Shown in pieces: positions 1 to 64,000 of a DNA stretch of 64,000 nucleotides. How positions within the stretch are numbered: position 1 is the first letter of the stretch; each line of letters starts with the position of its first letter. Under the pieces are notes generated by a model. That model did not search any database and was not told the origin of the DNA. It worked only from the letters and a program-made list of their open reading frames with translations. Source of the stretch: Ruegeria lacuscaerulensis (GTDB taxonomy: Bacteria; Pseudomonadota; Alphaproteobacteria; Rhodobacterales; Rhodobacteraceae); NCBI RefSeq assembly GCF_013034685.1, contig NZ_WQGO01000003.1, positions 310,001-374,000 of the forward strand, read 5' to 3'. Both the position numbers and the translations under genes were made by a program.

Positions 1-1065
1 ATGCGCGCGCTGGTCCAGCGGGTGTTTGTTGTTTTTGCCCAGACGCTCGACAAACCGTTTTTGCTTTTTGATCTGCGGGATGGTCTGCTGCGAGGTTAAC
101 GGGGTGACGGCTGTCAGGCCCGGGAACAGCAGGTGGAGCTCCTCCAACGCCTCGGCAGATAGGGCTGACAGAGACATCGGCGACAGCAACATGCTTTCAC
201 TGGGGGCACCGTTCGCAAATACAATTTCATGGTCATCGAAAAGCAGATGGAAATAAGTCGTCGCACACGCCTGCGCCTCGACTTCTACCTCTGGCAGGGC
301 GGTCAGCCGAATGGCTGAGATCAGAACCTCGCGCGCGCCAAACATACGTTTTGCCACGGGCGACGAGGCCTGCATCCGGTGCTGTCGTGACACCAACAAA
401 TCCGTATGCGGCATCCCTTGTCCAAGCGCACCTTTGGCAATGCGGATCGGAAGCAGCTTGGGTTCAGCCGTCATCTCGGCCTTGGAAACATGTCGCCTCC
501 CGACCCATTTCAAAGCTTTGGCCCCCGATTGCGTCATCACCAGATCGCCGGCCTTCAACTGTTCGACGGGGATTTCACCATGTTCTGTGTCGATCAGCGT
601 TCCCTGACAGAAACAGATCAGAAGCGAGATGTTGTCGACAATCGCGCCAAGGCTGTCATCTACGCCGATTTCGGTGAATCGCAGCGTGTAGTCACCCGCC
701 TCGGGGAAATCGACGTCTATGGTGATTGTTGTGAAGCTGGCCTCAGTTGGCAGAACGGTCATGGTTGAAATCACGACGCCGTCGCTGTCCACGATTTCGA
801 CCGTGAACCCATCGGTGCCCGCGTTACCCAACGAGGCTGTGCGCAATGCTGTATCGAATTCCAAAATACCCGAATGCGCATCGTCCAGTGTAAACGTCTG
901 TTCCAAAACGGTGGTGAAACCCGAGCGGCCATCCAATTCTGAAACCAGGTTCCTTGAACCATTTCCAAGGAAGGCAAACTCGGGGTTGATTTCCACGTCG
1001 GTGCCCGACCAGTTCGAGCGGCCGCTGCTGAAATCTCCGTTAATAATCACATTCGTCGGGGCCAT
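1..1065 (-). CDS. Hint-domain protein, C-terminus cut by window edge
   Basis: The frame is open from ATG 1065 down to base 1, giving 355 codons with no stop, so the C-terminus lies outside. Residues 1-150 form a beta-rich region starting APTNVIINGDFSSG and ending AIVDNISLL, which looks like a jelly-roll or carbohydrate-binding module. A Hint (hedgehog/intein) domain begins at CFCQGT (C151, C153) and continues with VEQLKAGDLV, the KWVGRR motif, SRQHR (226-230) and HEIVFANGAPSES (279 on), all typical of the Rhodobacteraceae Hint family. Such proteins lack a classical signal peptide and are usually presumed to be exported or surface-associated; self-cleavage at the Hint cysteine is possible but unproven. 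It is divergent from ivd, with a 207-bp shared upstream region. Confidence 0.9.
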   Translation of the reverse strand, partial: MAPTNVIINGDFSSGRSNWSGTDVEINPEFAFLGNGSRNLVSELDGRSGFTTVLEQTFTLDDAHSGILEFDTALRTASLGNAGTDGFTVEIVDSDGVVISTMTVLPTEASFTTITIDVDFPEAGDYTLRFTEIGVDDSLGAIVDNISLLICFCQGTLIDTEHGEIPVEQLKAGDLVMTQSGAKALKWVGRRHVSKAEMTAEPKLLPIRIAKGALGQGMPHTDLLVSRQHRMQASSPVAKRMFGAREVLISAIRLTALPEVEVEAQACATTYFHLLFDDHEIVFANGAPSESMLLSPMSLSALSAEALEELHLLFPGLTAVTPLTSQQTIPQIKKQKRFVERLGKNNKHPLDQRAH

Positions 1066-1201
1066 GGGATCTGCTTTCTAAATGATTTTCGACTCAACGC
1101 ATGTCGGCGAGACCCTATTGGCTCAGCGTCGGAACGACAATGTGTTGAAATCGTGAAGATACTCTGAATCCGAGGTTTTTTTGAGTGATTGCGCCAGGTT
1201 C

Positions 1202-1230
1202 TTGACGTCCGCGCTTGTCCGTGTCAAATT
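1202..1230 (+). promoter_or_regulatory. Candidate sigma-70 promoter of the leucine catabolic operon
   Basis: A TTGACG box at 1202-1207 lies 16-17 bases upstream of TCAAAT/CAAATT (1224-1230). It sits about 45 bases before the ivd start and just ahead of a perfect palindrome. The -10 match is only moderate, so this is a prediction. Confidence 0.45.
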
Positions 1231-1233
1231 ATT

Positions 1234-1247
1234 TGAACAAGTGTTCA
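1234..1247. promoter_or_regulatory. Palindrome TGAACA-AG-TGTTCA, candidate operator
   Basis: This is a perfect 6-2-6 inverted repeat directly after the putative -10 box of ivd and 11 bases before the GGAGG ribosome site. Position and symmetry fit a TetR-type repressor operator at the transcription start. No regulator gene is adjacent, so the binding protein is unknown. Confidence 0.5.
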
Positions 1248-1272
1248 TTAATCCAGTTGGAGGAAGTCGGGG

Positions 1273-2436
1273 ATGTTCACGGCCACAATGCAGTTCGATC
1301 TTGGTGAAGATGTGAATGCCCTGCGGGAGATGGTTCATCGCTGGGCGCAGGAGCGGGTCAAACCGATGGCTGCCGAGGTCGACAAATCCAACGCCTTTCC
1401 CAATGACTTATGGCGCGAGATGGGTGATCTGGGGATGTTGGGTATTACCGTACCCGAGGAATATGGCGGAGCGGGGATGTCCTATCTGGCCCATACCGTC
1501 GCAGTTGAAGAGGTGGCGCGGGCTTCGGCCTCGGTTTCGTTGTCATATGGGGCGCATTCAAATCTATGCGTCAACCAGATCAAGCTGAATGGGACGGACG
1601 ACCAGAAAGCAAAATACCTGCCGCGACTTGTCTCGGGTGAACATGTTGGCGCGCTGGCCATGTCCGAGGCCGGAGCCGGATCGGATGTGGTGTCAATGAA
1701 GCTGCGCGCCGAAAAACGCAACGACCATTACCGGCTGAATGGCAGCAAATACTGGATCACCAATGGGCCGGACGCGGATACTCTGGTCGTCTATGCCAAA
1801 ACCGACCCGGAGGCGGGATCGCGCGGAATCACCGCTTTTTTGATCGAGAAAGAGATGACCGGGTTTTCGACATCCCCGCATTTCGACAAGCTAGGGATGC
1901 GTGGGTCAAACACGGCCGAGCTGATCTTTGAAGATGTCGAGGTTCCGTTCGAAAACGTGTTGGGCGAGGAGGGCAAGGGCGTCGCGGTTTTGATGTCCGG
2001 TCTGGATTATGAACGCGTGGTGCTGGCCGGGATCGGCACCGGTATCATGGCTGCTTGTCTTGATGAGATCATGCCCTATCTGGCCGAGCGCAAGCAATTC
2101 GGCAAACCTATCGGGTCGTTCCAGCTGATGCAGGGCAAGATCGCCGATATGTATACAGCGATGAACTCGGCGCGGGCCTATGTCTATGAGGTCGCCAAAG
2201 CCTGTGATCGGGGGGATGTGACACGGCAGGACGCGGCGGCATGTTGCCTCTATGCGTCCGAGGCGGCGATGACGCAGGCGCATCAGGCGGTGCAGGCGAT
2301 GGGCGGGGCAGGGTTCCTGTCGGATTCTGCCGTCAGCCGGATTTTCCGCGATGCGAAGCTGATGGAGATCGGTGCAGGCACCAGCGAAATCCGCAGGATG
2401 CTGATTGGCCGTGAGTTGATGAGTGAGATGTCGTGA
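1273..2436 (+). CDS. ivd: Isovaleryl-CoA dehydrogenase
   Basis: A 387-residue FAD-dependent acyl-CoA dehydrogenase oxidising isovaleryl-CoA to 3-methylcrotonyl-CoA, the first committed step of leucine degradation after the branched-chain dehydrogenase. The whole family fold is present: [15 protein letters not shown] and [17 protein letters not shown] in the middle domain and [12 protein letters not shown] near the C-terminus. The segment [12 protein letters not shown] puts Glu247 at the position of the unusual catalytic Glu254 of human IVD (SGLDLER), which separates it from other acyl-CoA dehydrogenases. A GGAGG site lies 9 bases before ATG 1273. It heads the operon with mccB, mccA, mvaB and liuC. 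Confidence 0.93.
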
Positions 2437-2438
2437 CG

Positions 2439-2467
2439 AAAAACGCCCCGCAACAGGATGCGGGGCG
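2439..2467 (-). terminator. Intrinsic terminator of the OmpW-like gene
   Basis: CGCCCCGCA (2444-2452) pairs perfectly with TGCGGGGCG (2459-2467) across a 6-base loop. On the minus strand the stem is followed by TTTTT (2443-2439), which makes it a classical terminator for the porin gene ending at 2481. It also lies 8 bases after the ivd stop but has no T-run on the plus strand. Confidence 0.8.
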
Positions 2468-2480
2468 CAGAAGTGTTGGA

Positions 2481-3086
2481 TCAGAAACGATGGACGTAGG
2501 AAACGCCAATCAGCCAGGGGTCGATCTCGGCTTCGCCGATATCGGCACCATCAAGCGACACGTCCGAGTCGATGTCGAACCAGCGCACGTTCAGACGTAC
2601 GGCACCTTGTTCGGTGATGGCGTAGTCCAGACCGGCTTGCAACGCGAGGCCGACCGAGTTGTCCAGCTCAAGATCGCCCAAGGCAGAGCTTTCATCAAAG
2701 AAGATCGTGTAGTTGATGCCGGCACCGACATAGGGTTTCCAGGCGGTGCCTGTGTCGAAGTGGTAGTTCAACGACAGGGTGGGCGGCAGATGCTTGAGGC
2801 TGCCTGCGTCGACGCTGCCCCCCAGCGTGACTTCATGGCTGAACGGGGTTGCAGCCAGCAGCTCGATGCCCAGATTGTCGCGGACAAAGTATTCAACGGT
2901 GAAGATTGCGCTGACGTCGGAATCGACTTCGGCGTCCAGCCCGGCCAGCGTACCGTTATCGGATTTGGGCTCCAGATACCCCGCACCGATACCAACGGTC
3001 CAGTCACCCTGGTTCTGAGCAAGAACAGGAGAAGCAAGCGCCACAAGCGCAGTGGAAAGTGTCAAAGCGGCGAGTTTTTTGGTCAT
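2481..3086 (-). CDS. OmpW-family outer membrane beta-barrel protein
   Basis: This 201-residue protein has a clear Sec signal peptide (MTKKLAALTLSTALVALASPVLA, cleaved before QNQGDW). An eight-stranded-barrel pattern of alternating residues follows, with the OmpW-like segments GAGYLEPKSDNG, FTVEYFVRDNLGIELLAATPF, LPPTLSLNYHFDTG and KPYVGAGINYTIFFDE, and a C-terminal Phe (SYVHRF) as expected for BAM-assembled barrels. Family members form small hydrophobic channels. The ATG at 3086 is preferred over one 24 codons upstream because it starts the signal peptide and has an AGAGG-like site before it. It is transcribed against the leucine operon, between ivd and the synthetase, and ends in its own terminator. 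Confidence 0.9.
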   Translation of the reverse strand: MTKKLAALTLSTALVALASPVLAQNQGDWTVGIGAGYLEPKSDNGTLAGLDAEVDSDVSAIFTVEYFVRDNLGIELLAATPFSHEVTLGGSVDAGSLKHLPPTLSLNYHFDTGTAWKPYVGAGINYTIFFDESSALGDLELDNSVGLALQAGLDYAITEQGAVRLNVRWFDIDSDVSLDGADIGEAEIDPWLIGVSYVHRF

Positions 3087-3222
3087 TTCATGGCCTCTGA
3101 ATGTTTTGATGCTTCGGTTTTGCATCAACCGACCCCTGCCAACTCTGATCTGTGTCAAGTTTCTGTGACAGTTGGGGTGCGCGCGAAAAGGAAAAATCTC
3201 TTTGAATCAGGAGGTTCAAGCC

Positions 3223-4749
3223 ATGTGTCCCGCTAGAAACATACCAGGTATGCTGGGTGTGGGTGGCTGGGATGTGCCAGACCGACTCAATATGGCGGCG
3301 CAATGTCTGGCGCAGCCGCATGATCAGGTTGCAGTCGTTGATCTGACACGCGATGCGCGAAAGGACATAACGTTCCGGGATCTTGCGCGGATGACGGATG
3401 GCATTGGGCAGGTGTTGCAACAACGGATCAGGCCCGGTGATCGGGTCGGTGTATTGCTTAGTCAGTCGCCTTGGTGTGCGGCGGCGCATCTGGCGATCTG
3501 GAAACTGGGCGCGATCTCGGTGCCTTTATTCAAGCTGTTCCAACGCGATGCGCTGGCGTCACGCGCGGGCGACGCCGGGGTGCAGGTTGTGCTGACGGAT
3601 GCCGAGGGGCAGACGCTGCTGAGTGGGTTGGCGGATCCGCTGCGTGTCGACCAAATCGCGCCGTCGGATCAGACGCTACCCTTTGCCGATACCGGCCCCG
3701 AGGATCCGGCGGTGCTGATCTATACTTCGGGCACCACTGGCAGCCCCAAGGGCGCGCTGCACGGGCATCGGGTGCTGACCGGCCATCTGCCCGGCGTGTC
3801 GATCAGCCATAACCATCTGCGCGACGGCGATTGCCTGTGGACCCCCGCCGACTGGGCGTGGATCGGTGGGCTGTTTGACGTGCTGATGCCGGGTCTGGCG
3901 CTGGGCATTCCGGTGGTCGCTGCGCGGCTTGAGAAGTTCACGCCCGAGGCCTGCGCCGATGTGGTCGCGCGCGGCGGGGTGCGCAACGTTTTCTTTCCGC
4001 CCACCGCGCTGCGGATGTTGAAAGCGGCGGATCAGGCCATTCCCGGTCTGCGTTCGGTCGCCTCGGGCGGCGAGCCGCTGGGGGCCGAGATGTTGTCTTG
4101 GGGGCAGCAGGCGTTCGGTTTGACGATCAACGAATTCTATGGGCAGACCGAATGCAACATGGTCGTGTCCTCCTGCGCCGAGGATTTCCCGGTGCGTCCC
4201 GGCTGTATCGGCAAACCTGTTCCGGGGCATGAGGTTGCGGTGATCGACGAGGCTGGCAATCCGACCAGCGACGAGGGCGACGTGGCCATCCGGCGCGGCT
4301 CGGCCTCGATGCTCTTGGAATACTGGAACCGGCCTGAGGCAACAGCTGAGAAGTATCGTGGCGACTGGCTGATCACCGGCGACCGTGGCGTGTGGGTGGG
4401 TGACTATCTGCGCTTCGTGGGGCGCGATGATGACGTGATTACGTCGGCCGGATACCGGATCGGCCCCGCCGAAATCGAGGATTGCCTGCTGACCCACCCG
4501 GCAGTGGCGACCGTGGGCGTGGTCGGCAAGCCCGACAAGCTGCGGACCGAGATCGTCAAGGCCTACGTGGTTTTGAAGCCGGGGGGCGAAGCGTCTGGCG
4601 CAGAGTTGCAGGATTGGGTCAAGGATCGTCTGGCGCAATACTCCTATCCGCGCGAGGTGGCGTTTCTGGATGAACTGCCGATGACGGTGACGGGGAAGGT
4701 TATTCGTAAGGAATTAAAGGCGCGGGCGGCGAATGAGTGTGCCAAATGA
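3223..4749 (+). CDS. AMP-forming acyl-CoA synthetase
   Basis: A 508-residue ANL-superfamily enzyme that activates a carboxylic acid to its CoA thioester through an acyl-AMP. Motifs in order: the P-loop YTSGTTGSPKG (from Y167), INEFYGQTE around 306 (A5), LITGDRG, FVGRDDDVITSAGYRIGP (A8), and the C-terminal catalytic lysine in MTVTGKVIRKEL (K492). Length matches acetyl-/medium-chain synthetases. ATG 3223 is chosen because AGGAGG sits 8 bases upstream; a frame opening 17 codons earlier has no such site. Position in the ivd-mcc operon suggests a short or branched substrate such as isovalerate or acetoacetate. The substrate is inferred, not visible. Confidence 0.87.
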   Translation: MCPARNIPGMLGVGGWDVPDRLNMAAQCLAQPHDQVAVVDLTRDARKDITFRDLARMTDGIGQVLQQRIRPGDRVGVLLSQSPWCAAAHLAIWKLGAISVPLFKLFQRDALASRAGDAGVQVVLTDAEGQTLLSGLADPLRVDQIAPSDQTLPFADTGPEDPAVLIYTSGTTGSPKGALHGHRVLTGHLPGVSISHNHLRDGDCLWTPADWAWIGGLFDVLMPGLALGIPVVAARLEKFTPEACADVVARGGVRNVFFPPTALRMLKAADQAIPGLRSVASGGEPLGAEMLSWGQQAFGLTINEFYGQTECNMVVSSCAEDFPVRPGCIGKPVPGHEVAVIDEAGNPTSDEGDVAIRRGSASMLLEYWNRPEATAEKYRGDWLITGDRGVWVGDYLRFVGRDDDVITSAGYRIGPAEIEDCLLTHPAVATVGVVGKPDKLRTEIVKAYVVLKPGGEASGAELQDWVKDRLAQYSYPREVAFLDELPMTVTGKVIRKELKARAANECAK

Positions 4750-5252
4750 AGTTTAGCATTAAGGTGTCACTTTGGGTTAATGCTTTGACGACCGTATTCG
4801 GAATGCAGTCGTGGGCAGATACAGTCGGACCTTCGAAATTTGAGGCCGGCGCCTTTTTGACAGCTTGCACGGAACTTGTTCCCGATGTTCCTCTGGCCAT
4901 TCCGATGGATGCTCAATGCATATCTCAGGGCCGCAAAATGTGTGAGTTAGCTGCCTTCGACGCACCTCCTGAAACATGTTTGTTAGAGGTGACACGTTGG
5001 ATGCAAAACGAAGTGGCGTTGAAATGGTCGCTCATCCCCGATGACATACGTCTCGACCACGCTGAGCCTCCTACTGCAGAAGAAATGGTGAATGACGGAA
5101 TGCTGGCTTCTCTCAGCAGCATGATGCCAAGTTGTGAAACGGTCCAGATCGATGGAGTTTCTAAAGGAGCTTTGTGTGAATACACGAATGCCTTGGCCGG
5201 ATGGCACGCACTACGAGTTCTTCAACGCTCGGCGAGCGAAACCAATCAATAG
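4746..5252 (+). CDS. Small secreted Cys-containing protein of unknown function
   Basis: I do not recognise a family. The 168-residue product has a plausible signal peptide ([24 protein letters not shown]). The mature part has six cysteines (TACTEL, AQCISQG, KMCELA, ETCLLE, PSCETV, GALCEY), which suggests a disulfide-stabilised periplasmic protein. ATG 4746 overlaps the synthetase stop as ATGA, so translation is probably coupled. Base composition is visibly less GC-rich than its neighbours, with A/T third positions. That is unusual for this operon and hints at a later insertion between the synthetase and mccB. Confidence 0.7.
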
Positions 5253-5266
5253 TGGAGTGCACAGAG

Positions 5267-6871
5267 ATGAAACTCACATCCAAAGCGATGCCCATGTCCG
5301 AAGCCTTCAAGGCCAACCGAACCGCTCATCTCGACGCGCTGGCGCAAATCTCAACCGCTGCAGAGGCCGCCCGAATGGGCGGCGGTGAGAAATCCCGCGC
5401 GCGGCATGAAGCCCGTGGCAAGATGCTCCCCAGACGCCGGGTGGCGAACCTGCTGGACGCGGGGTCTCCGTTTCTGGAAATCGGCGCGACGGCTGCGCAT
5501 GGGATGTATGGCGATGCCGCGCCCTGTGCCGGGGTGATCGCGGGTATTGGCCGGGTGCAGGGGCGCGAGGTCATGGTGGTGTGCAACGACGCCACCGTGA
5601 AGGGCGGCACCTACTATCCAATGAGCGTCAAGAAACACCTGCGGGCACAGGAGATTGCCGAGGAAAACCATCTGCCCTGCATCTATCTGGTCGATAGTGG
5701 CGGTGCGAACCTGCCCAATCAGGATGAGGTTTTCCCGGACCGCGACCACTTTGGCCGCATCTTCTACAATCAGGCGCGGATGAGCGCCAAGGGGATTACT
5801 CAGATCGCGGTGGTGATGGGGTCGTGCACGGCAGGCGGGGCTTATGTGCCCGCGATGTCGGATGTGACGATCATCGTCAAGGAACAGGGCACGATCTTTC
5901 TGGCCGGTCCGCCTCTGGTCAAGGCCGCAACGGGCGAGGTGGTCAGCGCCGAGGATCTGGGCGGTGGTGACGTACATACGCGTCTGTCCGGCGTGGCGGA
6001 CTATCTGGCCGAGGATGATGCGCATGCACTGGCTTTGGCGCGCCGCGCCGTAGGCTCGCTGAACCTGCGCAAACCGCAGACGGTGGATTGGGCCAGCCCC
6101 GAGGACCCGGCCTATGACCCCGAGGAAATCCTTGGTGTTGTCCCCGCCGATCTGCGCACGCCCTATGACATCCGCGAGGTGATTGCGCGGCTGGTCGATG
6201 GCTCTCGGTTCGATGAGTTCAAGCCGCGCTTCGGAGAGACGCTGGTAACCGGCTTTGCTCATGTTAAAGGCTGCCCGGTTGGGATCATCGCCAATAACGG
6301 CGTGCTGTTTTCCGAGGCGGCGCAAAAGGGCGCGCATTTTGTCGAGCTGTGTTCTCAGCGTCGCATCCCGCTGGTGTTCCTGCAGAACATCACCGGGTTC
6401 ATGGTTGGTCGCAAATACGAAAACGAGGGCATCGCGCGGCACGGGGCCAAGATGGTGACGGCGGTGGCGACGACCTCGGTGCCGAAGGTCACAATGTTGG
6501 TGGGAGGCTCGTTCGGCGCGGGGAACTACGGCATGGCAGGGCGGGCGTATCAGCCGCGTTTTCTGTGGATCTGGCCGAATTCCCGGATTTCGGTGATGGG
6601 CGGCGAGCAGGCCGCAGGCGTTCTGGCCACCGTGAAACGCGACGGGATCGAGCGGCAGGGCGGTACCTGGTCGGCCGAGGAAGAGGCTGAATTCAAACGC
6701 CCGACCTTAGACATGTTCGAAGAGCAATCGCACCCGCTCTATGCCTCGGCGCGGCTCTGGGATGACGGCATCATCGACCCGCGCAAATCGCGCGATGTGT
6801 TGGCCTTGTCGCTGAGTGCGGCGTTGAATGCTCCGATCGAGGAGACACGCTTTGGCGTGTTCAGGATGTAA
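5267..6871 (+). CDS. mccB: Methylcrotonyl-CoA carboxylase, carboxyltransferase (beta) subunit
   Basis: A 534-residue carboxyltransferase that moves CO2 from carboxybiotin to 3-methylcrotonyl-CoA, forming 3-methylglutaconyl-CoA. Both crotonase-like halves are present: the N-half with [40 protein letters not shown] and [16 protein letters not shown], and the C-half with [29 protein letters not shown] and [16 protein letters not shown]. The conserved glycine-rich oxyanion loops are intact. MKLTSKAMP at 5267 is chosen as start (GGAG upstream). A longer frame would overlap the upstream gene by about 50 bases. It is an obligate partner of mccA downstream. Confidence 0.93.
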
Positions 6872-6872
6872 A

Positions 6873-7295
6873 ATGGTCGATCTGGAAAAACTGAAATCAC
6901 GCTACCCCGGCGCGCAGACCTTCAAGTTCGGAGACAATGCAACGCTAAGCGCCGAGTTGTTGGCGTTGGTGCGCGCAGGAAAGAAAACCGCGACCTGCGG
7001 CGCGTTGCGGGATTACCCCGAGGGCAGTGCGGACACGCCGGTTGTAGGGCGCAGGGACATCGCTTTGGAATGGGACGACCGACCGGCGCTGGTGATCGAA
7101 ACGGTCGAAGTTTCGATCTGCCGCTATTGCGATGTGACCGAGGAGTTTGCGTTGGCCGAAGGCGAGAATGAGACGCTTGAGGGGTGGCGCGAAGATCACC
7201 GCCGGTACTTTAAACGAAATGGCGGGTTCGAGCCCGAGATGGAGCTGCTCTGCGAGCGGTTCCGTTTGGTCGAAGATCTGACGGTTGAGGGGTAA
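6873..7295 (+). CDS. ASCH-domain protein
   Basis: A 140-residue protein starting one base after the mccB stop and ending 3 bases before mccA, so it is part of the transcription unit. It reads LLALVRAGKKTATCGAL, then the beta-rich RRDIALEWDDRPALVIETVEV, then WREDHRRYFKRNGGFEPEMELLCERFRLVE, the usual pattern of ASCH (PUA-like beta-barrel) proteins such as the YqfB and TTHA families. ASCH domains are thought to bind RNA or nucleosides, and some act as amidohydrolases on modified cytidines. Nothing ties this one to leucine catabolism except its position; its role is unknown. Confidence 0.8.
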   Translation: MVDLEKLKSRYPGAQTFKFGDNATLSAELLALVRAGKKTATCGALRDYPEGSADTPVVGRRDIALEWDDRPALVIETVEVSICRYCDVTEEFALAEGENETLEGWREDHRRYFKRNGGFEPEMELLCERFRLVEDLTVEG

Positions 7296-7298
7296 GTC

Positions 7299-9227
7299 AT
7301 GTTCACCAAAATCCTGATTGCCAACCGGGGTGAGATTGCTTGTCGGGTGATCGAGACCGCCCAGAAGATGGGTGTGGCCTGCGTTGCGGTCTATTCTGAT
7401 GTGGACGCCTCGGCCAAGCATGTGCAGATGGCGGACGAGGCAGTACATATCGGTGGTGCGGCCCCGGCGGAGAGTTATCTGAAGGGCGACACGATCATTC
7501 AGGCGGCGCTCGACACCGGAGCGCAGGCGATCCATCCGGGATACGGGTTTCTGTCCGAGAACCCCGATTTCGTCGATGCGGTCGAGGCGGCAGGCCTTAC
7601 CTTCATCGGGCCTTCGGCGGATGCGATCCGCAAGATGGGCCTCAAGGATGCTGCCAAAGTCTTGATGGAACAGGCGGGCGTGCCTGTGGTGCCGGGCTAT
7701 CATGGCGACAATCAGGACCCGGAGCATTTGGCCGGTGCCGCGGACACAATCGGCTACCCTGTTCTCATCAAAGCTGTTGCAGGTGGCGGCGGAAAGGGTA
7801 TGCGGCTGGTTGAACGTGCCGAAGATTTCGCAGACGCGCTGCACAGTGCGCGAGGCGAGGCGCGCACGGCCTTTGGCAACGACGCCGTTCTGGTCGAGAA
7901 ATTTGTCTCCAAACCGCGCCATATCGAGGTGCAGGTTTTCGGCGACGGCACCCAGGCGGTTCATCTGTTCGAACGCGATTGCTCGTTGCAGCGGCGGCAC
8001 CAGAAGGTGATCGAAGAGGCTCCGGCACCCGGTATGACGGCTGAAATGCGCGAAGCGATGGGGCAGGCCGGTGTACGCGCCGCCGAGGCGATTGGCTATA
8101 AGGGCGCGGGTACGGTTGAATTCATCGTTGATGCCTCGGACGGGCTGCGGCAGGATCGGTTCTGGTTCATGGAGATGAATACCCGCCTGCAAGTGGAGCA
8201 TCCCGTGACCGAGGCGATTACCGGGGTTGATCTGGTGGAATGGCAGTTGCGGGTGGCCGCGGGCGAGACGCTGCCGAAACAGCAGAGTGACCTTTCTATC
8301 TCGGGTCACGCATTCGAGGCGCGGCTGTATGCCGAGGACGTGCCCAAAGGCTTCCTGCCTGCCACGGGGACGTTGACGCATCTGCACTTCCCGGCGCTCT
8401 GCCGGGCGGACAGCGGTGTGCGGGCAGGGGATACGATCAGTCCTTGGTATGACCCAATGATCGCAAAAGTCATCGTCCACGGCCCTACGCGCGACATTGC
8501 GCTGGAACGGTTACACCGTGCGTTGCGTCAGACTGAGGTCGCGGGCACTGTAACCAACCTTGCCTTTCTTGGCGCGCTGACGCGCCATCAGGGGTTCGCG
8601 TCGGGTGATGTGGATACCGGGCTGATCGGGCGTGATCTGGATGGGTTGGTTCAGACCTCGGCAACCTCAACGCGTGCTGCAGTTGCGGCGGCCATGACCG
8701 CTGCGGGTTTGGTGGACACATGCGAGGAGACTGGGTTCTCGCTGTGGGCGCCTCTGCATCGTGCTGTTCAGCTTGTGGCGGATGACGTGATTGATCTGGA
8801 TGTGCAGGTCGAAGGTCCGAACCGGCAGGTCTGGCACATCGGCAACGAGACGATTCTGGCCGAACGTAGCGCGGGCGACTGGACTATCGGCGGTGCAGCT
8901 ATGCCGCGCGTTTCGGTCGCTGTTTCCAAGATCACGGTTTTCGAGGGTTATGGCCAGGTGTTCGAGATGATCGACCCGCTGGACCGCGATACCAGCGCCA
9001 TTGGCAATACAAATGTGATCGAGGCTCCGATGCCCGGTCTGGTCAAGGCGGTCTTTGCGCAGTCTGGGCAGGCTGTGGCCGAGGGCGACCGGTTGGCCAT
9101 CCTTGAGGCTATGAAGATGGAGCATTCGTTGCTGGCAGCCCGCGATGGCGTCGTGGCCGAAGTGCTGGTCGAGGCGGGCGCTCAGGTCGAGGCCGGGGCC
9201 GCACTGGTCCGGCTGGAGGAGGAATGA
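7299..9227 (+). CDS. mccA: Methylcrotonyl-CoA carboxylase, biotin-carrying (alpha) subunit
   Basis: A 642-residue protein with biotin carboxylase domains at about 1-447: KILIANRGEIACRVIETA, the HPGYGFLSENPDF loop, the ATP-grasp glycine loop GGGGKGMR with K166, and FWFMEMNTRLQVEHPVTEAITG. A linker (BT) region follows, then a C-terminal biotinyl domain with the target lysine K606 in EAMKMEHS. It carboxylates its own biotin with ATP and bicarbonate, then hands CO2 to MccB. The gap from about 450 to 570 matches the BT domain that docks MccB. The birA gene in this window (28828) is the likely biotinylating enzyme. Confidence 0.94.
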   Translation: MFTKILIANRGEIACRVIETAQKMGVACVAVYSDVDASAKHVQMADEAVHIGGAAPAESYLKGDTIIQAALDTGAQAIHPGYGFLSENPDFVDAVEAAGLTFIGPSADAIRKMGLKDAAKVLMEQAGVPVVPGYHGDNQDPEHLAGAADTIGYPVLIKAVAGGGGKGMRLVERAEDFADALHSARGEARTAFGNDAVLVEKFVSKPRHIEVQVFGDGTQAVHLFERDCSLQRRHQKVIEEAPAPGMTAEMREAMGQAGVRAAEAIGYKGAGTVEFIVDASDGLRQDRFWFMEMNTRLQVEHPVTEAITGVDLVEWQLRVAAGETLPKQQSDLSISGHAFEARLYAEDVPKGFLPATGTLTHLHFPALCRADSGVRAGDTISPWYDPMIAKVIVHGPTRDIALERLHRALRQTEVAGTVTNLAFLGALTRHQGFASGDVDTGLIGRDLDGLVQTSATSTRAAVAAAMTAAGLVDTCEETGFSLWAPLHRAVQLVADDVIDLDVQVEGPNRQVWHIGNETILAERSAGDWTIGGAAMPRVSVAVSKITVFEGYGQVFEMIDPLDRDTSAIGNTNVIEAPMPGLVKAVFAQSGQAVAEGDRLAILEAMKMEHSLLAARDGVVAEVLVEAGAQVEAGAALVRLEEE

Positions 9228-9286
9228 CCTGTTCCTGCCGCCTTAGCCGTGGCACAGTTGGATCAACAGCTTAGCGGAGGAGTAAG

Positions 9287-10141
9287 ATGGGCGATCGGGT
9301 CGAGATATTCGAAGTGGGGCCGCGCGACGGGCTGCAGAATGAACAGCGGGAAATCCCGGTAGCGGAAAAGATCGCTCTGGTGGATTGCCTCAGCCGCGCC
9401 GGGTTCAACCGGATCGAGGTGGCCAGCTTTGTCTCGCCCAAATGGGTGCCGCAGATGGCAGGTAGTGCCGAGGTGCTGGCCGGGATCAGCCGGGCCGATG
9501 GAATCCGCTATGCTGCGCTGACACCGAATATGCGTGGATATGAGGACGCGTTGGCCGCTAAAGCGGATGAGATTGCAGTGTTTGCCTCGGCGTCCGAGGG
9601 GTTCTCGAAGGCCAATATCAACGCGACGATTGCAGAATCTATCGAACGCTTTACCCCGATCCTTGAAGCCGCACGCCATATCGACCTGCCAGTGCGGGGC
9701 TATGTGTCTTGCGTGACCGACTGCCCCTATGACGGTCCGACCGCGCCCGAGAAAGTGGCCGAAGTGGCGGACAAGCTGTTTGCGTTGGGCTGTTATGAGA
9801 TCTCGTTGGGCGATACCATCGGGCAGGGGACGCCGGATACCATTGCTCATATGCTGCTGGCGGTGCGTGAGAGAGTGCCGGTCACGCGGCTGGCGGGGCA
9901 TTTCCATGACACCAATGGGCGCGCCATCGATAATATCGACGCTGCACTTGCGTTGGGTATGCGGACTTTCGATGCGGCTGTTGGCGGCTTGGGCGGATGC
10001 CCATATGCGCCTGGCGCGGCTGGCAATGTCGCGACCGAAGCGGTTGTCGCTCATCTGGAACGATTGGGGTATGAGACGGGCATAGACATGGCCACAGTAG
10101 AAGAAGCCGCGCAGATGGCGCGCGCCATGCGGGCGGAGTAA
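9287..10141 (+). CDS. mvaB: Hydroxymethylglutaryl-CoA lyase
   Basis: A 284-residue TIM-barrel lyase that cleaves HMG-CoA to acetyl-CoA and acetoacetate, the last step of leucine breakdown. It opens with VEIFEVGPRDGLQNEQ (metal and substrate loop), has SFVSPKWVPQMA and GHFHDTNGRAIDN (metal-binding HxH), and ends with the active-site loop VGGLGGCPYAPGAAGN, where Cys238 corresponds to the catalytic cysteine of the human enzyme. A strong GGAGGAG site precedes ATG 9287. A 59-base spacer separates it from mccA, and liuC follows after 3 bases. Confidence 0.94.
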   Translation: MGDRVEIFEVGPRDGLQNEQREIPVAEKIALVDCLSRAGFNRIEVASFVSPKWVPQMAGSAEVLAGISRADGIRYAALTPNMRGYEDALAAKADEIAVFASASEGFSKANINATIAESIERFTPILEAARHIDLPVRGYVSCVTDCPYDGPTAPEKVAEVADKLFALGCYEISLGDTIGQGTPDTIAHMLLAVRERVPVTRLAGHFHDTNGRAIDNIDAALALGMRTFDAAVGGLGGCPYAPGAAGNVATEAVVAHLERLGYETGIDMATVEEAAQMARAMRAE

Positions 10142-10144
10142 GGG

Positions 10145-10933
10145 ATGTTCGAAACGATCTCGGTTGCGTCGGATGCGCGTGGTGTTGCCACCCTGACGCT
10201 GAACCGCCCGGAAAAACACAATGCCATGTCGGCGCAAATGATATCCGAACTCACGCAGGCGGCTGCGCAGTTGGGGGCCGACGACGCAGTTCGGGCGGTT
10301 GTTCTGACCGGCGCGGGCAAAAGCTTCTGCGCCGGAGGTGATCTGGGCTGGATGCAGGCGCAGATGGCGGCTGACCCCGCAACCCGTTTCGTTGAAGCAC
10401 GCAAACTGGCCGAGATGTTGCAGGCCTTGAACACGATGCCCAAACCGTTGATCGGCTTGGTGCAGGGAAACGCATTCGGAGGCGGGGTGGGGCTGGCCTC
10501 GGTCTGCGATGTCGCCATTGGAGTTGATACGCTGAAGATGGGGCTGACCGAAACCCGGTTGGGTCTGATCCCGGCCACCATTGGCCCTTATGTAATCTCC
10601 CGTATGGGTGCGGCGCGCGCACGGCGCGTCTTCATGTCGGCGCGCCTCTTCGATGCCGCCGAAGCCGTTCAGCTTGGTCTGTTGGCCAAGATTGTCCCGG
10701 TAAATGATCTGGCCGATGCGGTTGAGGCCGAAGTCACACCCTATCTGTCCTGTGCGCCCGGCGCGGTCGCCTCGGCCAAAGCGCTGGTGCGTGATCTGGG
10801 GCCGCGGATTGACGACACCGTGATCGACCAGACCATCCGCGCCTTGGTGGATCGGTGGGAAACCGATGAAGCGCAGGAGGGAATCGCCGCCTTTTTCGAG
10901 AAACGAAAAGCTGCATGGATTGATAAGGTTTAG
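10145..10933 (+). CDS. liuC: Methylglutaconyl-CoA hydratase (enoyl-CoA hydratase family)
   Basis: A 262-residue crotonase-fold protein. It has the CoA-binding segment LNRPEKHNAMSAQM, the oxyanion loop GAGKSFCAGGDLGWMQ, and GLVQGNAFGGGVGLASVCDVAIG followed by the catalytic helix region LGLIPATIGPYVISRMG. In this operon the missing activity between MCC and HMG-CoA lyase is hydration of 3-methylglutaconyl-CoA, so that reaction is assigned by context. The family alone would allow a general enoyl-CoA hydratase. It is the last gene of the leucine unit; about 190 bases then separate it from nuoA. Confidence 0.88.
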   Translation: MFETISVASDARGVATLTLNRPEKHNAMSAQMISELTQAAAQLGADDAVRAVVLTGAGKSFCAGGDLGWMQAQMAADPATRFVEARKLAEMLQALNTMPKPLIGLVQGNAFGGGVGLASVCDVAIGVDTLKMGLTETRLGLIPATIGPYVISRMGAARARRVFMSARLFDAAEAVQLGLLAKIVPVNDLADAVEAEVTPYLSCAPGAVASAKALVRDLGPRIDDTVIDQTIRALVDRWETDEAQEGIAAFFEKRKAAWIDKV

Positions 10934-11027
10934 CCGATAGTCCCAAGCCAGCGGGGTCGGGAATCGCCGCGGTGAACCAACCCGTATTGGCAAGTGGATA
11001 TTTCCCGCCCTGCGCGTTTGTGTTCGG

Positions 11028-11056
11028 TTGACCCTCTGACCCCGCAGGGATAGAGA
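11028..11056 (+). promoter_or_regulatory. Candidate promoter of the nuo operon
   Basis: TTGACC (11028-11033) and TAGAGA (11051-11056) are spaced by 17 bases in the 188-base gap between liuC and nuoA. The -10 match is weak. A second TTGACG at about 11085 followed by TATGCG is an alternative. Some promoter is expected here because the operon changes function. Confidence 0.35.
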
Positions 11057-11121
11057 ATGACCAGTCAACACGCCAATTGACGGCGCACCCTTTGGGGGTA
11101 TGCGCAGGAAAGGAGCTATTC

Positions 11122-11487
11122 GTGGAAGACCTGCTGCGGGAGTACCTCCCGATTCTGGTGTTTCTGGCCGTTGCCGTAGGCCTTGGGATCGTCCTGATTC
11201 TGGCCGCTGTGGTTTTGGCTGTCCGTAATCCCGACCCTGAAAAGGTCAGCGCATATGAATGTGGCTTCAACGCCTTTGACGATGCGCGGATGAAGTTCGA
11301 TGTCCGGTTCTACCTAGTCTCGATCCTATTCATCATCTTCGATCTAGAAATCGCCTTCCTGTTCCCCTGGGCCGTTGGCTTCAAAGACATCAGCGATGTG
11401 GGATTCTGGTCCATGATGGTGTTTTTGGGCGTTCTGACCATAGGCTTTGCCTATGAATGGAAGAAAGGGGCCTTGGAATGGGAGTGA
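11122..11487 (+). CDS. nuoA: NADH-quinone oxidoreductase subunit A
   Basis: A 121-residue, three-TM subunit of the membrane arm of complex I, near the quinone cavity. It shows the family hallmarks [41 protein letters not shown], including the conserved Cys loop and acidic FDLEIAF helix. The start is taken as GTG 11122 ([10 protein letters not shown]) with AAAGGAG just upstream. An ATG 15 codons earlier would add a tail absent from the family and lacks a ribosome site. It is the first gene of the 14-subunit operon and overlaps nuoB by 10 bases. Confidence 0.92.
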
Positions 11488-12011
11488 TGACGGGCGCAAA
11501 CACCGCCGGCGTCGATAAAGAAGTCGCCACCCAGGCCCTGAATGCCGAGTTACAGGACAAGGGTTTCCTGCTGACCTCAACCGAGGACATCATCAACTGG
11601 GCGCGTACCGGGTCTTTGCACTGGATGACATTCGGTCTGGCCTGCTGCGCGGTTGAGATGATGCACACCTCGATGCCACGCTATGATGCGGAACGGTTTG
11701 GCATCGCACCGCGTGCCTCCCCGCGTCAGTCCGACGTGATGATCGTGGCCGGGACGCTGACCAACAAGATGGCCCCTGCGCTGCGCAAGGTCTATGACCA
11801 GATGCCCGAGCCGCGTTATGTCATCTCGATGGGGTCCTGCGCCAATGGGGGCGGGTACTACCACTATTCCTATTCTGTCGTGCGCGGCTGTGACCGGATC
11901 GTGCCCGTGGATATCTACGTGCCCGGTTGCCCCCCGACCGCCGAGGCGCTGCTGTACGGCCTGATGCAGCTGCAACGCAAAATTCGCCGCACGGGGACGA
12001 TTGTCCGATGA
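11478..12011 (+). CDS. nuoB: NADH-quinone oxidoreductase subunit B
   Basis: A 177-residue hydrophilic subunit that carries cluster N2, the electron donor to quinone. The adjacent cysteines LACCAVEMM, plus GSCANGGG and [12 protein letters not shown], provide the four ligands. ATG 11478 (MGVMTGAN) is chosen over the ATG overlapping the nuoA stop because an AAAGGGG site lies 8 bases upstream of it. The N-terminal 30 residues are variable in the family, so the exact start is uncertain. It overlaps the next small gene by four bases (ATGA). Confidence 0.94.
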
Positions 12012-12334
12012 GTGCTGCTGTCGTCAGGCGCTGGGAAGCCGTTGTCGCTCGGGAGGATGTTCCGGGCTGGGTTGAGACATTTCGTACTCGTGCTTTGCCC
12101 GGAATGCGCACCCTGAACGGGTTCCTGTCAGTTTCCTTCTTGGTCAGACGCGAGCAGGACCCTTGCCACATCGTCGTGCTGACAAAATGGCGCGATATGG
12201 CGGCTATTGTGGCCTACGCTGGCCAAAACGCCGAAAAGACGGTCATGCCTGATTTTATGGCGAAGTTTTTCAAGTCATACGATGCCGAAGCAACGTTTTA
12301 TGACGAAGTTCTTCAGGAGGGACGCGATGAGTGA
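12008..12334 (+). CDS. Antibiotic-biosynthesis-monooxygenase (ABM)-like small protein in the nuo operon
   Basis: A 108-residue protein starting in an ATGA overlap with nuoB and overlapping nuoC by 8 bases. It has the look of a dimeric alpha-beta-barrel (ABM/ferredoxin-like) protein: [68 protein letters not shown]. Secondary structure would be beta-alpha-beta-beta-alpha. The fold serves quinone or polyketide oxygenases as well as structural partners. No catalytic residue set is evident. Its coupling to nuoB and nuoC suggests co-production with complex I; the function is unknown. Confidence 0.75.
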
Positions 12335-12926
12335 AGCGCTCAAAGAACTCGGCGCGCAGCTTGAGCTGAAGCGGGCCGATTGTGTTCTGTCCTGGGATGT
12401 GACCCATGGCGAACTGAACGTGGATGTGGCCCCATCGAACCTTGTGGAATTCGTGGAATTCCTGCGGACGGACCAGAACTGCAAGTTCTCGTCTCTGGTT
12501 GATATCACCGGCGTCGATTACCCCGAACGGGCCAAGCGGTTCGATGTGGTTTATCACTTCTTGTCGATGTACCAGAACCAGCGCATTCGCCTGCGGGTTT
12601 CGGTGCGCGAAGAGGATATGGTGCCTTCGATCGTGGATGTTCACCCCTCGGCCAACTGGTTCGAACGTGAGGTGTTCGACATGTTCGGCATCCTGTTCTC
12701 GGGTCACCCCGACCTGCGGCGGATCCTGACTGACTATGGCTTCCGCGGCTATCCGCTGCGCAAGGATTTCCCGACGACGGGCTATACCGAGGTTCGCTAT
12801 GACGAGGCTGAAAAGCGCGTCGTATACGAACCGGTCAGTCTGGTGCAGGAATACCGGCAGTTCGATTTCATGTCCCCTTGGGAAGGTGCGAATTACATTC
12901 TGCCAGGGGATGAAAAACAGGAGTAG
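12327..12926 (+). CDS. nuoC: NADH-quinone oxidoreductase subunit C
   Basis: A 199-residue subunit of the connecting module (30-kDa subunit family). It shows [22 protein letters not shown] and the family signature [39 protein letters not shown], followed by [16 protein letters not shown], which contacts NuoD. AGGAGG at 12315-12320 fixes ATG 12327, inside the end of the upstream ABM gene. NuoC and NuoD are separate here, unlike the fused NuoCD of enterobacteria. Confidence 0.94.
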
Positions 12927-12931
12927 CCATC

Positions 12932-13108
12932 ATGTTTGAGTTCCTGATCTGGATAGTTCTGGTGGTCGTAACGATCGTACCGATGATCAAGCTGCTGCCG
13001 CATTTCGGGATCAACAAGAACTGGGCGTTTGCCTGCGTCATCTCTCCGGCTGTGATTGTCCTGTTGTGGATGATGGCCATGAAGCTGCAAGAGATGGAGC
13101 GACGCTGA
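12932..13108 (+). CDS. Two-segment small membrane protein between nuoC and nuoD
   Basis: A 58-residue frame starting 5 bases after nuoC, with a purine-rich site (AACAGGAG) before its ATG. It reads MFEFLIWIVLVVVTIVPMIKLLPHFG, then a polar turn, then WAFACVISPAVIVLLWMMAMKLQEMERR, giving two predicted TM helices and a charged cytoplasmic tail. It ends 1 base before the next small gene, in a packed chain of coupled frames, which supports its reality. It could be an accessory or assembly factor of complex I; no family is recognised. Confidence 0.65.
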   Translation: MFEFLIWIVLVVVTIVPMIKLLPHFGINKNWAFACVISPAVIVLLWMMAMKLQEMERR

Positions 13109-13109
13109 C

Positions 13110-13232
13110 ATGATGGGCGAACTGATCATTTTGGGCGCTTTGGGCGTCTTGCTTGCAGGGGCCGCAGCCAAGGCGGCTGAGGCCGAAAAGGTCCGGGTTC
13201 GGGCCGAGGCAAAGAAGAAACGAGGGCGTTGA
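13110..13232 (+). CDS. Very small membrane-anchored basic protein upstream of nuoD
   Basis: A 40-residue frame whose TGA overlaps the ATG of nuoD (TGATG). It has one short TM segment ([23 protein letters not shown]) and a highly charged lysine/arginine-rich tail ([16 protein letters not shown]). Tight coupling on both sides and coding-like third-position GC support translation. No homologue is recognised. It may serve mainly to couple translation into nuoD. Confidence 0.55.
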
Positions 13233-14455
13233 TGGACGGCTCAAGATACGATGACGGCAGCACGGACGCGCTGAGCGGAGAACAGAAGATCCGCAACTTC
13301 AACATTAACTTCGGTCCGCAACACCCAGCGGCGCACGGAGTTTTGCGCCTTGTGCTTGAGCTGGACGGCGAGATTGTCGAACGCTGCGACCCGCATATCG
13401 GTCTGCTGCACCGTGGCACCGAAAAGCTGATGGAAAGCCGGACGTATCTGCAGAACCTGCCGTATTTCGACCGTCTGGACTACGTGGCGCCGATGAATCA
13501 GGAACATGCCTGGTGTTTGGCCATTGAAAAACTAACCGGGGTTGAGGTGCCGCGCCGTGGCTCGCTGATCCGGGTTCTGTATTCCGAGATCGGGCGCATC
13601 CTGAACCACCTGCTGAACGTGACGACGCAGGCTATGGACGTGGGCGCGCTGACGCCGCCGCTCTGGGGATTTGAAGAACGCGAAAAGCTGATGGTGTTCT
13701 ATGAGCGTGCCTGTGGTGCCCGCCTGCATGCCGCTTATTTCCGCCCCGGTGGTGTGCATCAGGACCTGCCGCCAGAACTGCTGGATGATATCGAAGCGTG
13801 GAGCCACGAATTCCCCGCCGTTCTGGACGACATTGACGGGCTGCTGACCGAAAACCGCATCTTCAAACAGCGCAACGCCGATATTGGCGTCGTGACCGAG
13901 GATGACATTCAGAAATACGGTTTCTCGGGCGTGATGGTGCGCGGCTCGGGTCTGGCATGGGATTTGCGTCGTGCGCAGCCCTATGAATGCTATGACGAGT
14001 TCGAGTTCCAGATCCCTGTCGGCAAGAATGGCGACTGCTATGACCGCTATCTGGTGCGAATGGAAGAGATGCGTCAGTCACTGCTGATCATCCGCCAGGC
14101 CATCGCCACAATCCGCGAATGCCCCGGAGACGTTCTGGCACGCGGAAAGATCACCCCGCCGAAACGCTCGGACATGAAGACCTCGATGGAGAGCCTGATC
14201 CATCACTTCAAGCTTTATACCGAGGGCTTCCACGTCCCTGCAGGCGAGGTCTATGCCGCCGTCGAAGCCCCTAAAGGTGAGTTCGGCGTCTATCTGGTGG
14301 CCGACGGCACCAACAAACCCTACCGCGCCAAACTGCGCGCGCCGGGCTTCCTGCACCTGCAAGCCATGGACCACGTCGCCGGAGGGCACCAACTGGCCGA
14401 CGTCGCCGCCATCATCGGCACCATGGATGTCGTATTTGGAGAGATTGACCGCTAA
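13232..14455 (+). CDS. nuoD: NADH-quinone oxidoreductase subunit D
   Basis: A 407-residue 49-kDa-type subunit that forms most of the quinone pocket with NuoB. Conserved stretches include [22 protein letters not shown] (quinone-facing His loop), [45 protein letters not shown] and the C-terminal [37 protein letters not shown] 13232 overlaps the preceding stop codon. An in-frame TTG one codon earlier is not preferred. It ends in a TAATG overlap with nuoE. Confidence 0.95.
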
Positions 14456-15561
14456 TGCTCCGCCGTCTTCACCCCGAACAACCCGATGCTTTCGCCTTCA
14501 CTGCTGCCAACCAGCAATGGGCCGAAGCACAGATCACCAAATACCCCGAGGGTCGCCAGGCCAGCGCGGTGATCCCGCTGCTGTGGCGCGCGCAAGAGCA
14601 GGAGGGGTGGCTGTCCCGTCCGGCGATTGAATCCGTCGCCGACATGCTGGGCATGGCCTATATCCGCGTGCTTGAGGTCGCCTCGTTCTATTTCATGTTC
14701 CAACTGCAACCGGTTGGATCGGTGGCGCATATTCAGGTGTGCGGCACGACGTCCTGCATGATCTGCGGGGCCGAGGACTTGATCACGGTCTGCAAGGAAA
14801 AGATCGCGGCCAAGCCGCACGCGCTGTCCGCCGATGGCAAGCTGAGCTGGGAAGAGGTTGAATGCCTCGGCTCTTGCACTAACGCGCCGATGGCGCAGAT
14901 CGGCAAGGATTACTACGAAGACCTGACCGCAGAGAGCTTTGGCAAGATCATCGATGATCTGGTGGCGGGCAAGGTTCCGACTCCGGGTCCGCAGAATGGG
15001 CGCTATGCAGCGGAACCGCTCAGCGGACTCAGCAGTCTGGCGGAGTACGAGGCGGGCAAGCCTGAATACAATGCCAGTGTTGAGCTGGCGACCGATTTGG
15101 GTGACACCGTCAAGCGCATCGACGGGACCGAGGTTCCGATCCTGACCCCGTGGTTGGGCAAGGATGGCAAGACGGCGGCAAGCAAATCGGCCCCGAAACC
15201 TCCGAAGGAAGGCGCGACGCCGAAACCTGCTGTGAAGCAGGCTGAAGAGGCGAAGGCCAAAGCGGCGGATGAGGACCAGCCCGAAACGCTAACCGCAGCG
15301 CGCGGTGGCAAGGCCGATGATCTGAAGATGCTGAAAGGTGTCGGGCCGAAGCTGGAAGAAAAGCTGAACGATCTGGGCGTCTACCACTATGACCAGATCG
15401 CAAAGTGGACGGCCGCGAACATTGCCTGGGTGGACGCTCGGTTGAAGTTCAAGGGCCGGATTGAACGCGATGGCTGGGTTGCGCAGGCAACCAGTCTGGC
15501 TGCGGGGGAAGAGACCGATTTTGCCAAACGTGCCAAGGAAGACGGCACTTACGAGGATTAA
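14455..15561 (+). CDS. nuoE: NADH-quinone oxidoreductase subunit E with C-terminal extension
   Basis: A 368-residue protein whose first about 170 residues are the 24-kDa thioredoxin-like [2Fe-2S] subunit of the NADH module (cluster N1a): [14 protein letters not shown] and [22 protein letters not shown] supply the four Cys ligands. An Ala/Lys/Pro/Glu-rich linker (about 220-285) then leads to a compact domain, [30 protein letters not shown], from about 288 to 350 with a helix-hairpin-helix-like [10 protein letters not shown]. The core alone is about 200 residues in most bacteria, so this one carries roughly 150 extra. Confidence 0.93.
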
Positions 15562-15591
15562 GCGGGTGCCCATCCGGGGCATCGGGATGAG

Positions 15592-15810
15592 ATGGACAAA
15601 GACAAGGAACAGGCCATAGCCCGAAAGGGCCGTCACATCGGCATCGTCATCGCTGCGACGATGGTGCTGTGGCTTGTCATGTCTTTTGTTGGTCCGCAGT
15701 TGGGGCTGCCGGGCCGATATGCGCTGCTGTTTGATTTTGCCGCACTAGCGGGATTCATCTATGCGGGCGTCAACATTTTTCAACTCTGGCGTATGCGTCA
15801 GGACAGCTGA
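15592..15810 (+). CDS. DUF5337-like two-TM small protein
   Basis: A 72-residue protein. It has a charged N-terminus (MDKDKEQAIARKGRH), a TM helix IGIVIAATMVLWLVMSFVG, a short loop, a second TM YALLFDFAALAGFIYAGVNIF, and a basic end (QLWRMRQDS). It resembles the DUF5337 proteins found in Rhodobacteraceae nuo operons, where its neighbours are nuoE and nuoF as here. It starts 30 bases after nuoE and ends 12 bases before nuoF. Its role is unknown. Confidence 0.75.
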   Translation: MDKDKEQAIARKGRHIGIVIAATMVLWLVMSFVGPQLGLPGRYALLFDFAALAGFIYAGVNIFQLWRMRQDS

Positions 15811-15822
15811 AGGTAACACGCG

Positions 15823-17121
15823 ATGCTGAAGGATCAGGACCGGATCTTTACCAACATCTACGGGATGCATGAGCGCACATTGCGGGGCGCGCAGGCGCGC
15901 GGGCATTGGGACGGCACGGCTGGCCTGATCGAAAAGGGCCGCGACTGGATTATCCAGACGATGAAGGACTCGGGCCTGCGCGGTCGTGGCGGTGCGGGCT
16001 TTCCGACCGGTTTGAAATGGTCGTTCATGCCCAAGGAAAGCGACGGTCGTCCGGCATATCTGGTTGTGAATGCGGATGAATCCGAGCCCGGCACCTGCAA
16101 AGACCGAGAGATCATGCGCCATGACCCGCACACGCTGATCGAGGGCTGCCTGATCGCTTCTTTCGCGATGAATGCGCATACTTGCTACATCTACCTGCGC
16201 GGCGAATATATCCGCGAGCGTGAGGCGCTGCAGGCGGCGATTGATGAAGCCTACGATGCCGGTCTGCTGGGCAAGAACGCCGCCGGTTCGGGTTGGGATT
16301 TCGACCTGTTCCTGCATCACGGGGCCGGGGCATATATCTGTGGTGAAGAAACCGCCTTGATCGAAAGCCTTGAAGGCAAGAAGGGCATGCCCCGGATGAA
16401 GCCTCCGTTCCCGGCGGGCGCTGGCCTATATGGTTGCCCGACGACAGTGAACAATGTGGAATCGATCGCCGTTGTGCCGACGATCCTGCGCCGAGGGGCG
16501 GATTGGTTTGCGGGCTTTGGCCGTCAGAACAACGCGGGCACCAAGCTATTTGCGATCTCGGGCCATGTAAATAACCCTTGTGTGGTCGAAGAAGCGATGT
16601 CGATCTCGTTTGAGGAACTGATTGAGACCCATTGCGGCGGTATTCGCGGCGGCTGGGATAATCTGCTGGCGGTGATTCCGGGTGGCTCGTCTGTTCCTTG
16701 CGTGCGCGGTGAAAACATGCGCGACGCGATCATGGATTTTGACTACCTGCGCAACGACCTGGGCTCGGGCCTGGGAACGGCGGCGGTGATCGTGATGGAC
16801 AAATCCACCGATATCATCAAGGCAATCTGGCGGCTGTCGAAGTTCTACAAGCACGAAAGCTGTGGCCAGTGTACGCCGTGCCGCGAAGGCACCGGCTGGA
16901 TGATGCGCGTGATGGATCGTCTGGTGCGCGGTGAGGCTGAGCTGGAAGAGATCGACATGCTGTTCGATGTGACCAAACAGGTCGAAGGTCACACAATCTG
17001 CGCCTTGGGCGACGCGGCTGCTTGGCCGATCCAGGGTCTGATCCGCAATTTCCGCGAAGAGATCGAGGATCGCATCAAGGCACAAAAATCCGGTCGCAGC
17101 GGCGCGATGGCGGCGGAGTAA
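15823..17121 (+). CDS. nuoF: NADH-quinone oxidoreductase subunit F
   Basis: A 432-residue 51-kDa NADH-binding subunit. [16 protein letters not shown] is the NADH site. [21 protein letters not shown] and [18 protein letters not shown] line the FMN pocket. [15 protein letters not shown] with a further distal Cys ([12 protein letters not shown]) binds the N3 [4Fe-4S] cluster. It oxidises NADH through FMN and passes electrons to NuoE and NuoG. Length is standard, and MAPEG-family and lipoprotein genes follow immediately. Confidence 0.96.
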
Positions 17122-17123
17122 AC

Positions 17124-17540
17124 ATGGACGTCTTCGCAGAATACGGCCACGCAATTGCCTCGGTGATGGTTTTCACCCTGGTGGTGCTTTTCATGGCTCC
17201 GTTCACGGCACTGGCAAAGACGGCCAAGGGGCTGGCACCGGGGGCTACACCGTCGCAAGACTATGCAGATAAGGCCTATCGACTGAACCGAGCCTATTTG
17301 AACGGGACGGAAACCCTGCCTGCTTTTGCAGCAGTGGTCGTGGCGGCGGTTCTGATGGGGGTCAGCCCGTTCTGGGTGAACCTACTGGCGTCGATCGCAC
17401 TGGTTGCGCGACTTGTGATGCTGGTAGTGCATATTCGTGGAATCGGAAAGCCAAACAGTGGGTTGCGTTCGGTTCTTTATGTGTTGGGGTGGGTCTGCAT
17501 GTTCGTGATAGGCCTGATGGCACTGGTGGCGGCGTTCTGA
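17124..17540 (+). CDS. MAPEG-family membrane protein
   Basis: A 138-residue protein with four predicted TM helices. It has the MAPEG-type central motif DYADKAYRLNRAYLNGTETLPAFAAVV, where the Arg-Asn-x2-Glu pattern binds glutathione in eicosanoid and glutathione enzymes. It starts 2 bases after nuoF and its stop overlaps the next gene (TGATG). Membership is clear by motif and topology. The substrate is unknown, and its tie to complex I is positional only. Confidence 0.83.
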   Translation: MDVFAEYGHAIASVMVFTLVVLFMAPFTALAKTAKGLAPGATPSQDYADKAYRLNRAYLNGTETLPAFAAVVVAAVLMGVSPFWVNLLASIALVARLVMLVVHIRGIGKPNSGLRSVLYVLGWVCMFVIGLMALVAAF

Positions 17541-17923
17541 TGCAGCAGGTAGATTTTTCATCTGTAAGAAAACGCGCGCGCCACCCCTTGGGTTTTGCGA
17601 TCATCGCTTTGATGCTGGTGTCGGCCTGCGGCGTCATAACACCGTCCTCACAGCGTGTGGCCTTTGACGGTCACTTCTTCAAAACCAAGGTCAAGCAGGT
17701 GGACAAAAAGGCCTCGCCTACGGATTTTACCGTCCTGGTAAACGACGTCTCGACCTCGCTGGACGGCGCGCGCGCGGCAGCACAGCATGAGGCTATCAAG
17801 TTCTGCATTGCCAATTTTGGCTCGTCCCGTATCGACTGGGCCGTGGGGCCGTTTACAGAGACGGAAAAACTGCGCGTCAGCGATGACAAGATCACCTTTA
17901 TCGGGCGGTGCCGTCGTCCATGA
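17540..17923 (+). CDS. Predicted lipoprotein in the nuo operon
   Basis: A 127-residue protein whose N-terminus has a basic region and a hydrophobic segment ending in a lipobox (IALMLVSACG), so it is probably a lipid-anchored periplasmic protein. The mature part is mixed alpha/beta (GHFFKTKVKQVDKKASPTDFTVLVNDVS, AAQHEAIKFCIANFGSSRIDW), with two further Cys. I do not recognise a family. It starts in a TGATG overlap with the MAPEG gene. Confidence 0.65.
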   Translation: MQQVDFSSVRKRARHPLGFAIIALMLVSACGVITPSSQRVAFDGHFFKTKVKQVDKKASPTDFTVLVNDVSTSLDGARAAAQHEAIKFCIANFGSSRIDWAVGPFTETEKLRVSDDKITFIGRCRRP

Positions 17924-18021
17924 CGCGATTTTCCGCATATCACGCAGGGTTGCGCGACGTGTTATTGCATAGCGCAGCGCACACCGGTCGTCTTGGGTTT
18001 CCCAAGACGAAAGGATTTGTG

Positions 18022-18426
18022 ATGTCTGGAATGAAGATGCTGACCTTGGCCGCCGTGCTGACCCTGCCGGTCTCAGCGGATGCCAAACCGCCTTTGCGCG
18101 AGGTCAAAGAGATTGACGATCAGCTTTACTATATCGCCATCGCAAATGAGATTTCCGAGATTTGCCCCACCGTCAGTGGGCGACGGCTCAAGGCGATTGG
18201 CGTGTTGTGGGATCTTCGGTCGAAAGCGAACAAACTGGGGTACTCGGACAAGGAAATCCGGGCGTATATCGAATCCGATGCTGAAAAAGACCGGATGCGC
18301 GCCAAGGGCGAGGCGTATCTGGCGCAGCAGGGGGTGACGTATGACTCTCCTGAAACATTCTGCTCGTTGGGGCAGAAGGAAATCGAAAGAAACAGCGCCA
18401 TTGGCGTTTATTTGAGGGCGAACTAG
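18022..18426 (+). CDS. DUF5333-like exported protein
   Basis: A 134-residue protein with a cleavable signal (MSGMKMLTLAAVLTLPVSADA) and a helical mature part containing Cys in EISEICPTVSGRR and ETFCSLGQKEIER, a probable disulfide. AAAGGA precedes ATG 18022. An upstream frame extending back to 17908 is ignored because it overlaps the lipoprotein and lacks a ribosome site. DUF5333 proteins recur at this position, just before nuoG, in Rhodobacteraceae. The gene ends 3 bases before nuoG. Confidence 0.75.
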   Translation: MSGMKMLTLAAVLTLPVSADAKPPLREVKEIDDQLYYIAIANEISEICPTVSGRRLKAIGVLWDLRSKANKLGYSDKEIRAYIESDAEKDRMRAKGEAYLAQQGVTYDSPETFCSLGQKEIERNSAIGVYLRAN

Positions 18427-18429
18427 ACC

Positions 18430-20451
18430 ATGTCTGACCTCCGCAAGATCAATATCGACGGGCAGGAAATCGAAGTCGATGGTGCGATGACCCTGATTCA
18501 GGCGTGTGAAGAGGCCGGGGTCGAGGTGCCGCGTTTCTGCTACCACGAACGTCTGTCGATTGCCGGGAACTGCCGGATGTGTCTGGTTGAGGTTGTGGGC
18601 GGCCCGCCGAAACCCGCCGCGTCCTGCGCGATGCAGGTGCGCGACTTGCGGCCGGGGCCGGAAGGCCAGCCGCCGGTGGTCAAGACGAACTCTCCCATGG
18701 TCAAGAAGGCCCGCGAAGGCGTGATGGAGTTCCTGCTGATCAACCACCCTCTGGACTGCCCGATCTGCGATCAGGGCGGCGAGTGTGATCTGCAGGATCA
18801 GGCGATGGCCTATGGTTTGTCCGGCACGCGCTTCAAGGAAGCTAAGCGCGCAGTCGATGATCTGGATCTGGGGCCGTTGGTTGGAACGGCGATGACCCGT
18901 TGCATCAGCTGTACGCGTTGCGTGCGCTTCACGACCGAGGTCGCCGGGATTACTCAGATGGGCCAGACGGGGCGTGGCGAGGATGCCGAGATCACCTCGT
19001 ACTTGAACCAGACGTTGGATTCGAACCTGCAGGGCAACATTATCGACCTATGTCCGGTTGGGGCGCTGACCTCGAAGCCTTATGCCTTTACCGCGCGTCC
19101 GTGGGAGCTGACCAAGACCGAAAGCGTCGATGTCATGGATGCTCTGGGCTCGAACATTCGCGTAGACACCAAGGGACGCGAAGTGATGCGGTTCCTTCCG
19201 CGCAACCATGACGGCGTGAACGAGGAATGGATCAGCGACAAGACGCGGTTTGTTTGGGATGGCCTGCGCCGTCAGCGTCTGGACAAGCCTTACGTGCGCG
19301 AAAACGGCAAACTGCGCCCGGCCTCGTGGCCCGAGGCGCTGACCAAGGCCGCCGAGACGCTTAAAGGCGCCGAGAAGCTGGCCGGGATCGTGGGTGATCT
19401 TGTTCCGGTTGAGGGCGCCTTTGCATTGAAACAGATGATCGAGGGGCAGGGCGGTGTTGTCGAATGCCGCACGGACGGGGCTAAGCTGCCGGCGGGCAAC
19501 CGTGCGGCCTATGCTGGCACCGCTGCGATCGAGGATATCGACAGCGCTGAACGTATCCTGTTGATCGGCACCAACCCGCGCGACGAAGCTCCGGTTCTGA
19601 ACGCCCGCATCCGCAAGGCGTGGGCGCATGGCGCTGAGGTTGCTCTGGTCGGGTCCGCCGTTGATCTGACCTATGAATATCACCATATGGGCGACGACCG
19701 CGCGGCGCTGCAAGCTGCGCTGGATATGGGCGGGGATGATGAGATCAAGGCCAAGCCGTCGCTGGTCATCGTGGGTCAGGGTGCCTTGCAAGAGGCTGAC
19801 GGGGCCGCTGTTCTGGCCGCAGCGCAAACCATCGCTGCAAATACCGAAAGCGGCCTGATTGTTCTGCACACTGCTGCGTCTCGTGTAGGTGCGATGGATG
19901 TGGATGCTACCAACGAAGGCGGCATGGAAGCGATCAGTGCCGCTGACGTGATCTACAACCTCGGCGCGGATGAGGTCGAGATTGGCGAGGGTGCCTTTGT
20001 GATCTATCAGGGTAGCCATGGCGACCGGGGCGCGCACCGTGCCGACGTGATCTTGCCCGGCGCGGCCTATACCGAGGAAAATGGCCTGTTCGTGAACACC
20101 GAAGGCCGTCCGCAACTGGCCATGCGCGCCGGGTTTGCACCGGGTGACGCCAAGGAAAACTGGGCAATCCTGCGGGCCTTGTCGGCCGAGTTGGGCGCGA
20201 CACTGCCCTACGACTCGCTGGCGCAACTGCGCACTGCATTGATCGAGGCGGTCCCGCATCTGGCGCAGATCGACGAAGTCGTCGAGAACGAAGTTCAAGC
20301 GCTGGAATCGGGAAAACTAGGTGATGCCAGCTTCCGATATGCGATCAAGGATTTCTATCTGACCAACCCTATCGCACGTGCCTCGCAGCTAATGGCCGAG
20401 CTTTCGGCGCAGGCACAGGCCCGCAAATCCGAAAAGATTGCGGCGGAATGA
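18430..20451 (+). CDS. nuoG: NADH-quinone oxidoreductase subunit G
   Basis: A 673-residue 75-kDa subunit relaying electrons from NuoF towards NuoI. The N-terminal ferredoxin fold holds a [2Fe-2S] cluster ([21 protein letters not shown] and a later Cys). H/C ligands [15 protein letters not shown] give N5, and [10 protein letters not shown] with DLCPVGAL gives N4. The C-terminal part is a molybdopterin-oxidoreductase-like scaffold without cofactor. At 673 residues it is the short, mitochondrial-type form, lacking the extra N7 cluster of the enterobacterial 900-residue version. Confidence 0.95.
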
Positions 20452-20663
20452 ACCAGACAGTTTTCATATCGCAGGCAGGGGCGAGTGCCGGGTGGCAGAT
20501 CGCCGCGCCCGAATTGCGTGTGAAATTCAACAATAAGGGTGGCGCAATGGCGGCAGATGCTGTTTACACCAACGCGCCGACCCAACCGCAAAATGCGCAG
20601 GCATATGGCCTTCGTATCGCACGCGGAAAACGGAATACCCACGGTGTGAGGACCAATGGCTGA
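20448..20663 (+). CDS. Small hypothetical protein between nuoG and nuoH
   Basis: A 71-residue frame. Its ATG overlaps the nuoG stop (ATGA) and its end overlaps nuoH by 8 bases, an arrangement typical of translationally coupled genes. The sequence ([25 protein letters not shown], later [18 protein letters not shown]) has no TM segment, signal peptide or familiar motif, and its composition is less GC-biased than its neighbours. It may be a real small protein or simply a coupling frame; nothing beyond the layout argues for a function. Confidence 0.4.
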
Positions 20664-21693
20664 ATTCTTTAACACCCCAGGCGGAATTGCCATTATCATT
20701 CTGGCGCAAGTGCTTGCAGTCGTTGCCTTTGTGATGATCTCGCTCTTGTTCCTCGTTTATGGCGACCGCAAGATCTGGGCCGCGGTCCAGATGCGTCGGG
20801 GCCCCAACGTGGTGGGCGTCTATGGCCTGCTGCAATCGGTAGCGGATGCGCTGAAATACGTGGTGAAAGAGGTTGTCATTCCGGCAGGTGCCGACCGCAC
20901 AGTATTCATGCTGGCACCGCTGACCTCCTTCGTGCTGGCGATGATCGCCTGGGCGGTGATCCCCTTCAACGATGGCTGGGTGTTGTCTGACCTGAACGTG
21001 GCGATCCTGTATGTCTTTGCCGTATCGTCGTTGGAAGTTTATGGCGTGATTATGGGCGGTTGGGCGTCGAACTCAAAGTATCCGTTCCTTGGGTCGCTGC
21101 GGTCTGCGGCGCAGATGATTTCGTACGAGGTCTCGCTGGGCCTGATCATTATCGGAGTGATCATCTCGACCGGGTCGATGAATTTTGGACACATCGTCGA
21201 GGCGCAGGACGGTCGGTTTGGCTTCTTCAGCTGGTACTGGCTGCCGCATTTCCCGATGGTGTTCCTGTTCTTTATCTCGGCGCTGGCCGAAACCAATCGC
21301 CCACCGTTTGACCTGCCCGAGGCAGAATCGGAACTGGTGGCAGGCTATCAGGTCGAATACTCGGCCACGCCCTTCCTGCTGTTCATGGCAGGTGAATACA
21401 TCGCCATCTTCCTGATGTGTGCGCTGATCTCGCTGCTGTTCTTTGGCGGCTGGCTGTCGCCGATCCCGGGCTTGCCCGATGGCGTTCTATGGATGGTCGC
21501 CAAGATGGCGTTCTTCTTCTTCCTCTTCGCGATGGTCAAGGCAATCACACCGCGCTACCGCTATGACCAGCTGATGCGGTTGGGCTGGAAGGTATTCCTG
21601 CCGTTCTCGCTGGTCTGGGTGGTCTTCGTGGCCTTCGCGGCGAAATTCGACTGGTTCTGGGGCGCGTTCGCCCGTTGGAGCGTAGGAGGCTGA
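20656..21693 (+). CDS. nuoH: NADH-quinone oxidoreductase subunit H
   Basis: A 345-residue, eight-TM subunit linking the quinone pocket to the proton channels. Characteristic segments are [55 protein letters not shown], the acidic [28 protein letters not shown] loop that contacts quinone, and [22 protein letters not shown] at the end. All are intact. It ends 1 base before nuoI. Confidence 0.95.
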
Positions 21694-21694
21694 T

Positions 21695-22189
21695 ATGACC
21701 CAAATCGACTATACCCGCGCCGCCAAATACTTCCTGCTGCAGGACTTCTGGGTCGGCATGAAGCTGGGGCTGAAGTATTTCTTCGCCCCTAAGGCCACCG
21801 TGAACTACCCGCATGAAAAGGGACCGCTGTCCCCGCGCTTTCGCGGTGAACACGCCCTGCGTCGCTATCCGAATGGTGAAGAACGCTGCATCGCCTGTAA
21901 ACTGTGCGAGGCGATCTGCCCGGCCCAGGCCATAACCATCGACGCTGAACCGCGCGAGGACGGCAGTCGCCGCACCACCCGCTACGATATCGACATGACC
22001 AAATGCATCTATTGCGGCTTCTGCCAAGAGGCCTGCCCGGTCGATGCCATCGTCGAAGGTCCGAATTTCGAATTCGCCACGGAAACCCGCGAAGAGCTTT
22101 TCTATGACAAGGAAAAACTCCTGTCGAATGGCGAGCGCTGGGAGGCTGAAATCGCCCGTAATCTGGAAATGGACGCGCCGTACCGATGA
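21695..22189 (+). CDS. nuoI: NADH-quinone oxidoreductase subunit I
   Basis: A 164-residue double-cluster ferredoxin with two CxxCxxCxxxCP motifs, [12 protein letters not shown] and [12 protein letters not shown], that bind N6a and N6b and pass electrons to N2 in NuoB. The N-terminal amphipathic region ([22 protein letters not shown]) anchors it to the membrane arm. Length is standard for alphaproteobacteria. It ends in an ATGA overlap with the CMD-family gene. Confidence 0.96.
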
Positions 22190-22596
22190 ACGACAAAAGC
22201 TCGAACCCGTTTGAACTGATGATGAAACAGGCGCAGGACATGGCGAAGGCGATGAATCCGGCGATGGAGAACTTTTCGCCCAAAGGGTTCGAAGCGCTTT
22301 GGCCGACGATGCCGAAAGAGGTCATGGAAATGATGTTCGGCAACACCGTCAACAAGGACGGGCTGGACGCCAAGACTCGCCTTTTGCTGACGTTGGCCGG
22401 GCTGACCATGCAGGGCGCGCAAGCGGATTCAGCGGTACGTCAGACCGTGCGCCACGCGTTGGAGGCTGGTGCCAAGAAACAAGAGATCGTCGAAACGATC
22501 GGGCAGATGTCGGTTTTTGCCGGCATCCCGGCCATGACCCGTGCGCTGGAACTGGCGCAAGAGGTTCTGGGCGACAACGAGGATAAGGATCAATGA
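22186..22596 (+). CDS. Carboxymuconolactone-decarboxylase-family protein without CxxC
   Basis: A 136-residue all-helical protein with the CMD/AhpD core [63 protein letters not shown]. The redox CxxC of AhpD-type peroxidases is absent, so a peroxidase role is unlikely. Its start overlaps the nuoI stop by four bases and its stop overlaps nuoJ by four, so it is locked into the complex I operon. Such proteins form trimers or hexamers. Function here is unknown. Confidence 0.8.
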
Positions 22597-23195
22597 CCGT
22601 CTTTGCCTTCTATCTGTTTGCGATCAGCGCCATCACCGGCGGCCTGTTCACGGTGATCAGCCGGCAGCCTGTGCACTCAGTGTTGTGGCTGATCCTGTCC
22701 TTCCTGTCCTCGGCGGGGCTGTTCGTGCTGCTGGGTGCCGAGTTCGTGGCGATGCTGTTGATCATCGTCTATGTCGGTGCGGTCGCGGTTCTGTTCCTGT
22801 TCGTGGTGATGATGCTCGACGTGGACTTTGCCGAGCTTAAGGCCGAGATGGCGCGCTATATGCCGCTCGCGCTACTGATCGGTCTGGTCATTCTGATGCA
22901 GTTCGTCATGGCCTTTGGGGCCTGGGACAGCGCGCAGGGTGCTGCGGCCAATCTGGCCCAGCCGATCCCGGCGGACCGTCACAATACCGAGGCGCTGGGC
23001 GTCATCCTGTACGATCAATACTTCCTTCTGTTCCAACTGGCGGGCTTGATCCTGCTGGTGGCAATGATCGGTGCCATCGTGCTGACCCTACGCCACCGTC
23101 AGGACATCAAGCGTCAGGACATCATCGGCCAGATGATGCGCGACCCGGCCAAGGCGATGGAGCTGAAGGACGTGAAACCGGGGCAGGGGTTGTGA
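22593..23195 (+). CDS. nuoJ: NADH-quinone oxidoreductase subunit J
   Basis: A 200-residue, five-TM membrane-arm subunit. It contains [54 protein letters not shown], the conserved helix with the pi-bulge that rotates during coupling, and a cytoplasmic C-terminal tail, [19 protein letters not shown]. Length is standard. It overlaps the CMD gene upstream and a small membrane frame downstream. Confidence 0.94.
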
Positions 23196-23332
23196 CATTG
23201 CCGCTGGTACTTCCAATGGAGTACTGGCTGCTAAAAATACTAATTGCGGTGCCTGTTGTACTTGGTTGGATCGGGTATAGGGCCGCGAAAAACAGGAAAC
23301 GAATGGGACCGAAAGAAAATGATCGGACTTGA
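23192..23332 (+). CDS. Candidate small single-TM protein between nuoJ and nuoK
   Basis: A frame of 46 residues from GTG 23192 (overlapping the nuoJ stop), or 38 from ATG 23216. It reads [38 protein letters not shown]: one hydrophobic helix and a strongly basic tail. It ends 14 bases inside nuoK. The gap between nuoJ and nuoK would otherwise be an unusually long 123 bases in this packed operon, and the frame fills it exactly. There is no similarity I can name. Confidence 0.5.
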
Positions 23333-23624
23333 ACATTACCTGACTGTGGCGGCGACGCTGTTCGTCATCGGCATCTTCGGTCTCTTCCTGAACCGCAAGA
23401 ACGTCATCATCCTGCTGATGAGCATCGAGTTGATGCTTTTGGCGGTGAATATCAACCTCGTGGCGTTTTCCAGCTTCCTTGGCGATCTGGTCGGGCAGGT
23501 GTTTACGCTGTTTGTCCTGACAGTTGCGGCAGCAGAGGCGGCCATTGGTCTGGCCATTCTGGTCTGCTTCTTCCGCAACCGTGGCACCATCGCGGTTGAA
23601 GACGTCAATATTATGAAGGGCTAA
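23319..23624 (+). CDS. nuoK: NADH-quinone oxidoreductase subunit K
   Basis: A 101-residue, three-TM antiporter-related subunit (MnhC-like). It has the conserved membrane glutamates in [19 protein letters not shown] and [31 protein letters not shown]. The start is [10 protein letters not shown] (23319), which matches the usual N-terminus and has a GAAAG stretch before it; the 25 preceding codons belong to another frame. It is part of the proton-pumping chain. Confidence 0.94.
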
Positions 23625-23631
23625 GAGAACT

Positions 23632-25773
23632 ATGGAAACCACCATCCTCTTTGCTCCGCTGGTGGGCGCGTTGATCTGCGGTTTCGGCTGGCGGTTCATT
23701 GGTGAGAAAGCTGCCATGTGGACGGCTACGGGCCTGCTGTTTCTGGCCTGTCTGCTGTCGTGGATCGTGTTCTTTGCCTTCGACGGGGTGACGCAACAGA
23801 TCGAGATCATGCGCTGGATCGAAAGCGGATCATTGTCGACAAGCTGGGCCATTCGTCTGGACCGTCTGACGGCGATCATGCTGATCGTGGTGACAACCGT
23901 CTCGGCGCTGGTTCACCTCTATTCCTTCGGTTACATGGACCATGACCCGCAATGGCGTGAGGGCGAAAGCTATAAGCCGAGGTTCTTCGCCTATCTGTCC
24001 TTCTTCACCTTTGCGATGCTGATGCTGGTGACGGCGGACAATCTGGTGCAGATGTTCTTTGGTTGGGAGGGCGTGGGTGTCGCATCCTACCTGCTGATCG
24101 GATTCTATTACCGTAAGCCGAGCGCCAATGCGGCGGCGATGAAAGCCTTCATCGTGAATCGCGTGGGCGACTTTGGCTTTGCTCTGGGTATCTTTGCGCT
24201 GTTCTTGCTGACCGATAGCATCAACTTCTCGGACATTTTCGCCTCGGCCCCGGCTTTGGCTGAGGAAAAGCTGCACTTCCTGTGGGGCGAATGGACCGCT
24301 GTTGAAGTCATCTGCGTGCTGCTCTTCATCGGCGCGATGGGGAAATCGGCGCAGCTGATCCTGCACACATGGTTGCCCGACGCGATGGAAGGCCCGACGC
24401 CTGTGTCGGCCCTGATCCACGCCGCAACCATGGTGACCGCAGGTGTGTTTCTTGTATGCCGCATGTCGCCGTTGATGGAGTTCGCGCCGGGTGCGACCGG
24501 TTTCATCACCGTGCTGGGCGCAACGACCGCGTTTTTTGCGGCGACCGTGGGTCTGGTTCAGACCGACATCAAGCGCGTCATCGCCTATTCGACCTGTTCG
24601 CAACTGGGCTACATGTTTGTGGCCGCAGGTGTCGGCATGTATTCGGCGGCGATGTTCCACCTGTTCACGCACGCGTTCTTCAAGGCGCTGTTGTTCCTTG
24701 GCGCGGGGTCCGTGATCCACGCCATGCATCACGAACAAGAGATGACTGAGTATGGTGGATTGCGGAAAAAGATCCCCTATACGTTCTGGGCGATGATGAT
24801 CGGCACGCTGGCCATCACGGGCGTTGGCATTCCGCTGACGACCTTCGGTTTCGCTGGCTTCCTGTCGAAGGATGCGATCATCGAGAGCGCCTATGCCGGT
24901 GGGTCTTCCTATGGCTTCTGGCTGCTGGTCGTAGCGGCGGCGTTTACGTCCTTCTACAGCTGGCGTCTGATCTTCCTGACCTTCTACGGCACACCGCGCG
25001 GCGACAAGCATACGCATGATCATGCGCATGAAAGCCCGATGGTCATGCTGGTGCCGCTGGGCGTTCTGTCTCTTGGTGCGGTCTTTGCGGGCATGATTTG
25101 GTACGGCAATTTCTTCGGCCACGCGGACAAGGTCGGCAAGTTCTATGGCATCCCGGTGGCTGAGGCATCGGAACATGCCGAGGCCGGTGATCACAGCAAG
25201 GCGGACGCGCATGGCGATGATAGCCACGCTGATGAAAGCCACGGCGATGACCACGCGGATGACGGTCATGGTGAAAAGGATGCTCATGGCGAACATCACT
25301 ATGTTTTCGCAGGTGAGCCGGGCGAGGGCGCGCTGTACATGGCGCCGGACAACCATGTGCTGGACGATGCGCATGCGGCGCCTAAGTGGGTCAAGGTTTC
25401 GCCCTTTGTTGCGATGCTGCTGGGCTTTGCGATGGCCTATTGGTTCTACATCGTGAACCCATCGCTGCCGGGACGTCTGGCACAGAACCAGCGTCCGCTG
25501 TACCTGTTCCTGCTGAACAAATGGTACTTTGACGAGATCTACAACGTGATCTTCGTCAAACCCACCGTGGCGCTTGGCCGGTTCCTGTGGAAACGCGGTG
25601 ATGGCAACACCATTGACGGCTTCCTAAACGGGATTGCCATGGGCGTTGTTCCCTTCTTCACCCGCCTCGCAGGCAAGGCGCAGACGGGCTACATCTTTAC
25701 TTATGCCTTCTGGATGGTCTTGGGGATAGCAGCCCTTGTCACCTGGATGTCGATCGGCGGAGGCGCACACTAA
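23632..25773 (+). CDS. nuoL: NADH-quinone oxidoreductase subunit L with His-rich loop
   Basis: A 713-residue distal proton-pump subunit. Antiporter motifs are conserved: [19 protein letters not shown] (TM5 Glu), [37 protein letters not shown] and the long lateral helix near the C-terminus. Between TM13 and that helix, residues 514-556 are a strikingly acidic, His-rich segment with ten His ([21 protein letters not shown] and around), preceded at 460 by a shorter HTHDHAH run. This loop is absent from the E. coli and T. thermophilus proteins and looks metal-binding. Its start codon follows nuoK by 7 bases. Confidence 0.95.
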
Positions 25774-27317
25774 TGGATAATATCCTCTCGATCGTTACTT
25801 TCATCCCCGCTGTGGCAGCGGCCATTCTGGCCCTGTTCCTGCACGGAGATGACGACGCCGCGCAGCGCAACGCGAAATGGGTCGCGCTGGTGGCGACCAC
25901 GGTGACGTTCCTTGTCTCGATTGGCATCTATACGGGCTTTGATCCATCCAACACCGGCTTTCAGATGGTGGAAGAGGGTGAGTGGCTGCTGGGCCTGAAA
26001 TACAAGATGGGCGTGGACGGCATCAGCGTGCTGTTCGTGCTGCTGACGACCTTCATCATGCCGCTGACGATTCTGGCCAGTTGGCAGGTTACTGACCGAG
26101 TCAAGGAATACATGATCGCCTTCCTGCTGCTGGAAACGCTGATGCTGGGCGTGTTCATGGCACTGGACCTGGTGCTGTTCTACTTGTTCTTTGAGGCTGG
26201 TCTGATCCCGATGTTCCTGATCATCGGTATCTGGGGCGGGGCGAACCGCATCTATGCCAGCTTCAAGTTCTTCCTCTATACCTTCCTCGGCTCGGTGCTG
26301 ATGCTGGTGGCGATGGTGGCGATGTATGCGGATGCGGGCACGACGGATATTGAGGCGCTGATGAGCCATCACTTCTCATCCGAGAGCTTCAGCGTGATGG
26401 GCATTTATGTGGTCGGCGGGATGCAGACGCTGATGTTCCTGGCGTTCTTTGCCTCATTTGCCGTGAAAATGCCGATGTGGCCGGTTCATACCTGGCTGCC
26501 GGACGCGCACGTTCAGGCGCCGACGGCGGGTTCGGTCGTGCTGGCGGCGATCCTGCTGAAGATGGGCGGCTATGGTTTCCTGCGGTTCAGCTTGCCGATG
26601 TTCCCAGTGGGCTCGGCGGTGATGACCGATCTGGTGCTGTGGATGTCGGCGATTGCGGTTGTCTACACCTCGCTGGTGGCGCTGGTGCAGGAGGATATGA
26701 AAAAGCTGATCGCTTATTCCTCGGTCGCGCATATGGGCTTTGTGACCATGGGCATCTTTGCGGCGAACCAGCAAGGGATTGATGGCGCGATTTTCCAGAT
26801 GCTGAGCCACGGGTTTATCTCGGCGGCACTGTTTCTGTGTGTGGGCGTGATTTATGACCGGATGCACACCCGGGATATCGACGCTTATGGCGGTCTGGTC
26901 ATCCGGATGCCGGCTTACGCGCTGGTCTTCATGCTGTTCACCATGGCGAATGTCGGCCTGCCGGGCACGTCCGGGTTTATCGGCGAATTCCTGACCCTGA
27001 TGGGGGCCTTCCAGGTTAACACATGGGTAACGGCGGTGGCTGCAACCGGCGTGATCTTCTCTGCCGGGTATGCGCTGTGGCTGTACCGTCGCGTGGTCTT
27101 TGGCGATCTGATCAAGGAAAGCCTCAAGGCCATGACTGACATGAGCTCGCGCGAGCGGCTGATCTTTGCACCGCTGATCATCATGACGATCCTGCTGGGC
27201 GTCTACCCATCGCTGGTGACCGATGTGATCGGCGACTCGACCGCCGCGCTGATTTCGAACTATGACACGGCTCTGGCCGCGGCTGAGGCCGTGATCCAGA
27301 CAGCCGCTTCGCATTAA
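25773..27317 (+). CDS. nuoM: NADH-quinone oxidoreductase subunit M
   Basis: A 514-residue antiporter-like proton-pump subunit with 14 TM helices. Motifs: [24 protein letters not shown] (key TM5 Glu), [40 protein letters not shown] (TM7 Lys and His), and [21 protein letters not shown] 25773 overlaps the nuoL stop by one base. Length is standard. Confidence 0.95.
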
Positions 27318-27330
27318 GGGAGCTTCGGAG

Positions 27331-28773
27331 ATGATCCAAGCTGATCTGACAATCATCCTGCCAGAGATCGTTCTGGCCGTATATGCGATGGCGGCGCTGA
27401 TCGGGGCTGTCTACACCACAAAAGACGGGCTGGCGCCGGTTCTGGTCTGGGCGACCTCGGGCCTGATGGCGCTGCTGGCGATTTGGATTGCCACCAATGG
27501 CGACGGTGTGAATGTGGCCTTTAACGGGATGTTCGTGGATGACGGTTTCTCGCGCTTTGCCAAGGTTGCAATCCTGCTGTCAGCGGCAGCCGTTCTATTG
27601 ATGAGTCAGGATTACATGTCGCGCCGTGGGTTGTTGCGGTTCGAATACCCCTTGCTGGTGGCACTTGCCGCCGTGGGTATGATGATGATGGTCAGCGCGG
27701 GCGACCTGATGTCCCTGTATATGGGGTTGGAACTGCAATCGCTGGCCCTGTACGTCGTGGCCGCTCTGCGCCGCGACAGTGCGAAATCGACTGAGGCCGG
27801 TTTGAAGTACTTCGTTCTGGGCGCGCTCAGCTCGGGCTTGCTGCTGTATGGTGCATCATTGGTTTACGGCTTCACGGGCACCACGCTGTTCTCGGGCATC
27901 ATCCAGACGGTTCATCACGGCGACGTCTCGGTTGGCCTGCTGTTCGGTTTGATCTTCCTGATCTCGGGACTGGCGTTCAAGGTCTCGGCGGTGCCGTTCC
28001 ATATGTGGACACCGGATGTTTACGAAGGCTCACCCACGCCGATCACCGCGTTCTTTGCGACCGCTCCAAAAGTAGCGGCGATGGCATTGTTTGCGCGACT
28101 TCTGCATGACGCGTTCGGCGGTGTGATCAAGGATTGGCAGCAAGTGATCGTTTTGCTCTCGGTCCTGTCGATGCTGTTGGGTGCGGTGGCCGCGATTGGC
28201 CAGCGCGACATCAAACGACTGATGGCGTTTTCGTCGATTGCCCATATGGGCTATGCGTTGATCGGTCTGGCGGCGGGTACTGAAATGGGCGTCAAGGCGA
28301 TGCTGATGTATCTGGCGATCTACGTGACCATGAATATCGGCACCTTTGCCTTCATCCTGATGATGGAGCGCGACGGCAAACCCGTCACCGATATTGATGC
28401 GCTGCGGCAATATTCTAAACGTGATCCGGGTAAGGCGCTGGCGGTTCTGATCCTGATGTTCAGCCTTGCGGGCGTCCCGCCGATGCTGGGCTTCTTCGCC
28501 AAGTTCGGCGTTTGGCAGGCCGGTGTCAGCGCGGGCCTGACCGGTCTGGTGATCGTGTCGGCCATCGCCTCGGTCATTGGTGCGTTCTACTACCTGCGGA
28601 TCGTGTTCTACATGTATTTTGGCGAGGAGAACGAGGACCCGATCGAGACGCATTCCACGCCCGTTCTATGGGTTGCGTTGATGGGGTCGGCTGCTCTGAT
28701 GTTGGTAGGTATCTTCTATCAGTTCGGGGTTGAGGGCGCAGCGGCAACTGCGGCAGCGACGCTTGTTAACTGA
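27331..28773 (+). CDS. nuoN: NADH-quinone oxidoreductase subunit N
   Basis: A 480-residue, 14-TM antiporter-like subunit and the last of the operon. It contains [23 protein letters not shown] (TM5 Glu), [35 protein letters not shown] and [29 protein letters not shown] site precedes ATG 27331. The hairpin at 28798-28824 marks the end of the operon, immediately before birA. Confidence 0.95.
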
Positions 28774-28797
28774 TCTCCAGCTCACTCAATTCAGGAG

Positions 28798-28824
28798 GGC
28801 TCGGTCACTGGACCGGGCCTTTTT
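28798..28824 (+). terminator. Intrinsic terminator closing the nuo operon, abutting birA
   Basis: GGCTCGGTC (28798-28806) pairs with GACCGGGCC (28811-28819), with one G-U pair, across a 4-base loop, followed by TTTTT (28820-28824). It lies 24 bases after nuoN and only 3 bases before the birA ATG. An AGGAG sits directly 5' of the stem, so the hairpin lies between a ribosome-binding site and its start codon. Confidence 0.75.
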
Positions 28825-28827
28825 GCG

Positions 28828-29577
28828 ATGACGCAGTGGCCACAGGGATATGGGTTGCACGTGCTGCAAACGGTCGACAGCACACTGAATGAGGCGGCGC
28901 GTATCGCCCCCACTGCGGCAGGGCCGGTCTGGATCATGGCCTATAATCAAACCTCGGCGCGCGGGCGGCGGGGCAGGGCCTGGGCAAACCCGGTTGGAAA
29001 CCTCGCTGCTACGTTATTGATGCGCCCGCAAGGCGCGCCGGAGCAGGCGGCATTGCGCAGCTTCGTCGCAGCGCTTGCGCTGTACGATGCCTGTGTCGCT
29101 GTGGCGGGGCGGTCTGACGGATTGTCGCTGAAATGGCCCAATGACGTGCTGCTGAACGGCGGCAAGCTGGCTGGCATCCTGCTTGAAAGCACGGGCATGG
29201 GGCGCGAGCTGAGCCATTTGGCGATTGGCATAGGGGTCAACCTATCACAAGCCCCGCAGCCTGACGCGCTTGAGGAAGGAGCGGTTCGCCCGGTTTCGCT
29301 TTTGTCCGAGACCGGGGCCGACGTTATGCCTGAGGATTTTCTGACCGAGCTGGCCGCCAACTATGCGCGCTACGAAACCCAGTTCGTGACCTACGGGTTC
29401 GAACCGATCCGCACGGCATGGTTGGACCGGGCCGCGCGCCTGGGCGAGGTGATCACGGCGCGGACCGCAACGTCGGAAACGGTTGGCACGTTTGAAACGG
29501 TGGACGGGAATGGCAACCTTGTCTTAAACACCGCCAAAGGCCGCGCGGCCATACCTGCCGCGGACGTATATTTCTAA
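28828..29577 (+). CDS. birA: Biotin-[acetyl-CoA-carboxylase] ligase, no HTH domain
   Basis: A 249-residue ligase that adenylates biotin and transfers it to carrier lysines (AccB, and here also MccA K606). It has the central-domain motifs VDSTLNEAARIA, the biotinyl-AMP loop SARGRRGRAW, LKWPNDVLLNGGKLAGILLES and the small C-terminal SH3-like domain. The N-terminal HTH repressor domain of E. coli BirA is absent, as expected in most alphaproteobacteria. ATG 28828 fits the family, but no ribosome site lies at normal distance; the AGGAG at 28793 is on the far side of the hairpin. Order nuoN-birA-coaX-RNase J is common in the group. Confidence 0.92.
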   Translation: MTQWPQGYGLHVLQTVDSTLNEAARIAPTAAGPVWIMAYNQTSARGRRGRAWANPVGNLAATLLMRPQGAPEQAALRSFVAALALYDACVAVAGRSDGLSLKWPNDVLLNGGKLAGILLESTGMGRELSHLAIGIGVNLSQAPQPDALEEGAVRPVSLLSETGADVMPEDFLTELAANYARYETQFVTYGFEPIRTAWLDRAARLGEVITARTATSETVGTFETVDGNGNLVLNTAKGRAAIPAADVYF

Positions 29578-29588
29578 AGGGGTCTGAG

Positions 29589-30368
29589 ATGCTTCTTGCA
29601 ATCGACTGCGGCAACACAAACACAGTGTTCTCGATCTGGGACGGCGCGCAATTTCTGTGCACCTTGCGCACCTCGACCCATCACTCCCGCACGGCGGATG
29701 CCTATTTCACATGGTATTCGACTCTGGTGAAACACTACGGGATAGAGGCGGATATCACCGATGTCGTGATCGCGTCGACCGTGCCGCGTGTGGTGTTCAA
29801 TCTGCGCATCTTTGCAGACCGTTTCTTTGGCTGCCGTCCGCTGGTTGTGGGCAAGCCGGAATGCCTTTTACCGGTCGCGCCGCGCATCGACGAAGGCACT
29901 ATTCCGGGACCGGACAGGTTGGCCAACGCGGTTGGTGCGTTTGATCGTCATGGCGGCGATGTGGTTGTGGTTGATTTCGGAACCGCCACGAATTTCGATG
30001 TTGTTGCCTCGGACGGGGCTTACGTGGGCGGCATTATTGCACCGGGTGTGAACCTCAGCCTTGAAGCGCTGCACCAAGGCGCGGCAGCGTTGCCTCATAT
30101 CGACATCACGCGCCCGGAAAAAGTGATTGGGACAAATACGGTTGGCTGTATCCAATCGGGCGTGTATTGGGGCTATTCCGGTTTGATCGAGGGGCTGATT
30201 GCCCGGATCAGGGCGGAATATGGAATGCCGATGAAAGTCGTTGGAACCGGAGGGCTTGCACCTCTGTTCGATCAGGCGGATGTGGGCTTTGACGTGATCG
30301 AGGATGATCTGACGATGCACGGTCTGACCGTGATCCATCGCTATAACAAGGAAAATGGCTCAACATGA
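29589..30368 (+). CDS. coaX: Type III pantothenate kinase
   Basis: A 259-residue ASKHA-fold kinase that phosphorylates pantothenate, the first step of CoA synthesis. It has the phosphate loop LLAIDCGNTNTVFSIWDG, the substrate motif GPDRLANAVGAFDRHGGDVVVVDFGTATNFDVV and GGIIAPGVNLSLEAL. Type III enzymes are not feedback-inhibited by CoA. It starts 11 bases after birA and overlaps the RNase J gene by four bases. Confidence 0.95.
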   Translation: MLLAIDCGNTNTVFSIWDGAQFLCTLRTSTHHSRTADAYFTWYSTLVKHYGIEADITDVVIASTVPRVVFNLRIFADRFFGCRPLVVGKPECLLPVAPRIDEGTIPGPDRLANAVGAFDRHGGDVVVVDFGTATNFDVVASDGAYVGGIIAPGVNLSLEALHQGAAALPHIDITRPEKVIGTNTVGCIQSGVYWGYSGLIEGLIARIRAEYGMPMKVVGTGGLAPLFDQADVGFDVIEDDLTMHGLTVIHRYNKENGST

Positions 30369-32032
30369 GCAGTGAACGACTGATCTATCTGCCGCTGGGC
30401 GGTGCAGGCGAAATCGGCATGAACGCCTATGCCTATGGCTATGGCAAGCCGGGGCAGGAACGTCTGATCCTCGTCGATCTTGGGGTGACGTTTCCGGATA
30501 TGGACACCACGCCGGGCGTCGATCTGATCCACGCGGATATCTCGTGGCTGCAGGAACGCGCTGATCGTCTTGACGCCATCTTCGTCACACACGCCCACGA
30601 AGACCACGTGGGGGCCGTAGCGCATTGCTTTGAGGCATTGGGCGCGCCGGTCTATGCCCGTGCCTTCACCGCCAATATCGCGCGCCGCAAGATGGATGAA
30701 CATGGCCATCCCGAGGACGCCGTTCAAACCGTGTCGCCATGGCCCGAGCAGGTTCAGGTGGGGCCGTTCTCGGTCGGTTTCCTGCCGGTCTCGCATTCGA
30801 TCCCGGAAAGTGCAGCCTTGATCATCGACTCGCCTGCGGGCCGGGTCGTGCATTCGGGTGACTTCAAGCTGGACACCAACCCTGTGGTAGGTGAGCCTTT
30901 TGACGCCGATTTGTGGGCCGAGATTGCCAAACCGGGCGTCAAGGCTCTGGTTTGTGACAGCACCAATGTATTCTCGCCCCATGACGGGCGATCGGAATCC
31001 GAGGTCGGCCCCGAGATCACCAAACTGGTCGAAAGCGCCGAAGGGATGGTTGTCGCGACCACTTTCGCGTCCAACGTCGCACGGGTGAAAACCCTGGCCG
31101 AGGCGGGGCAGCGGGCCGGACGCTCGGTCGTGTTGCTGGGCCGCGCGATGCGCCGCATGATCGAAGCCGCCACCGAAACCGGCATCCTGTCGGATTTCCC
31201 CAAAGTCATCAGCGCAGAAGAGGCGGTGGACGTTCCACGCCAGAACCTGATGTTGATCGTGACTGGCAGCCAAGGCGAACGCCGTGCCGCCAGCGCGCAA
31301 CTGGCCCGTGGCAAGTATCGCGGTCTGGAGTTGAAAGAGGGCGATCTGTTTCTGTTTTCGTCGAAAACCATTCCGGGCAATGAGCGGGGCGTGATCTTCA
31401 TCATCAACCAGCTTAGTGAAAAAGGGGTGGACGTGGTCGATGACAGCTCGGGGCTATATCACGTGTCGGGCCATGCCAACCGCCCTGATCTTGAGAGGGT
31501 ACATGCGCTGATCGACCCTCAGGTCGTGATCCCGATGCATGGTGAACATCGCCATCTGCGCGAGCACGCCAAGCTGGCCGAAGCTGGGGGACGCACAGGA
31601 ATTCTGGCCGTGAACGGCACGATGCTGGATCTGACCGGCAACGCACCGAAAGTGGTGGACTATGTCGAGACGGGTCGGACTTATCTGGACGGCACTGTCA
31701 AGGTCGGGGCGCTGGACGGCGTTGTACGGGATCGTATCCGCATGGCTCTGAACGGTCATGTGACCGTCACGGTCATTCTGGACGAAGAGGATGAACCGCT
31801 GGGTGAGCCGTGGTGCGATACGATGGGCCTGCCCGAGATTGGGTCCTCTCGCGCGGCATTGGCCGAGGTTTTGGAAGAGGATCTGAACCAATTCCTGATG
31901 CGCGCCGACGCCAAAACGCTGCGCGACGACGACAAGCTGGAAGAGGCCATGCGCCGGATCGTGCGCCAGACCGCCAAGGCCGAGATCGGCAAAAAGCCCG
32001 AGGTCACGACGGTGATCAGCCGAATGAAATAG
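30365..32032 (+). CDS. rnj: Ribonuclease J
   Basis: A 555-residue metallo-beta-lactamase/beta-CASP ribonuclease, the 5'-3' exo- and endonuclease of RNA maturation in organisms of this class. Motifs: FVTHAHEDHVGAVAHCF (metal motif 2), SIPESAALIIDSPAGRVVHSGDFKLD (motifs 3-4), the beta-CASP region FASNVARVKTLAEAGQRAGRSVVLLGRAMRRM, and HVSGHANRPDLERV followed by VIPMHGEHRHLREHA. ATG overlaps the coaX stop. It ends 8 bases before the convergent Nudix gene. Confidence 0.93.
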   Translation: MSSERLIYLPLGGAGEIGMNAYAYGYGKPGQERLILVDLGVTFPDMDTTPGVDLIHADISWLQERADRLDAIFVTHAHEDHVGAVAHCFEALGAPVYARAFTANIARRKMDEHGHPEDAVQTVSPWPEQVQVGPFSVGFLPVSHSIPESAALIIDSPAGRVVHSGDFKLDTNPVVGEPFDADLWAEIAKPGVKALVCDSTNVFSPHDGRSESEVGPEITKLVESAEGMVVATTFASNVARVKTLAEAGQRAGRSVVLLGRAMRRMIEAATETGILSDFPKVISAEEAVDVPRQNLMLIVTGSQGERRAASAQLARGKYRGLELKEGDLFLFSSKTIPGNERGVIFIINQLSEKGVDVVDDSSGLYHVSGHANRPDLERVHALIDPQVVIPMHGEHRHLREHAKLAEAGGRTGILAVNGTMLDLTGNAPKVVDYVETGRTYLDGTVKVGALDGVVRDRIRMALNGHVTVTVILDEEDEPLGEPWCDTMGLPEIGSSRAALAEVLEEDLNQFLMRADAKTLRDDDKLEEAMRRIVRQTAKAEIGKKPEVTTVISRMK

Positions 32033-32040
32033 GCGCAACC

Positions 32041-32742
32041 TCAGTCTGTCAGAGGCATCGGATAGCCTTTGAGTTTCAGAAACAAGCTCTCCTCTTCCTG
32101 ATTCAGCAGGAAGGGGACCGATGTTGGCGGCGCGGGGTCTGATACGCGCGCTGCAATCTCGGCCAGCACGACCTCGGTGATAAAGGGCAGGTCAAACTCG
32201 CGCGCGCGATCCAGCGGCACCCATTGCAGGTGAGACAGCTCATCCGAGGCGCGCGAGAAGTCGTCCAGGTCGCCCTGAACCGCCGAAGCATCGACAAGGA
32301 AAAACCGCGCATCGAACCGCCGGGGGCGACCCGGAGGCGTCACCGCGCGAAATACGAATTGCAGCGCTTGGGCCGTTGGGCGATAACCTAGCTGGGCGAA
32401 CTCGGCCCAATCTTCCGGTGGCTGTCCGGGCCATGTTCCGGGTTGACCCAGAACCAGGCCGGTTTCCTCCCACAACTCGCGGATGGCTGCGGCGGCAAGC
32501 GCATTTTGCAGACCCGCCTCTGCCCGCTCGGACAGGCGGTCATGGCACAAGTCGGACAGGGCCGTGGCCAATTCAACGTTGGCGTCTTCGGCGTCAACCG
32601 CGCCGCCCGGAAAGACAAACTTGTTGGGCATGAAAGCGGCTTTCGCGCCCCGTTGCCCCATCAGGATCGACGGGTCTGACAAACGGTCACGTAGAACAAT
32701 GACCGTTGCCGCGTTGCGGATGGCGGTCTTGTCCTGTGTCAT
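32041..32742 (-). CDS. Nudix hydrolase
   Basis: A 233-residue protein with FVFPGGAVDAED and the core AAIRELWEETGLVLG, i.e. the REUxEExGU part of the Nudix box. About 35 residues are inserted between the glycine strand and the helix, as in NUDT7/NUDT19-type CoA or nucleoside-diphosphate-linked hydrolases. The substrate cannot be told. The start is MTQDKTAIRN (32742); an earlier in-frame ATG would lie inside the upstream DUF983 gene. It follows DUF983 by 28 bases, probably co-transcribed. Confidence 0.87.
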   Translation of the reverse strand: MTQDKTAIRNAATVIVLRDRLSDPSILMGQRGAKAAFMPNKFVFPGGAVDAEDANVELATALSDLCHDRLSERAEAGLQNALAAAAIRELWEETGLVLGQPGTWPGQPPEDWAEFAQLGYRPTAQALQFVFRAVTPPGRPRRFDARFFLVDASAVQGDLDDFSRASDELSHLQWVPLDRAREFDLPFITEVVLAEIAARVSDPAPPTSVPFLLNQEEESLFLKLKGYPMPLTD

Positions 32743-32770
32743 GTGCGGATCAATCCGGTCGGAAATCGCA

Positions 32771-33166
32771 TTACGCGTTCTCGAATCCGTGCATGCGACG
32801 TGCCCATTGATAGGCCACAACAGCCCCTTTCAGGCGCGGCAGCAAGAACAGCGACAACGCCGTACAACCGATTGCAAAAATCAGGAACATGGTCAGCGGT
32901 TCAGGCCGGAACTCGACATAAGTCACGTGCAGCGCAGGGGCCAGCAGGTGGCCGACCAGCAGGATCGTCAGATAGGCAGGGCCATCGTCGGCGCGGTGAT
33001 GAAACAGCTCTTGCCCGCAATTCGAGCAGCTATCATTGACCTTGAGATAGCCGCTCAGCAGCTTGCCCTCACCACATTTCGGGCAGCGGCCGCGAAAGCC
33101 TTTCAGCAGTGCTGGCTTGGTGGCGCGATCCGCATCGGGCTGGGTGTCTATTGTTTGATCTGTCAT
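32771..33166 (-). CDS. DUF983 membrane protein
   Basis: A 131-residue protein. An N-terminal zinc-ribbon with two CxxC pairs (RGRCPKCGEGKLL, DSCSNCGQELF) is followed by two TM helices (AYLTILLVGHLLAPALHVTYV, TMFLIFAIGCTALSLFLLPRL). This is the DUF983 pattern, a conserved alphaproteobacterial family often near cytochrome-oxidase assembly genes or Nudix genes. Start ATG 33166 begins MTDQTIDTQ; a longer frame to 33205 adds non-conserved residues. Function is unknown. Confidence 0.85.
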   Translation of the reverse strand: MTDQTIDTQPDADRATKPALLKGFRGRCPKCGEGKLLSGYLKVNDSCSNCGQELFHHRADDGPAYLTILLVGHLLAPALHVTYVEFRPEPLTMFLIFAIGCTALSLFLLPRLKGAVVAYQWARRMHGFENA

Positions 33167-33356
33167 TGCGAGACTCACGGGTTTCAATGGGCGGATATTG
33201 CGCATCTTTTGTGCAACTTAAAAGGGGGGTGCGTCGCTTTGCGCCCTGAAAGGTGACGGAAAAAAATTTCAATTTTTGCGACGGAACCCCGGTGAATCTG
33301 CGTTTGAACCTATGTAGGCAGCGACAAAAGCGCTGTGCAAACAAAGGGAAACCGAC

Positions 33357-33824
33357 ATGAAAAGCGCAAAAATCATACCTGCGATTATCCTTGGGGCCGT
33401 TGCGATCACGGCGACCTCCGCTCTGGCCGCAGGGCCACGCAATCACGAACCTGTGACGTTTCAGGAACTGGATGCCAATGGCGACGGGCAGGTGACGAAG
33501 GATGAAATGCAGGCCCACCGCGCCAAGCGCTTTACGGATGCAGATGCCAATGGCGACGGGCAACTGACCGTCGAAGAGATGCAGGCGGCGGGGCAGCAGA
33601 AGGTGAACGACCGTGTCGCCAAAATGTTCGAAAAGCACGATGCCAATCAGGACGGATTTCTGAGCGAGGATGAGTTGCCCAAACCGCGCCGGGCTGACAA
33701 GATGTTTGATCGTATCGACGCTGATAGCAACGGTTCGATTTCGGAACAGGAATTTGCCGATGCAAAGGACAGGATGGGCAAGCGTCACAAGAAACGCGCC
33801 AAATCGGATACCGACGATAGCTGA
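33357..33824 (+). CDS. Secreted EF-hand protein with four loops
   Basis: A 155-residue periplasmic protein with a Sec signal (MKSAKIIPAIILGAVAITATSALA). Four canonical 12-residue EF-hand loops follow: DANGDGQVTKDE (39-50), DANGDGQLTVEE (63-74), DANQDGFLSEDE (95-106) and DADSNGSISEQE (121-132). All have Asp/Asn at positions 1, 3 and 5 and Glu at 12, so calcium binding is very likely. It ends with a basic tail (KRHKKRAK). It is the first gene of a unit with an ECF sigma factor 6 bases downstream, which suggests that the sigma system reports on a divalent metal in the periplasm. Confidence 0.9.
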   Translation: MKSAKIIPAIILGAVAITATSALAAGPRNHEPVTFQELDANGDGQVTKDEMQAHRAKRFTDADANGDGQLTVEEMQAAGQQKVNDRVAKMFEKHDANQDGFLSEDELPKPRRADKMFDRIDADSNGSISEQEFADAKDRMGKRHKKRAKSDTDDS

Positions 33825-33830
33825 TTTGGA

Positions 33831-34445
33831 ATGCGGGACTTGAGGCCCTCAGGTCAGATCGTCCGCGGCGCTGACAGTGCCGCGGATGCGCCAGCGGATG
33901 ATGTCCTGCTGGCCATGTTCGCCGCAGGTGATGCGGCGGCTGCGCGTGTGCTGACTGACAGGCTGGGCCCGCGAAGCTATTCGGTGGCGCTGCGGATGCT
34001 GGGTAACCGGGCCGAGGCCGAGGATATGACCCAGGAGGCGATGATGCGGCTGTGGAAGGTCGCGCCGGATTGGGTGGCGGGGCAGGCCAAGGTCTCGACC
34101 TGGCTGTACCGTGTGACGATGAACCTGTGTCTGGATCGGCTGCGCAAACAGACGCCTGACCGATTGTCGGATGTGCCAGAGCCCGAGGACGGGTGTGCCA
34201 GTGCAGCGCAGAAGATGCAGGACGAAGCCCGCCGGGACGCGTTGCAGGCGGCCTTGTCGAAACTTCCGGACCGGCAGCGACAGGCCGTGATACTGCGCCA
34301 TATCGAGGAATTGCCCAACCCCGAGATTGCCGGGATCATGGAGCTTTCGGTCGAAGCGGTGGAAAGTTTGACGGCGCGGGGCAAGCGGGCTCTGACAGCG
34401 ATATTGGTGGGGCGACGGGACGAATTGGGGTATGATGATGACTGA
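33831..34445 (+). CDS. ECF-type RNA polymerase sigma factor
   Basis: A 204-residue sigma-70-family protein with region 2 (VALRMLGNRAEAEDMTQEAMMRLWKVAPDW, then STWLYRVTMNLCLDRLRK) and region 4 (LSKLPDRQRQAVILRHIEELPNPEIAGIMELSVEAVESLTARGKRAL), and no region 1 or 3. The spacer is short and acidic. The next gene overlaps by 14 bases and encodes a one-TM protein that is the obvious candidate anti-sigma. The target promoters are not evident. Confidence 0.9.
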   Translation: MRDLRPSGQIVRGADSAADAPADDVLLAMFAAGDAAAARVLTDRLGPRSYSVALRMLGNRAEAEDMTQEAMMRLWKVAPDWVAGQAKVSTWLYRVTMNLCLDRLRKQTPDRLSDVPEPEDGCASAAQKMQDEARRDALQAALSKLPDRQRQAVILRHIEELPNPEIAGIMELSVEAVESLTARGKRALTAILVGRRDELGYDDD

Positions 34446-34785
34446 TGATGACACGCAACTGGATCAGCTTTTTGCACAGGCCCGTCAGGATCGGCCGGCG
34501 CTGCCTGACGATTTGGCCGTTCGCATCCTGACCGATGCTGAAGCGGTGCGGCTGAACCTTACCAAACCCAAGCGGTCTGCGCCCCGATCCGTTTTTCGCC
34601 GCATGGTCGAAGGGATCGGTGGCTGGCAGGGCCTGAGCGGTCTGGCCGCCGCCAGTGTCGCCGGCCTGTGGATCGGGTTCGCTGCGCCGGATTTCCTGCC
34701 TGACGCGGCCACTTACCTCTACGGATCGGAGGCCACATTTGCACTTGCCGATCTGGACACATCATTCCTGGAGGACGCCGAATGA
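34432..34785 (+). CDS. One-TM protein, putative anti-sigma factor
   Basis: A 117-residue protein. A cytoplasmic N-terminal region (about 1-60, TQLDQLFAQARQDRPALPDDLAVRILTDAEAVR) precedes one TM helix (GLSGLAAASVAGLWIGFAA) and a short periplasmic tail rich in Asp. No zinc-binding HxxxCxxC motif is present, so it is not a ZAS-type anti-sigma. It lies between a sigma factor and a periplasmic sensor-like gene and overlaps both, the arrangement of CnrY-like anti-sigmas. Start ATG 34432 is the first of three tandem ATGs; either of the next two is possible. Confidence 0.65.
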   Translation: MMMTDDDTQLDQLFAQARQDRPALPDDLAVRILTDAEAVRLNLTKPKRSAPRSVFRRMVEGIGGWQGLSGLAAASVAGLWIGFAAPDFLPDAATYLYGSEATFALADLDTSFLEDAE

Positions 34786-35255
34786 GCGACAATCCCAAGC
34801 CCAAACGCCGTTGGATGCCCATTTTGTTGGTGGTTTCCCTTGCCGTGAACTTGCTGATTGTAGGCGTAGCAGTCGGAACGGTTCTTCGGGTCAAAGGCAG
34901 TGACCATGCAAAGGCGCCACCCGGTTTTGGCTCGGCTCTTTATCGCGCGTTGCCGAAAGAGGACCGCAAGGCGCTGCGCGGGGATTTGTCGAAACAGCAC
35001 CGCAAAGGCTCAAAGCTGCGGTCAGAGGATTTCGCCATGCTCAGCGCAGCCCTGCGCGCCGATCCGTTCGACCCCGAATCCGTTCGGGCGATACTGGCTA
35101 ATCAGAGCGCGTCGCTGGTGTCGTTGCAGATGTCCTTGCAGAATGAATGGCTGACGCGCGTCTCTGCAATGAGCGAAGAGGAACGTATGGACTATGCCGC
35201 GCGTTTGGATGAGGTCGTACGCCGCGGCCCTCATAAACGGGGCAAAAAGGACTGA
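34782..35255 (+). CDS. CpxP/CnrX-like periplasmic metal-sensor protein
   Basis: A 157-residue protein with a basic N-terminus, one TM anchor (WMPILLVVSLAVNLLIVGVAVGTVL) and an all-helical periplasmic part: GFGSALYRALPKEDRKALRGDLSKQHRKGSK, then LSAALRADPFDPESVRAILANQSASLVSLQMSLQNEWLTRVSAMSEEERMDYAARLDEVV. This matches the Metal_resist/periplasmic heavy-metal sensor family (CnrX, ZraP, CpxP hairpins). Histidines are few and no cysteine is present, so metal binding is not obvious. It overlaps the putative anti-sigma by four bases and completes the module. Confidence 0.75.
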   Translation: MSDNPKPKRRWMPILLVVSLAVNLLIVGVAVGTVLRVKGSDHAKAPPGFGSALYRALPKEDRKALRGDLSKQHRKGSKLRSEDFAMLSAALRADPFDPESVRAILANQSASLVSLQMSLQNEWLTRVSAMSEEERMDYAARLDEVVRRGPHKRGKKD

Positions 35256-35259
35256 TCTG

Positions 35260-36645
35260 TCAGGCAGCGCATTGCCGAAAACTGACCTGATTGCGGCCCG
35301 CGCGCTTCGCGGCATAGAGCGCGGTGTCGGCTGATTGAATCAACGTCTCGACCGGAGCACCACTTGAGCGGGCCGGTTGCGCCGAAATCACGCCGATGCT
35401 GATCGTTACCGGTACTGGCGCGAAGGTGCCCGGCAGCTTGAAGGGTGTTTTGCAGATACAATCGCACAACGTGCGCGCCAGTTTCAGCGCATTGTCCTGA
35501 GTGGTATCGGGTACGCCAATCATGAATTCCTCTCCTCCGATCCGGGCCACGAACCCAGCTGCGCCGATGGCGCGCTGCATCCGGGCTGCGGTTTCGGTCA
35601 AGACACGGTCACCACACACATGGCCAAAGCGGTCATTGATGGATTTGAAATGATCCAGATCCGCCAACATTACCGCAAAGCCGCGCTGGGTTTGGTTGGA
35701 CTGAGCGACGATGCGGTCGATTGCGTGCATTGCATAACGCCTGTTGTGCAGCCCAGTCAGCGGATCAACCCAGGATTCCGCAATCCCGCGGCGCAGCGAT
35801 GCACGCATCTGGTCCAAGCGGGTCTTGCGCGCGATCAGGTTCTCCAAACGCAGCACGGTTTCGTCGGCACAGAACCTGTTCATGCAGACTGCATCTCCCC
35901 CCCGGTCCAGAATTTCTGCTGCAATACCGGGGTCATTTTGCGTCAGAATGCCTATAACCGCCGTGTGGCGGGTGGCGCCGCGCGATTTAAGATCGTTCAA
36001 AACGGACAGACCAGACCGGTCGGCTCCGATCTCGATCAGGATGGCGTCGGGGGTGGGGCCGGATAACAGACACTGCAAGTTGGAGGACGTATGGGCCGTC
36101 AACCTGTGCTTCAACCGGTTAGCCAAAGCGTTTCGCCACTTCGCACCAATGCTTGATGTTTGGGTCAGCAGGGCAACATGGCCGGATTTCGGCGGAGTGA
36201 TCAGCGCGGGTGCGGGTTCGGCAAATCCGATGGGCTGCGAGCCACCCAGACGCAGGTCCTGCGATTCGGCTCGGACGCGCATCAGGCTGCGGACCCGCGC
36301 CAAAAGCAGCGTGTCTTTGAAAGGATGCGCCAGAACATCATCCAGCCCGTCCGACAAAGCCTGAAGACGCGCGGCCTTGTCGTTTTGCGGTGCGATTGCG
36401 ACAACCGGCACATCCGCCAGTTCGGGGTCGGCCATCACCAGCTTTTTCACATCGGCTGCGGTGCCATCTGGCAAGGTTTGTGCGGTCAGCACAAGGTCGG
36501 GCCGAGCCCGTCGCAACAGCCCGGCCAGCCCCTGAACCTTTTCGCCCTGAACAACGTGATACCATGCTGCCGTAAGCTGAACTTTCAGCATGATCCGATT
36601 GGTCGAGGTCCCGTCAAGGACAAGGATGGTACCGTGAACGGACAT
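35260..36645 (-). CDS. pleD: PleD-like diguanylate cyclase with degenerate receivers
   Basis: About 461 residues: two receiver-like domains (1-120 and about 150-270) followed by a GGDEF domain with intact GGEEF (370-374) and DPLTGLHNRRYAM, so c-di-GMP synthesis is likely. The inhibitory RxxD site is not at its usual place. Receiver 1 reads ILVLDGTSTN: one acidic residue is lost, the phosphoacceptor Asp is Ala55 (LVLTAQTLPD) and the conserved Lys is His107. Receiver 2 also lacks the acceptor (AILIEIGADRSG). The PleD-like layout is clear, but phosphorylation control is not expected. MSVHGTILV (36645) is preferred over an ATG 7 codons upstream by family alignment. Confidence 0.85.
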   Translation of the reverse strand: MSVHGTILVLDGTSTNRIMLKVQLTAAWYHVVQGEKVQGLAGLLRRARPDLVLTAQTLPDGTAADVKKLVMADPELADVPVVAIAPQNDKAARLQALSDGLDDVLAHPFKDTLLLARVRSLMRVRAESQDLRLGGSQPIGFAEPAPALITPPKSGHVALLTQTSSIGAKWRNALANRLKHRLTAHTSSNLQCLLSGPTPDAILIEIGADRSGLSVLNDLKSRGATRHTAVIGILTQNDPGIAAEILDRGGDAVCMNRFCADETVLRLENLIARKTRLDQMRASLRRGIAESWVDPLTGLHNRRYAMHAIDRIVAQSNQTQRGFAVMLADLDHFKSINDRFGHVCGDRVLTETAARMQRAIGAAGFVARIGGEEFMIGVPDTTQDNALKLARTLCDCICKTPFKLPGTFAPVPVTISIGVISAQPARSSGAPVETLIQSADTALYAAKRAGRNQVSFRQCAA

Positions 36646-36732
36646 ATCTGCCACCGTTGATTGCATGTATGACCAAAGTGTTTATGAGTCTGGTTAACAA
36701 ACCCTTTCCAAGAGCAGATTCAGGGACTCTTT

Positions 36733-37017
36733 ATGTCGATAACCGCGCAATCCGCTGAAACGCTGGCGTTGAATGTGCTTGGCTGGCTGGTCGGAAATGA
36801 CGAGCTCCTGCCGGTGTTTCTGGGCTCCACAGGCGCATCCGAAGGTGATCTGCGCGAACGGGCGTCCGAACCCGAGTTTCTGGGCTCGGTGCTGGAATTT
36901 CTGATGTTGGACGATTCGTGGGTTGTGGCGTTTTGCGATGCCAATTCCGTGCCTTACGATCTGCCTGCGCAAGCCAAGGCCGCGCTTTCCGGCGGCGCTG
37001 ACATTCACTGGACCTGA
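36733..37017 (+). CDS. DUF3572 protein
   Basis: A 94-residue protein: SAETLALNVLGWLVGNDELLPVFLGSTGASEGDLRERASEPEFLGSVLEFLMLDDSWVVAFCDA. This is the DUF3572 pattern, which in alphaproteobacteria sits beside divK-pleD. Here it is divergent from the pleD-like gene, 87 bases apart, and no divK lies between them. Its function is unknown. A HAD phosphatase follows after 18 bases. Confidence 0.85.
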   Translation: MSITAQSAETLALNVLGWLVGNDELLPVFLGSTGASEGDLRERASEPEFLGSVLEFLMLDDSWVVAFCDANSVPYDLPAQAKAALSGGADIHWT

Positions 37018-37035
37018 CCCTCACAGGAGAACACC

Positions 37036-37728
37036 ATGCCAATCGACGCTATTCTGTTCGACAAGGACGGCACTCTGTTCGATTTTGCCGATACCTGGGG
37101 TGCCTTCGGACGCAATATGCTGTTGCATCTGACGGAGGGGGATCACGCCCGCGCTGCCACGCTGGGCAAGGTGATTGGTTTCGATCTTCAGACGCTGACT
37201 TATTCGCCGGACAGCATCGTAATTGCGGGAACGGTGGAAGAAGTGGCCGAGGTTCTGGCGCCGCATTTTCCTGATCTGCCTAAGGCAGGGCTGATCGACG
37301 TTCTGAACACTGAATCCGCAAATGCACCACAAGCCCCCGCAGTGCCACTTGCGCCGTTCCTAGATGGGCTGCGGCGGTCTGGTCTGAGGCTGGGCGTGGC
37401 GACGAATGATAGCGAGATGCCCGCGCTCGAGCATCTGAGCTCGGCCGGGATACGGGATCACTTTGATTTTGTGGCTGGCTATGACAGTGGGCACGGGTTC
37501 AAACCGGGTCCGGGTCAGCTTTTGGCCTTTGCTAAACATGTGGGCGTCACCCCGGATCGCGTTGCGATGGTGGGGGACAGCCTGCATGACCTTCAGGCCG
37601 GACGCGCGGCAGGGATGACAACGATCGGTGTTCTGACCGGTATGGCCGAGGCCGAAGCGCTTACGCCTATGGCGGATGTGGTCTTGCCGGATATCGGGCA
37701 CATCCCCGGCTGGCTGGCGGATCGCTGA
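37036..37728 (+). CDS. HAD-family phosphatase (phosphoglycolate-phosphatase-like)
   Basis: A 230-residue HAD hydrolase with motif I FDKDGTLFDF (nucleophile Asp and acid Asp), motif II VATNDSE, a lysine in HGFKPGPGQL (motif III), and motif IV VAMVGDSLHDLQAG. The cap is the C1 helical type, inserted after motif I. This belongs to the Gph/PhoN-like subgroup that acts on small phosphate esters. The substrate is unclear. AGGAGA precedes ATG 37036. Confidence 0.85.
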   Translation: MPIDAILFDKDGTLFDFADTWGAFGRNMLLHLTEGDHARAATLGKVIGFDLQTLTYSPDSIVIAGTVEEVAEVLAPHFPDLPKAGLIDVLNTESANAPQAPAVPLAPFLDGLRRSGLRLGVATNDSEMPALEHLSSAGIRDHFDFVAGYDSGHGFKPGPGQLLAFAKHVGVTPDRVAMVGDSLHDLQAGRAAGMTTIGVLTGMAEAEALTPMADVVLPDIGHIPGWLADR

Positions 37729-37851
37729 CCGAATCCGGCTCGATTTCGGCGTATCAGGTTCTAAATCCGACATAGCCTGTCGCAGACAGAGCGGCCAGTC
37801 TTTCCTGTTCGGGGCTTGCTTGAGGCAACGCGAACACAAGGGGACGGTCCG

Positions 37852-39411
37852 ATGGCAGACACGACAAAGCGCAGACGCCGCAGTGGAGGGCGCGCAGGGG
37901 CCGCTGAACGCCGAGGCTCGGCCGTAATCGACCAGATGCCGTGGAACCCTCCGGTCAATACGGATGCACCGACCGAGCCGCTTGGTCCTGAGGGGATTGA
38001 AGCGATCCACGAAGGGGCGATGCGCATTCTCGAAGAGATCGGTATTGAATTCTACAACGAGGAAGCCATCGGCATACTGCGTCAGGCAGGCTGTACCATC
38101 GACGGCGACAATGTCCGCATGGGGCGCGATTTCGTCATGGAGATGGTGGGCAAGGCTCCCTCATCCTTTACCATCACGCCGCGTAATCCGGCACGCCAGA
38201 TTGAAATCGGTGGGCGCAATCTGCTGTTCGGCAATGTCTCGTCCCCGCCCAACTATTGGGATATGGAGATCGGCACGAAAGTGCCCGGCAATCGCGAAAT
38301 GTGCCGGAACCTTTTGAAACTGACGCAATATTTCAACTGCATTCACTTTGCAGGCGGTTATCCGGTGGAACCGGTCGACATCCACGCCAGCGTGCGCCAT
38401 CTGGATGTGCTCTATGACAAACTGACCCTGACCGACAAGGCGATGCACGCCTATTCACTGGGCAAGGAACGGGTCGAGGACGTGATGGAGATGGTGAGGA
38501 TCGCAGGCGGTCTAAGCCATGAGGAATTCGAGGCGACGCCCCGGATGTATACCAACATCAACTCGACCTCGCCGTTGAAACATGACCACCCGATGATTGA
38601 CGGCTGCCTACGTCTGGCACGGCGGGGGCAGGCGATTGTGGTGACGCCCTTTACGCTGGCTGGCGCGATGGCCCCGGTTACAATGGCGGGCGCGGTCGCG
38701 CAATCTCTGGCCGAGGCGCTCTGCGCGATTGCGCTGTTCCAATATGTCCGGCCCGGCATTCCCTGCGTGATCGGAACCTTTACCTCGAACGTGGATATGA
38801 AATCTGGCGCGCCGGCGTTCGGAACACCGGAATATATGCGCTCGACCCAGATGACCGGCCAGATGGCACGGTTTTACGGCCTGCCCTTGCGGTCCTCGGG
38901 CGTGTGTGCGGCAAACGTGCCAGATGGGCAATCGGTTTGGGAAACGTCGAACTCACTGTGGGCGGCGGTGCAGTCAGGGACCAATATAGTCTACCACGCC
39001 GCAGGTTGGCTTGAGGGAGGGCTGATCGCCAGCCCGGAAAAGTTCATTATGGATTGCGAAGTTTTGCAGCAAATCCAAAGGTATATGCAGCCCGAGATCA
39101 CGGCGACCGGGCCGGATGAGATTGCGTTGGATGCGATCCGTGCGGTCGGCAATGACGGGCATTTCTTTGGCATCCAGCACACGCAGGACCGTTATACTAC
39201 GGCATTCTACCAACCTTTCCTCAGCGACTGGAAGAATTTCGAAGGGTGGAACGTAGCGGGTGGTATCTGGACTGCAGAACGCGCCCATCACATGTTCAAA
39301 GAGATCATCACCAGCTTTGAACCCCCACCGATGGACGAAGGTATCCGACAGGAACTGGCGGAATTCGTTGAACGCCGAAAGGCCGAGGGCGGAGCACCGA
39401 CCGATTTCTAA
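37852..39411 (+). CDS. Trimethylamine-methyltransferase (MttB) family protein without pyrrolysine
   Basis: A 519-residue MttB-superfamily TIM-barrel enzyme. Family segments include GPEGIEAIHEGAMRILEEIGIEFYNEEA, FTITPRNPARQIEIGGRN, LTDKAMHAYSLGKERVEDVMEMVRIAGG, YTNINSTSPLKHDHPMIDG, VVTPFTLAGAMAPVTMAGAVAQ and PAFGTPEYMRSTQMTGQMARFYGLPLRSSG. No in-frame amber codon is present, so it is one of the Pyl-free homologues; the characterised ones include a glycine-betaine methyltransferase. No corrinoid protein lies next to it, so the methyl acceptor is encoded elsewhere or the chemistry differs. AGGGGA lies ahead of ATG 37852. Confidence 0.85.
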   Translation: MADTTKRRRRSGGRAGAAERRGSAVIDQMPWNPPVNTDAPTEPLGPEGIEAIHEGAMRILEEIGIEFYNEEAIGILRQAGCTIDGDNVRMGRDFVMEMVGKAPSSFTITPRNPARQIEIGGRNLLFGNVSSPPNYWDMEIGTKVPGNREMCRNLLKLTQYFNCIHFAGGYPVEPVDIHASVRHLDVLYDKLTLTDKAMHAYSLGKERVEDVMEMVRIAGGLSHEEFEATPRMYTNINSTSPLKHDHPMIDGCLRLARRGQAIVVTPFTLAGAMAPVTMAGAVAQSLAEALCAIALFQYVRPGIPCVIGTFTSNVDMKSGAPAFGTPEYMRSTQMTGQMARFYGLPLRSSGVCAANVPDGQSVWETSNSLWAAVQSGTNIVYHAAGWLEGGLIASPEKFIMDCEVLQQIQRYMQPEITATGPDEIALDAIRAVGNDGHFFGIQHTQDRYTTAFYQPFLSDWKNFEGWNVAGGIWTAERAHHMFKEIITSFEPPPMDEGIRQELAEFVERRKAEGGAPTDF

Positions 39412-39533
39412 CAGTTTAGAAAGAGATTCCAGGTTGATACTCGATTGGATTGTCCATATCCGAAGCTGCGTTTTGGCGATTTGTTAAGGATTCGTCGGTC
39501 AGACTACGTGTGAAACCAAGCTGGGGCTTTGAC

Positions 39534-40121
39534 ATGCATGGTCTGATCAATCGAGCGGTCCAATCCTTCGTTTGCGCGACATACGGGCAATCCTGCTGGC
39601 TGCACGTGACCGAAGTCGCAGAACTTGGCTTTTCCGAGTTTGAGGCGATGTTGGTCTATGACGACGACGTCAGCGCGCGCATGCTGGAGATATTGTGCGC
39701 TAAACTCGATCGCCCGCGCGCCGAACTGCTAGAGGATTTGGGGACCTACCTAGTCTCTCACCCCAACATGGAAGATCTACGACGCCTGCTGCGGTTTGGC
39801 GGAGTGACGTATGTCGAATTTCTGCATTCACTTGATGACCTTTCTGATCGGGTTCGCCTTGCGGTCTCGGACCTGCGTTTGCCCGAACTGGAACTACGCG
39901 AGATGTCGCCAACCGAGTTCCAGCTTCTGTGTCATCCGGGTTTGCCCGGATATTCCAGCGTGATGGTGGGCGTGCTCCGCGCGGTTGCGGATGACTATGG
40001 TGCATTGGCCATTCTTACCCATGAGGGGCAAAGGGGGGACGCCGAAGTTATTTCGATCATCCTAGTTGAAAGCGCCTTTGCTCAAGGCCGTCAGTTTGAG
40101 TTGGGGGCGCGAAAAGCATGA
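39534..40121 (+). CDS. H-NOX-fold protein lacking the canonical heme ligands
   Basis: A 195-residue protein of the H-NOX (HNOB) family: MHGLINRAVQSFVCATYGQSCWLHV, GTYLVSHPNMEDLRRLLRFGG, FLHSLDDLSDRVRLAVSDLRLPELELRE, VMVGVLRAVADDYGAL. Against guanylate cyclase beta-1 (LDALHDHL, His105), the axial position is Ser104. The Y-x-S-x-R heme-propionate motif reads C133-H-P135-G-L137. Both canonical heme contacts are thus gone while the fold is kept. MHGLIN (39534) is the family start; an earlier ATG is ignored. Its stop overlaps the cyclase gene (ATGA), so the two are surely partners. Confidence 0.85.
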   Translation: MHGLINRAVQSFVCATYGQSCWLHVTEVAELGFSEFEAMLVYDDDVSARMLEILCAKLDRPRAELLEDLGTYLVSHPNMEDLRRLLRFGGVTYVEFLHSLDDLSDRVRLAVSDLRLPELELREMSPTEFQLLCHPGLPGYSSVMVGVLRAVADDYGALAILTHEGQRGDAEVISIILVESAFAQGRQFELGARKA

Positions 40122-41119
40122 TGAGCAATGTCGAATTGGCCGGGTTGCTGGACACGCTTTGCCCGATGTTCGTTCTCGTCGATCGAGACGGACGCATTCA
40201 GCGTGTGGGGCCGACCGTTCAAAAACTTCGGCCGGATACACCGATGCGTGGGCAGGCTTTCCTGGACGTTTTCGAACTGGTTCGACCCCGAAAGGTGACA
40301 ACCTTGTCGGCCTTGCTTTCTCTGGCCGGGGCAAAACTGCACCTCAAGCTGCATGACAGGCCGCGTACGGCCCTTAAAGGCTTGGTCGCGCCCTTGCCGA
40401 ACGATATGGGGGCGGTCGTGAACCTGTCCTTCGGAATTTCGATCCTGGATGCGGTACGGGACTATGCGCTGACCAGTGCCGATTTTTCCGGCACAGATCT
40501 TGCGATTGAACTGCTCTATCTGGTCGAAGCCAAATCCGCCGCGATGGAGGCGTCCCGTTCACTAAACCTGCGCCTGCAGGGCGCGATGCTTGCGGCCGAG
40601 GAGCAGGCCTATACCGATATGTTAACCGGCCTCAAGAACCGCCGTGCGATGGATGTGGTGTTGGGGCATTTGGTCTCAGGCAATGGACCATTTGCGCTAA
40701 TGCATCTGGATCTGGACTATTTCAAATCAGTCAATGACCGGTTTGGCCATGCCGCTGGGGATTATGTTCTGAAACAGGCCGCGCGCATCATGGTGGAAGA
40801 GACGCGTGCAGATGACACCGTCGCGCGCGTCGGAGGGGATGAATTCGTAATCATTTTCAAAGGCTTGGTCAATGAGGCTGTACTGTCCGCGATCGCGACC
40901 CGACTGATTGAGCGGTTGCAACATCCCATAAGTTTTGAAGGGTCAACCTGCTGCATATCGGCCAGTATCGGAACCGCGCTTTCCACGCAATTTCACTCCC
41001 CCAAACCTGCCGAGATTTTGAACGCCGCCGATCAGGCCTTGTACGAGGCCAAGCGAAAAGGCAGGTCTCGTAACTGCCTGTTCTCATCACTGGCGCACAA
41101 GGCGATGCCTCCGCAATAG
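40118..41119 (+). CDS. HNOBA-GGDEF diguanylate cyclase, H-NOX partner
   Basis: A 333-residue protein. Residues 1-125 form an HNOBA/PAS-like domain (CPMFVLVDRDGRIQRVGPTVQKL, FLDVFELVRPRKV). A coiled coil follows (ADFSGTDLAIELLYLVEAKSAAMEASRSLNLRLQGAMLAAEEQA), then a GGDEF domain with DMLTGLKNRRAMD, LDLDYFKSVNDRFGHAAGD and an intact GGDEF at 239-243. An RxxD inhibitory site (RADD) sits five residues before it. The H-NOX + HNOBA + coil + cyclase layout mirrors soluble guanylate cyclase, split over two genes with c-di-GMP as product. The start overlaps the H-NOX stop. Confidence 0.9.
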   Translation: MMSNVELAGLLDTLCPMFVLVDRDGRIQRVGPTVQKLRPDTPMRGQAFLDVFELVRPRKVTTLSALLSLAGAKLHLKLHDRPRTALKGLVAPLPNDMGAVVNLSFGISILDAVRDYALTSADFSGTDLAIELLYLVEAKSAAMEASRSLNLRLQGAMLAAEEQAYTDMLTGLKNRRAMDVVLGHLVSGNGPFALMHLDLDYFKSVNDRFGHAAGDYVLKQAARIMVEETRADDTVARVGGDEFVIIFKGLVNEAVLSAIATRLIERLQHPISFEGSTCCISASIGTALSTQFHSPKPAEILNAADQALYEAKRKGRSRNCLFSSLAHKAMPPQ

Positions 41120-41125
41120 CAGGCG

Positions 41126-41824
41126 TCAGGTAGAAAGAAACGCCTTGCTGAGGGTCGCGGCGATATGGCGTTGAATGCCGGGAAGCTCTCCGACGACGGG
41201 TAGGGTGTCGCCCTGAAAGGCAGCCTTTTCCAATTCTTGCGGGATGTCCTCTAGAACGTGTCCGCCAGTGCAGGCAAAAAACGGCAAACAAATTGCTTGC
41301 GCACCCGCTTTTGATGCGGCGTCAGAGATGAACGGGGGTTCCTCGACAAAGCCGACGCGAAGAGACTTGAACGGTAAAGTCTGACCCAACGCCTCGGCGA
41401 AGTGCAAAGCCACGGCAGAGGGGTTGCGGCTGCGGCCGGACCCGTGGGCGGCGAGAACAAGATCGGTCTCAGTGGCCTGCCAATGACGCTGCGCAAGAGC
41501 CTCGGTCAGAGCCTGTGCCACAAGGTTGGGCAATTCGGGGTCTACTCCAAGCGGGTCCAGAATATGAAGGGGGCGGTCGCCCAACCGCTTGGGCAACGCG
41601 TTGGTCACGAACCACCCCTTGGCCATGAAAAGCGGAAAGAGAACGGTATCGTCCGGTAGCTTTTGCAGGCAGGATTCGAGCTGTCCCGGTGCGGCCAGCG
41701 TGGCGGAAACCACCGTGATATCCGGGCACAGCGCATCGACGCTACGGGCATAGTCTGCTAATGCGGCCTCGGCCGGTTCCGGGTCAGAGGGTTGGCCATG
41801 GGCGACGATGACGGCATGCGGCAT
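41126..41824 (-). CDS. CbiX/SirB-family chelatase-like protein
   Basis: A 232-residue two-lobe protein. AVIVAHGQPSDPEPAEA (lobe 1, His) and LVLAAHGSGRSRNPSAVA (lobe 2, His) match the CbiX/sirohydrochlorin chelatase repeats, with LFPLFMAKGWFV and LPFFACTGGHVLEDIPQEL the second metal-proximal segments. It could insert cobalt or iron into sirohydrochlorin, or be a non-catalytic relative. No cobalamin or siroheme gene is adjacent. It is convergent with the cyclase gene, 6 bases away. Confidence 0.8.
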   Translation of the reverse strand: MPHAVIVAHGQPSDPEPAEAALADYARSVDALCPDITVVSATLAAPGQLESCLQKLPDDTVLFPLFMAKGWFVTNALPKRLGDRPLHILDPLGVDPELPNLVAQALTEALAQRHWQATETDLVLAAHGSGRSRNPSAVALHFAEALGQTLPFKSLRVGFVEEPPFISDAASKAGAQAICLPFFACTGGHVLEDIPQELEKAAFQGDTLPVVGELPGIQRHIAATLSKAFLST

Positions 41825-41895
41825 AAGTACGATCCTTGTTGCGTGACCGGATAGGTGTGTTTGTACAACCCAAAGTCAACCGGAAACCAAATGCT

Positions 41896-42828
41896 CTATC
41901 CCAGCAGAGCAAGCCACAGCCAAACCGTCAGGATCGACGAGGCAGTACCGATCAGCACCGATGAGGCCGCGACCCGTCGCGCGCGCCCATACATATTGGC
42001 AAAGATATAGGCGTTGAACCCCGGTGCCATGGCCGCGTTCAGCACGCCCGAGCGGAACAGATCCTTCGGCAGCCCGACGCTTGATCCGAATAGCCAGACC
42101 AGACTTGGATGCAGCAGCAGCGACACACCGCAAACATAGGCGATGGTGCGCAAGTCGCCTTCGGGCCGGTATTTGACAAGAACGCCGCCTAGGGCAAACA
42201 AGGCTCCGGGCAGGGCGGCGCGGGTGATCAGGCCAAGGGCGTCATCGACCACTCCGGGCACGCCAACCCCGGACAGGTTGATTATGAATCCCGATGCAAT
42301 CCCCAGGATCAACGCATTTCGGAACATCGCGGACAATACCGAGCGTATCATACGCGTGCTACCGTTGCCGCGACTGCGAATGACCTCCATCACTGTGATG
42401 CCGATGCCATAGCAAAACGGCGCATGGAAGGCGATGATAGCATAGTTCCCGGCTAGGTTTTCAGGGCCATAAGCGCGCTCGGTAATCGGCAGGCCCAGCA
42501 GGACCGAGTTCGAGAACAGGCAGCAGAAGCCGATCGCGACGCAATCCTCCCACTCGCGCCGGAAGATCAGGCGCGCGCCGAACAGGCCGGCGCAGAAACA
42601 TAGGCCCGCAGCGGTGTAGAAACTGAACAGCAGGCGCGGGTCGAAACTGGCGCTGAGGTCCAGATTGGCGATGGCCAGAAACAGCAAGCAGGGAATGGCG
42701 AAGCCCTGGGTGAACTTCATCAGCCCGTCGATATGAACCTCTTTGAAATACCCCAACCGGGTCGAGGCATATCCCGCGCCGATCACCAGAAATACTGGCA
42801 GGATAACGTCGATCAGGCTTTGCAGCAT
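41896..42828 (-). CDS. AEC-family transporter
   Basis: A 310-residue membrane protein with ten predicted TM helices in two five-helix halves. It begins LIDVILPVFLVIGAGYASTRLG and carries FAIPCLLFLAIANLDL, VALGLPITERAYGPE-like and PGALFALGGVLVKY segments of the auxin-efflux-carrier (AEC) family. Bacterial members export or import carboxylates such as malonate or malate. The substrate cannot be inferred here. It is likely an independent minus-strand gene, 42 bases after the MBL gene in coordinate order. Confidence 0.88.
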   Translation of the reverse strand: MLQSLIDVILPVFLVIGAGYASTRLGYFKEVHIDGLMKFTQGFAIPCLLFLAIANLDLSASFDPRLLFSFYTAAGLCFCAGLFGARLIFRREWEDCVAIGFCCLFSNSVLLGLPITERAYGPENLAGNYAIIAFHAPFCYGIGITVMEVIRSRGNGSTRMIRSVLSAMFRNALILGIASGFIINLSGVGVPGVVDDALGLITRAALPGALFALGGVLVKYRPEGDLRTIAYVCGVSLLLHPSLVWLFGSSVGLPKDLFRSGVLNAAMAPGFNAYIFANMYGRARRVAASSVLIGTASSILTVWLWLALLG

Positions 42829-42870
42829 GGTGCCATCCGGTGAGATATTGCGGCAGGCACCACCGACATT

Positions 42871-43668
42871 TTACAGCGCCTGATGAATCACCATGCCATC
42901 ATAGGCCGGGGTGATGTGGTCGGCGGTTTCGGCCTTGACCGTGGCATAGTCCATGTCGATATGCATATTGGTCAGCACCGCGCGCTTCGGTTCGAGCTGT
43001 TCGATCCAACCAAGCGTCTTTTCCAGATGCGCATGAGTGGGATGCGGCGTGCGGCGCAGCGCGTCGATGACTAAACAGTCCAGCCCTTGCAGTGCAGGCC
43101 ATGCGTCGTCATAGATCTCGGCCACGTCAGGCAGATAGACCAGTCCGCCAATCCGAAAACCCAGCGCGTCGATCGAACCGTGATTGACCTTGAACGGCTG
43201 TAACGGGATCGGGCCACCGGGGCCGTCGATCTCGAACGGGCCGTCGATGGTTTTCAGATCAAGGATCGGCGGGTAGGGCGAGCTGTCAGGCTGGATGAAC
43301 GCATATCCGAACCGTCCCAGCAGGTCGTTTTGCGTGTCACCGTCCGCCCAGACAGGTATGCGGGTGCGCATGTTGAACACGATCATGCGCAGGTCATCTA
43401 TGCCGTGGACGTGGTCGGCATGGCTGTGGGTGTAGACCACCCCATCCAGACGCCCGGTGCCGGTATCCAGCAACTGGCTGCGCATATCCGGCGTGGTGTC
43501 GATCAGGACCGAGGTTGTGCCTTCGGGCCCATCGCGCTCTACCAGCATGGAACAGCGACGGCGGATGTTCTTGGGGTTTTCGGGGTCGCAATCGCCCCAA
43601 TGCCCGCCCAACCGGGGTACGCCGCCGGATGACCCGCAGCCCAGAATGGTGCAGCGTATCTGGGTCAT
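42871..43668 (-). CDS. MBL-fold hydrolase (PhnP-like)
   Basis: A 265-residue metallo-beta-lactamase-fold protein with the motif THSHADHVHGIDDLRM and later metal ligands (NHGSIDAL, PTHAHLEKTL). It opens RCTILGCGSSGGVPRLGG, the hallmark of PhnP/phosphodiesterase-type members that hydrolyse cyclic phosphodiesters. Its first codons overlap tatD by four bases; the tmk-holB-tatD-MBL order is common in alphaproteobacteria, so it is probably a housekeeping gene. Confidence 0.87.
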   Translation of the reverse strand: MTQIRCTILGCGSSGGVPRLGGHWGDCDPENPKNIRRRCSMLVERDGPEGTTSVLIDTTPDMRSQLLDTGTGRLDGVVYTHSHADHVHGIDDLRMIVFNMRTRIPVWADGDTQNDLLGRFGYAFIQPDSSPYPPILDLKTIDGPFEIDGPGGPIPLQPFKVNHGSIDALGFRIGGLVYLPDVAEIYDDAWPALQGLDCLVIDALRRTPHPTHAHLEKTLGWIEQLEPKRAVLTNMHIDMDYATVKAETADHITPAYDGMVIHQAL

Positions 43669-44471
43669 GCAGCCGCCTTGTAGGTTGCGGCTTTGGTGAA
43701 CAGCCGCTCGAAATTCAGCTGGGTCTGAGCGGCGAACTCGGCATAGTCCATACCGAACACCTCGGCCCCTTTGCGGGCGGTATGGGCGGTATAGGCGGGC
43801 TCGTTGCGTTTGCCGCGGAACGGGGGCGGGGCCAGATAGGGCGCGTCGGTTTCGACCAGAACGCGATCGACTGGGGCGGTGGCAAAGATATCGCGCAGCT
43901 CCTGGCTTTTGGGGAAGGCGGCGATGCCGGACATGGACAGGTAAAAACCCAGATCCAGCGCGGCTTTGGCCAGTTCCGCCGATGAGGAAAAGCAGTGCAT
44001 CACGCAGGAATAGGGCGCGTTGCGATGTTCCTCGGCCAGAATGCGGGCCATGTCCTCGTCCGCCGCACGGGCGTGAATAATCAGGGGTAGGCCGGTGCGC
44101 TGGGCCGCCTCGATATGGACACGTAGAGATTGTTTTTGCACTTCGGCGCTGTCGGCGGTGTAATGGTAATCCAGCCCGGTCTCACCAATACCGACGAATT
44201 TCGGGTGCTGGGACAGTGCGACCAGTTCGTCTACGGTTGCCATCTGCTCATCCGCAGCGCTCATGGGGTGGGTGCCGGCGGCGTAGAAGACAGGGGCGTG
44301 GGCCTCGGCTATCGCGCGGACGCTGGGTTCATTGCGCAGCTTGGTGCAGATTGTGACCATACGGGTTACGCCCGCGTCAATCGCATTGGCGACGATCTGG
44401 TCCAACTGGCCTTCGAAATCGGGGAAGTCCAGATGGCAATGGCTGTCGGTGATCTGGGGGGTGTCGCTCAT
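43665..44471 (-). CDS. tatD: TatD-family metal-dependent hydrolase
   Basis: A 268-residue TIM-barrel deoxyribonuclease/hydrolase. It has the metal triad in DSHCHLDFPDFEG, GIGETGLDYHY, PLIIHARAADEDM, VMHCFSSSAELA and ETDAPYLAPPPFRGKRNEPAY. TatD enzymes are 3'-5' DNases linked to DNA turnover or repair. It overlaps holB (upstream) and the MBL gene (downstream) by four bases each, so the three are translated together. Confidence 0.93.
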   Translation of the reverse strand: MSDTPQITDSHCHLDFPDFEGQLDQIVANAIDAGVTRMVTICTKLRNEPSVRAIAEAHAPVFYAAGTHPMSAADEQMATVDELVALSQHPKFVGIGETGLDYHYTADSAEVQKQSLRVHIEAAQRTGLPLIIHARAADEDMARILAEEHRNAPYSCVMHCFSSSAELAKAALDLGFYLSMSGIAAFPKSQELRDIFATAPVDRVLVETDAPYLAPPPFRGKRNEPAYTAHTARKGAEVFGMDYAEFAAQTQLNFERLFTKAATYKAAA

Positions 44472-45589
44472 CTGCTCTGACCGGCGGTTTCCTGTATCTT
44501 GAACACCGTATCTAGGACCAGAGCCGCAGGGTCAAGGTTCACCGCCTGACCATGGCGTGCGCGGGCTGTGATTGTCGCAGCCACCTCAGCCCATTTGCGG
44601 GCCTGATGGGGGGATTGGGATAGGCGCGACAGGATTTCGGCCTCATGCGGGGCGGCTTCGGGCAGGGGGGCTGCGCCGGTCGCTCCGGTCAGGGCAAGGC
44701 GCGACAGGGCCACGTCGATCAGGGTTAAAAGCAGCTCGAACCTCTCAGCCGCGCCGCGCTGGGCGGCGGCCTCGGCCAGTTTCAGGGCGCGTTGACGGTC
44801 CATGCGGGGCAGGGTGCCGAGGATGTCGATGAACTCGGCGTAAATCTCTAACCCGCCCAGGTTAATCAGGCGCACCGCGTCCCCGACAGAGCCAGCGGCG
44901 AGGGCGGCCAGATTATCTGGTTGCGTAGGCATTTCGGCTCCGGTTTGGGCCAGTGCGGACTGCATATCGTCAGCCCCTAATGGGGATAGGCGCAGGGTTC
45001 GACAGCGCGACCGGATTGTTGGCAACAGGCGCGAGGGCTGGTGCGAGATCAACAGCAGCGTCGTACGCGCGGGCGGTTCTTCCAGCATTTTCAACAGGGC
45101 GTTGGCGGCGCTGACATTCATCTCATCAGCCGCGTCTACGATGACCACGCGCCGCCCGCCATCGGCCGAGGACAGGCCGAAGAACTTGCCCAGCTTGCGG
45201 ATGTCATCCACCACGATCTCACTCCGCAGCCGCCCTTGATCGTTCAGCGTTCGGGTAATGGCGGCCAGGCCGGGTTCGGCCCCGGCCTGAATGCGGTGGG
45301 CGACGGGGTGGTCGGGGTCGATCGCGAGCGTCTCAGGGGGCGGGGGCGCGCCGAACAGCCCGTTATCCTCAGCCGGAGGGGTCGCCAGCAGGAACCGCGC
45401 GATCTGCCACGCAAGCGTAGCTTTGCCCACCCCGCGCGGGCCGGTCAGCAGCCAGCCGTGGTGCAGACGGTCCGAGGTGTAGGCGTTCAGAAAGGCCTGT
45501 TCGGCCTCGGCCTGCCCGAACAAGGTCGCGGTTTCGCGCGGATGCGGGGCACCGGGGGCCTGATCCGGGGTCGGGGTGTCGTCACTCAT
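44468..45589 (-). CDS. holB: DNA polymerase III delta-prime subunit
   Basis: A 373-residue clamp-loader subunit of the AAA+ fold. A near-Walker A motif, LLTGPRGVGKATL, is present, and VIVDAADEMNVSAANALLKMLEEPPARTTLLLISHQPSRLLPTIRSRC is the sensor/SRC region conserved in clamp loaders (SRC at its end). It loads the beta clamp with the tau and delta subunits. It lies downstream of tmk by 10 bases in the usual tmk-holB order. Confidence 0.92.
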   Translation of the reverse strand: MSDDTPTPDQAPGAPHPRETATLFGQAEAEQAFLNAYTSDRLHHGWLLTGPRGVGKATLAWQIARFLLATPPAEDNGLFGAPPPPETLAIDPDHPVAHRIQAGAEPGLAAITRTLNDQGRLRSEIVVDDIRKLGKFFGLSSADGGRRVVIVDAADEMNVSAANALLKMLEEPPARTTLLLISHQPSRLLPTIRSRCRTLRLSPLGADDMQSALAQTGAEMPTQPDNLAALAAGSVGDAVRLINLGGLEIYAEFIDILGTLPRMDRQRALKLAEAAAQRGAAERFELLLTLIDVALSRLALTGATGAAPLPEAAPHEAEILSRLSQSPHQARKWAEVAATITARARHGQAVNLDPAALVLDTVFKIQETAGQSR

Positions 45590-45599
45590 GGGTCGTCCG

Positions 45600-46208
45600 T
45601 CACAAGGATTGCAGGACGATATCTGTCACATCGCGGGCCACACTGTCCATGTCCCGGTTGCCATCGATCACGCGAAAACGGTCCGGGAACTCATCGGCCA
45701 GCGCCAGAAACCCTGCGCGCATCTTTTGCTGCAACTCCAGGCCGAAATCCTCGAACCGTTCCTCGGTGCCTTGCCGCCCCTTGGCGCGAGACAGGCCGAT
45801 TTCGGGGTCCATGTCGATCAGCAGGGTCAGGTCGGGTTCGCGCCCGATCATCAGCTTGTGCAACTGATCCACCACAGGGCGCAGATTGCCACGTGACATG
45901 CCCTGGTACATGCGCGTGCTGTCGGCGAACCGGTCGCAGATCACGACTTTTCCAGCCGCCAGCGCGGGTTCAATGGTGCGTTCCAGATGGTCGCGGCGGG
46001 CGGCAGTGAACAGCAGCAGCTCTGTCTCGGCTGACCAGCGGTCGGGATCACCTTCCAATACCAGCCTGCGGATTTCCTCGGCCCCGGCTGAACCGCCGGG
46101 TTCGCGGGTCAGAACAACGTCGCGGCCCAATCCGCGCAAGTGATCGGCCAGCATACGCGCCTGCGAGGACTTGCCCGACCCATCAATGCCTTCAAATGTC
46201 AGAAACAC
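45600..46208 (-). CDS. tmk: Thymidylate kinase
   Basis: A 202-residue kinase phosphorylating dTMP to dTDP. It has the P-loop FEGIDGSGKSSQARML, the DR(Y/F)-type substrate motif VICDRFADSTRMYQG, and the LID region EIGLSRAKGRQGTEERFEDFGLELQQK. It belongs to the bacterial dTMP kinase family, with a standard length near 210. It sits in a tight minus-strand chain: dacC stops 13 bases upstream and holB starts 10 bases downstream. Confidence 0.95.
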   Translation of the reverse strand: MFLTFEGIDGSGKSSQARMLADHLRGLGRDVVLTREPGGSAGAEEIRRLVLEGDPDRWSAETELLLFTAARRDHLERTIEPALAAGKVVICDRFADSTRMYQGMSRGNLRPVVDQLHKLMIGREPDLTLLIDMDPEIGLSRAKGRQGTEERFEDFGLELQQKMRAGFLALADEFPDRFRVIDGNRDMDSVARDVTDIVLQSL

Positions 46209-46220
46209 GCGGTGCCCTTG

Positions 46221-47387
46221 TCAAAATGCGTCCAGAGGGTTGCCGATCACATCGGTCAGAACGATCCCTCCGACGGTCATCATCCGAACCAGAAAACCAC
46301 CCGCGGCCACATCCTGTACCGCGACCAGAGGACGCCGAATTTCGGGCAGACCTTCAGGCTTGATGACCAGTTCGGCCAGTTTCTGACCCTTGGCAATCGG
46401 AGCGTTGATCGGGCCGTCATAGACGACCTCGGCAGCCACGTTTTCGTCGCCCAGAACCGGCAGTAGGATGTTCAGATCGTCTTCGGGTACAAGGCCAACC
46501 GTCCTTTGCGCCCCCATCCAAACCTCGGCCTCGGCTATCGGCGCGTCTTTGTTGGCAATTGTCCTCTCGACAAAATTTCGAAACGACCAGTTAACCACGG
46601 ACTCAGCCTCCTCTGCGCGCGTGGCGGTGCTGTCCAGACCGGTGAGCACGAAGATCACCCGGCGATCGCCCTGTTTGGCCGAGCCGACAAGGCCATAGCC
46701 TGCCTCTTGCGTGTGGCCCGTCTTCAGGCCGTCCGCGCCTATCCCCAGTTTCAGTAGCGGATTGCGGTTGCGTTTGTTTGAGGGCGCGCGGCCATCGAAT
46801 TCAAACTCTTCCTCGGCGAACAGAGGATAGTATTCAGGAAAATCACTGATCAGGCGATCTGCCAGAACGGCCAGATCGTGGACTGACATCATGTGACCGG
46901 CAGCGGGCCAGCCGTTGGAATTGGCAAAGGTAGAATTGTCCATGCCCAGTTGTTTCGCGCGCTGCGTCATGTAGCGGGCAAACCCGGCCTCGGTCCCGTC
47001 GGGGCTGAGCGCCTCGGCGATCACCACGCAGGCATCGTTGCCCGACAGCACGATGATACCGCGCAGCAAATCCTCGACTGTGACGCGATCCAATGTGTTC
47101 AGGAACATGGTCGAGCCACCATAGCTCATGGCGTGTTCGGAAACGGGTAGGGTCTCATCCAACGTCAGACGTCCGTCGCGCAGGGCCTCGAAGGCCACAT
47201 ACAGCGTCATGAGTTTGGACATCGACGCCGGGGGCAGGGGCTGATCGGCGTCTTTGGACAAAAGGACCGTGCCGGTCGTCTGATCCATCACATAGGCCGC
47301 CCTGGCCGTCGTATCGAAAGCCTGGGCGGGCAGGGCAAACACTGCCAGTCCAAGGGTCAGAACAGTTGAGCGTAGTGAGGACAGCAC
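46221..47387 (-). CDS. dacC: D-alanyl-D-alanine carboxypeptidase (PBP5/6 type)
   Basis: A 388-residue penicillin-binding carboxypeptidase that trims the terminal D-Ala of peptidoglycan stems. It has a signal peptide (LTLGLAVFALPAQA), the catalytic SxxK tetrad S55-M-S-K58, the SGN triad (VLSGNDACVV), KTG in DGLKTGHTQEAGYG, and a beta-rich C-terminal domain with an amphipathic tail. The start is GTG at 47387 with a strong AAAGGAGG 9 bases before it. It follows a SPOR lipoprotein gene by 20 bases; the pair probably acts at the septal or cell-wall site. Confidence 0.93.
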   Translation of the reverse strand: MLSSLRSTVLTLGLAVFALPAQAFDTTARAAYVMDQTTGTVLLSKDADQPLPPASMSKLMTLYVAFEALRDGRLTLDETLPVSEHAMSYGGSTMFLNTLDRVTVEDLLRGIIVLSGNDACVVIAEALSPDGTEAGFARYMTQRAKQLGMDNSTFANSNGWPAAGHMMSVHDLAVLADRLISDFPEYYPLFAEEEFEFDGRAPSNKRNRNPLLKLGIGADGLKTGHTQEAGYGLVGSAKQGDRRVIFVLTGLDSTATRAEEAESVVNWSFRNFVERTIANKDAPIAEAEVWMGAQRTVGLVPEDDLNILLPVLGDENVAAEVVYDGPINAPIAKGQKLAELVIKPEGLPEIRRPLVAVQDVAAGGFLVRMMTVGGIVLTDVIGNPLDAF

Positions 47388-47407
47388 AGCGGCACCTCCT
47401 TTCGGGT

Positions 47408-48580
47408 TCAGTTTTTGACGGTGAAGGCGTCTGAAAAGCCTAGATCCTTGACATCGCGATGAATGGCATTGCGCTCGGCCCGCGTGGATGCGGGGCCAAC
47501 CACCACGCGCCAGACGGTTTTGTCATCGGTCTTTAATTCGCGCACCTCGGCGCTCAGACCGTTCCTGCGGATCTTGTCGGCGGCGCTTTTGGCATTGGCT
47601 TCGACCCCGAACGTACCCACCTGCACATATGGTTTTGACAGCGGGCCGGAAGCTGGGGCTTCGGCCGCCACAGGGGTCGGGTCCGAGGCTTCAATCGCCG
47701 CTGCGGCGCCCTCAATCGGATCCAAGGGCGTTTCGGTGATTTCATCGACCTCTTTCTTCTGCCACCACTTCCGTTTTGGCGCGGCATCGGCGGGAGGTGT
47801 CACTTCGGGGTCAGTCAGAGACGGCGCAGCCGCAGCGGCTGCAGTGACCTCGGCTGTGTCGGCGGCCGTTTCGGTCGTTGTATCAACCGCCGTATCTGCG
47901 GCATCGGCGGTTGCCGCGCCAGCAGCAGCGGCAGCCCCTGCGACGGCTGCGGTTTCCTTCTTTTGCCACCATTTGCGCTTGGGTTTGTCTTCAACCGCCG
48001 CCTCGCCATCGGCTGCGACGTCAACCGCCGCGCTTTCAACCACTTCCTGCTCGGGCTCGGCGGCGGGTTCTTCCGCAGCTTCGGGTTCAGGTTCGGCTGC
48101 GACAGGCTCTACCGGTTTGCGACGCAGGGCGACAACGTCCACTCGCGTGGGCGCGCCGGCCAAAATACCCAGCTTCTCGGCGGCAGCGGAAGAAAGCTGC
48201 AACGCGGGACCAGGAAGGTTGCGTTCGCGGCGGAACAGGGCGCCTGTAGTGGACTTGTTATTTGCGGTGTTTGTTATGCGTACACGTTCGGGCTGGGTAA
48301 CATCCGGGTGCGCGACCCAGATACCGCCCAATGACGGGCGTCCATCCCACAACCCGGCTTCGGTGACGTTGAAAACCTCGGGGGCTTCGACATCCTCGCG
48401 TGTGTTTCCGGTCGCATCGGGAAACAGCTCTACCGAGTCACTGCCGCGCGGACTGCTGTCCGCGTCCGATGAAGCCTCATCCGAAGACAGCGTTTCGTCG
48501 CAACCTACAAGAACTGTAAGCGCCACAGCAAAAACCACCAACGCCCGCGGTTTTGCGCGTGTCACAATCGCTCGATCCAT
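47408..48580 (-). CDS. SPOR lipoprotein with RlpA-like region and repeated WWQKKE motif
   Basis: A 390-residue lipoprotein (lipobox LTVLVGC at 21-27). Residues about 85-155 resemble a double-psi barrel of RlpA type (VRITNTANNKSTTGALF, LSSAAAEKLGILAG), without its catalytic Asp/His loop. A long Ala/Glu/Pro-rich stretch follows, and the motif PKRKWWQKKE occurs twice, at 200-209 and 268-277. The C-terminal SPOR domain (about 318-390, YVQVGTFGVEANAKSAADKIRR) binds denuded septal glycan. Expected location is periplasmic, at the division site. It is likely a cell-wall partner of the DacC gene downstream. Confidence 0.8.
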   Translation of the reverse strand: MDRAIVTRAKPRALVVFAVALTVLVGCDETLSSDEASSDADSSPRGSDSVELFPDATGNTREDVEAPEVFNVTEAGLWDGRPSLGGIWVAHPDVTQPERVRITNTANNKSTTGALFRRERNLPGPALQLSSAAAEKLGILAGAPTRVDVVALRRKPVEPVAAEPEPEAAEEPAAEPEQEVVESAAVDVAADGEAAVEDKPKRKWWQKKETAAVAGAAAAAGAATADAADTAVDTTTETAADTAEVTAAAAAAPSLTDPEVTPPADAAPKRKWWQKKEVDEITETPLDPIEGAAAAIEASDPTPVAAEAPASGPLSKPYVQVGTFGVEANAKSAADKIRRNGLSAEVRELKTDDKTVWRVVVGPASTRAERNAIHRDVKDLGFSDAFTVKN

Positions 48581-48784
48581 TATCTCATCCCTTGCCTGAA
48601 AGGGCTTGGTTCACAATGCCCCACTGCCGTTTGCCGGTTCTCAAAGGCCAGCGTGTTTCGGTCTTTTCACCGTTGATCATAACCCGAGCAAAGGAGCATG
48701 GAAAGTCTGCTGGACAGGCTTGAGCAAGTTTTCCCTATTTGCACTTGCCACCGGTTTCGCTTGGCCTTAGACCCAGCCCCACGC

Positions 48785-48874
48785 GGGGAGGTGGCAGAGT
48801 GGTCGAATGCGGCGGTCTTGAAAACCGTTGGGCGTGAGAGCGTCCCCAGGGTTCGAATCCCTGTCTCCCCGCCA
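48785..48874 (+). tRNA. tRNA-Ser (anticodon UGA)
   Basis: A 90-nt tRNA including an encoded CCA. The acceptor stem starts GGGGAGG and pairs with the 3' TCTCCCC (discriminator G). The anticodon loop CTTGAAA carries TGA. The long variable arm (GGGCGTGAGAGCGTCCC) marks class II serine tRNA. The T-arm is GGGTTCGAATCCC. It reads UCA and wobble codons. Confidence 0.96.
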
Positions 48875-48905
48875 CTCATGATACATCTTGGACGAATTGA
48901 ACGAC

Positions 48906-48937
48906 GAAAAGCCGGGCAAACCTGTGGTCAGCCCGGC
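48906..48937 (-). terminator. Terminator for the response-regulator gene
   Basis: GCCGGGC (48911-48917) pairs with GCCCGGC (48931-48937). On the minus strand the stem is followed by TTTTCG, fitting an intrinsic terminator 33 bases past the regulator stop at 48971. It may also help end the tRNA transcript, which has T-runs further on. Confidence 0.6.
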
Positions 48938-48970
48938 CTTGCGAGATTTTTCAGTTTCAGAAGAAGGGGT

Positions 48971-49912
48971 TCAGCCGAACCTGACCAAAGGGCCATCCTG
49001 AACTTCTGAAAGTTCAACAGCCTTGTCGATCAGGAACAGAGCCTCCATCTTCGACGAAGCATTCAGCGAGACGTCCTCACCGACGTGGTATGATATACCC
49101 GCATTAGCCAGAAGCTCTCCGGCGTCGGTGCCAGGCAGACGTGACAGGCGCAAGCTCAGTTCTTGCGCGTTCAGGCCCTTTTTGCGGTCGTGAATCAGAA
49201 GGAACACACCATTGCCCCAATAGGTCGCGAAGTTGCGGCCATCCTTGGAGGATGTCAGTAGCGCCTCGCCTGCAACCGCCATGATCTCGCGGAATTCGGT
49301 TGATGTGCTGAGGCTGAAGATCTCTTCGACTTCGTTGACCTTGATGGCCAGCATTTTGGACGTTCTGGCGTGCATGGTTGCCAGTTGAACCACGTAATTT
49401 TCGAACTCGGCCAGACCGATGCAGCCAGGCAGATCGCCGAAATAGAGCGGATCGCTCAGGCGGAAATTCGGATTCACCTCGGAATCGTTTTGCGCGTAGA
49501 CATCCGCCTCGAGCACTTCGATCGCGGCGCGCCGTTCGGCAGCCAGTCGATACGCATCCGAAAGACGCTGTTTTAGGTCGGCAAACTCGAAAGGTTTGGT
49601 GACATAGTCCGTGGCGCCAACCTCGAACGCTTCGTCGATATACTGTTTCTGCACCATGGCGGTGACCATGATAATTGGGGTAAAGCGATAATCCGGCAGT
49701 TTGCGCGCTTCTTCGCACAAAGTAATACCGTTCATCTCGGGCATTTGCACATCAAGCAGCAGACAGTCGAATACCTGATCCGTTTCGGACAGGACTTTAA
49801 TCGCCTCTTGACCGCTGCGCGCGGTTACCACGTCTTCATAACCGAAGGCGCCCAATACACAGATCAACAGCTCAAGAATGCTTGGGTCGTCGTCTACGGC
49901 AAGTATACGCAT
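48971..49912 (-). CDS. Response regulator with GGDEF-like, catalytically dead output
   Basis: A 313-residue protein. Residues 1-120 are a complete receiver: ILAVDDDPSILELL with acidic residues, phosphoacceptor D54 (CLLLDVQMPEMNG) and K106 (TKPF). The C-terminal part looks like a GGDEF fold: DPLYFGDLPGCIGLAEFENYVVQL where DxLTxLxNR would be, and Y-W-G-N-G-V-F (231-237) in place of the GGDEF loop. Catalytic Asp/Glu and metal residues are missing, so no cyclase activity is expected. It is a paralogue of the regulator at 51431 and lies on the far side of the AHL synthase. Confidence 0.8.
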   Translation of the reverse strand: MRILAVDDDPSILELLICVLGAFGYEDVVTARSGQEAIKVLSETDQVFDCLLLDVQMPEMNGITLCEEARKLPDYRFTPIIMVTAMVQKQYIDEAFEVGATDYVTKPFEFADLKQRLSDAYRLAAERRAAIEVLEADVYAQNDSEVNPNFRLSDPLYFGDLPGCIGLAEFENYVVQLATMHARTSKMLAIKVNEVEEIFSLSTSTEFREIMAVAGEALLTSSKDGRNFATYWGNGVFLLIHDRKKGLNAQELSLRLSRLPGTDAGELLANAGISYHVGEDVSLNASSKMEALFLIDKAVELSEVQDGPLVRFG

Positions 49913-50471
49913 AACAAATCACCAGGTTTTGCCACCGAACCATCCTTTTGCTTTGCAGACTTCCGGCAAAGGACGGCAGGCGAGTGGATTTTCAGGTGCG
50001 TTCAGGCTGTCCGAGAAAAACGGCAAAAGATTGACGGGTCAGAGGCACCTATGTGTCCGATTAATCATTTTTTCATTAAGCGCGGATTTAATGAACATTA
50101 GGATCAACATGGAATTTGCCAATCATTTCGACCGCTCGGGTAGGAGCTTTTTCACCCTGTTGCAAGGGAGTTGACGTGTCGTGATCGCGAAAAATTCATG
50201 TTTGCTGCTCCAAGTTCCACCCAGTTAGTCGGAAAACCCAGAAAATTCTCTTCTGTTCAAAGAGTTGTGAGCGGCTAACTGTCTGCATCTGGCGCAGGAA
50301 ATCCACAAAAAAATCAAACAAAATGGCGAATAAACTAAAATTTAGCAGCCAAAAATGAAGGGTGGAGGTGATTTGGCCACACATGGGCTTCAATCATAAG
50401 GCGAACAGCACTAAGTTGTAGACTTGGTGTTCGGCATCTTGGCATAAGTGTGTCAAAAATAAGAGCAAAAT
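49913..50471 (+). other. AT-rich intergenic region before the AHL synthase
   Basis: 559 bases without a convincing gene. Composition drops sharply in GC compared with both neighbours, with A/T-runs (CATTTTTTCATTAAG at about 50068, AAAAAAATCAAACAAAATGG at about 50305). Two divergent promoters must lie here, for the regulator (minus) and the synthase (plus), but I cannot place -35/-10 boxes with confidence. I see no classic lux box or terminator. Short frames of 60-100 codons occur on both strands but lack ribosome sites and coding-like composition. Confidence 0.6.
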
Positions 50472-51221
50472 ATGGATCGACCACTCCAGTACGAGCAGGC
50501 CTACCCGGCGTCCAAAGTTTTTCCGGACCTTGAGCCTGCCAATGACGCTGCGGCTGCGCCCAAGCCTGCGCCGCGGCGACGGTTGTTTTCGCTCAAGCGA
50601 AGCCAGCCGTCCCGTCAGGAAAAGCTGGGTGAGATTCGTGCGACGACGATGAGTTTTCGCAACATGCATGAATATGGCACGCTGCTGTCCAAGTATCTGG
50701 AAACCCGCAAGTCGATTTTCATCGACCGCCTGAATTGGCAGATCGGGCAGGTAGATGGCATGGAGTTCGATCAATACGACACACCCGCCTGTCGCTGGGT
50801 CGTTCTGCATGAATTCGGCGAGGTTCTGGGCGGCGTGCGCCTTTTGCCGACAACCGCGCGCTGCGGGATTTACTCCTATATGTTGCGGGATGCGCAGCAG
50901 GGGAATTTGCCGGGTATGCCAACGGATGTCCTTTTTTTCGAGGCTCCAGTTGCCCCCAATGTCTGGGAGGCATCGCGGTTTTTCATCACCGACAGCGTGC
51001 CGTCCTCACGTCGTATGGCCGTGCAACAAGAGTTGTTCTATCAAATGACTGTGACAGCCGCCGAGGGTGGAGCGACGCGCATTCTTGGAATTGTACCGTC
51101 AGTCTGGGCGCGCTGGTCGCGGCGGCTTGGGGTAGGGGCCGCGCCGGTTGGGGCGAAGTTCTCGATCGAAGGGACCTATAGCCAGTCGGTCTTGTTCAAT
51201 ATCAATCGGCAATCGCCATAG
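50472..51221 (+). CDS. Acyl-homoserine-lactone synthase, LuxI family
   Basis: A 249-residue AHL synthase. The catalytic set is complete: R79 and F83 with W89 (ETRKSIFIDRLNWQ), D100 and D103 (EFDQYD), R123 (GGVRLLPTT), E166 and R169 (VWEASRF). It makes N-acyl-homoserine lactone from SAM and an acyl carrier. The core starts at about residue 60 (MSFRNMHEYG). The first 59 residues are a Pro/Ala/Arg-rich extension (PAPRRRLFSLKRSQ). ATG 50472 is kept because GC-rich coding composition begins exactly there; an alternative start is ATG 50649. No LuxR gene is adjacent. Confidence 0.9.
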   Translation: MDRPLQYEQAYPASKVFPDLEPANDAAAAPKPAPRRRLFSLKRSQPSRQEKLGEIRATTMSFRNMHEYGTLLSKYLETRKSIFIDRLNWQIGQVDGMEFDQYDTPACRWVVLHEFGEVLGGVRLLPTTARCGIYSYMLRDAQQGNLPGMPTDVLFFEAPVAPNVWEASRFFITDSVPSSRRMAVQQELFYQMTVTAAEGGATRILGIVPSVWARWSRRLGVGAAPVGAKFSIEGTYSQSVLFNINRQSP

Positions 51222-51340
51222 AGCGCGGTTAAGGTGCTGGAAAGCATGTTAAACACGGGGTTGGCCTGCGTGTTCCTTGTCTCTTGATGCGAGGCCCGTG
51301 GCCGGTTTTGACAAAATAAGGCCCAGAAATGAACACGTTT

Positions 51341-51368
51341 CGCGGCGTTTTTTACCGTTTTCGCCGCG
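51341..51368. repeat. Inverted repeat CGCGGCG / CGCCGCG
   Basis: A perfect 7-bp inverted repeat (51341-51347 with 51362-51368) separated by a 14-base loop, in the leader between the AHL synthase and the second regulator. It could be a terminator-like hairpin (a GTTTTG run follows) or an operator. Confidence 0.5.
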
Positions 51369-51397
51369 GTTTTGTCCTAGTCGTTCAATAGGTTGGG

Positions 51398-51421
51398 ACC
51401 GTTAAACAAGTTGAAAACGGT
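51398..51421. repeat. Inverted repeat ACCGTT / AACGGT near regulator start
   Basis: ACCGTT (51398-51403) and AACGGT (51416-51421) form a perfect 6-bp palindrome with a 12-base spacer, ending 9 bases before the ATG at 51431. This position fits a protein-binding site or a structured leader. It is also where the ribosome site would be expected; none of good quality is seen. Confidence 0.4.
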
Positions 51422-51430
51422 TTACCAGTC

Positions 51431-52564
51431 ATGAAACACTCCAACCCGGACAGTGAACAGTTCCAGCGGAAACTGGAAATCCGCGCGTTGCAAAAGACCA
51501 AGCTGCGCGTCTTGGTGGTTGATGATGAACCCAGCATTCTGGAGCTGTTGCAGGCCGCGCTGGCCGAGTTTGAGAATTGTGATATTTCAGCTGCATCCTC
51601 GGCCACTGAAGCCCTGGCGCTGATCGAAGCCACCGGAACGCCGTTTGACTGTTTCCTGCTGGATATTCAAATGCCCGGTATTAACGGAATCGAATTGCTG
51701 CGGCGTATTCGACAAATGCCCGAACATGCCGAGGCGCCGGCGATCATGCTGACCGCGATGAGCGATAGAAAACATGTGGAAGAAGCGTTTCTGGAAGGCG
51801 CGTTCGACTATGTTACCAAACCGTTTGATTTCTTCGAGCTGCGCAGCCGGATGAACGCGGCGCATCTCTTGATGCAAGAACGTATCAAGGCGCGCCGCAG
51901 CTCGGCCTCGGTGCAGAGCCTTCGGGCTGAACTTGACAGTACACAGCAGTTCAGCTTTGATGATCCATTGTCAATCGACGGGCTCGAACGGTGCCTGCGA
52001 TATGTTGAGTTCGACAATTACATCGAACAACTTTCGCGGGGATGTCTGTACGATTCATGGGTCGTTGCCGTCAAACTTCAGGACGCTGACTTCCGGTTCG
52101 ATCTTAACGATTTCAGTGCGTTCCGCCGGGCGATTTCCGATTTGGGACGCTCCATCGAAAAGACGACCAAGCTATCGCAAGCAGTGTTCTCGTACCGGGG
52201 CAGCGGCGTGTTTCTCGTCGTCGTGCATGGCCGCGAGGCCGCATCCGACCTGCCTGCCGAAGAAGAATTGAACCAGCTTTTTGGCGCGATGCTGGCGGAC
52301 CGAGGTGTCTCGGGGTCGGTTCGGGCTGTCAAAGGAGCCGCTATTGCCATGCGGTCTATTTCCAAGTCAGGGGCATTCTCAGCAATGAATAACGCGATCG
52401 GAAAGGTGCAGGAACGGGAAGTGGCCCTTCGCAAGGTCGAAGCGCCCGAGGCAGAACTGCCCAGCAAATCTAACGTGGTGAAGATGGACAAGCCACGTAC
52501 CAGCCTGTTCGAGACCGTTTTGCAGGAGATGTACGGCAGCCAGACCTATCTGGCCCGCAAGTAA
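51431..52564 (+). CDS. Response regulator, paralogue with dead GGDEF-like output
   Basis: A 377-residue protein. A short N-terminal extension (1-24) precedes a receiver: VLVVDDEPSILELL, D78 (CFLLDIQMPGINGIELL) and K130 (TKPFDF), all intact. The output part begins with DDPLSIDGLERCLRYVEFDNYIEQL, where DxLTxLxNR would be, and has G-S-G-V-F (257-261) for GGDEF. Catalytic residues are lost. About 70 further residues follow, ending in a basic, Lys/Glu-rich tail. The layout is shared with the regulator at 48971; the two flank the AHL synthase. Confidence 0.8.
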   Translation: MKHSNPDSEQFQRKLEIRALQKTKLRVLVVDDEPSILELLQAALAEFENCDISAASSATEALALIEATGTPFDCFLLDIQMPGINGIELLRRIRQMPEHAEAPAIMLTAMSDRKHVEEAFLEGAFDYVTKPFDFFELRSRMNAAHLLMQERIKARRSSASVQSLRAELDSTQQFSFDDPLSIDGLERCLRYVEFDNYIEQLSRGCLYDSWVVAVKLQDADFRFDLNDFSAFRRAISDLGRSIEKTTKLSQAVFSYRGSGVFLVVVHGREAASDLPAEEELNQLFGAMLADRGVSGSVRAVKGAAIAMRSISKSGAFSAMNNAIGKVQEREVALRKVEAPEAELPSKSNVVKMDKPRTSLFETVLQEMYGSQTYLARK

Positions 52565-52587
52565 GGCTTGGGCCTCAGGCGCGGGCC
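52552..52587. terminator. Nested hairpin at the convergent regulator/P450 junction
   Basis: GGCCCGC (52552-52558) pairs with GCGGGCC (52581-52587). Inside it AGGC-TTGG-GCCT forms a second small stem. It spans the last codons of the regulator and the 10-base gap to the convergent P450. No T-run follows on either strand, so termination is only suggested by position. Confidence 0.4.
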
Positions 52588-53942
52588 GCGTTCAACATCA
52601 TGGGACCGCTGGTGCGCATGGTGAACGTCAGGACCGGCTCGGGCATCGGAGCCGATGACATCGAGAAATGAATGTCTCGCAGAACCGACGCCATCAGAAC
52701 CATAATCTCGGTCTCGGCATATTGCGCGCCAATACAGATGCGAGGGCCATCACCGAAGGGGATATATTGCCCACGCGGAGGCGGAGCACCCAAAAAGCGT
52801 TGGGGTCTGTACTGATCAGGCTCTTCCCACAGCTTTTCATTGCGGTGAAGTGAATAGACCGGAAAAAACAACGCGTCACCTGGTTCGATCTTGATCCCTT
52901 TGATCTCCACTGTTTCCTCAGCATCCCGCGCAAAAAACGCAGCCGAAGGATACAGGCGCAACGTCTCTTTGATATGCGCGCGCAACAGCGGCATGTGTTC
53001 GAGATGCGAGAATTCGATTTTGTCTTCAGGGCAGGCTGTTCGAATCTCATCCCGGATTCTGTGCTGCATCTCGGGGTAGAGCGCCAGCAGGTAGTATCCC
53101 CAAGCCATCGCATTGGCCGAAGTCTCATGCCCCGCGACAACAAAGGTCAGCAGGTTGTCGACCGTGGTTTCCAGATCTTCGAAGTCTTCCTTAAGCGCGT
53201 CGATCATCAGGTCTAGGAAATCTTGCGGCTCCTCTCGGCCTTCGGCGCGGCGCTGCTCGATCACAGTGCGTGCCAAATCGCGCATCGTAGTGACGGGGGC
53301 GGTGCTGCGCAGCCATTTGCGGCGGGGCAGCCATTTGGGCAGGCCCATCAGGTCGAACAGAGAGATGTCGGAAATATAGTTAAAATAGGCGATCAAACCC
53401 ACGCGGATTTGTTCGGAGCTGACCTCTTCATTGCCGGAAAAGATCACACGAGAGATATTCGTCAGCGTCGAAGCCGGTGCGACCTGCGCTATGTCCACAG
53501 GACCTTCGTTCTCAGCTAACGACGCGGCGATCTCGGAGCCAGTTTCGGCAAAGTGGCGCGACAAGACAGGCAAGTTCCGGGCCGCGAAAAGCGGCGAGTA
53601 GCGCTGTCGTTGTTTGCGCCATTTCTCACCTTCGGACAGGATCAGACCATTGCCAACGGCGGAGCCGATGATGTCTTTTGTGAACTTGGCCTTTGGAAAA
53701 CGGCGGCCTTTGCCAACAAGCAATTCGGTCACCATTTCGGGGTCGCATATATAATGGATGTTCAACGGACCACGCACATAGGTCTGCTGAATCGTCTCAA
53801 TCGGGATAACCTCAAGCATGTTGCGCCCGGCTGATCGGGCGAATTGCAACAACGATACGGGCTTTTCTGCCAGTCGGGCCGAAACCGGTGTCACGTCGGC
53901 CTGCCTCATTTCCTGCATACCAATTGCGGTCATGCTGCTCAT
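52575..53942 (-). CDS. Cytochrome P450
   Basis: A 455-residue heme monooxygenase. Signs in order: WRKQRQRYSPLFAARNLP (C-helix), VAGHETSANAMAWGYYLLALYPEMQHRIRDEI (I-helix acid-Thr equivalent HETS), KETLRLYPSAAFFARDAEE (ExxR), QYRPQRFLG and the heme-ligand loop FGDGPRICIGAQYAETE with Cys403. It is a class I-type soluble enzyme without an N-terminal anchor. No ferredoxin or reductase is adjacent, so redox partners are encoded elsewhere. It is convergent with the regulator at 51431 and divergent from the kinase. Substrate unknown; a fatty acyl chain is one possibility. Confidence 0.9.
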   Translation of the reverse strand: MSSMTAIGMQEMRQADVTPVSARLAEKPVSLLQFARSAGRNMLEVIPIETIQQTYVRGPLNIHYICDPEMVTELLVGKGRRFPKAKFTKDIIGSAVGNGLILSEGEKWRKQRQRYSPLFAARNLPVLSRHFAETGSEIAASLAENEGPVDIAQVAPASTLTNISRVIFSGNEEVSSEQIRVGLIAYFNYISDISLFDLMGLPKWLPRRKWLRSTAPVTTMRDLARTVIEQRRAEGREEPQDFLDLMIDALKEDFEDLETTVDNLLTFVVAGHETSANAMAWGYYLLALYPEMQHRIRDEIRTACPEDKIEFSHLEHMPLLRAHIKETLRLYPSAAFFARDAEETVEIKGIKIEPGDALFFPVYSLHRNEKLWEEPDQYRPQRFLGAPPPRGQYIPFGDGPRICIGAQYAETEIMVLMASVLRDIHFSMSSAPMPEPVLTFTMRTSGPMMLNAARA

Positions 53943-54204
53943 CCTTCAGGTTCATTGGCCCCTGGGCAGAAACATTTAGTGTCAAAACACGCAAAGAATC
54001 AATGAAATCGTTAACTTACCGCCATGTGTTTCCGGACTGTGTCATATTAGACTCCGTCACTGATGCTGATATGAGAACAGTGACTATTAACAATACACAT
54101 CGCGTTTTGAGATTATTGCCAAACTGTGAACCAATTTCGGACCAACTGCGTCCTCATTGTGCCTGTAGTTCAAGGAGAACAGTGCCACAATTGAAGACGA
54201 CGTG

Positions 54205-55632
54205 ATGACGATCACAGAAACGACACCGCCGATCGAGCTCTCGGAAGAGCCTGTCGATCAGCTGCTACAGAACATCAAGGACTACACCGCCATGAGCTTT
54301 GCGCTGCTTTGGCAGCGGCAAGCGATTTTTCTGGCGACGACCATTCTGACGGGCTTCTTCTTCGACTCGCTCAACGCGATCCTGTTCTATGGCACGATCC
54401 TGATATGCGAAGCGCAAGACCTGTATCTTGCTAAACGTGTGGCGCGCCTGCGGCGCGATGAACGGCGCGCGATTGCGATGATGGTCGCGTGGATATTGCT
54501 GAACACGATCCTAAGCGCCGCTGCCATCTGCCTCTATGCGGTGTCAGTTGCGTTCAAACAGCCGTCGGGGGGGCACTTCACCCCCTTGTTCTTCCTGTTT
54601 GCGGCCGCGCTTTTTGCGGCGATGAACAACCATCAGTTCGTCTGGGCCATGATCGTGCGGCTGGCCATGTATGGCGTGTCGTTCATGGTGATCGTCGTTA
54701 CCGATATCTGGATTGAACAACCTGACCTGTCGTCGGAACTTTGGCTGCATTTCTTCACGGTCGTCTTCGTGATGTACTTTTTGATCGACTGTTCGTTGGT
54801 CTTTCTTAAGCTTTATCGAAAAAATCTAGAGCAGCTTGAAAAACTAAGGGAAGAGCACGAACGTACCAAGGCGGCCTATATCGCCAAGACACAGTTCATT
54901 TCTACGGTTAGTCACGAATTGCGCACGCCGCTGACCTCTATCAAGGGATCGCTGGACCTGATCAACACAGGCGCGATGGGCGAGGTGCCTGAAAAGATGC
55001 AAAAACTTGTTGATCTGGCTGCGCGCAACAGTGAGCGGCTGGCGTCGCTGATCAATGACGTACTCGATATTCAGAAGATGGAAGCGGGTGAGATGGTCTT
55101 TCGGCAAACTGCGATTGATGTTCGTCCTCTTGTGCAAGAAGCCATTGCGGCCAATCTGGGTTATGCCAGTGCCCATAACGTAGTGATTGAAGAGAATGTC
55201 GACGGCCAAGCCGATCTGCAAATACGCGGGGATACATCGCGCCTGATTCAGGTGCTGACCAATATGATTTCGAATGCTGCCAAGTTCTCTTTCGATGGTG
55301 GCTCGATCACCGTCGGCTACAAGCAGGTCGGCGGCCGCGTGCGGATTTTTGTAAAGGATCAGGGGATCGGTATCCCCGCGGGAAGCCGAGACAAAGTTTT
55401 CGACCGCTTTTCGCAGATTGATTCATCTGATGAACGCCATGCCGGAGGTACAGGTCTTGGAATGAACATTTCCAAGGAAATCGTGGAACAGTTTGGTGGC
55501 ACGATCGACTACTACAGCACACTAGGCGTCGGAACCGAATTTTTCGTAGAGTTTCCCATCCTGGAACCGCGTAACAGGCCTGCAAAAGGACATGGACTTA
55601 CTGATCTGCCGAAAATCATACGATCCAACTAG
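54205..55632 (+). CDS. Membrane histidine kinase
   Basis: A 475-residue sensor kinase. Five or six TM helices span about 30-190 (IFLATTILTGFFFDSLNAILFYGTIL to FFTVVFVMYFLIDCSLVFLKLY) with only short loops, so the sensory part is likely in the membrane. A coiled coil (LEQLEKLREEHERTKAAYIA) leads to the H-box FISTVSHELRTPLTSIKGSL with H237, and a HATPase domain with NMISNAAKFSFDGGSI, DQGIGIPAG and GGTGLGMNISK. There is no receiver or PAS domain. Start ATG 54205 is used (GTG at 54202 is possible). The nearby orphan receivers at 48971 and 51431 are natural targets. Confidence 0.87.
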   Translation: MTITETTPPIELSEEPVDQLLQNIKDYTAMSFALLWQRQAIFLATTILTGFFFDSLNAILFYGTILICEAQDLYLAKRVARLRRDERRAIAMMVAWILLNTILSAAAICLYAVSVAFKQPSGGHFTPLFFLFAAALFAAMNNHQFVWAMIVRLAMYGVSFMVIVVTDIWIEQPDLSSELWLHFFTVVFVMYFLIDCSLVFLKLYRKNLEQLEKLREEHERTKAAYIAKTQFISTVSHELRTPLTSIKGSLDLINTGAMGEVPEKMQKLVDLAARNSERLASLINDVLDIQKMEAGEMVFRQTAIDVRPLVQEAIAANLGYASAHNVVIEENVDGQADLQIRGDTSRLIQVLTNMISNAAKFSFDGGSITVGYKQVGGRVRIFVKDQGIGIPAGSRDKVFDRFSQIDSSDERHAGGTGLGMNISKEIVEQFGGTIDYYSTLGVGTEFFVEFPILEPRNRPAKGHGLTDLPKIIRSN

Positions 55633-55668
55633 GCCGTCCATTTGGATCAGCCTTGGCCCAAAATTACT

Positions 55669-58170
55669 TCACCAGTCGAAACGCTCATAGACTTGTGTAT
55701 CTAGTGCCGAAACTTGCGGGCTGTCAGGTAGTGTCACTGTCTCGGACAGGACATCTGCTTCTTGGGCTATATCCTGAGCCTCCGGTGCCATGTCCCAAGG
55801 TTGAGAGGCCATATCAGTTTCCGTCGCGTCGGCGAGTACAGATGCATCCATTCTTTCGGACTCCGCGCCCGCTGGTTCTGATCCTCCGACAGTGAGTTGA
55901 ACCGGGATTTCTATTCTGTCCACTAAGTCGGGATCGTTGCGATCAGAGATTGCGAGTTCGAGGTTGATACTACCTTCGAATCCAGCGGGCGGGGAAATTT
56001 CCAAACTCGAAAGGTCCCAGCCATCCAAATTGACCACTTCTCCATCCGATAACAATGAGGCTTCGCCACTAACGAAGAGAGTGTTTTCGGGTGCGCCGTC
56101 CAACAAAATCGTCGCGCGCTCACTGGCTTCCGCTATGTCGATTTTTAGAGCTATAGTTCCACCTTCTTCGGCTGAGAGAATTCCGCTGACCTGAATTTCG
56201 GGCGCGTTTGAACTTTCTCCTTCCGGCCGGTTGTCTGGACCTGTTTCCAAAGCGGTGGTCGGCGCGCTTTCATCGAAAGAGCGTTGGACTTCCTGATCAC
56301 GGTTTTTGGCTTTTGAGTAGCTTTGACTTGCGGAATTGTTTTTTGACGCCAGACCGCTGGCGATTGCAGTCTCGGGCATGTCGGCAACAGTGATCGAGAT
56401 TGTCTCGGTTCGGCTTAAACCACCTGCGTCGATCACTGATACATCGATGTCAATCGAGGCTGCTACTTCATAGTCCAAGGCGACACCGGGCTTCAGTCGC
56501 AACTGGTTGCCGACCACTTCGAACCGATCATCCGAAACTTCGAACCGGTGTATGTCATTTGCATCGGGATCAGCGAAACTCAGATACCCAACGATGGCGC
56601 CTTCGGTATTTTCTGCGACCGAAAGCTGAGCCTCTGTCAAGGCGATGTTGTCGACCAGGGCGCCGTAGCTGTCATTTTGACTTTCTGGTTCACGGAGTTC
56701 CAGCGTGTCCTGGCCAGAGCCGACCACCTGAAGCTGGAACGTTTCCCAATCGGACGATTGTGGATCCAGTTCGCCGACCAACTGTCCGTTCCAATATACT
56801 TCGACCGTGTCGGTGCCACCGGATAGGCGCTCTCGCAGGTCAATGCCCAAATCGTAAAGCTGCCCGTCTTCAGTCTCAATCGTCTGGGAAATACTGTCGA
56901 CGCCCCTTGCGTGGTCCAACTCCAACAATTGGTCCCCATGTGAAGCCTTGGTCCCCCATAGATTATCCCAGATTTCAAGGCCATGAGCATCGGTCCATCC
57001 GCCAGAATCGTCGTTGTCGAAGCCGCGCCATCTGCCACGGTCGAGGTCGAATTCTTCAAAGCTTCCGTTTGCGACCAGATTGTCTGTTGCATTGCCAATG
57101 GACAAGTCGACCGGGGCTTCGTTGATGTCTTGGATATCCACTACGAAGGTTTCAGAAACACTCAGCCCGCCGGCGTCGATAGCTGTCACCTCAAGCTCGA
57201 TCTGTTGGGTGGTCTCATAGTCAATGTCCGCCTCAGGCTTGAGGCGTAACTTTCCATCAACAACTTCGAAACGGTCGTCCGAGACTTCGAAGCTGTGGCT
57301 GTCGCTCTTGTCTGGATCAATCACCGAAATCTCTCCAACCACGGCACCGGCTGCATTTTCTGCCACAGTTGAATTGCTGAGCGAAACGCTCTCGGGCCCT
57401 TCGTTCACATCCAGCACCTCGATGGTGAAAGTTTGCGTCAAGCTGAACCCGTGCGCGTTTGTGGCCGTCACGTCCACTTCGATCTGGGCTGCATCTTCAT
57501 GGTCCAGCGATACTTCGGGTTTTATTCGCAGCTCTCCATCAATGATTTCAAACCGATCATCCGAGACGGTAAATTCATGCGCGTCGCTGCTATTTGGATC
57601 AATGACGGTGAGGGTGCCAATCGCTGCACCAGACGCATTCTCTGCGACGGTCGCGTTGTCCAGATTTAGCGCGTCAGGCGCAAGGTCAACCTCCTGTTCT
57701 GGAGGAGGCATTGCGCTGGGACCAATGGAAACCGGGGCAGCGATTCTTGGCGGAACATCCGGAATTTCTGTAACCGTCGGAGAGCCCTCCGTGTTTGAGA
57801 TGTTGAGCTTCGAAAAAGGCTCATTGGCGGATCCTGAAAAAGAAGAGGGTGCTTCAGGTGCATCTGGAGCAGCCCGCGTTTGCACAGTTTTCTGGCCATC
57901 AATGACGGCCTGTGCTTGAGGAAGCGAGCGTTCGGCGCTGATGAAGTCGTCGCGCGCAGAAGGCATGTCTGCTTTCTCAGGTGCACCGTTTTGATGCAGC
58001 CTGTCGTCTATCGTTCCTTCGACCCGTTCCCCCGTGTGCAAAGTGCTGCGGGTCGGATCCTCTTGGATCGAAACGCCGCGCGCAACGTGAGAGTCGATCT
58101 CGGCTTTGTCGTTCAGTTCGGTTTGTGCGGAATTGATCTGATGCTCAAGATATTGCCCGGCTTTTTGCAT
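55669..58170 (-). CDS. Cadherin-repeat surface protein, probable type I secretion substrate
   Basis: An 833-residue acidic protein without signal peptide. Residues 1-160 are low-complexity. Cadherin-like repeats follow at about 168-258, 262-353 and 514-597, each with TVAENASGAAIGTLTVIDP-like openings, VSDDRFEIIDGELRIKPE and calcium-type DINEAP/DVNEGP joints. A jelly-roll module (about 362-513: NLVANGSFEEF, SISQTIETEDGQLYDLGIDLRERL) is inserted inside the third repeat. Residues 655-760 form another beta domain. The tail (766-833) is very acidic and ends YERFDW. No RTX nonapeptide is present. It is divergent from the exporter-like genes, which share its 168-bp upstream region; that context suggests type I export. 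Confidence 0.8.
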   Translation of the reverse strand: MQKAGQYLEHQINSAQTELNDKAEIDSHVARGVSIQEDPTRSTLHTGERVEGTIDDRLHQNGAPEKADMPSARDDFISAERSLPQAQAVIDGQKTVQTRAAPDAPEAPSSFSGSANEPFSKLNISNTEGSPTVTEIPDVPPRIAAPVSIGPSAMPPPEQEVDLAPDALNLDNATVAENASGAAIGTLTVIDPNSSDAHEFTVSDDRFEIIDGELRIKPEVSLDHEDAAQIEVDVTATNAHGFSLTQTFTIEVLDVNEGPESVSLSNSTVAENAAGAVVGEISVIDPDKSDSHSFEVSDDRFEVVDGKLRLKPEADIDYETTQQIELEVTAIDAGGLSVSETFVVDIQDINEAPVDLSIGNATDNLVANGSFEEFDLDRGRWRGFDNDDSGGWTDAHGLEIWDNLWGTKASHGDQLLELDHARGVDSISQTIETEDGQLYDLGIDLRERLSGGTDTVEVYWNGQLVGELDPQSSDWETFQLQVVGSGQDTLELREPESQNDSYGALVDNIALTEAQLSVAENTEGAIVGYLSFADPDANDIHRFEVSDDRFEVVGNQLRLKPGVALDYEVAASIDIDVSVIDAGGLSRTETISITVADMPETAIASGLASKNNSASQSYSKAKNRDQEVQRSFDESAPTTALETGPDNRPEGESSNAPEIQVSGILSAEEGGTIALKIDIAEASERATILLDGAPENTLFVSGEASLLSDGEVVNLDGWDLSSLEISPPAGFEGSINLELAISDRNDPDLVDRIEIPVQLTVGGSEPAGAESERMDASVLADATETDMASQPWDMAPEAQDIAQEADVLSETVTLPDSPQVSALDTQVYERFDW

Positions 58171-58338
58171 TGATCTGATCCCCGTTTGTTCCTCTGATTC
58201 CGGCCCATCAGTAACATAGGTTGTTGCTGCGATTGCGACTTAAGTATCTAAAAATTAAACGAAATAATCCACAGTTCTCGATCGGAGTTTACGCTTCTTC
58301 AATAGGTTCAGGCCAAACCGATTGGACGAGGCAACTGG

Positions 58339-60057
58339 GTGAGCAATAGGATGGGATCGAGCGAATTTATCGGACGAAAACTGATGCCACGGTTGGGTGT
58401 TCCGGTTTGGGTGGCTTCCCTGTCTTTGAACGTATTGTCACTTTTGATGCCGATCTCAATCCTGTTGATTTTCGACCGGATCATTCCATTCCAATCCATG
58501 GAAACTCTGCACGTTCTGACCTGCGTTCTACTGTTCAGTGCGGGGTTTGAACTTGTTTTGCGACATTGCCGATCCATTCTATTGTCGACCGCCGCAGAGG
58601 ATGCAGCGCGCGCCAACTACAGCCTTTTTATGAGACAGGTTCTGACGGCAAATACCCTGACCTTCGCCAAAGAGCCACCCAGCAGTTATGCCGAGCGCTA
58701 CGCTGCGATTGCGCAACTTCGGGATCATTATGCGGGGCAAGGGCAAACGCTTTCGATTGATCTGCCGTTTACGCTCATGTTTGCAATCTTGATCGGATTG
58801 ATTGGCGGCTGGCTCGTTCTGGTTCCATTGGGTGCTTTTGGCATCGTCCTGATTTTTGCGGCCGTAATGAAACGTGCTCAATGGAACTTGTTCCGACAGC
58901 GTAAGACACTGGACACCCGCAGATACGCCTTTTTGTCCGAGCTTTTGTCGAACATGAAGACAATCAAGGCTAACCGGATGGAGTCGCAAATGTCGCGGCG
59001 ATTTGAGATGCTTGAGGATCAGACAGTCGACATCAGCGGCCGAATGATACGTTTCGCCGGCTTCGCACAGAGTTTTGGCACCGTTTTTGCTCAGGTATCG
59101 GTGGCCGCAATGGGCTTGTTGGGCGCTTATCTGGCGATCCGAAATCAGATTGGTATCGCGGAAATGGCGGCCTGTATGCTTCTGAATGGGCGGATCGTGC
59201 AGCCGCTGACCAAATTGATGGCAATGTGGGTCCAGGCTGAAAATATCACTGTCGCCTGGTCCAGATTGAAAGAGATGAATGAGCTTGAAGCGCATCTGGT
59301 CGCGACGTCTGGCGACGGGAAGCTATCGGGTGTTGTTACGGCCTCGGACGTCTCGGTCAGGCGTTTGCATGGAAACGGCGCGTCATTTTCAACGGTCAGT
59401 TTTACAGCCAGCGCCGATAGAGGCGTTTTGATCGAAGCCGAGGAAAGCTGGATGGTCGACGCCCTTTTTGATGCGCTAACGGGACAGTGCGACCTGGATC
59501 AGGGAAGCATTCTTTTCGACAGAGTGGATGCCAAGAAAAGAGTTGCCTTTCGCGGCGAAAACGCGTTGGTCGCGCTGGAGAGAGAACCGGTTATCCTTTC
59601 AGGTACCTTGCTGGAAAACCTAAGTGCGTTTGGTGATCACGAGCGGATCGAAAGCGCCAAGACGGTTGCCGCTGCATTGGGGTTGGAACGCCGGATTTTT
59701 CGCCTACCGCTTGGGTACAACACCCCAATGACAATTGGGTCGGCGTTCGAACGCGACCCGGTGAACCGGCAATTGATCGCATTGGTGCGCGCACTGGCTC
59801 TACAGCCTCACATCCTGCTAATGAACGAGCCGACCGCTGTGCTTGATACGGCTGAGCGACAGGCGCTGGCAGATTATCTGGCTAAGTTAGAAGTGCGACC
59901 GACGCTTATCGTGGCATCGCCCGACCCGCGTTTTAAGCAATTTGCGCCACAGGTCGTCAGGCTAAATGCAACCAAGTCACGCGACATGGCAGCGTGGGTC
60001 GCGGATACGGATCTTGAAAGGCTGACATCAGAGGCCATGCAAAAGGGGGCCGCATGA
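58339..60057 (+). CDS. ABC-exporter-like protein with degenerate nucleotide-binding domain (1)
   Basis: A 572-residue protein. The N-terminal part is an ABC-exporter-type six-TM domain (about 15-300: VWVASLSLNVLSLLMPISILLIFDRIIP and FTLMFAILIGLIGGWLVLVPLGAF). The NBD region is full length but lacks the motifs: Walker A is E366-A-E-E-S-W-M-V (no Gly, no Lys), LSGGQ reads RDPVN (472-476), Walker B reads LLMNEP with Asn496 in place of Asp, and the H-loop His is Pro528. Start GTG 58339 lacks a clear ribosome site; ATG 58351 is the alternative. It overlaps the second exporter-like gene by four bases. Confidence 0.85.
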   Translation: MSNRMGSSEFIGRKLMPRLGVPVWVASLSLNVLSLLMPISILLIFDRIIPFQSMETLHVLTCVLLFSAGFELVLRHCRSILLSTAAEDAARANYSLFMRQVLTANTLTFAKEPPSSYAERYAAIAQLRDHYAGQGQTLSIDLPFTLMFAILIGLIGGWLVLVPLGAFGIVLIFAAVMKRAQWNLFRQRKTLDTRRYAFLSELLSNMKTIKANRMESQMSRRFEMLEDQTVDISGRMIRFAGFAQSFGTVFAQVSVAAMGLLGAYLAIRNQIGIAEMAACMLLNGRIVQPLTKLMAMWVQAENITVAWSRLKEMNELEAHLVATSGDGKLSGVVTASDVSVRRLHGNGASFSTVSFTASADRGVLIEAEESWMVDALFDALTGQCDLDQGSILFDRVDAKKRVAFRGENALVALEREPVILSGTLLENLSAFGDHERIESAKTVAAALGLERRIFRLPLGYNTPMTIGSAFERDPVNRQLIALVRALALQPHILLMNEPTAVLDTAERQALADYLAKLEVRPTLIVASPDPRFKQFAPQVVRLNATKSRDMAAWVADTDLERLTSEAMQKGAA

Positions 60058-62129
60058 CGACGCTTGAAGTAGAAAAAGCAACCGGCCTGCTGGACGCTCT
60101 GCTTTACAACCAAGGGCGCCGAAGCAGCCTAAACACGTTGCTGGAAGCACTCCCACATCAATCAGAAAGGCTAGATCAGGATGACATTCTGGATGTGCTC
60201 GACACGCTGAAAATTTCTTATACCAAAACTCGATGCCGGGAAGACACCATTGTGGGCGCGGATTGCCCGGCTTTGGTTATTCCCGAAACCGGGCCGTGGT
60301 ACGTCGCCTTGGGGCGTAACGGCTTGTCTTTGCGGGTGGCTGGCGCGAAAGACCACTCACCAAAACGTCGTAAGTGTTTGGTCATCCGAATTGAATCGAA
60401 GGCTTGGCGCGAAGAGGATGGTACGCCGCAAACTGTTCGTATGGCATTCCGAGTCTTTAGGCCGATGTTGCCTTGGCTTTTTCTTGCGTCATTCCTCATC
60501 AATCTATTGGGCTTGGCTGCGCCACTTTTGATCATGGCGATTTATGACAAGGTTATCCCATCGGGTTCGGTGGCAATGCTTACGTCATTGGTTGTTGCGG
60601 TCTTGGTTATCGGCCTCTCGGATATGTGTTTCCGACACGCGCGAACACGGGCATTGGCGTATATCGGCGCGCGCGGCGAACACCAACTCATGATTGCGTT
60701 GTTTCACAAACTGATGTCGCTGCCCCTGCAGCAGTTGCAGAAGTCGGATATCAGCCAACAGCTCTCTCGTTTCAGGCAATTCGAAGCCCTGCGAGACGTG
60801 TTCACAGGCCAGATCATGACCAGCTTGCTCGATTTGCCTTTCGTTTTAATTTTCTTTGCCGTCCTGACTTTTCTTGCCCCTCAGGTCGGATTGTTGACGC
60901 TTGGGCTTGTTGTTATTTTGGTGATACTCGGTTTCGTCACCATCCCCGAACAGCGGCGACTGGACAGTGCAGCCTCAGATGCGGCTGCAAAAAGTCAATC
61001 TGCAATGCAGCAGGCGATATTGCACCAGCGCATGATGAGCGACTTGGGACTGCAACAGAGATGGCTGGATCGCAGCTTGTCTTTGTCCGAAGCGGCAGAG
61101 GATGCAACGCGGCGTGCACGTGTGTTTCAGGCATTCACGCAGTCCTTGTCCCAATCGGTGACAGCGTTGGCCACGGTGGGGGCCATTATTCTCAGCGCTT
61201 ATGCAGCGGTGAATGGCGATCTCAGTTTTGGCGCTTTAATCGCCGTGATTGCTCTGGTGTCAAAAATTCTTGCCCCGGTACAGACATTGTATTGTTGCTG
61301 GGCTCAAATCCTGATTTTCAGTCACAGCCGCAATCAGGCTGATCGGGTGCTTTCATTGCCAGAAGAGCTTGAACTGGGGTTGGAGCATTCTCATTGCAAA
61401 GACATTCAGGGCGCGATCCAGTTTTCTGCCGTCACTTTTCGCCCAGATCCGCTGAATGCACCGCTTCTGTCGCAGGCGAGTTTGAGCTGTGATCCCGGTG
61501 AAGTCACCTTAATCATGAGCAGTGATGCAGCCGTGCGAACGGCGGTCTTAGACCTGATGGACGGGTTGGCTACGCCTTTGGCGGGCACTGTATCTTATGA
61601 TGACGTTGACTTGCGGCAAATCGCCAGGGACGAACTGCGCACTTCGGTTACTTACGCGACCTTTGAAAAAAAGCTGTTCTACGGCACGATCGCACAGAAT
61701 TTTCGATTGGCGTCTGTGTCACTGAGTGATTGCCAAATCGAAACGGCCTTGTCGCAGATGGGATTGTCGCAGGACCAGGAGTTGTTGCCAGATGGTCTTG
61801 AAACTCGTCTGACCGATGCTCACCTGGCGCAGTTGCCAGATGAAACCCTCAAGGCTCTGACCCTTTCGCGTAGCATGGCGCGCCCTTCATCGGTTTATCT
61901 GTTTTCGGAACCGACCAATGGTTTGTCAGATCAGCGCCGTGCTGCCTTCAAGGAGTGGGTGCGACAGCAAAAGAGGCGGAGTACCGTTGTGATCGCAACT
62001 GCGGACCGGTCCTTCCTTTCGATCGCAGATCGCTTTGTGTTTCTAAACGGAGAGCGCGTGGTTTTGAATGACACCGGAGAGGTCGGGCGCAGAAAGTTGA
62101 AGGCCATTTTACAGGCAATGGAAAAATAA
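60054..62129 (+). CDS. ABC-exporter-like protein with degenerate nucleotide-binding domain (2)
   Basis: A 691-residue protein. Residues 1-130 look like a C39-like (CLD) domain without a catalytic Cys (LLEALPHQSERLDQDDILDVLDTLKISY, then ADCPALVIPETGPWYVALG). A six-TM exporter domain follows (about 145-430) with PLLIMAIYDKVIPSGSVAML. The NBD region keeps its length, but Walker A is SSDAAVRT (489-496, Arg for Lys), the signature is LPDET (594-598), Walker B is YLFSEP with Ser618 for Asp, and the H-loop His is Ala650. It is paired with the first exporter-like gene, probably as a heterodimer. Confidence 0.85.
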   Translation: MTTLEVEKATGLLDALLYNQGRRSSLNTLLEALPHQSERLDQDDILDVLDTLKISYTKTRCREDTIVGADCPALVIPETGPWYVALGRNGLSLRVAGAKDHSPKRRKCLVIRIESKAWREEDGTPQTVRMAFRVFRPMLPWLFLASFLINLLGLAAPLLIMAIYDKVIPSGSVAMLTSLVVAVLVIGLSDMCFRHARTRALAYIGARGEHQLMIALFHKLMSLPLQQLQKSDISQQLSRFRQFEALRDVFTGQIMTSLLDLPFVLIFFAVLTFLAPQVGLLTLGLVVILVILGFVTIPEQRRLDSAASDAAAKSQSAMQQAILHQRMMSDLGLQQRWLDRSLSLSEAAEDATRRARVFQAFTQSLSQSVTALATVGAIILSAYAAVNGDLSFGALIAVIALVSKILAPVQTLYCCWAQILIFSHSRNQADRVLSLPEELELGLEHSHCKDIQGAIQFSAVTFRPDPLNAPLLSQASLSCDPGEVTLIMSSDAAVRTAVLDLMDGLATPLAGTVSYDDVDLRQIARDELRTSVTYATFEKKLFYGTIAQNFRLASVSLSDCQIETALSQMGLSQDQELLPDGLETRLTDAHLAQLPDETLKALTLSRSMARPSSVYLFSEPTNGLSDQRRAAFKEWVRQQKRRSTVVIATADRSFLSIADRFVFLNGERVVLNDTGEVGRRKLKAILQAMEK

Positions 62130-62130
62130 A

Positions 62131-63459
62131 ATGAGAGAGCAGACACAACAAAATTCGACCTCCGGTCCCACGGCAGGTTTAATAAATCGTCGTCGGATGC
62201 GACCTCCAAGGGTGGCCGCGTTTTTGGCGCTGACGATCTCGGGCTTTTTGGGCGTGATACTAGTTCTGGCGGGGCAAACCAACGTTCCTCAAATCACGCG
62301 GGCCCCGGGGACAATCTTGCCATTCGGGGACTATGCTCAGATCGAAACTCTGCACGGAGGCGTGGTCCGGGCCGTTCACGTGCGCAATGGCCAAACGGTC
62401 GAGGCGGGCCAACTTTTGGTGGAATTGGACCATCCAGACCTTTCGCGTGAGCAGGACATTATGACGGGTCAGCTTTCAGCAATTATTCGTCAGACCGAAA
62501 ATGCCAAAACCGTTTTGTCCATGCTAGACAGCGAGACTTTGCCAAGTGACCGCGCGCTTGATGAGATAAGGAGTAGAGGCCTGACCAATGCCGCGGCTAG
62601 GCTGGATCTGTATTCCGAAAGCCAGACGATCCAGCAGGTATCGATCCAGCAGCAAGAGGGGACGCTGCGAATTTTGCAAGATGCAGCCGAACTGTCAGCA
62701 GCACGGGTCGAAAGAAAACAAGATCTTCTGGCAAGATATGCACAGCTTAGGGCACGCGGATTGAAAACCCTGAGCGACTATCTTGAAGAGGAAGATGAGG
62801 TTGAAGCGGTTCGAATTGCGGCATCGGACGCGCGGGTTCGGTTGGCCCAGGCGGAAAATGCGTTGAATTTGGCCCGCGCGTCTATGGCAGAGGAAACTCT
62901 GGCTCTGCGCGAAGAGGTATTGACGAAACTTTCTGATCTGGATCAGGAAAGGGCAGAGCTTATTGCCGCTCTCAGGATAGTGGGAGCGCAGATCGCGAGC
63001 CTGGCCATCGTGGCTCCGGCCCGCGGAGTCGTTCAAGCTGCTGCCTATCCCAATCCGGGAGAGGTCATTGCGCCGGGTGAGGTGCTGTTCGAATTGTCGC
63101 CAACACATGACGCGCTATTGGTTGAGGCACGCATTCCAAACGCGGATATCGGTCATGTGGATACCAGTCAGCCAGTGTCCGTCAGCGTTGACACATTCGA
63201 TGTGCGCAGGTTCGGAAAGATCCAAGGGCGATTGCAAACTGTCTACCCCATGCCGCTTACCGATGAGAGGACCGGCGAGACCTATTTTCGCGCATCCTTT
63301 GTTTTGGCTGAAGGCAATGTGGGACGTGGACCTTATGAAAGGCCACTTCAGGCCGGGATGACGGTTGTGGCCGAGATGACGACAGGGGAGCAAACGCTGT
63401 TGTCCTATATGTTGAAACCTGTCCAGACGACTTTGGGCCGTGCTTTCAACGAAAGATAG
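62131..63459 (+). CDS. HlyD-family membrane-fusion (adaptor) protein
   Basis: A 442-residue adaptor with one N-terminal TM helix (VAAFLALTISGFLGVILVLAG). A lipoyl-like half follows (ETLHGGVVRAVHVRNGQTVEAGQLLVELDHPD), then a long helical coiled coil (about 100-270) and the second lipoyl half with VAPARGVVQAAAYPNPGEVIAPGEVLFEL. The periplasmic end is beta-rich (VSVSVDTFDVRRFGKIQG). It starts 1 base after the second exporter-like gene and is the canonical third gene of a type I secretion unit. A TolC-like protein is not in the window. Confidence 0.92.
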   Translation: MREQTQQNSTSGPTAGLINRRRMRPPRVAAFLALTISGFLGVILVLAGQTNVPQITRAPGTILPFGDYAQIETLHGGVVRAVHVRNGQTVEAGQLLVELDHPDLSREQDIMTGQLSAIIRQTENAKTVLSMLDSETLPSDRALDEIRSRGLTNAAARLDLYSESQTIQQVSIQQQEGTLRILQDAAELSAARVERKQDLLARYAQLRARGLKTLSDYLEEEDEVEAVRIAASDARVRLAQAENALNLARASMAEETLALREEVLTKLSDLDQERAELIAALRIVGAQIASLAIVAPARGVVQAAAYPNPGEVIAPGEVLFELSPTHDALLVEARIPNADIGHVDTSQPVSVSVDTFDVRRFGKIQGRLQTVYPMPLTDERTGETYFRASFVLAEGNVGRGPYERPLQAGMTVVAEMTTGEQTLLSYMLKPVQTTLGRAFNER

Positions 63460-63464
63460 TAGCC

Positions 63465-63500
63465 CGACCTGCGTGCCGCCTCATCTCGTCACGTAGGTCG
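63465..63500. terminator. Inverted repeat between convergent HlyD and DUF3299 genes
   Basis: CGACCTGCGTG (63465-63475) pairs with CACGTAGGTCG (63490-63500) with one mismatch across a 14-base loop. It sits in the 55-base gap between two convergent genes, where a shared terminator is expected. No long T-run follows on either side. Confidence 0.5.
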
Positions 63501-63514
63501 AGCAGGCGATGAAT

Positions 63515-64000
63515 TTAGTTTTCGTTCGACAAAACCGCGCCACCCGTTTTGTTGCGGGATGCGGCACGCAGACGGTCCTTGAAAGTCTGGGTCGCGCTGT
63601 CTGCAACGTCAGCCTGCGTGACAATGGCATCAGATAGAAGAAACGTGGCACGCATTGCGACAGGTCCATCCACGACAATAAATTGAGTGTTGCTCGGGGA
63701 AATCGTCAGCCGGCCAGTGACCTCTACACTTTGGTGAATGTATTCGGGCATCCAATCCGTCTCCAGTTCGACGCGGATCATCTGGTTCGGAGGCGGCGGC
63801 GGTATATGGCTGCACATGCCTGGCCTCGGTACAAGGTATATGATTGAAGCACCGTTAGGAGCTTGAGGAGCCGGGATAGCATAGCCTTGAATTGTGGCGG
63901 CTTTACCCTCAAGATCGGGATTGCCTTGGGAACCGGCTTTCGCGCGCTGCGCGATCACATTGTCGCGCTGACTCAACAATCGGTCGATGTCGATCTTTTC
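63515..64000 (-). CDS. DUF3299-family protein, N-terminus outside the window
   Basis: The frame is open from the stop at 63515 to the window edge (EKIDIDRLLSQRDNVIAQR at the edge), so about 161 codons are visible and the start, probably with a signal peptide, lies beyond. The motifs IQGYAIPAP, IIYLVPRPGMCSHIPPPPPNQMIRVEL and SVEVTGRLTISPSNTQF match DUF3299, a family of secreted proteins often found with efflux or type I secretion-related genes. Its tail (SATQTFKDRLRAASRNKTGGAVLSNEN) is basic. It is convergent with the HlyD gene. Confidence 0.8.
   Translation of the reverse strand, partial: EKIDIDRLLSQRDNVIAQRAKAGSQGNPDLEGKAATIQGYAIPAPQAPNGASIIYLVPRPGMCSHIPPPPPNQMIRVELETDWMPEYIHQSVEVTGRLTISPSNTQFIVVDGPVAMRATFLLSDAIVTQADVADSATQTFKDRLRAASRNKTGGAVLSNEN

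Follow-up and report, generated by a model that had tools for sequence, protein, structure and literature searches.

The tandem genes P1 and P2 lie in the window, by which we mean the whole stretch of 64,000 nucleotides of Ruegeria lacuscaerulensis DNA that was analysed. As judged from their sequences, they encode type I secretion ABC exporters in which both nucleotide-binding domains (NBDs) are without the catalytic ATPase motifs. The fold of these dead NBDs is predicted to be preserved, and they are under purifying selection. Both genes belong to a module in which a gene for an acidic cadherin-like protein (CAD) is divergently transcribed from P1, and a gene for a HlyD-type adaptor adjoins P2 (Table 1).

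Table 1. Features of the P1/P2 module, with positions in the window.
Feature	Position	Strand	Basis
CAD, acidic cadherin-like protein, 833 aa, pI 4.05, divergent from P1, probable dedicated substrate	55669..58170	-	
CAD C-terminal tag YERFDW-COOH	55672..55689	-	
CAD N-terminal tag TRSTLHTGE (LHxG motif), conserved	58027..58053	-	
Divergent intergenic region CAD/P1, 168 bases	58171..58338	.	sequence read
P1, exporter half, 572 aa, TMD and dead NBD, without N-terminal C39-like domain	58339..60057	+	
P1 degenerate NBD, residues ~326-545	59314..59973	+	
P1 former Walker A EAEESWMV, V373 at Lys position	59434..59457	+	
P1 former signature RDPVN, D473 at Ser position	59752..59766	+	
P1 former Walker B, N496 for Asp; E497 retained at catalytic Glu position	59824..59829	+	
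P1 R507, one member of reversed charge pair	59857..59859	+	
P1 former H-loop P528 D529; D529 is other member of reversed charge pair	59920..59925	+	
P2, exporter half, 691 aa, N-terminal C39-like domain, TMD and dead NBD	60054..62129	+	
P2 N-terminal C39-peptidase-like (CLD-type) domain, residues ~1-125	60054..60428	+	TIGR03375 match; HlyB alignment
P2 degenerate NBD, residues ~448-670	61395..62063	+	
P2 former Walker A SSDAAVRT, R495 at Lys position	61518..61541	+	
P2 former signature LPDET	61833..61847	+	
P2 former Walker B, S618 for Asp; E619 retained at catalytic Glu position	61905..61910	+	
P2 R629, one member of reversed charge pair	61938..61940	+	
P2 former H-loop A650 D651; D651 is other member of reversed charge pair	62001..62006	+	
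HlyD-family type I secretion periplasmic adaptor, 442 aa	62131..63459	+	TIGR01843 229.3 bits, cut-off 208.65

Both frames are full length and free of stops and frameshifts, as the first-pass annotation had stated, and the transmembrane domains (TMDs) that it had called intact match Pfam ABC_membrane with 68.4 bits (P1) and 92.0 bits (P2; cut-off 28). Profiles and structural comparison show an exporter TMD fused to an ABC NBD fold in both proteins, for which HlyB is the best structural match. With Pfam ABC_tran (cut-off 25) the NBD of P2 scores marginally (31.5 bits) and that of P1 below threshold (18.9 bits). The genome contains 132 ABC_tran stretches at E <= 1e-3 among the 150 of 202 candidates that were scored; P2 is within the last eight of them and P1 is missing. 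All matches to the exporter family models stay far below the cut-offs: TIGR03375 (cut-off 693) gives 228 bits for P1 and 308 for P2, TIGR01842 (510) gives 159 and 203, and TIGR01846 (726) gives 127 and 193. The TIGR03375 match covers residues 18-673 of P2, which aligns to HlyB from residue 7. A second, paralogous tandem was looked for in this genome; at E <= 1e-40 no further P1 match was found among the 22 of 104 candidates scored. PADLOC hits (mad3) were taken as generic ABC similarity.

The residues named in the first-pass annotation for Walker A, signature, Walker B and H-loop of both halves are all correct. Its statement that every ATPase motif is lost holds for these four elements but not for the catalytic Glu, which is kept in both halves and is all that is left; neither half combines a Walker A Lys, the Walker B Asp-Glu, LSGGQ and an H-loop His. 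The Walker A of P2, likewise described as lost, has indeed no Lys, but the change is a Lys to Arg replacement within a P-loop-like stretch. In the window copy (SSDAAVRT) the P-loop glycines are gone, and P1 has no P-loop.

The close homologues collected are 44-64% identical to P1 or 46-63% identical to P2. Among the complete rows, 83 of 86 for P1 and 69 of 72 for P2 lack the Walker A Lys together with the Walker B Asp and the H-loop His; the exceptions (P0048, P0059 and P0073 for P1; P0151, P0188 and P0189 for P2) never have K, D, E and H together. At the P2 Walker A Lys position Arg is found in 72 of 74 rows, and a P-loop-like GSDxAGRT is still present in many relatives. The Walker B Asp occurs in only 3/87 P1 and 2/74 P2 rows, and no homologue row of either family has an SGG signature or an H-loop His. 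The position of P1 E497 is occupied by Glu in 85 of 87 rows, and that of P2 E619 by Glu in 65, Asp in seven and a gap in two of 74 rows. Nearly all close homologues examined show these losses too, which are therefore more than chance. The P1/P2 system was found in many genera. Plasmid copies of P1 also occur in Phaeobacter and were traced to one plasmid, pP36_f, at the level of its annotation.

For the dead NBDs a dN/dS of 0.07-0.14 was determined (four usable pairs), and no frameshift was detected in 22 clade A pairs. The NBDs have kept structural residues and acquired fixed new ones. A charge pair is reversed to Arg...Asp in all P1 (86/86) and P2 rows (72/72) in which both letters are present. 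The claim that the loss looks selected rather than decayed is therefore supported, since the loss is common to close homologues, dN/dS is low, structural residues are kept and new ones are fixed.

The wider relatives were compared as to whether one half has the complete set of four catalytic residues. This is the case in 20 of 20 loci selected from other alphaproteobacterial families (L112-L131), in three of 13 Rhodobacteraceae loci outside the dead clades and in none of the 34 loci belonging to the two dead clades. Nine of the 13 other Rhodobacteraceae loci gave 0/9; K, D, E and H are present together in the P2 of L141, L142 and L169 but not in that of L167. The latter four loci come from a control in which 394 Rhodobacteraceae genomes were searched with model A3 of the intact type and two candidates per genome were scored. 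Judged by their motifs, the loci appear to form a series in which both, one or none of the halves is competent; the four added loci fill this series better and leave both dead clades unaffected. The L112-L131 modules resemble that of the window in the P1-P2 tandem, the mostly adjoining HlyD gene and a CLD-size extension in P2 only; 12 of 20 have a neighbour with an N-terminal xHxG tag, and all eight with a readable C-terminus have an ER[IV][DE]W-like end. They differ from the window in that at least one half has K, D, E and H (20/20), while in both halves most signatures already have an L[PSA]xGxxQ-like form and none is LSGGQ. Homologues with intact Walker A and B, which had been named in advance as the mark of a strain-specific lesion, thus exist among distant relatives but are absent from both dead clades. 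The intact relatives are outgroups and not sister strains, and the dead motifs are common to relatives in many genera, so a strain-specific lesion is rejected.

Loci L025 and L051 (no pair) and L049 (P2 truncated where the contig ends) were left out of the later motif table and the trees, L050 (P2 cut) and L128 (P1 split into two frames) out of the trees only. Also outside the trees are L112, L119, L122, L124, L130, L135, L141, L142, L144, L146 and L147, the pairs of which were not yet resolved at that stage; L132-L136 were left out because they duplicate named loci. The canonical LssB locus of this genome is L147.

Neighbouring genes were clustered for 38 named loci and the window, using predicted frames of at least 80 aa with overlaps dropped. 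The module consisting of CAD in one direction and P1, P2 and HlyD in the other recurs, with a cadherin gene in 36 and a HlyD gene in 35 of 39 loci, which confirms the suggested linkage to the same type of cadherin gene. In this search for a conserved helper ATPase, no family beyond CAD, P1/P2 and HlyD is present in more than six of the 39 loci, many of which stop at contig ends, which limits this absence. CAD itself matches Pfam Cadherin with 57.1 bits. Its C-terminus, which is conserved, is the sole match to YERxDW-stop in this genome. The general form of its ends is LHxG at the N-terminus and ER-x-[DE]-W at the C-terminus, and similar tags are seen on both sides of the divide between dead and many ATP-competent systems. 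The regular expression for the N-terminal motif matched 73 of 596 background frames, a background that still contained the CAD frames of unnamed loci. A looser DNA pattern for the C-terminus was found in 8/12 carriers, 2/10 non-carrier Ruegeria and 0/8 competent genomes, the control matching in 5/30 genomes. Within the stretches read, which leave aside one G185 match (on C10) and the match in G003, the extra matches in G012 and G185 do not end a frame of at least 150 aa. CAD was not identified in the accessible parts of the exoproteome papers PMC3933643 and PMC5489592, and no published account of this system was found among the titles and abstract openings returned by a literature search.

The explanation that we favour, with slightly less than even confidence, is a conserved dedicated type I secretion system in which the inner-membrane ABC heterodimer P1/P2 would be ATPase-dead and its NBDs kept as structural parts. 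Dead motors that are under selection in many relatives together with the same partner genes suggest that CAD may be exported without ATP use by the system itself. P1 and P2 would pair, and together with HlyD and a TolC-type outer channel encoded elsewhere they would carry CAD to the surface or the medium with its C-terminus leading. The NBD pair might have become fixed as a structural clamp and gate. The charges of P2 R495 and P1 D473 could bridge the former ATP site between P2 Walker A and P1 signature, and each NBD might be self-stabilised by its reversed Arg/Asp pair. A ratchet by Ca2+-dependent folding outside the cell is described for RTX proteins. The drive is the least certain step; it could come from the Ca2+-dependent folding that the acidic cadherin domains undergo outside, from the membrane potential or from both, and not from ATP at the NBDs. 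The complete picture, an ATP-independent type I system in seawater in which protein charges replace the nucleotide sandwich while calcium-driven CAD folding and membrane potential pull, is possible but rather doubtful.

ATP might instead be supplied in trans, with P1/P2 as non-catalytic recognition subunits in a mixed assembly with a PrtD- or LssB-type ABC protein from another locus that hydrolyses ATP. Such a mixed ring is imaginable because the HlyB/HlyD assembly consists of three HlyB dimers on six HlyD (PMC11026475, in the part available); the structures 7sgr and 8dck each contain six HlyB chains. A PrtD-type ABC protein (TIGR01842 over cut-off) is present in 12 of 12 carriers tested, a co-occurrence that is uninformative since only carriers were covered by this search. 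The LssB type (TIGR03375 over cut-off) was found in 30 of 42 genomes but does not track the module, and the carriers G061 and G231 have no TIGR03375 match at 1e-150. The module moreover keeps its own HlyD gene and no additional ABC gene recurs next to it, and we regard supply in trans as unlikely.

Loss of the exporter function, with P1/P2/HlyD serving as membrane tether, receptor or gate for CAD in retention or signalling and CAD taking another route, would agree with the missing motor in both halves, and an anchor could be formed by a membrane complex whose cytoplasmic NBD pair is structural. The terminal tags of CAD, however, resemble those of many ATP-competent systems, no obvious signal peptide was seen by eye in the CAD N-termini inspected, and the module has no other recurrent export gene, which makes this explanation quite improbable. 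A residual nucleotide cycle, in which P2 binds ATP through a P-loop with Arg for Lys and E497/E619 sustain hydrolysis that is slow or unconventional, has still poorer prospects. It would fit the conserved acidic residue at the catalytic position (Glu in P1, Glu/Asp in 72 of 74 P2 rows), the conserved Arg with GSDxAGRT in many P2 homologues, and the clade B P2 proteins, which retain the Walker A Lys in 12 of 12 loci. The families nevertheless have neither SGG signature nor H-loop His and almost no Walker B Asp, and the window copies lack the P-loop glycines (P2) or the P-loop altogether (P1). Decay of a non-functional operon, to which the faster evolution of the NBD relative to the TMD in the dead lineage than in competent relatives might point, is very improbable and was rejected on the intact frames, the low dN/dS, the fixed new residues and reversed charge pair, and the presence in many genera.

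ABC exporters are understood as ATP-driven. In systems with degenerate sites the drive is assigned to the single remaining active site, according to the part of a review available (PMC7756269). A selected lineage without an active site, with substrate tags kept and intact relatives at hand, makes the role of ATP in type I secretion testable, and it also allows the sufficiency of calcium-driven folding to be tested. Should ATP be supplied in trans, the system would represent a secretion machine with mixed engines. With its fixation in two paralogous NBDs, the reversed charge pair also provides a clean natural case of an ABC engine becoming a structural part.

The P1/P2 system shares fold, domain order, the CLD-type N-terminal domain in P2 and the adjoining HlyD gene with the HlyB, LssB and PrtD exporters, but differs from them in NBDs without Walker A Lys, Walker B Asp, LSGGQ and H-loop His. 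The atypical type I system of the MARTX (Rtx) toxins comprises RtxB, RtxE and RtxD, with TolC encoded elsewhere; the ATP-binding transporter RtxB and the second ATPase RtxE both seem to be required for secretion (PMC3034196, in the part available). The module resembles this arrangement, as far as that part describes it, in having two ABC proteins and a HlyD homologue divergent from the gene for the substrate, here presumably CAD, but by motif neither P1 nor P2 is a standard ATPase. CAD scores 23.5 bits with the MARTX toxin model NF012221, the cut-off of which is 700. Exporters with degenerate nucleotide sites are also known in TmrAB, TM287/288, ABCC1 and ABCC7/CFTR; in such heterodimers the active site energises the cycle and the degenerate site has a structural and mechanical role (PMC7756269, same part). 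Whereas these exporters have at least one canonical composite site competent for hydrolysis, the motifs of P1 and P2 leave none.

The exporter halves P1 and P2 carry nucleotide-binding domains (NBDs) that lack the usual catalytic motifs, are under selection, are predicted to be folded, and sit in an exporter that is associated with a single tagged substrate. The motif positions assigned to both proteins in the first-pass annotation proved right in alignments. The joint alignment held a P1 family of 87 rows (the window protein and its homologues P0001-P0086) and a P2 family of 74 rows (P0121-P0194), drawn from the best 120 of 259 P1 matches and all 117 P2 matches. No Walker A Lys was present among the residues tallied in the 87 P1 rows, and Arg replaces it in 72 of 74 P2 rows. 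Walker A Lys, Walker B Asp and H-loop His are jointly absent in 83/86 complete P1 rows and 69/72 complete P2 rows, and none of the 87 and 74 rows contains the signature SGG; of the 16 canonical rows aligned with them, 14 have these three residues plus the catalytic Glu and 12 have SGG. Loss of Walker B, which had been claimed for both halves, holds for the Asp but not for the catalytic Glu, which is mostly kept (85/87 P1 rows; Glu in 65 and Asp in seven of 74 P2 rows). Among the 132 ABC_tran stretches of the genome (150 of 202 candidates scored) the P2 NBD is one of the last eight and the P1 NBD is missing.

Features of the exporter module and its surroundings (window coordinates)
Feature	Position	Strand	Description
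Upstream genes	50472-55632		Located upstream of CAD; genes of autoinducer-synthase-like, response-regulator, P450 and histidine-kinase type
CAD	55669-58170	minus	Acidic cadherin-like protein, 833 aa, probable substrate
CAD terminal tags			TRSTLHTGE within the N-terminus, YERFDW at the C-terminal end
P1	58339-60057		Exporter half, 572 aa
P1 E301	59239-59241		Charge in or near last transmembrane helix
P2	60054-62129		Exporter half, 691 aa
P2 N-terminal domain	60054-60428		Contains C61 and C71
P2 K404	61263-61265		Charge in or near last transmembrane helix
HlyD	62131-63459		Adaptor gene
DUF3299 protein	63515-64000		Convergent to module; conservation beside module absent (39 loci)

Locus-by-locus reading of P1 and P2 defined four groups. 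Both halves are dead in clade A (22 loci including the window, from Ruegeria, Phaeobacter, Pseudophaeobacter, Tritonibacter, Shimia, Pelagimonas, Litoreibacter roseus and others), where the four catalytic residues occur within one half in 0/22 loci. The same is true for 0/12 loci of clade B (Roseobacter, Roseovarius and others), where P2 keeps the Walker A Lys, has Asn for the Walker B Asp in 12/12 and lacks both His and LSGGQ, and where the P1 motifs are partly or wholly gone. Thirteen further Rhodobacteraceae loci include nine with partial losses, none of which keeps all four residues in one half. The other four of the thirteen came from a control search: L141, L142 and L169 keep the four in P2, with P1 degraded in L142 and L169 and off the contig in L141, and in L167 neither half keeps them together. 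In L142 (genome G429) a P1-like and a P2-like half follow one another within a single 1311-aa frame; this natural fusion supports the pairing of P1 with P2. In other alphaproteobacterial families at least one half has all four residues in 20/20 loci; these were picked from matches to a model of mostly intact P2 proteins and establish existence, not frequency. Their signatures are mostly L[PSA]xGxxQ-like in both halves and never LSGGQ. These loci (L112-L131) represent a family of tandem type I exporters that is widespread and has ATP-competent members, adjoining large, often xHxG-tagged proteins (554-3732 aa where both ends are seen or nearly so); two of their frames, that of CAD in L116 and that of P1 in L128, are split in two in the deposited sequence. 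Clade A forms a single group in the P1 and P2 trees (55 pairs; support 100 and 99), and the trees agree (correlation 0.968, 0/999 permutations, 36/52 splits common), although both are quick trees with long branches that give no order for the partial losses.

The first-pass view that the loss is selected agrees with the dN/dS values, which were taken from the four of fifteen pairs with dS below 1.3 in every region; the remaining pairs were partly saturated, some regions having no ratio. The NBDs gave 0.10-0.14 (P1) and 0.07-0.09 (P2), that is 0.07-0.14 overall, the transmembrane domains (TMDs) 0.08-0.10 and 0.04-0.08, HlyD 0.09-0.11 and the P2 N-terminal domain 0.17-0.22. In the latter, C61 and C71 are fixed in 22/22 clade A loci and C71 also in 12/12 clade B loci. 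Measured against the TMDs, NBD evolution is faster in clades A and B than among the competent loci, so constraint has changed rather than vanished. Structural Gly, Thr, Asn and Phe are kept at many positions, and clade A has 25 fixed residues in P1 and 18 in P2 that are rare among the competent loci.

The clearest sign of selection on the dead NBDs is a reversed charge pair. In canonical and competent NBDs an Asp or Glu follows the D-loop and an Arg follows the H-loop His (19/20 P1 and 20/20 P2 in competent loci), whereas clade A has Arg and then Asp in these columns in both paralogues (22/22 loci each). All proteins with both letters show the reversal (86/86 P1, 72/72 P2). Clade B is mixed, with Lys or Arg paired with Asp in 10/12 P2 and 2/12 P1. 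In ordinary ABC dimers the P1 signature Ser and P2 Walker A Lys positions lie opposite each other across ATP; in 21 of 22 clade A loci the former is Asp together with Arg at the latter, and in the single exception both positions are changed. Since all of these loci have a common ancestry, neither pair represents independent events. E301 and K404 are fixed in clades A and B (34/34 each), with Gln and Arg, respectively, in 20/20 competent loci; these charges are a possible lead for a role of the membrane potential.

The module was surveyed in 39 loci (38 named loci fetched and the window). CAD-type genes are present in 36 and HlyD in 35, in the order CAD, divergent from P1, P2 and HlyD, and no further gene family recurs beside the module in more than six of the 39. 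The motif loss is conserved (in the 83 P1 and 69 P2 rows) and tied to the same type of cadherin gene in 36 of the 39 loci. L018 has genes matching the upstream genes of the window in length and identical in order. P1 occurs in 7/37 genomes of the genus, counting the window's own, and is also present on Phaeobacter plasmids (11 of the 19 plasmid records matched). All four module genes are present on the mobilizable plasmid pP36_f of Phaeobacter piscinae (L149), where the gene in the CAD position is 7.8 kb long and annotated as a PA14 domain-containing protein. Genome G231 has two tandem modules, L138 and L134, one of clade A and the second differently degenerate.

CAD has a pI of 4.05 and 20% Asp plus Glu. 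All 24 complete CAD proteins of clades A (13) and B (11) end in ER-x-[DE]-W, and LH[TY]G is found N-terminally in 20/21 clade A loci holding the gene start and in 12/12 of clade B; in L027 the first match of the pattern lies elsewhere, yet the stretch EDQSRSTL is visible. The C-terminal misfits are L048 (HDRHDW), L050, L137 and L138. This genome has a single YERxDW followed by a stop, that of CAD. Among competent loci, 12/20 have NPNIHTG, NANLHTG or a similar xHxG at the N-terminus (frames read), and the eight C-termini reached read ERIEW (three), EAIQW, EKIEG, EKIEW, ERIEY and ERFQW. Similar terminal tags occur in the dead and the competent groups, so CAD retained both ends although its exporter lost the motor. 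These retained ends are the best evidence, albeit indirect, that the P1/P2 complex still handles CAD.

CAD would leave through P1, P2 and HlyD with a TolC encoded elsewhere, the NBDs serving as a clamp. The least sure step is the energy source, for which Ca2+-driven folding of CAD outside, acting as a ratchet, is proposed; CAD is acidic and has cadherin domains. For RTX proteins such calcium-driven folding has been described as a ratchet (PMC6891781; PMC8486122). The main rival is ATP in trans, in which a PrtD-type exporter would hydrolyse ATP for P1/P2, because such exporters are found in 12/12 carriers tested and, according to PMC11026475, six HlyD bear three HlyB dimers in the hemolysin system.

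The closest architecture is MARTX secretion, where RtxB, RtxE and RtxD are divergent from the toxin operon (PMC3034196), and the closest fold is HlyB. Unlike ABC exporters, including heterodimers with one degenerate site, P1/P2 fail the defining catalytic test as judged from motifs. Because of this failure, the MARTX-like layout and the HlyB-like fold, P1/P2/HlyD is classed here as a novel form of type I secretion, one that shares the layout of such systems and is a putative member by mechanism.
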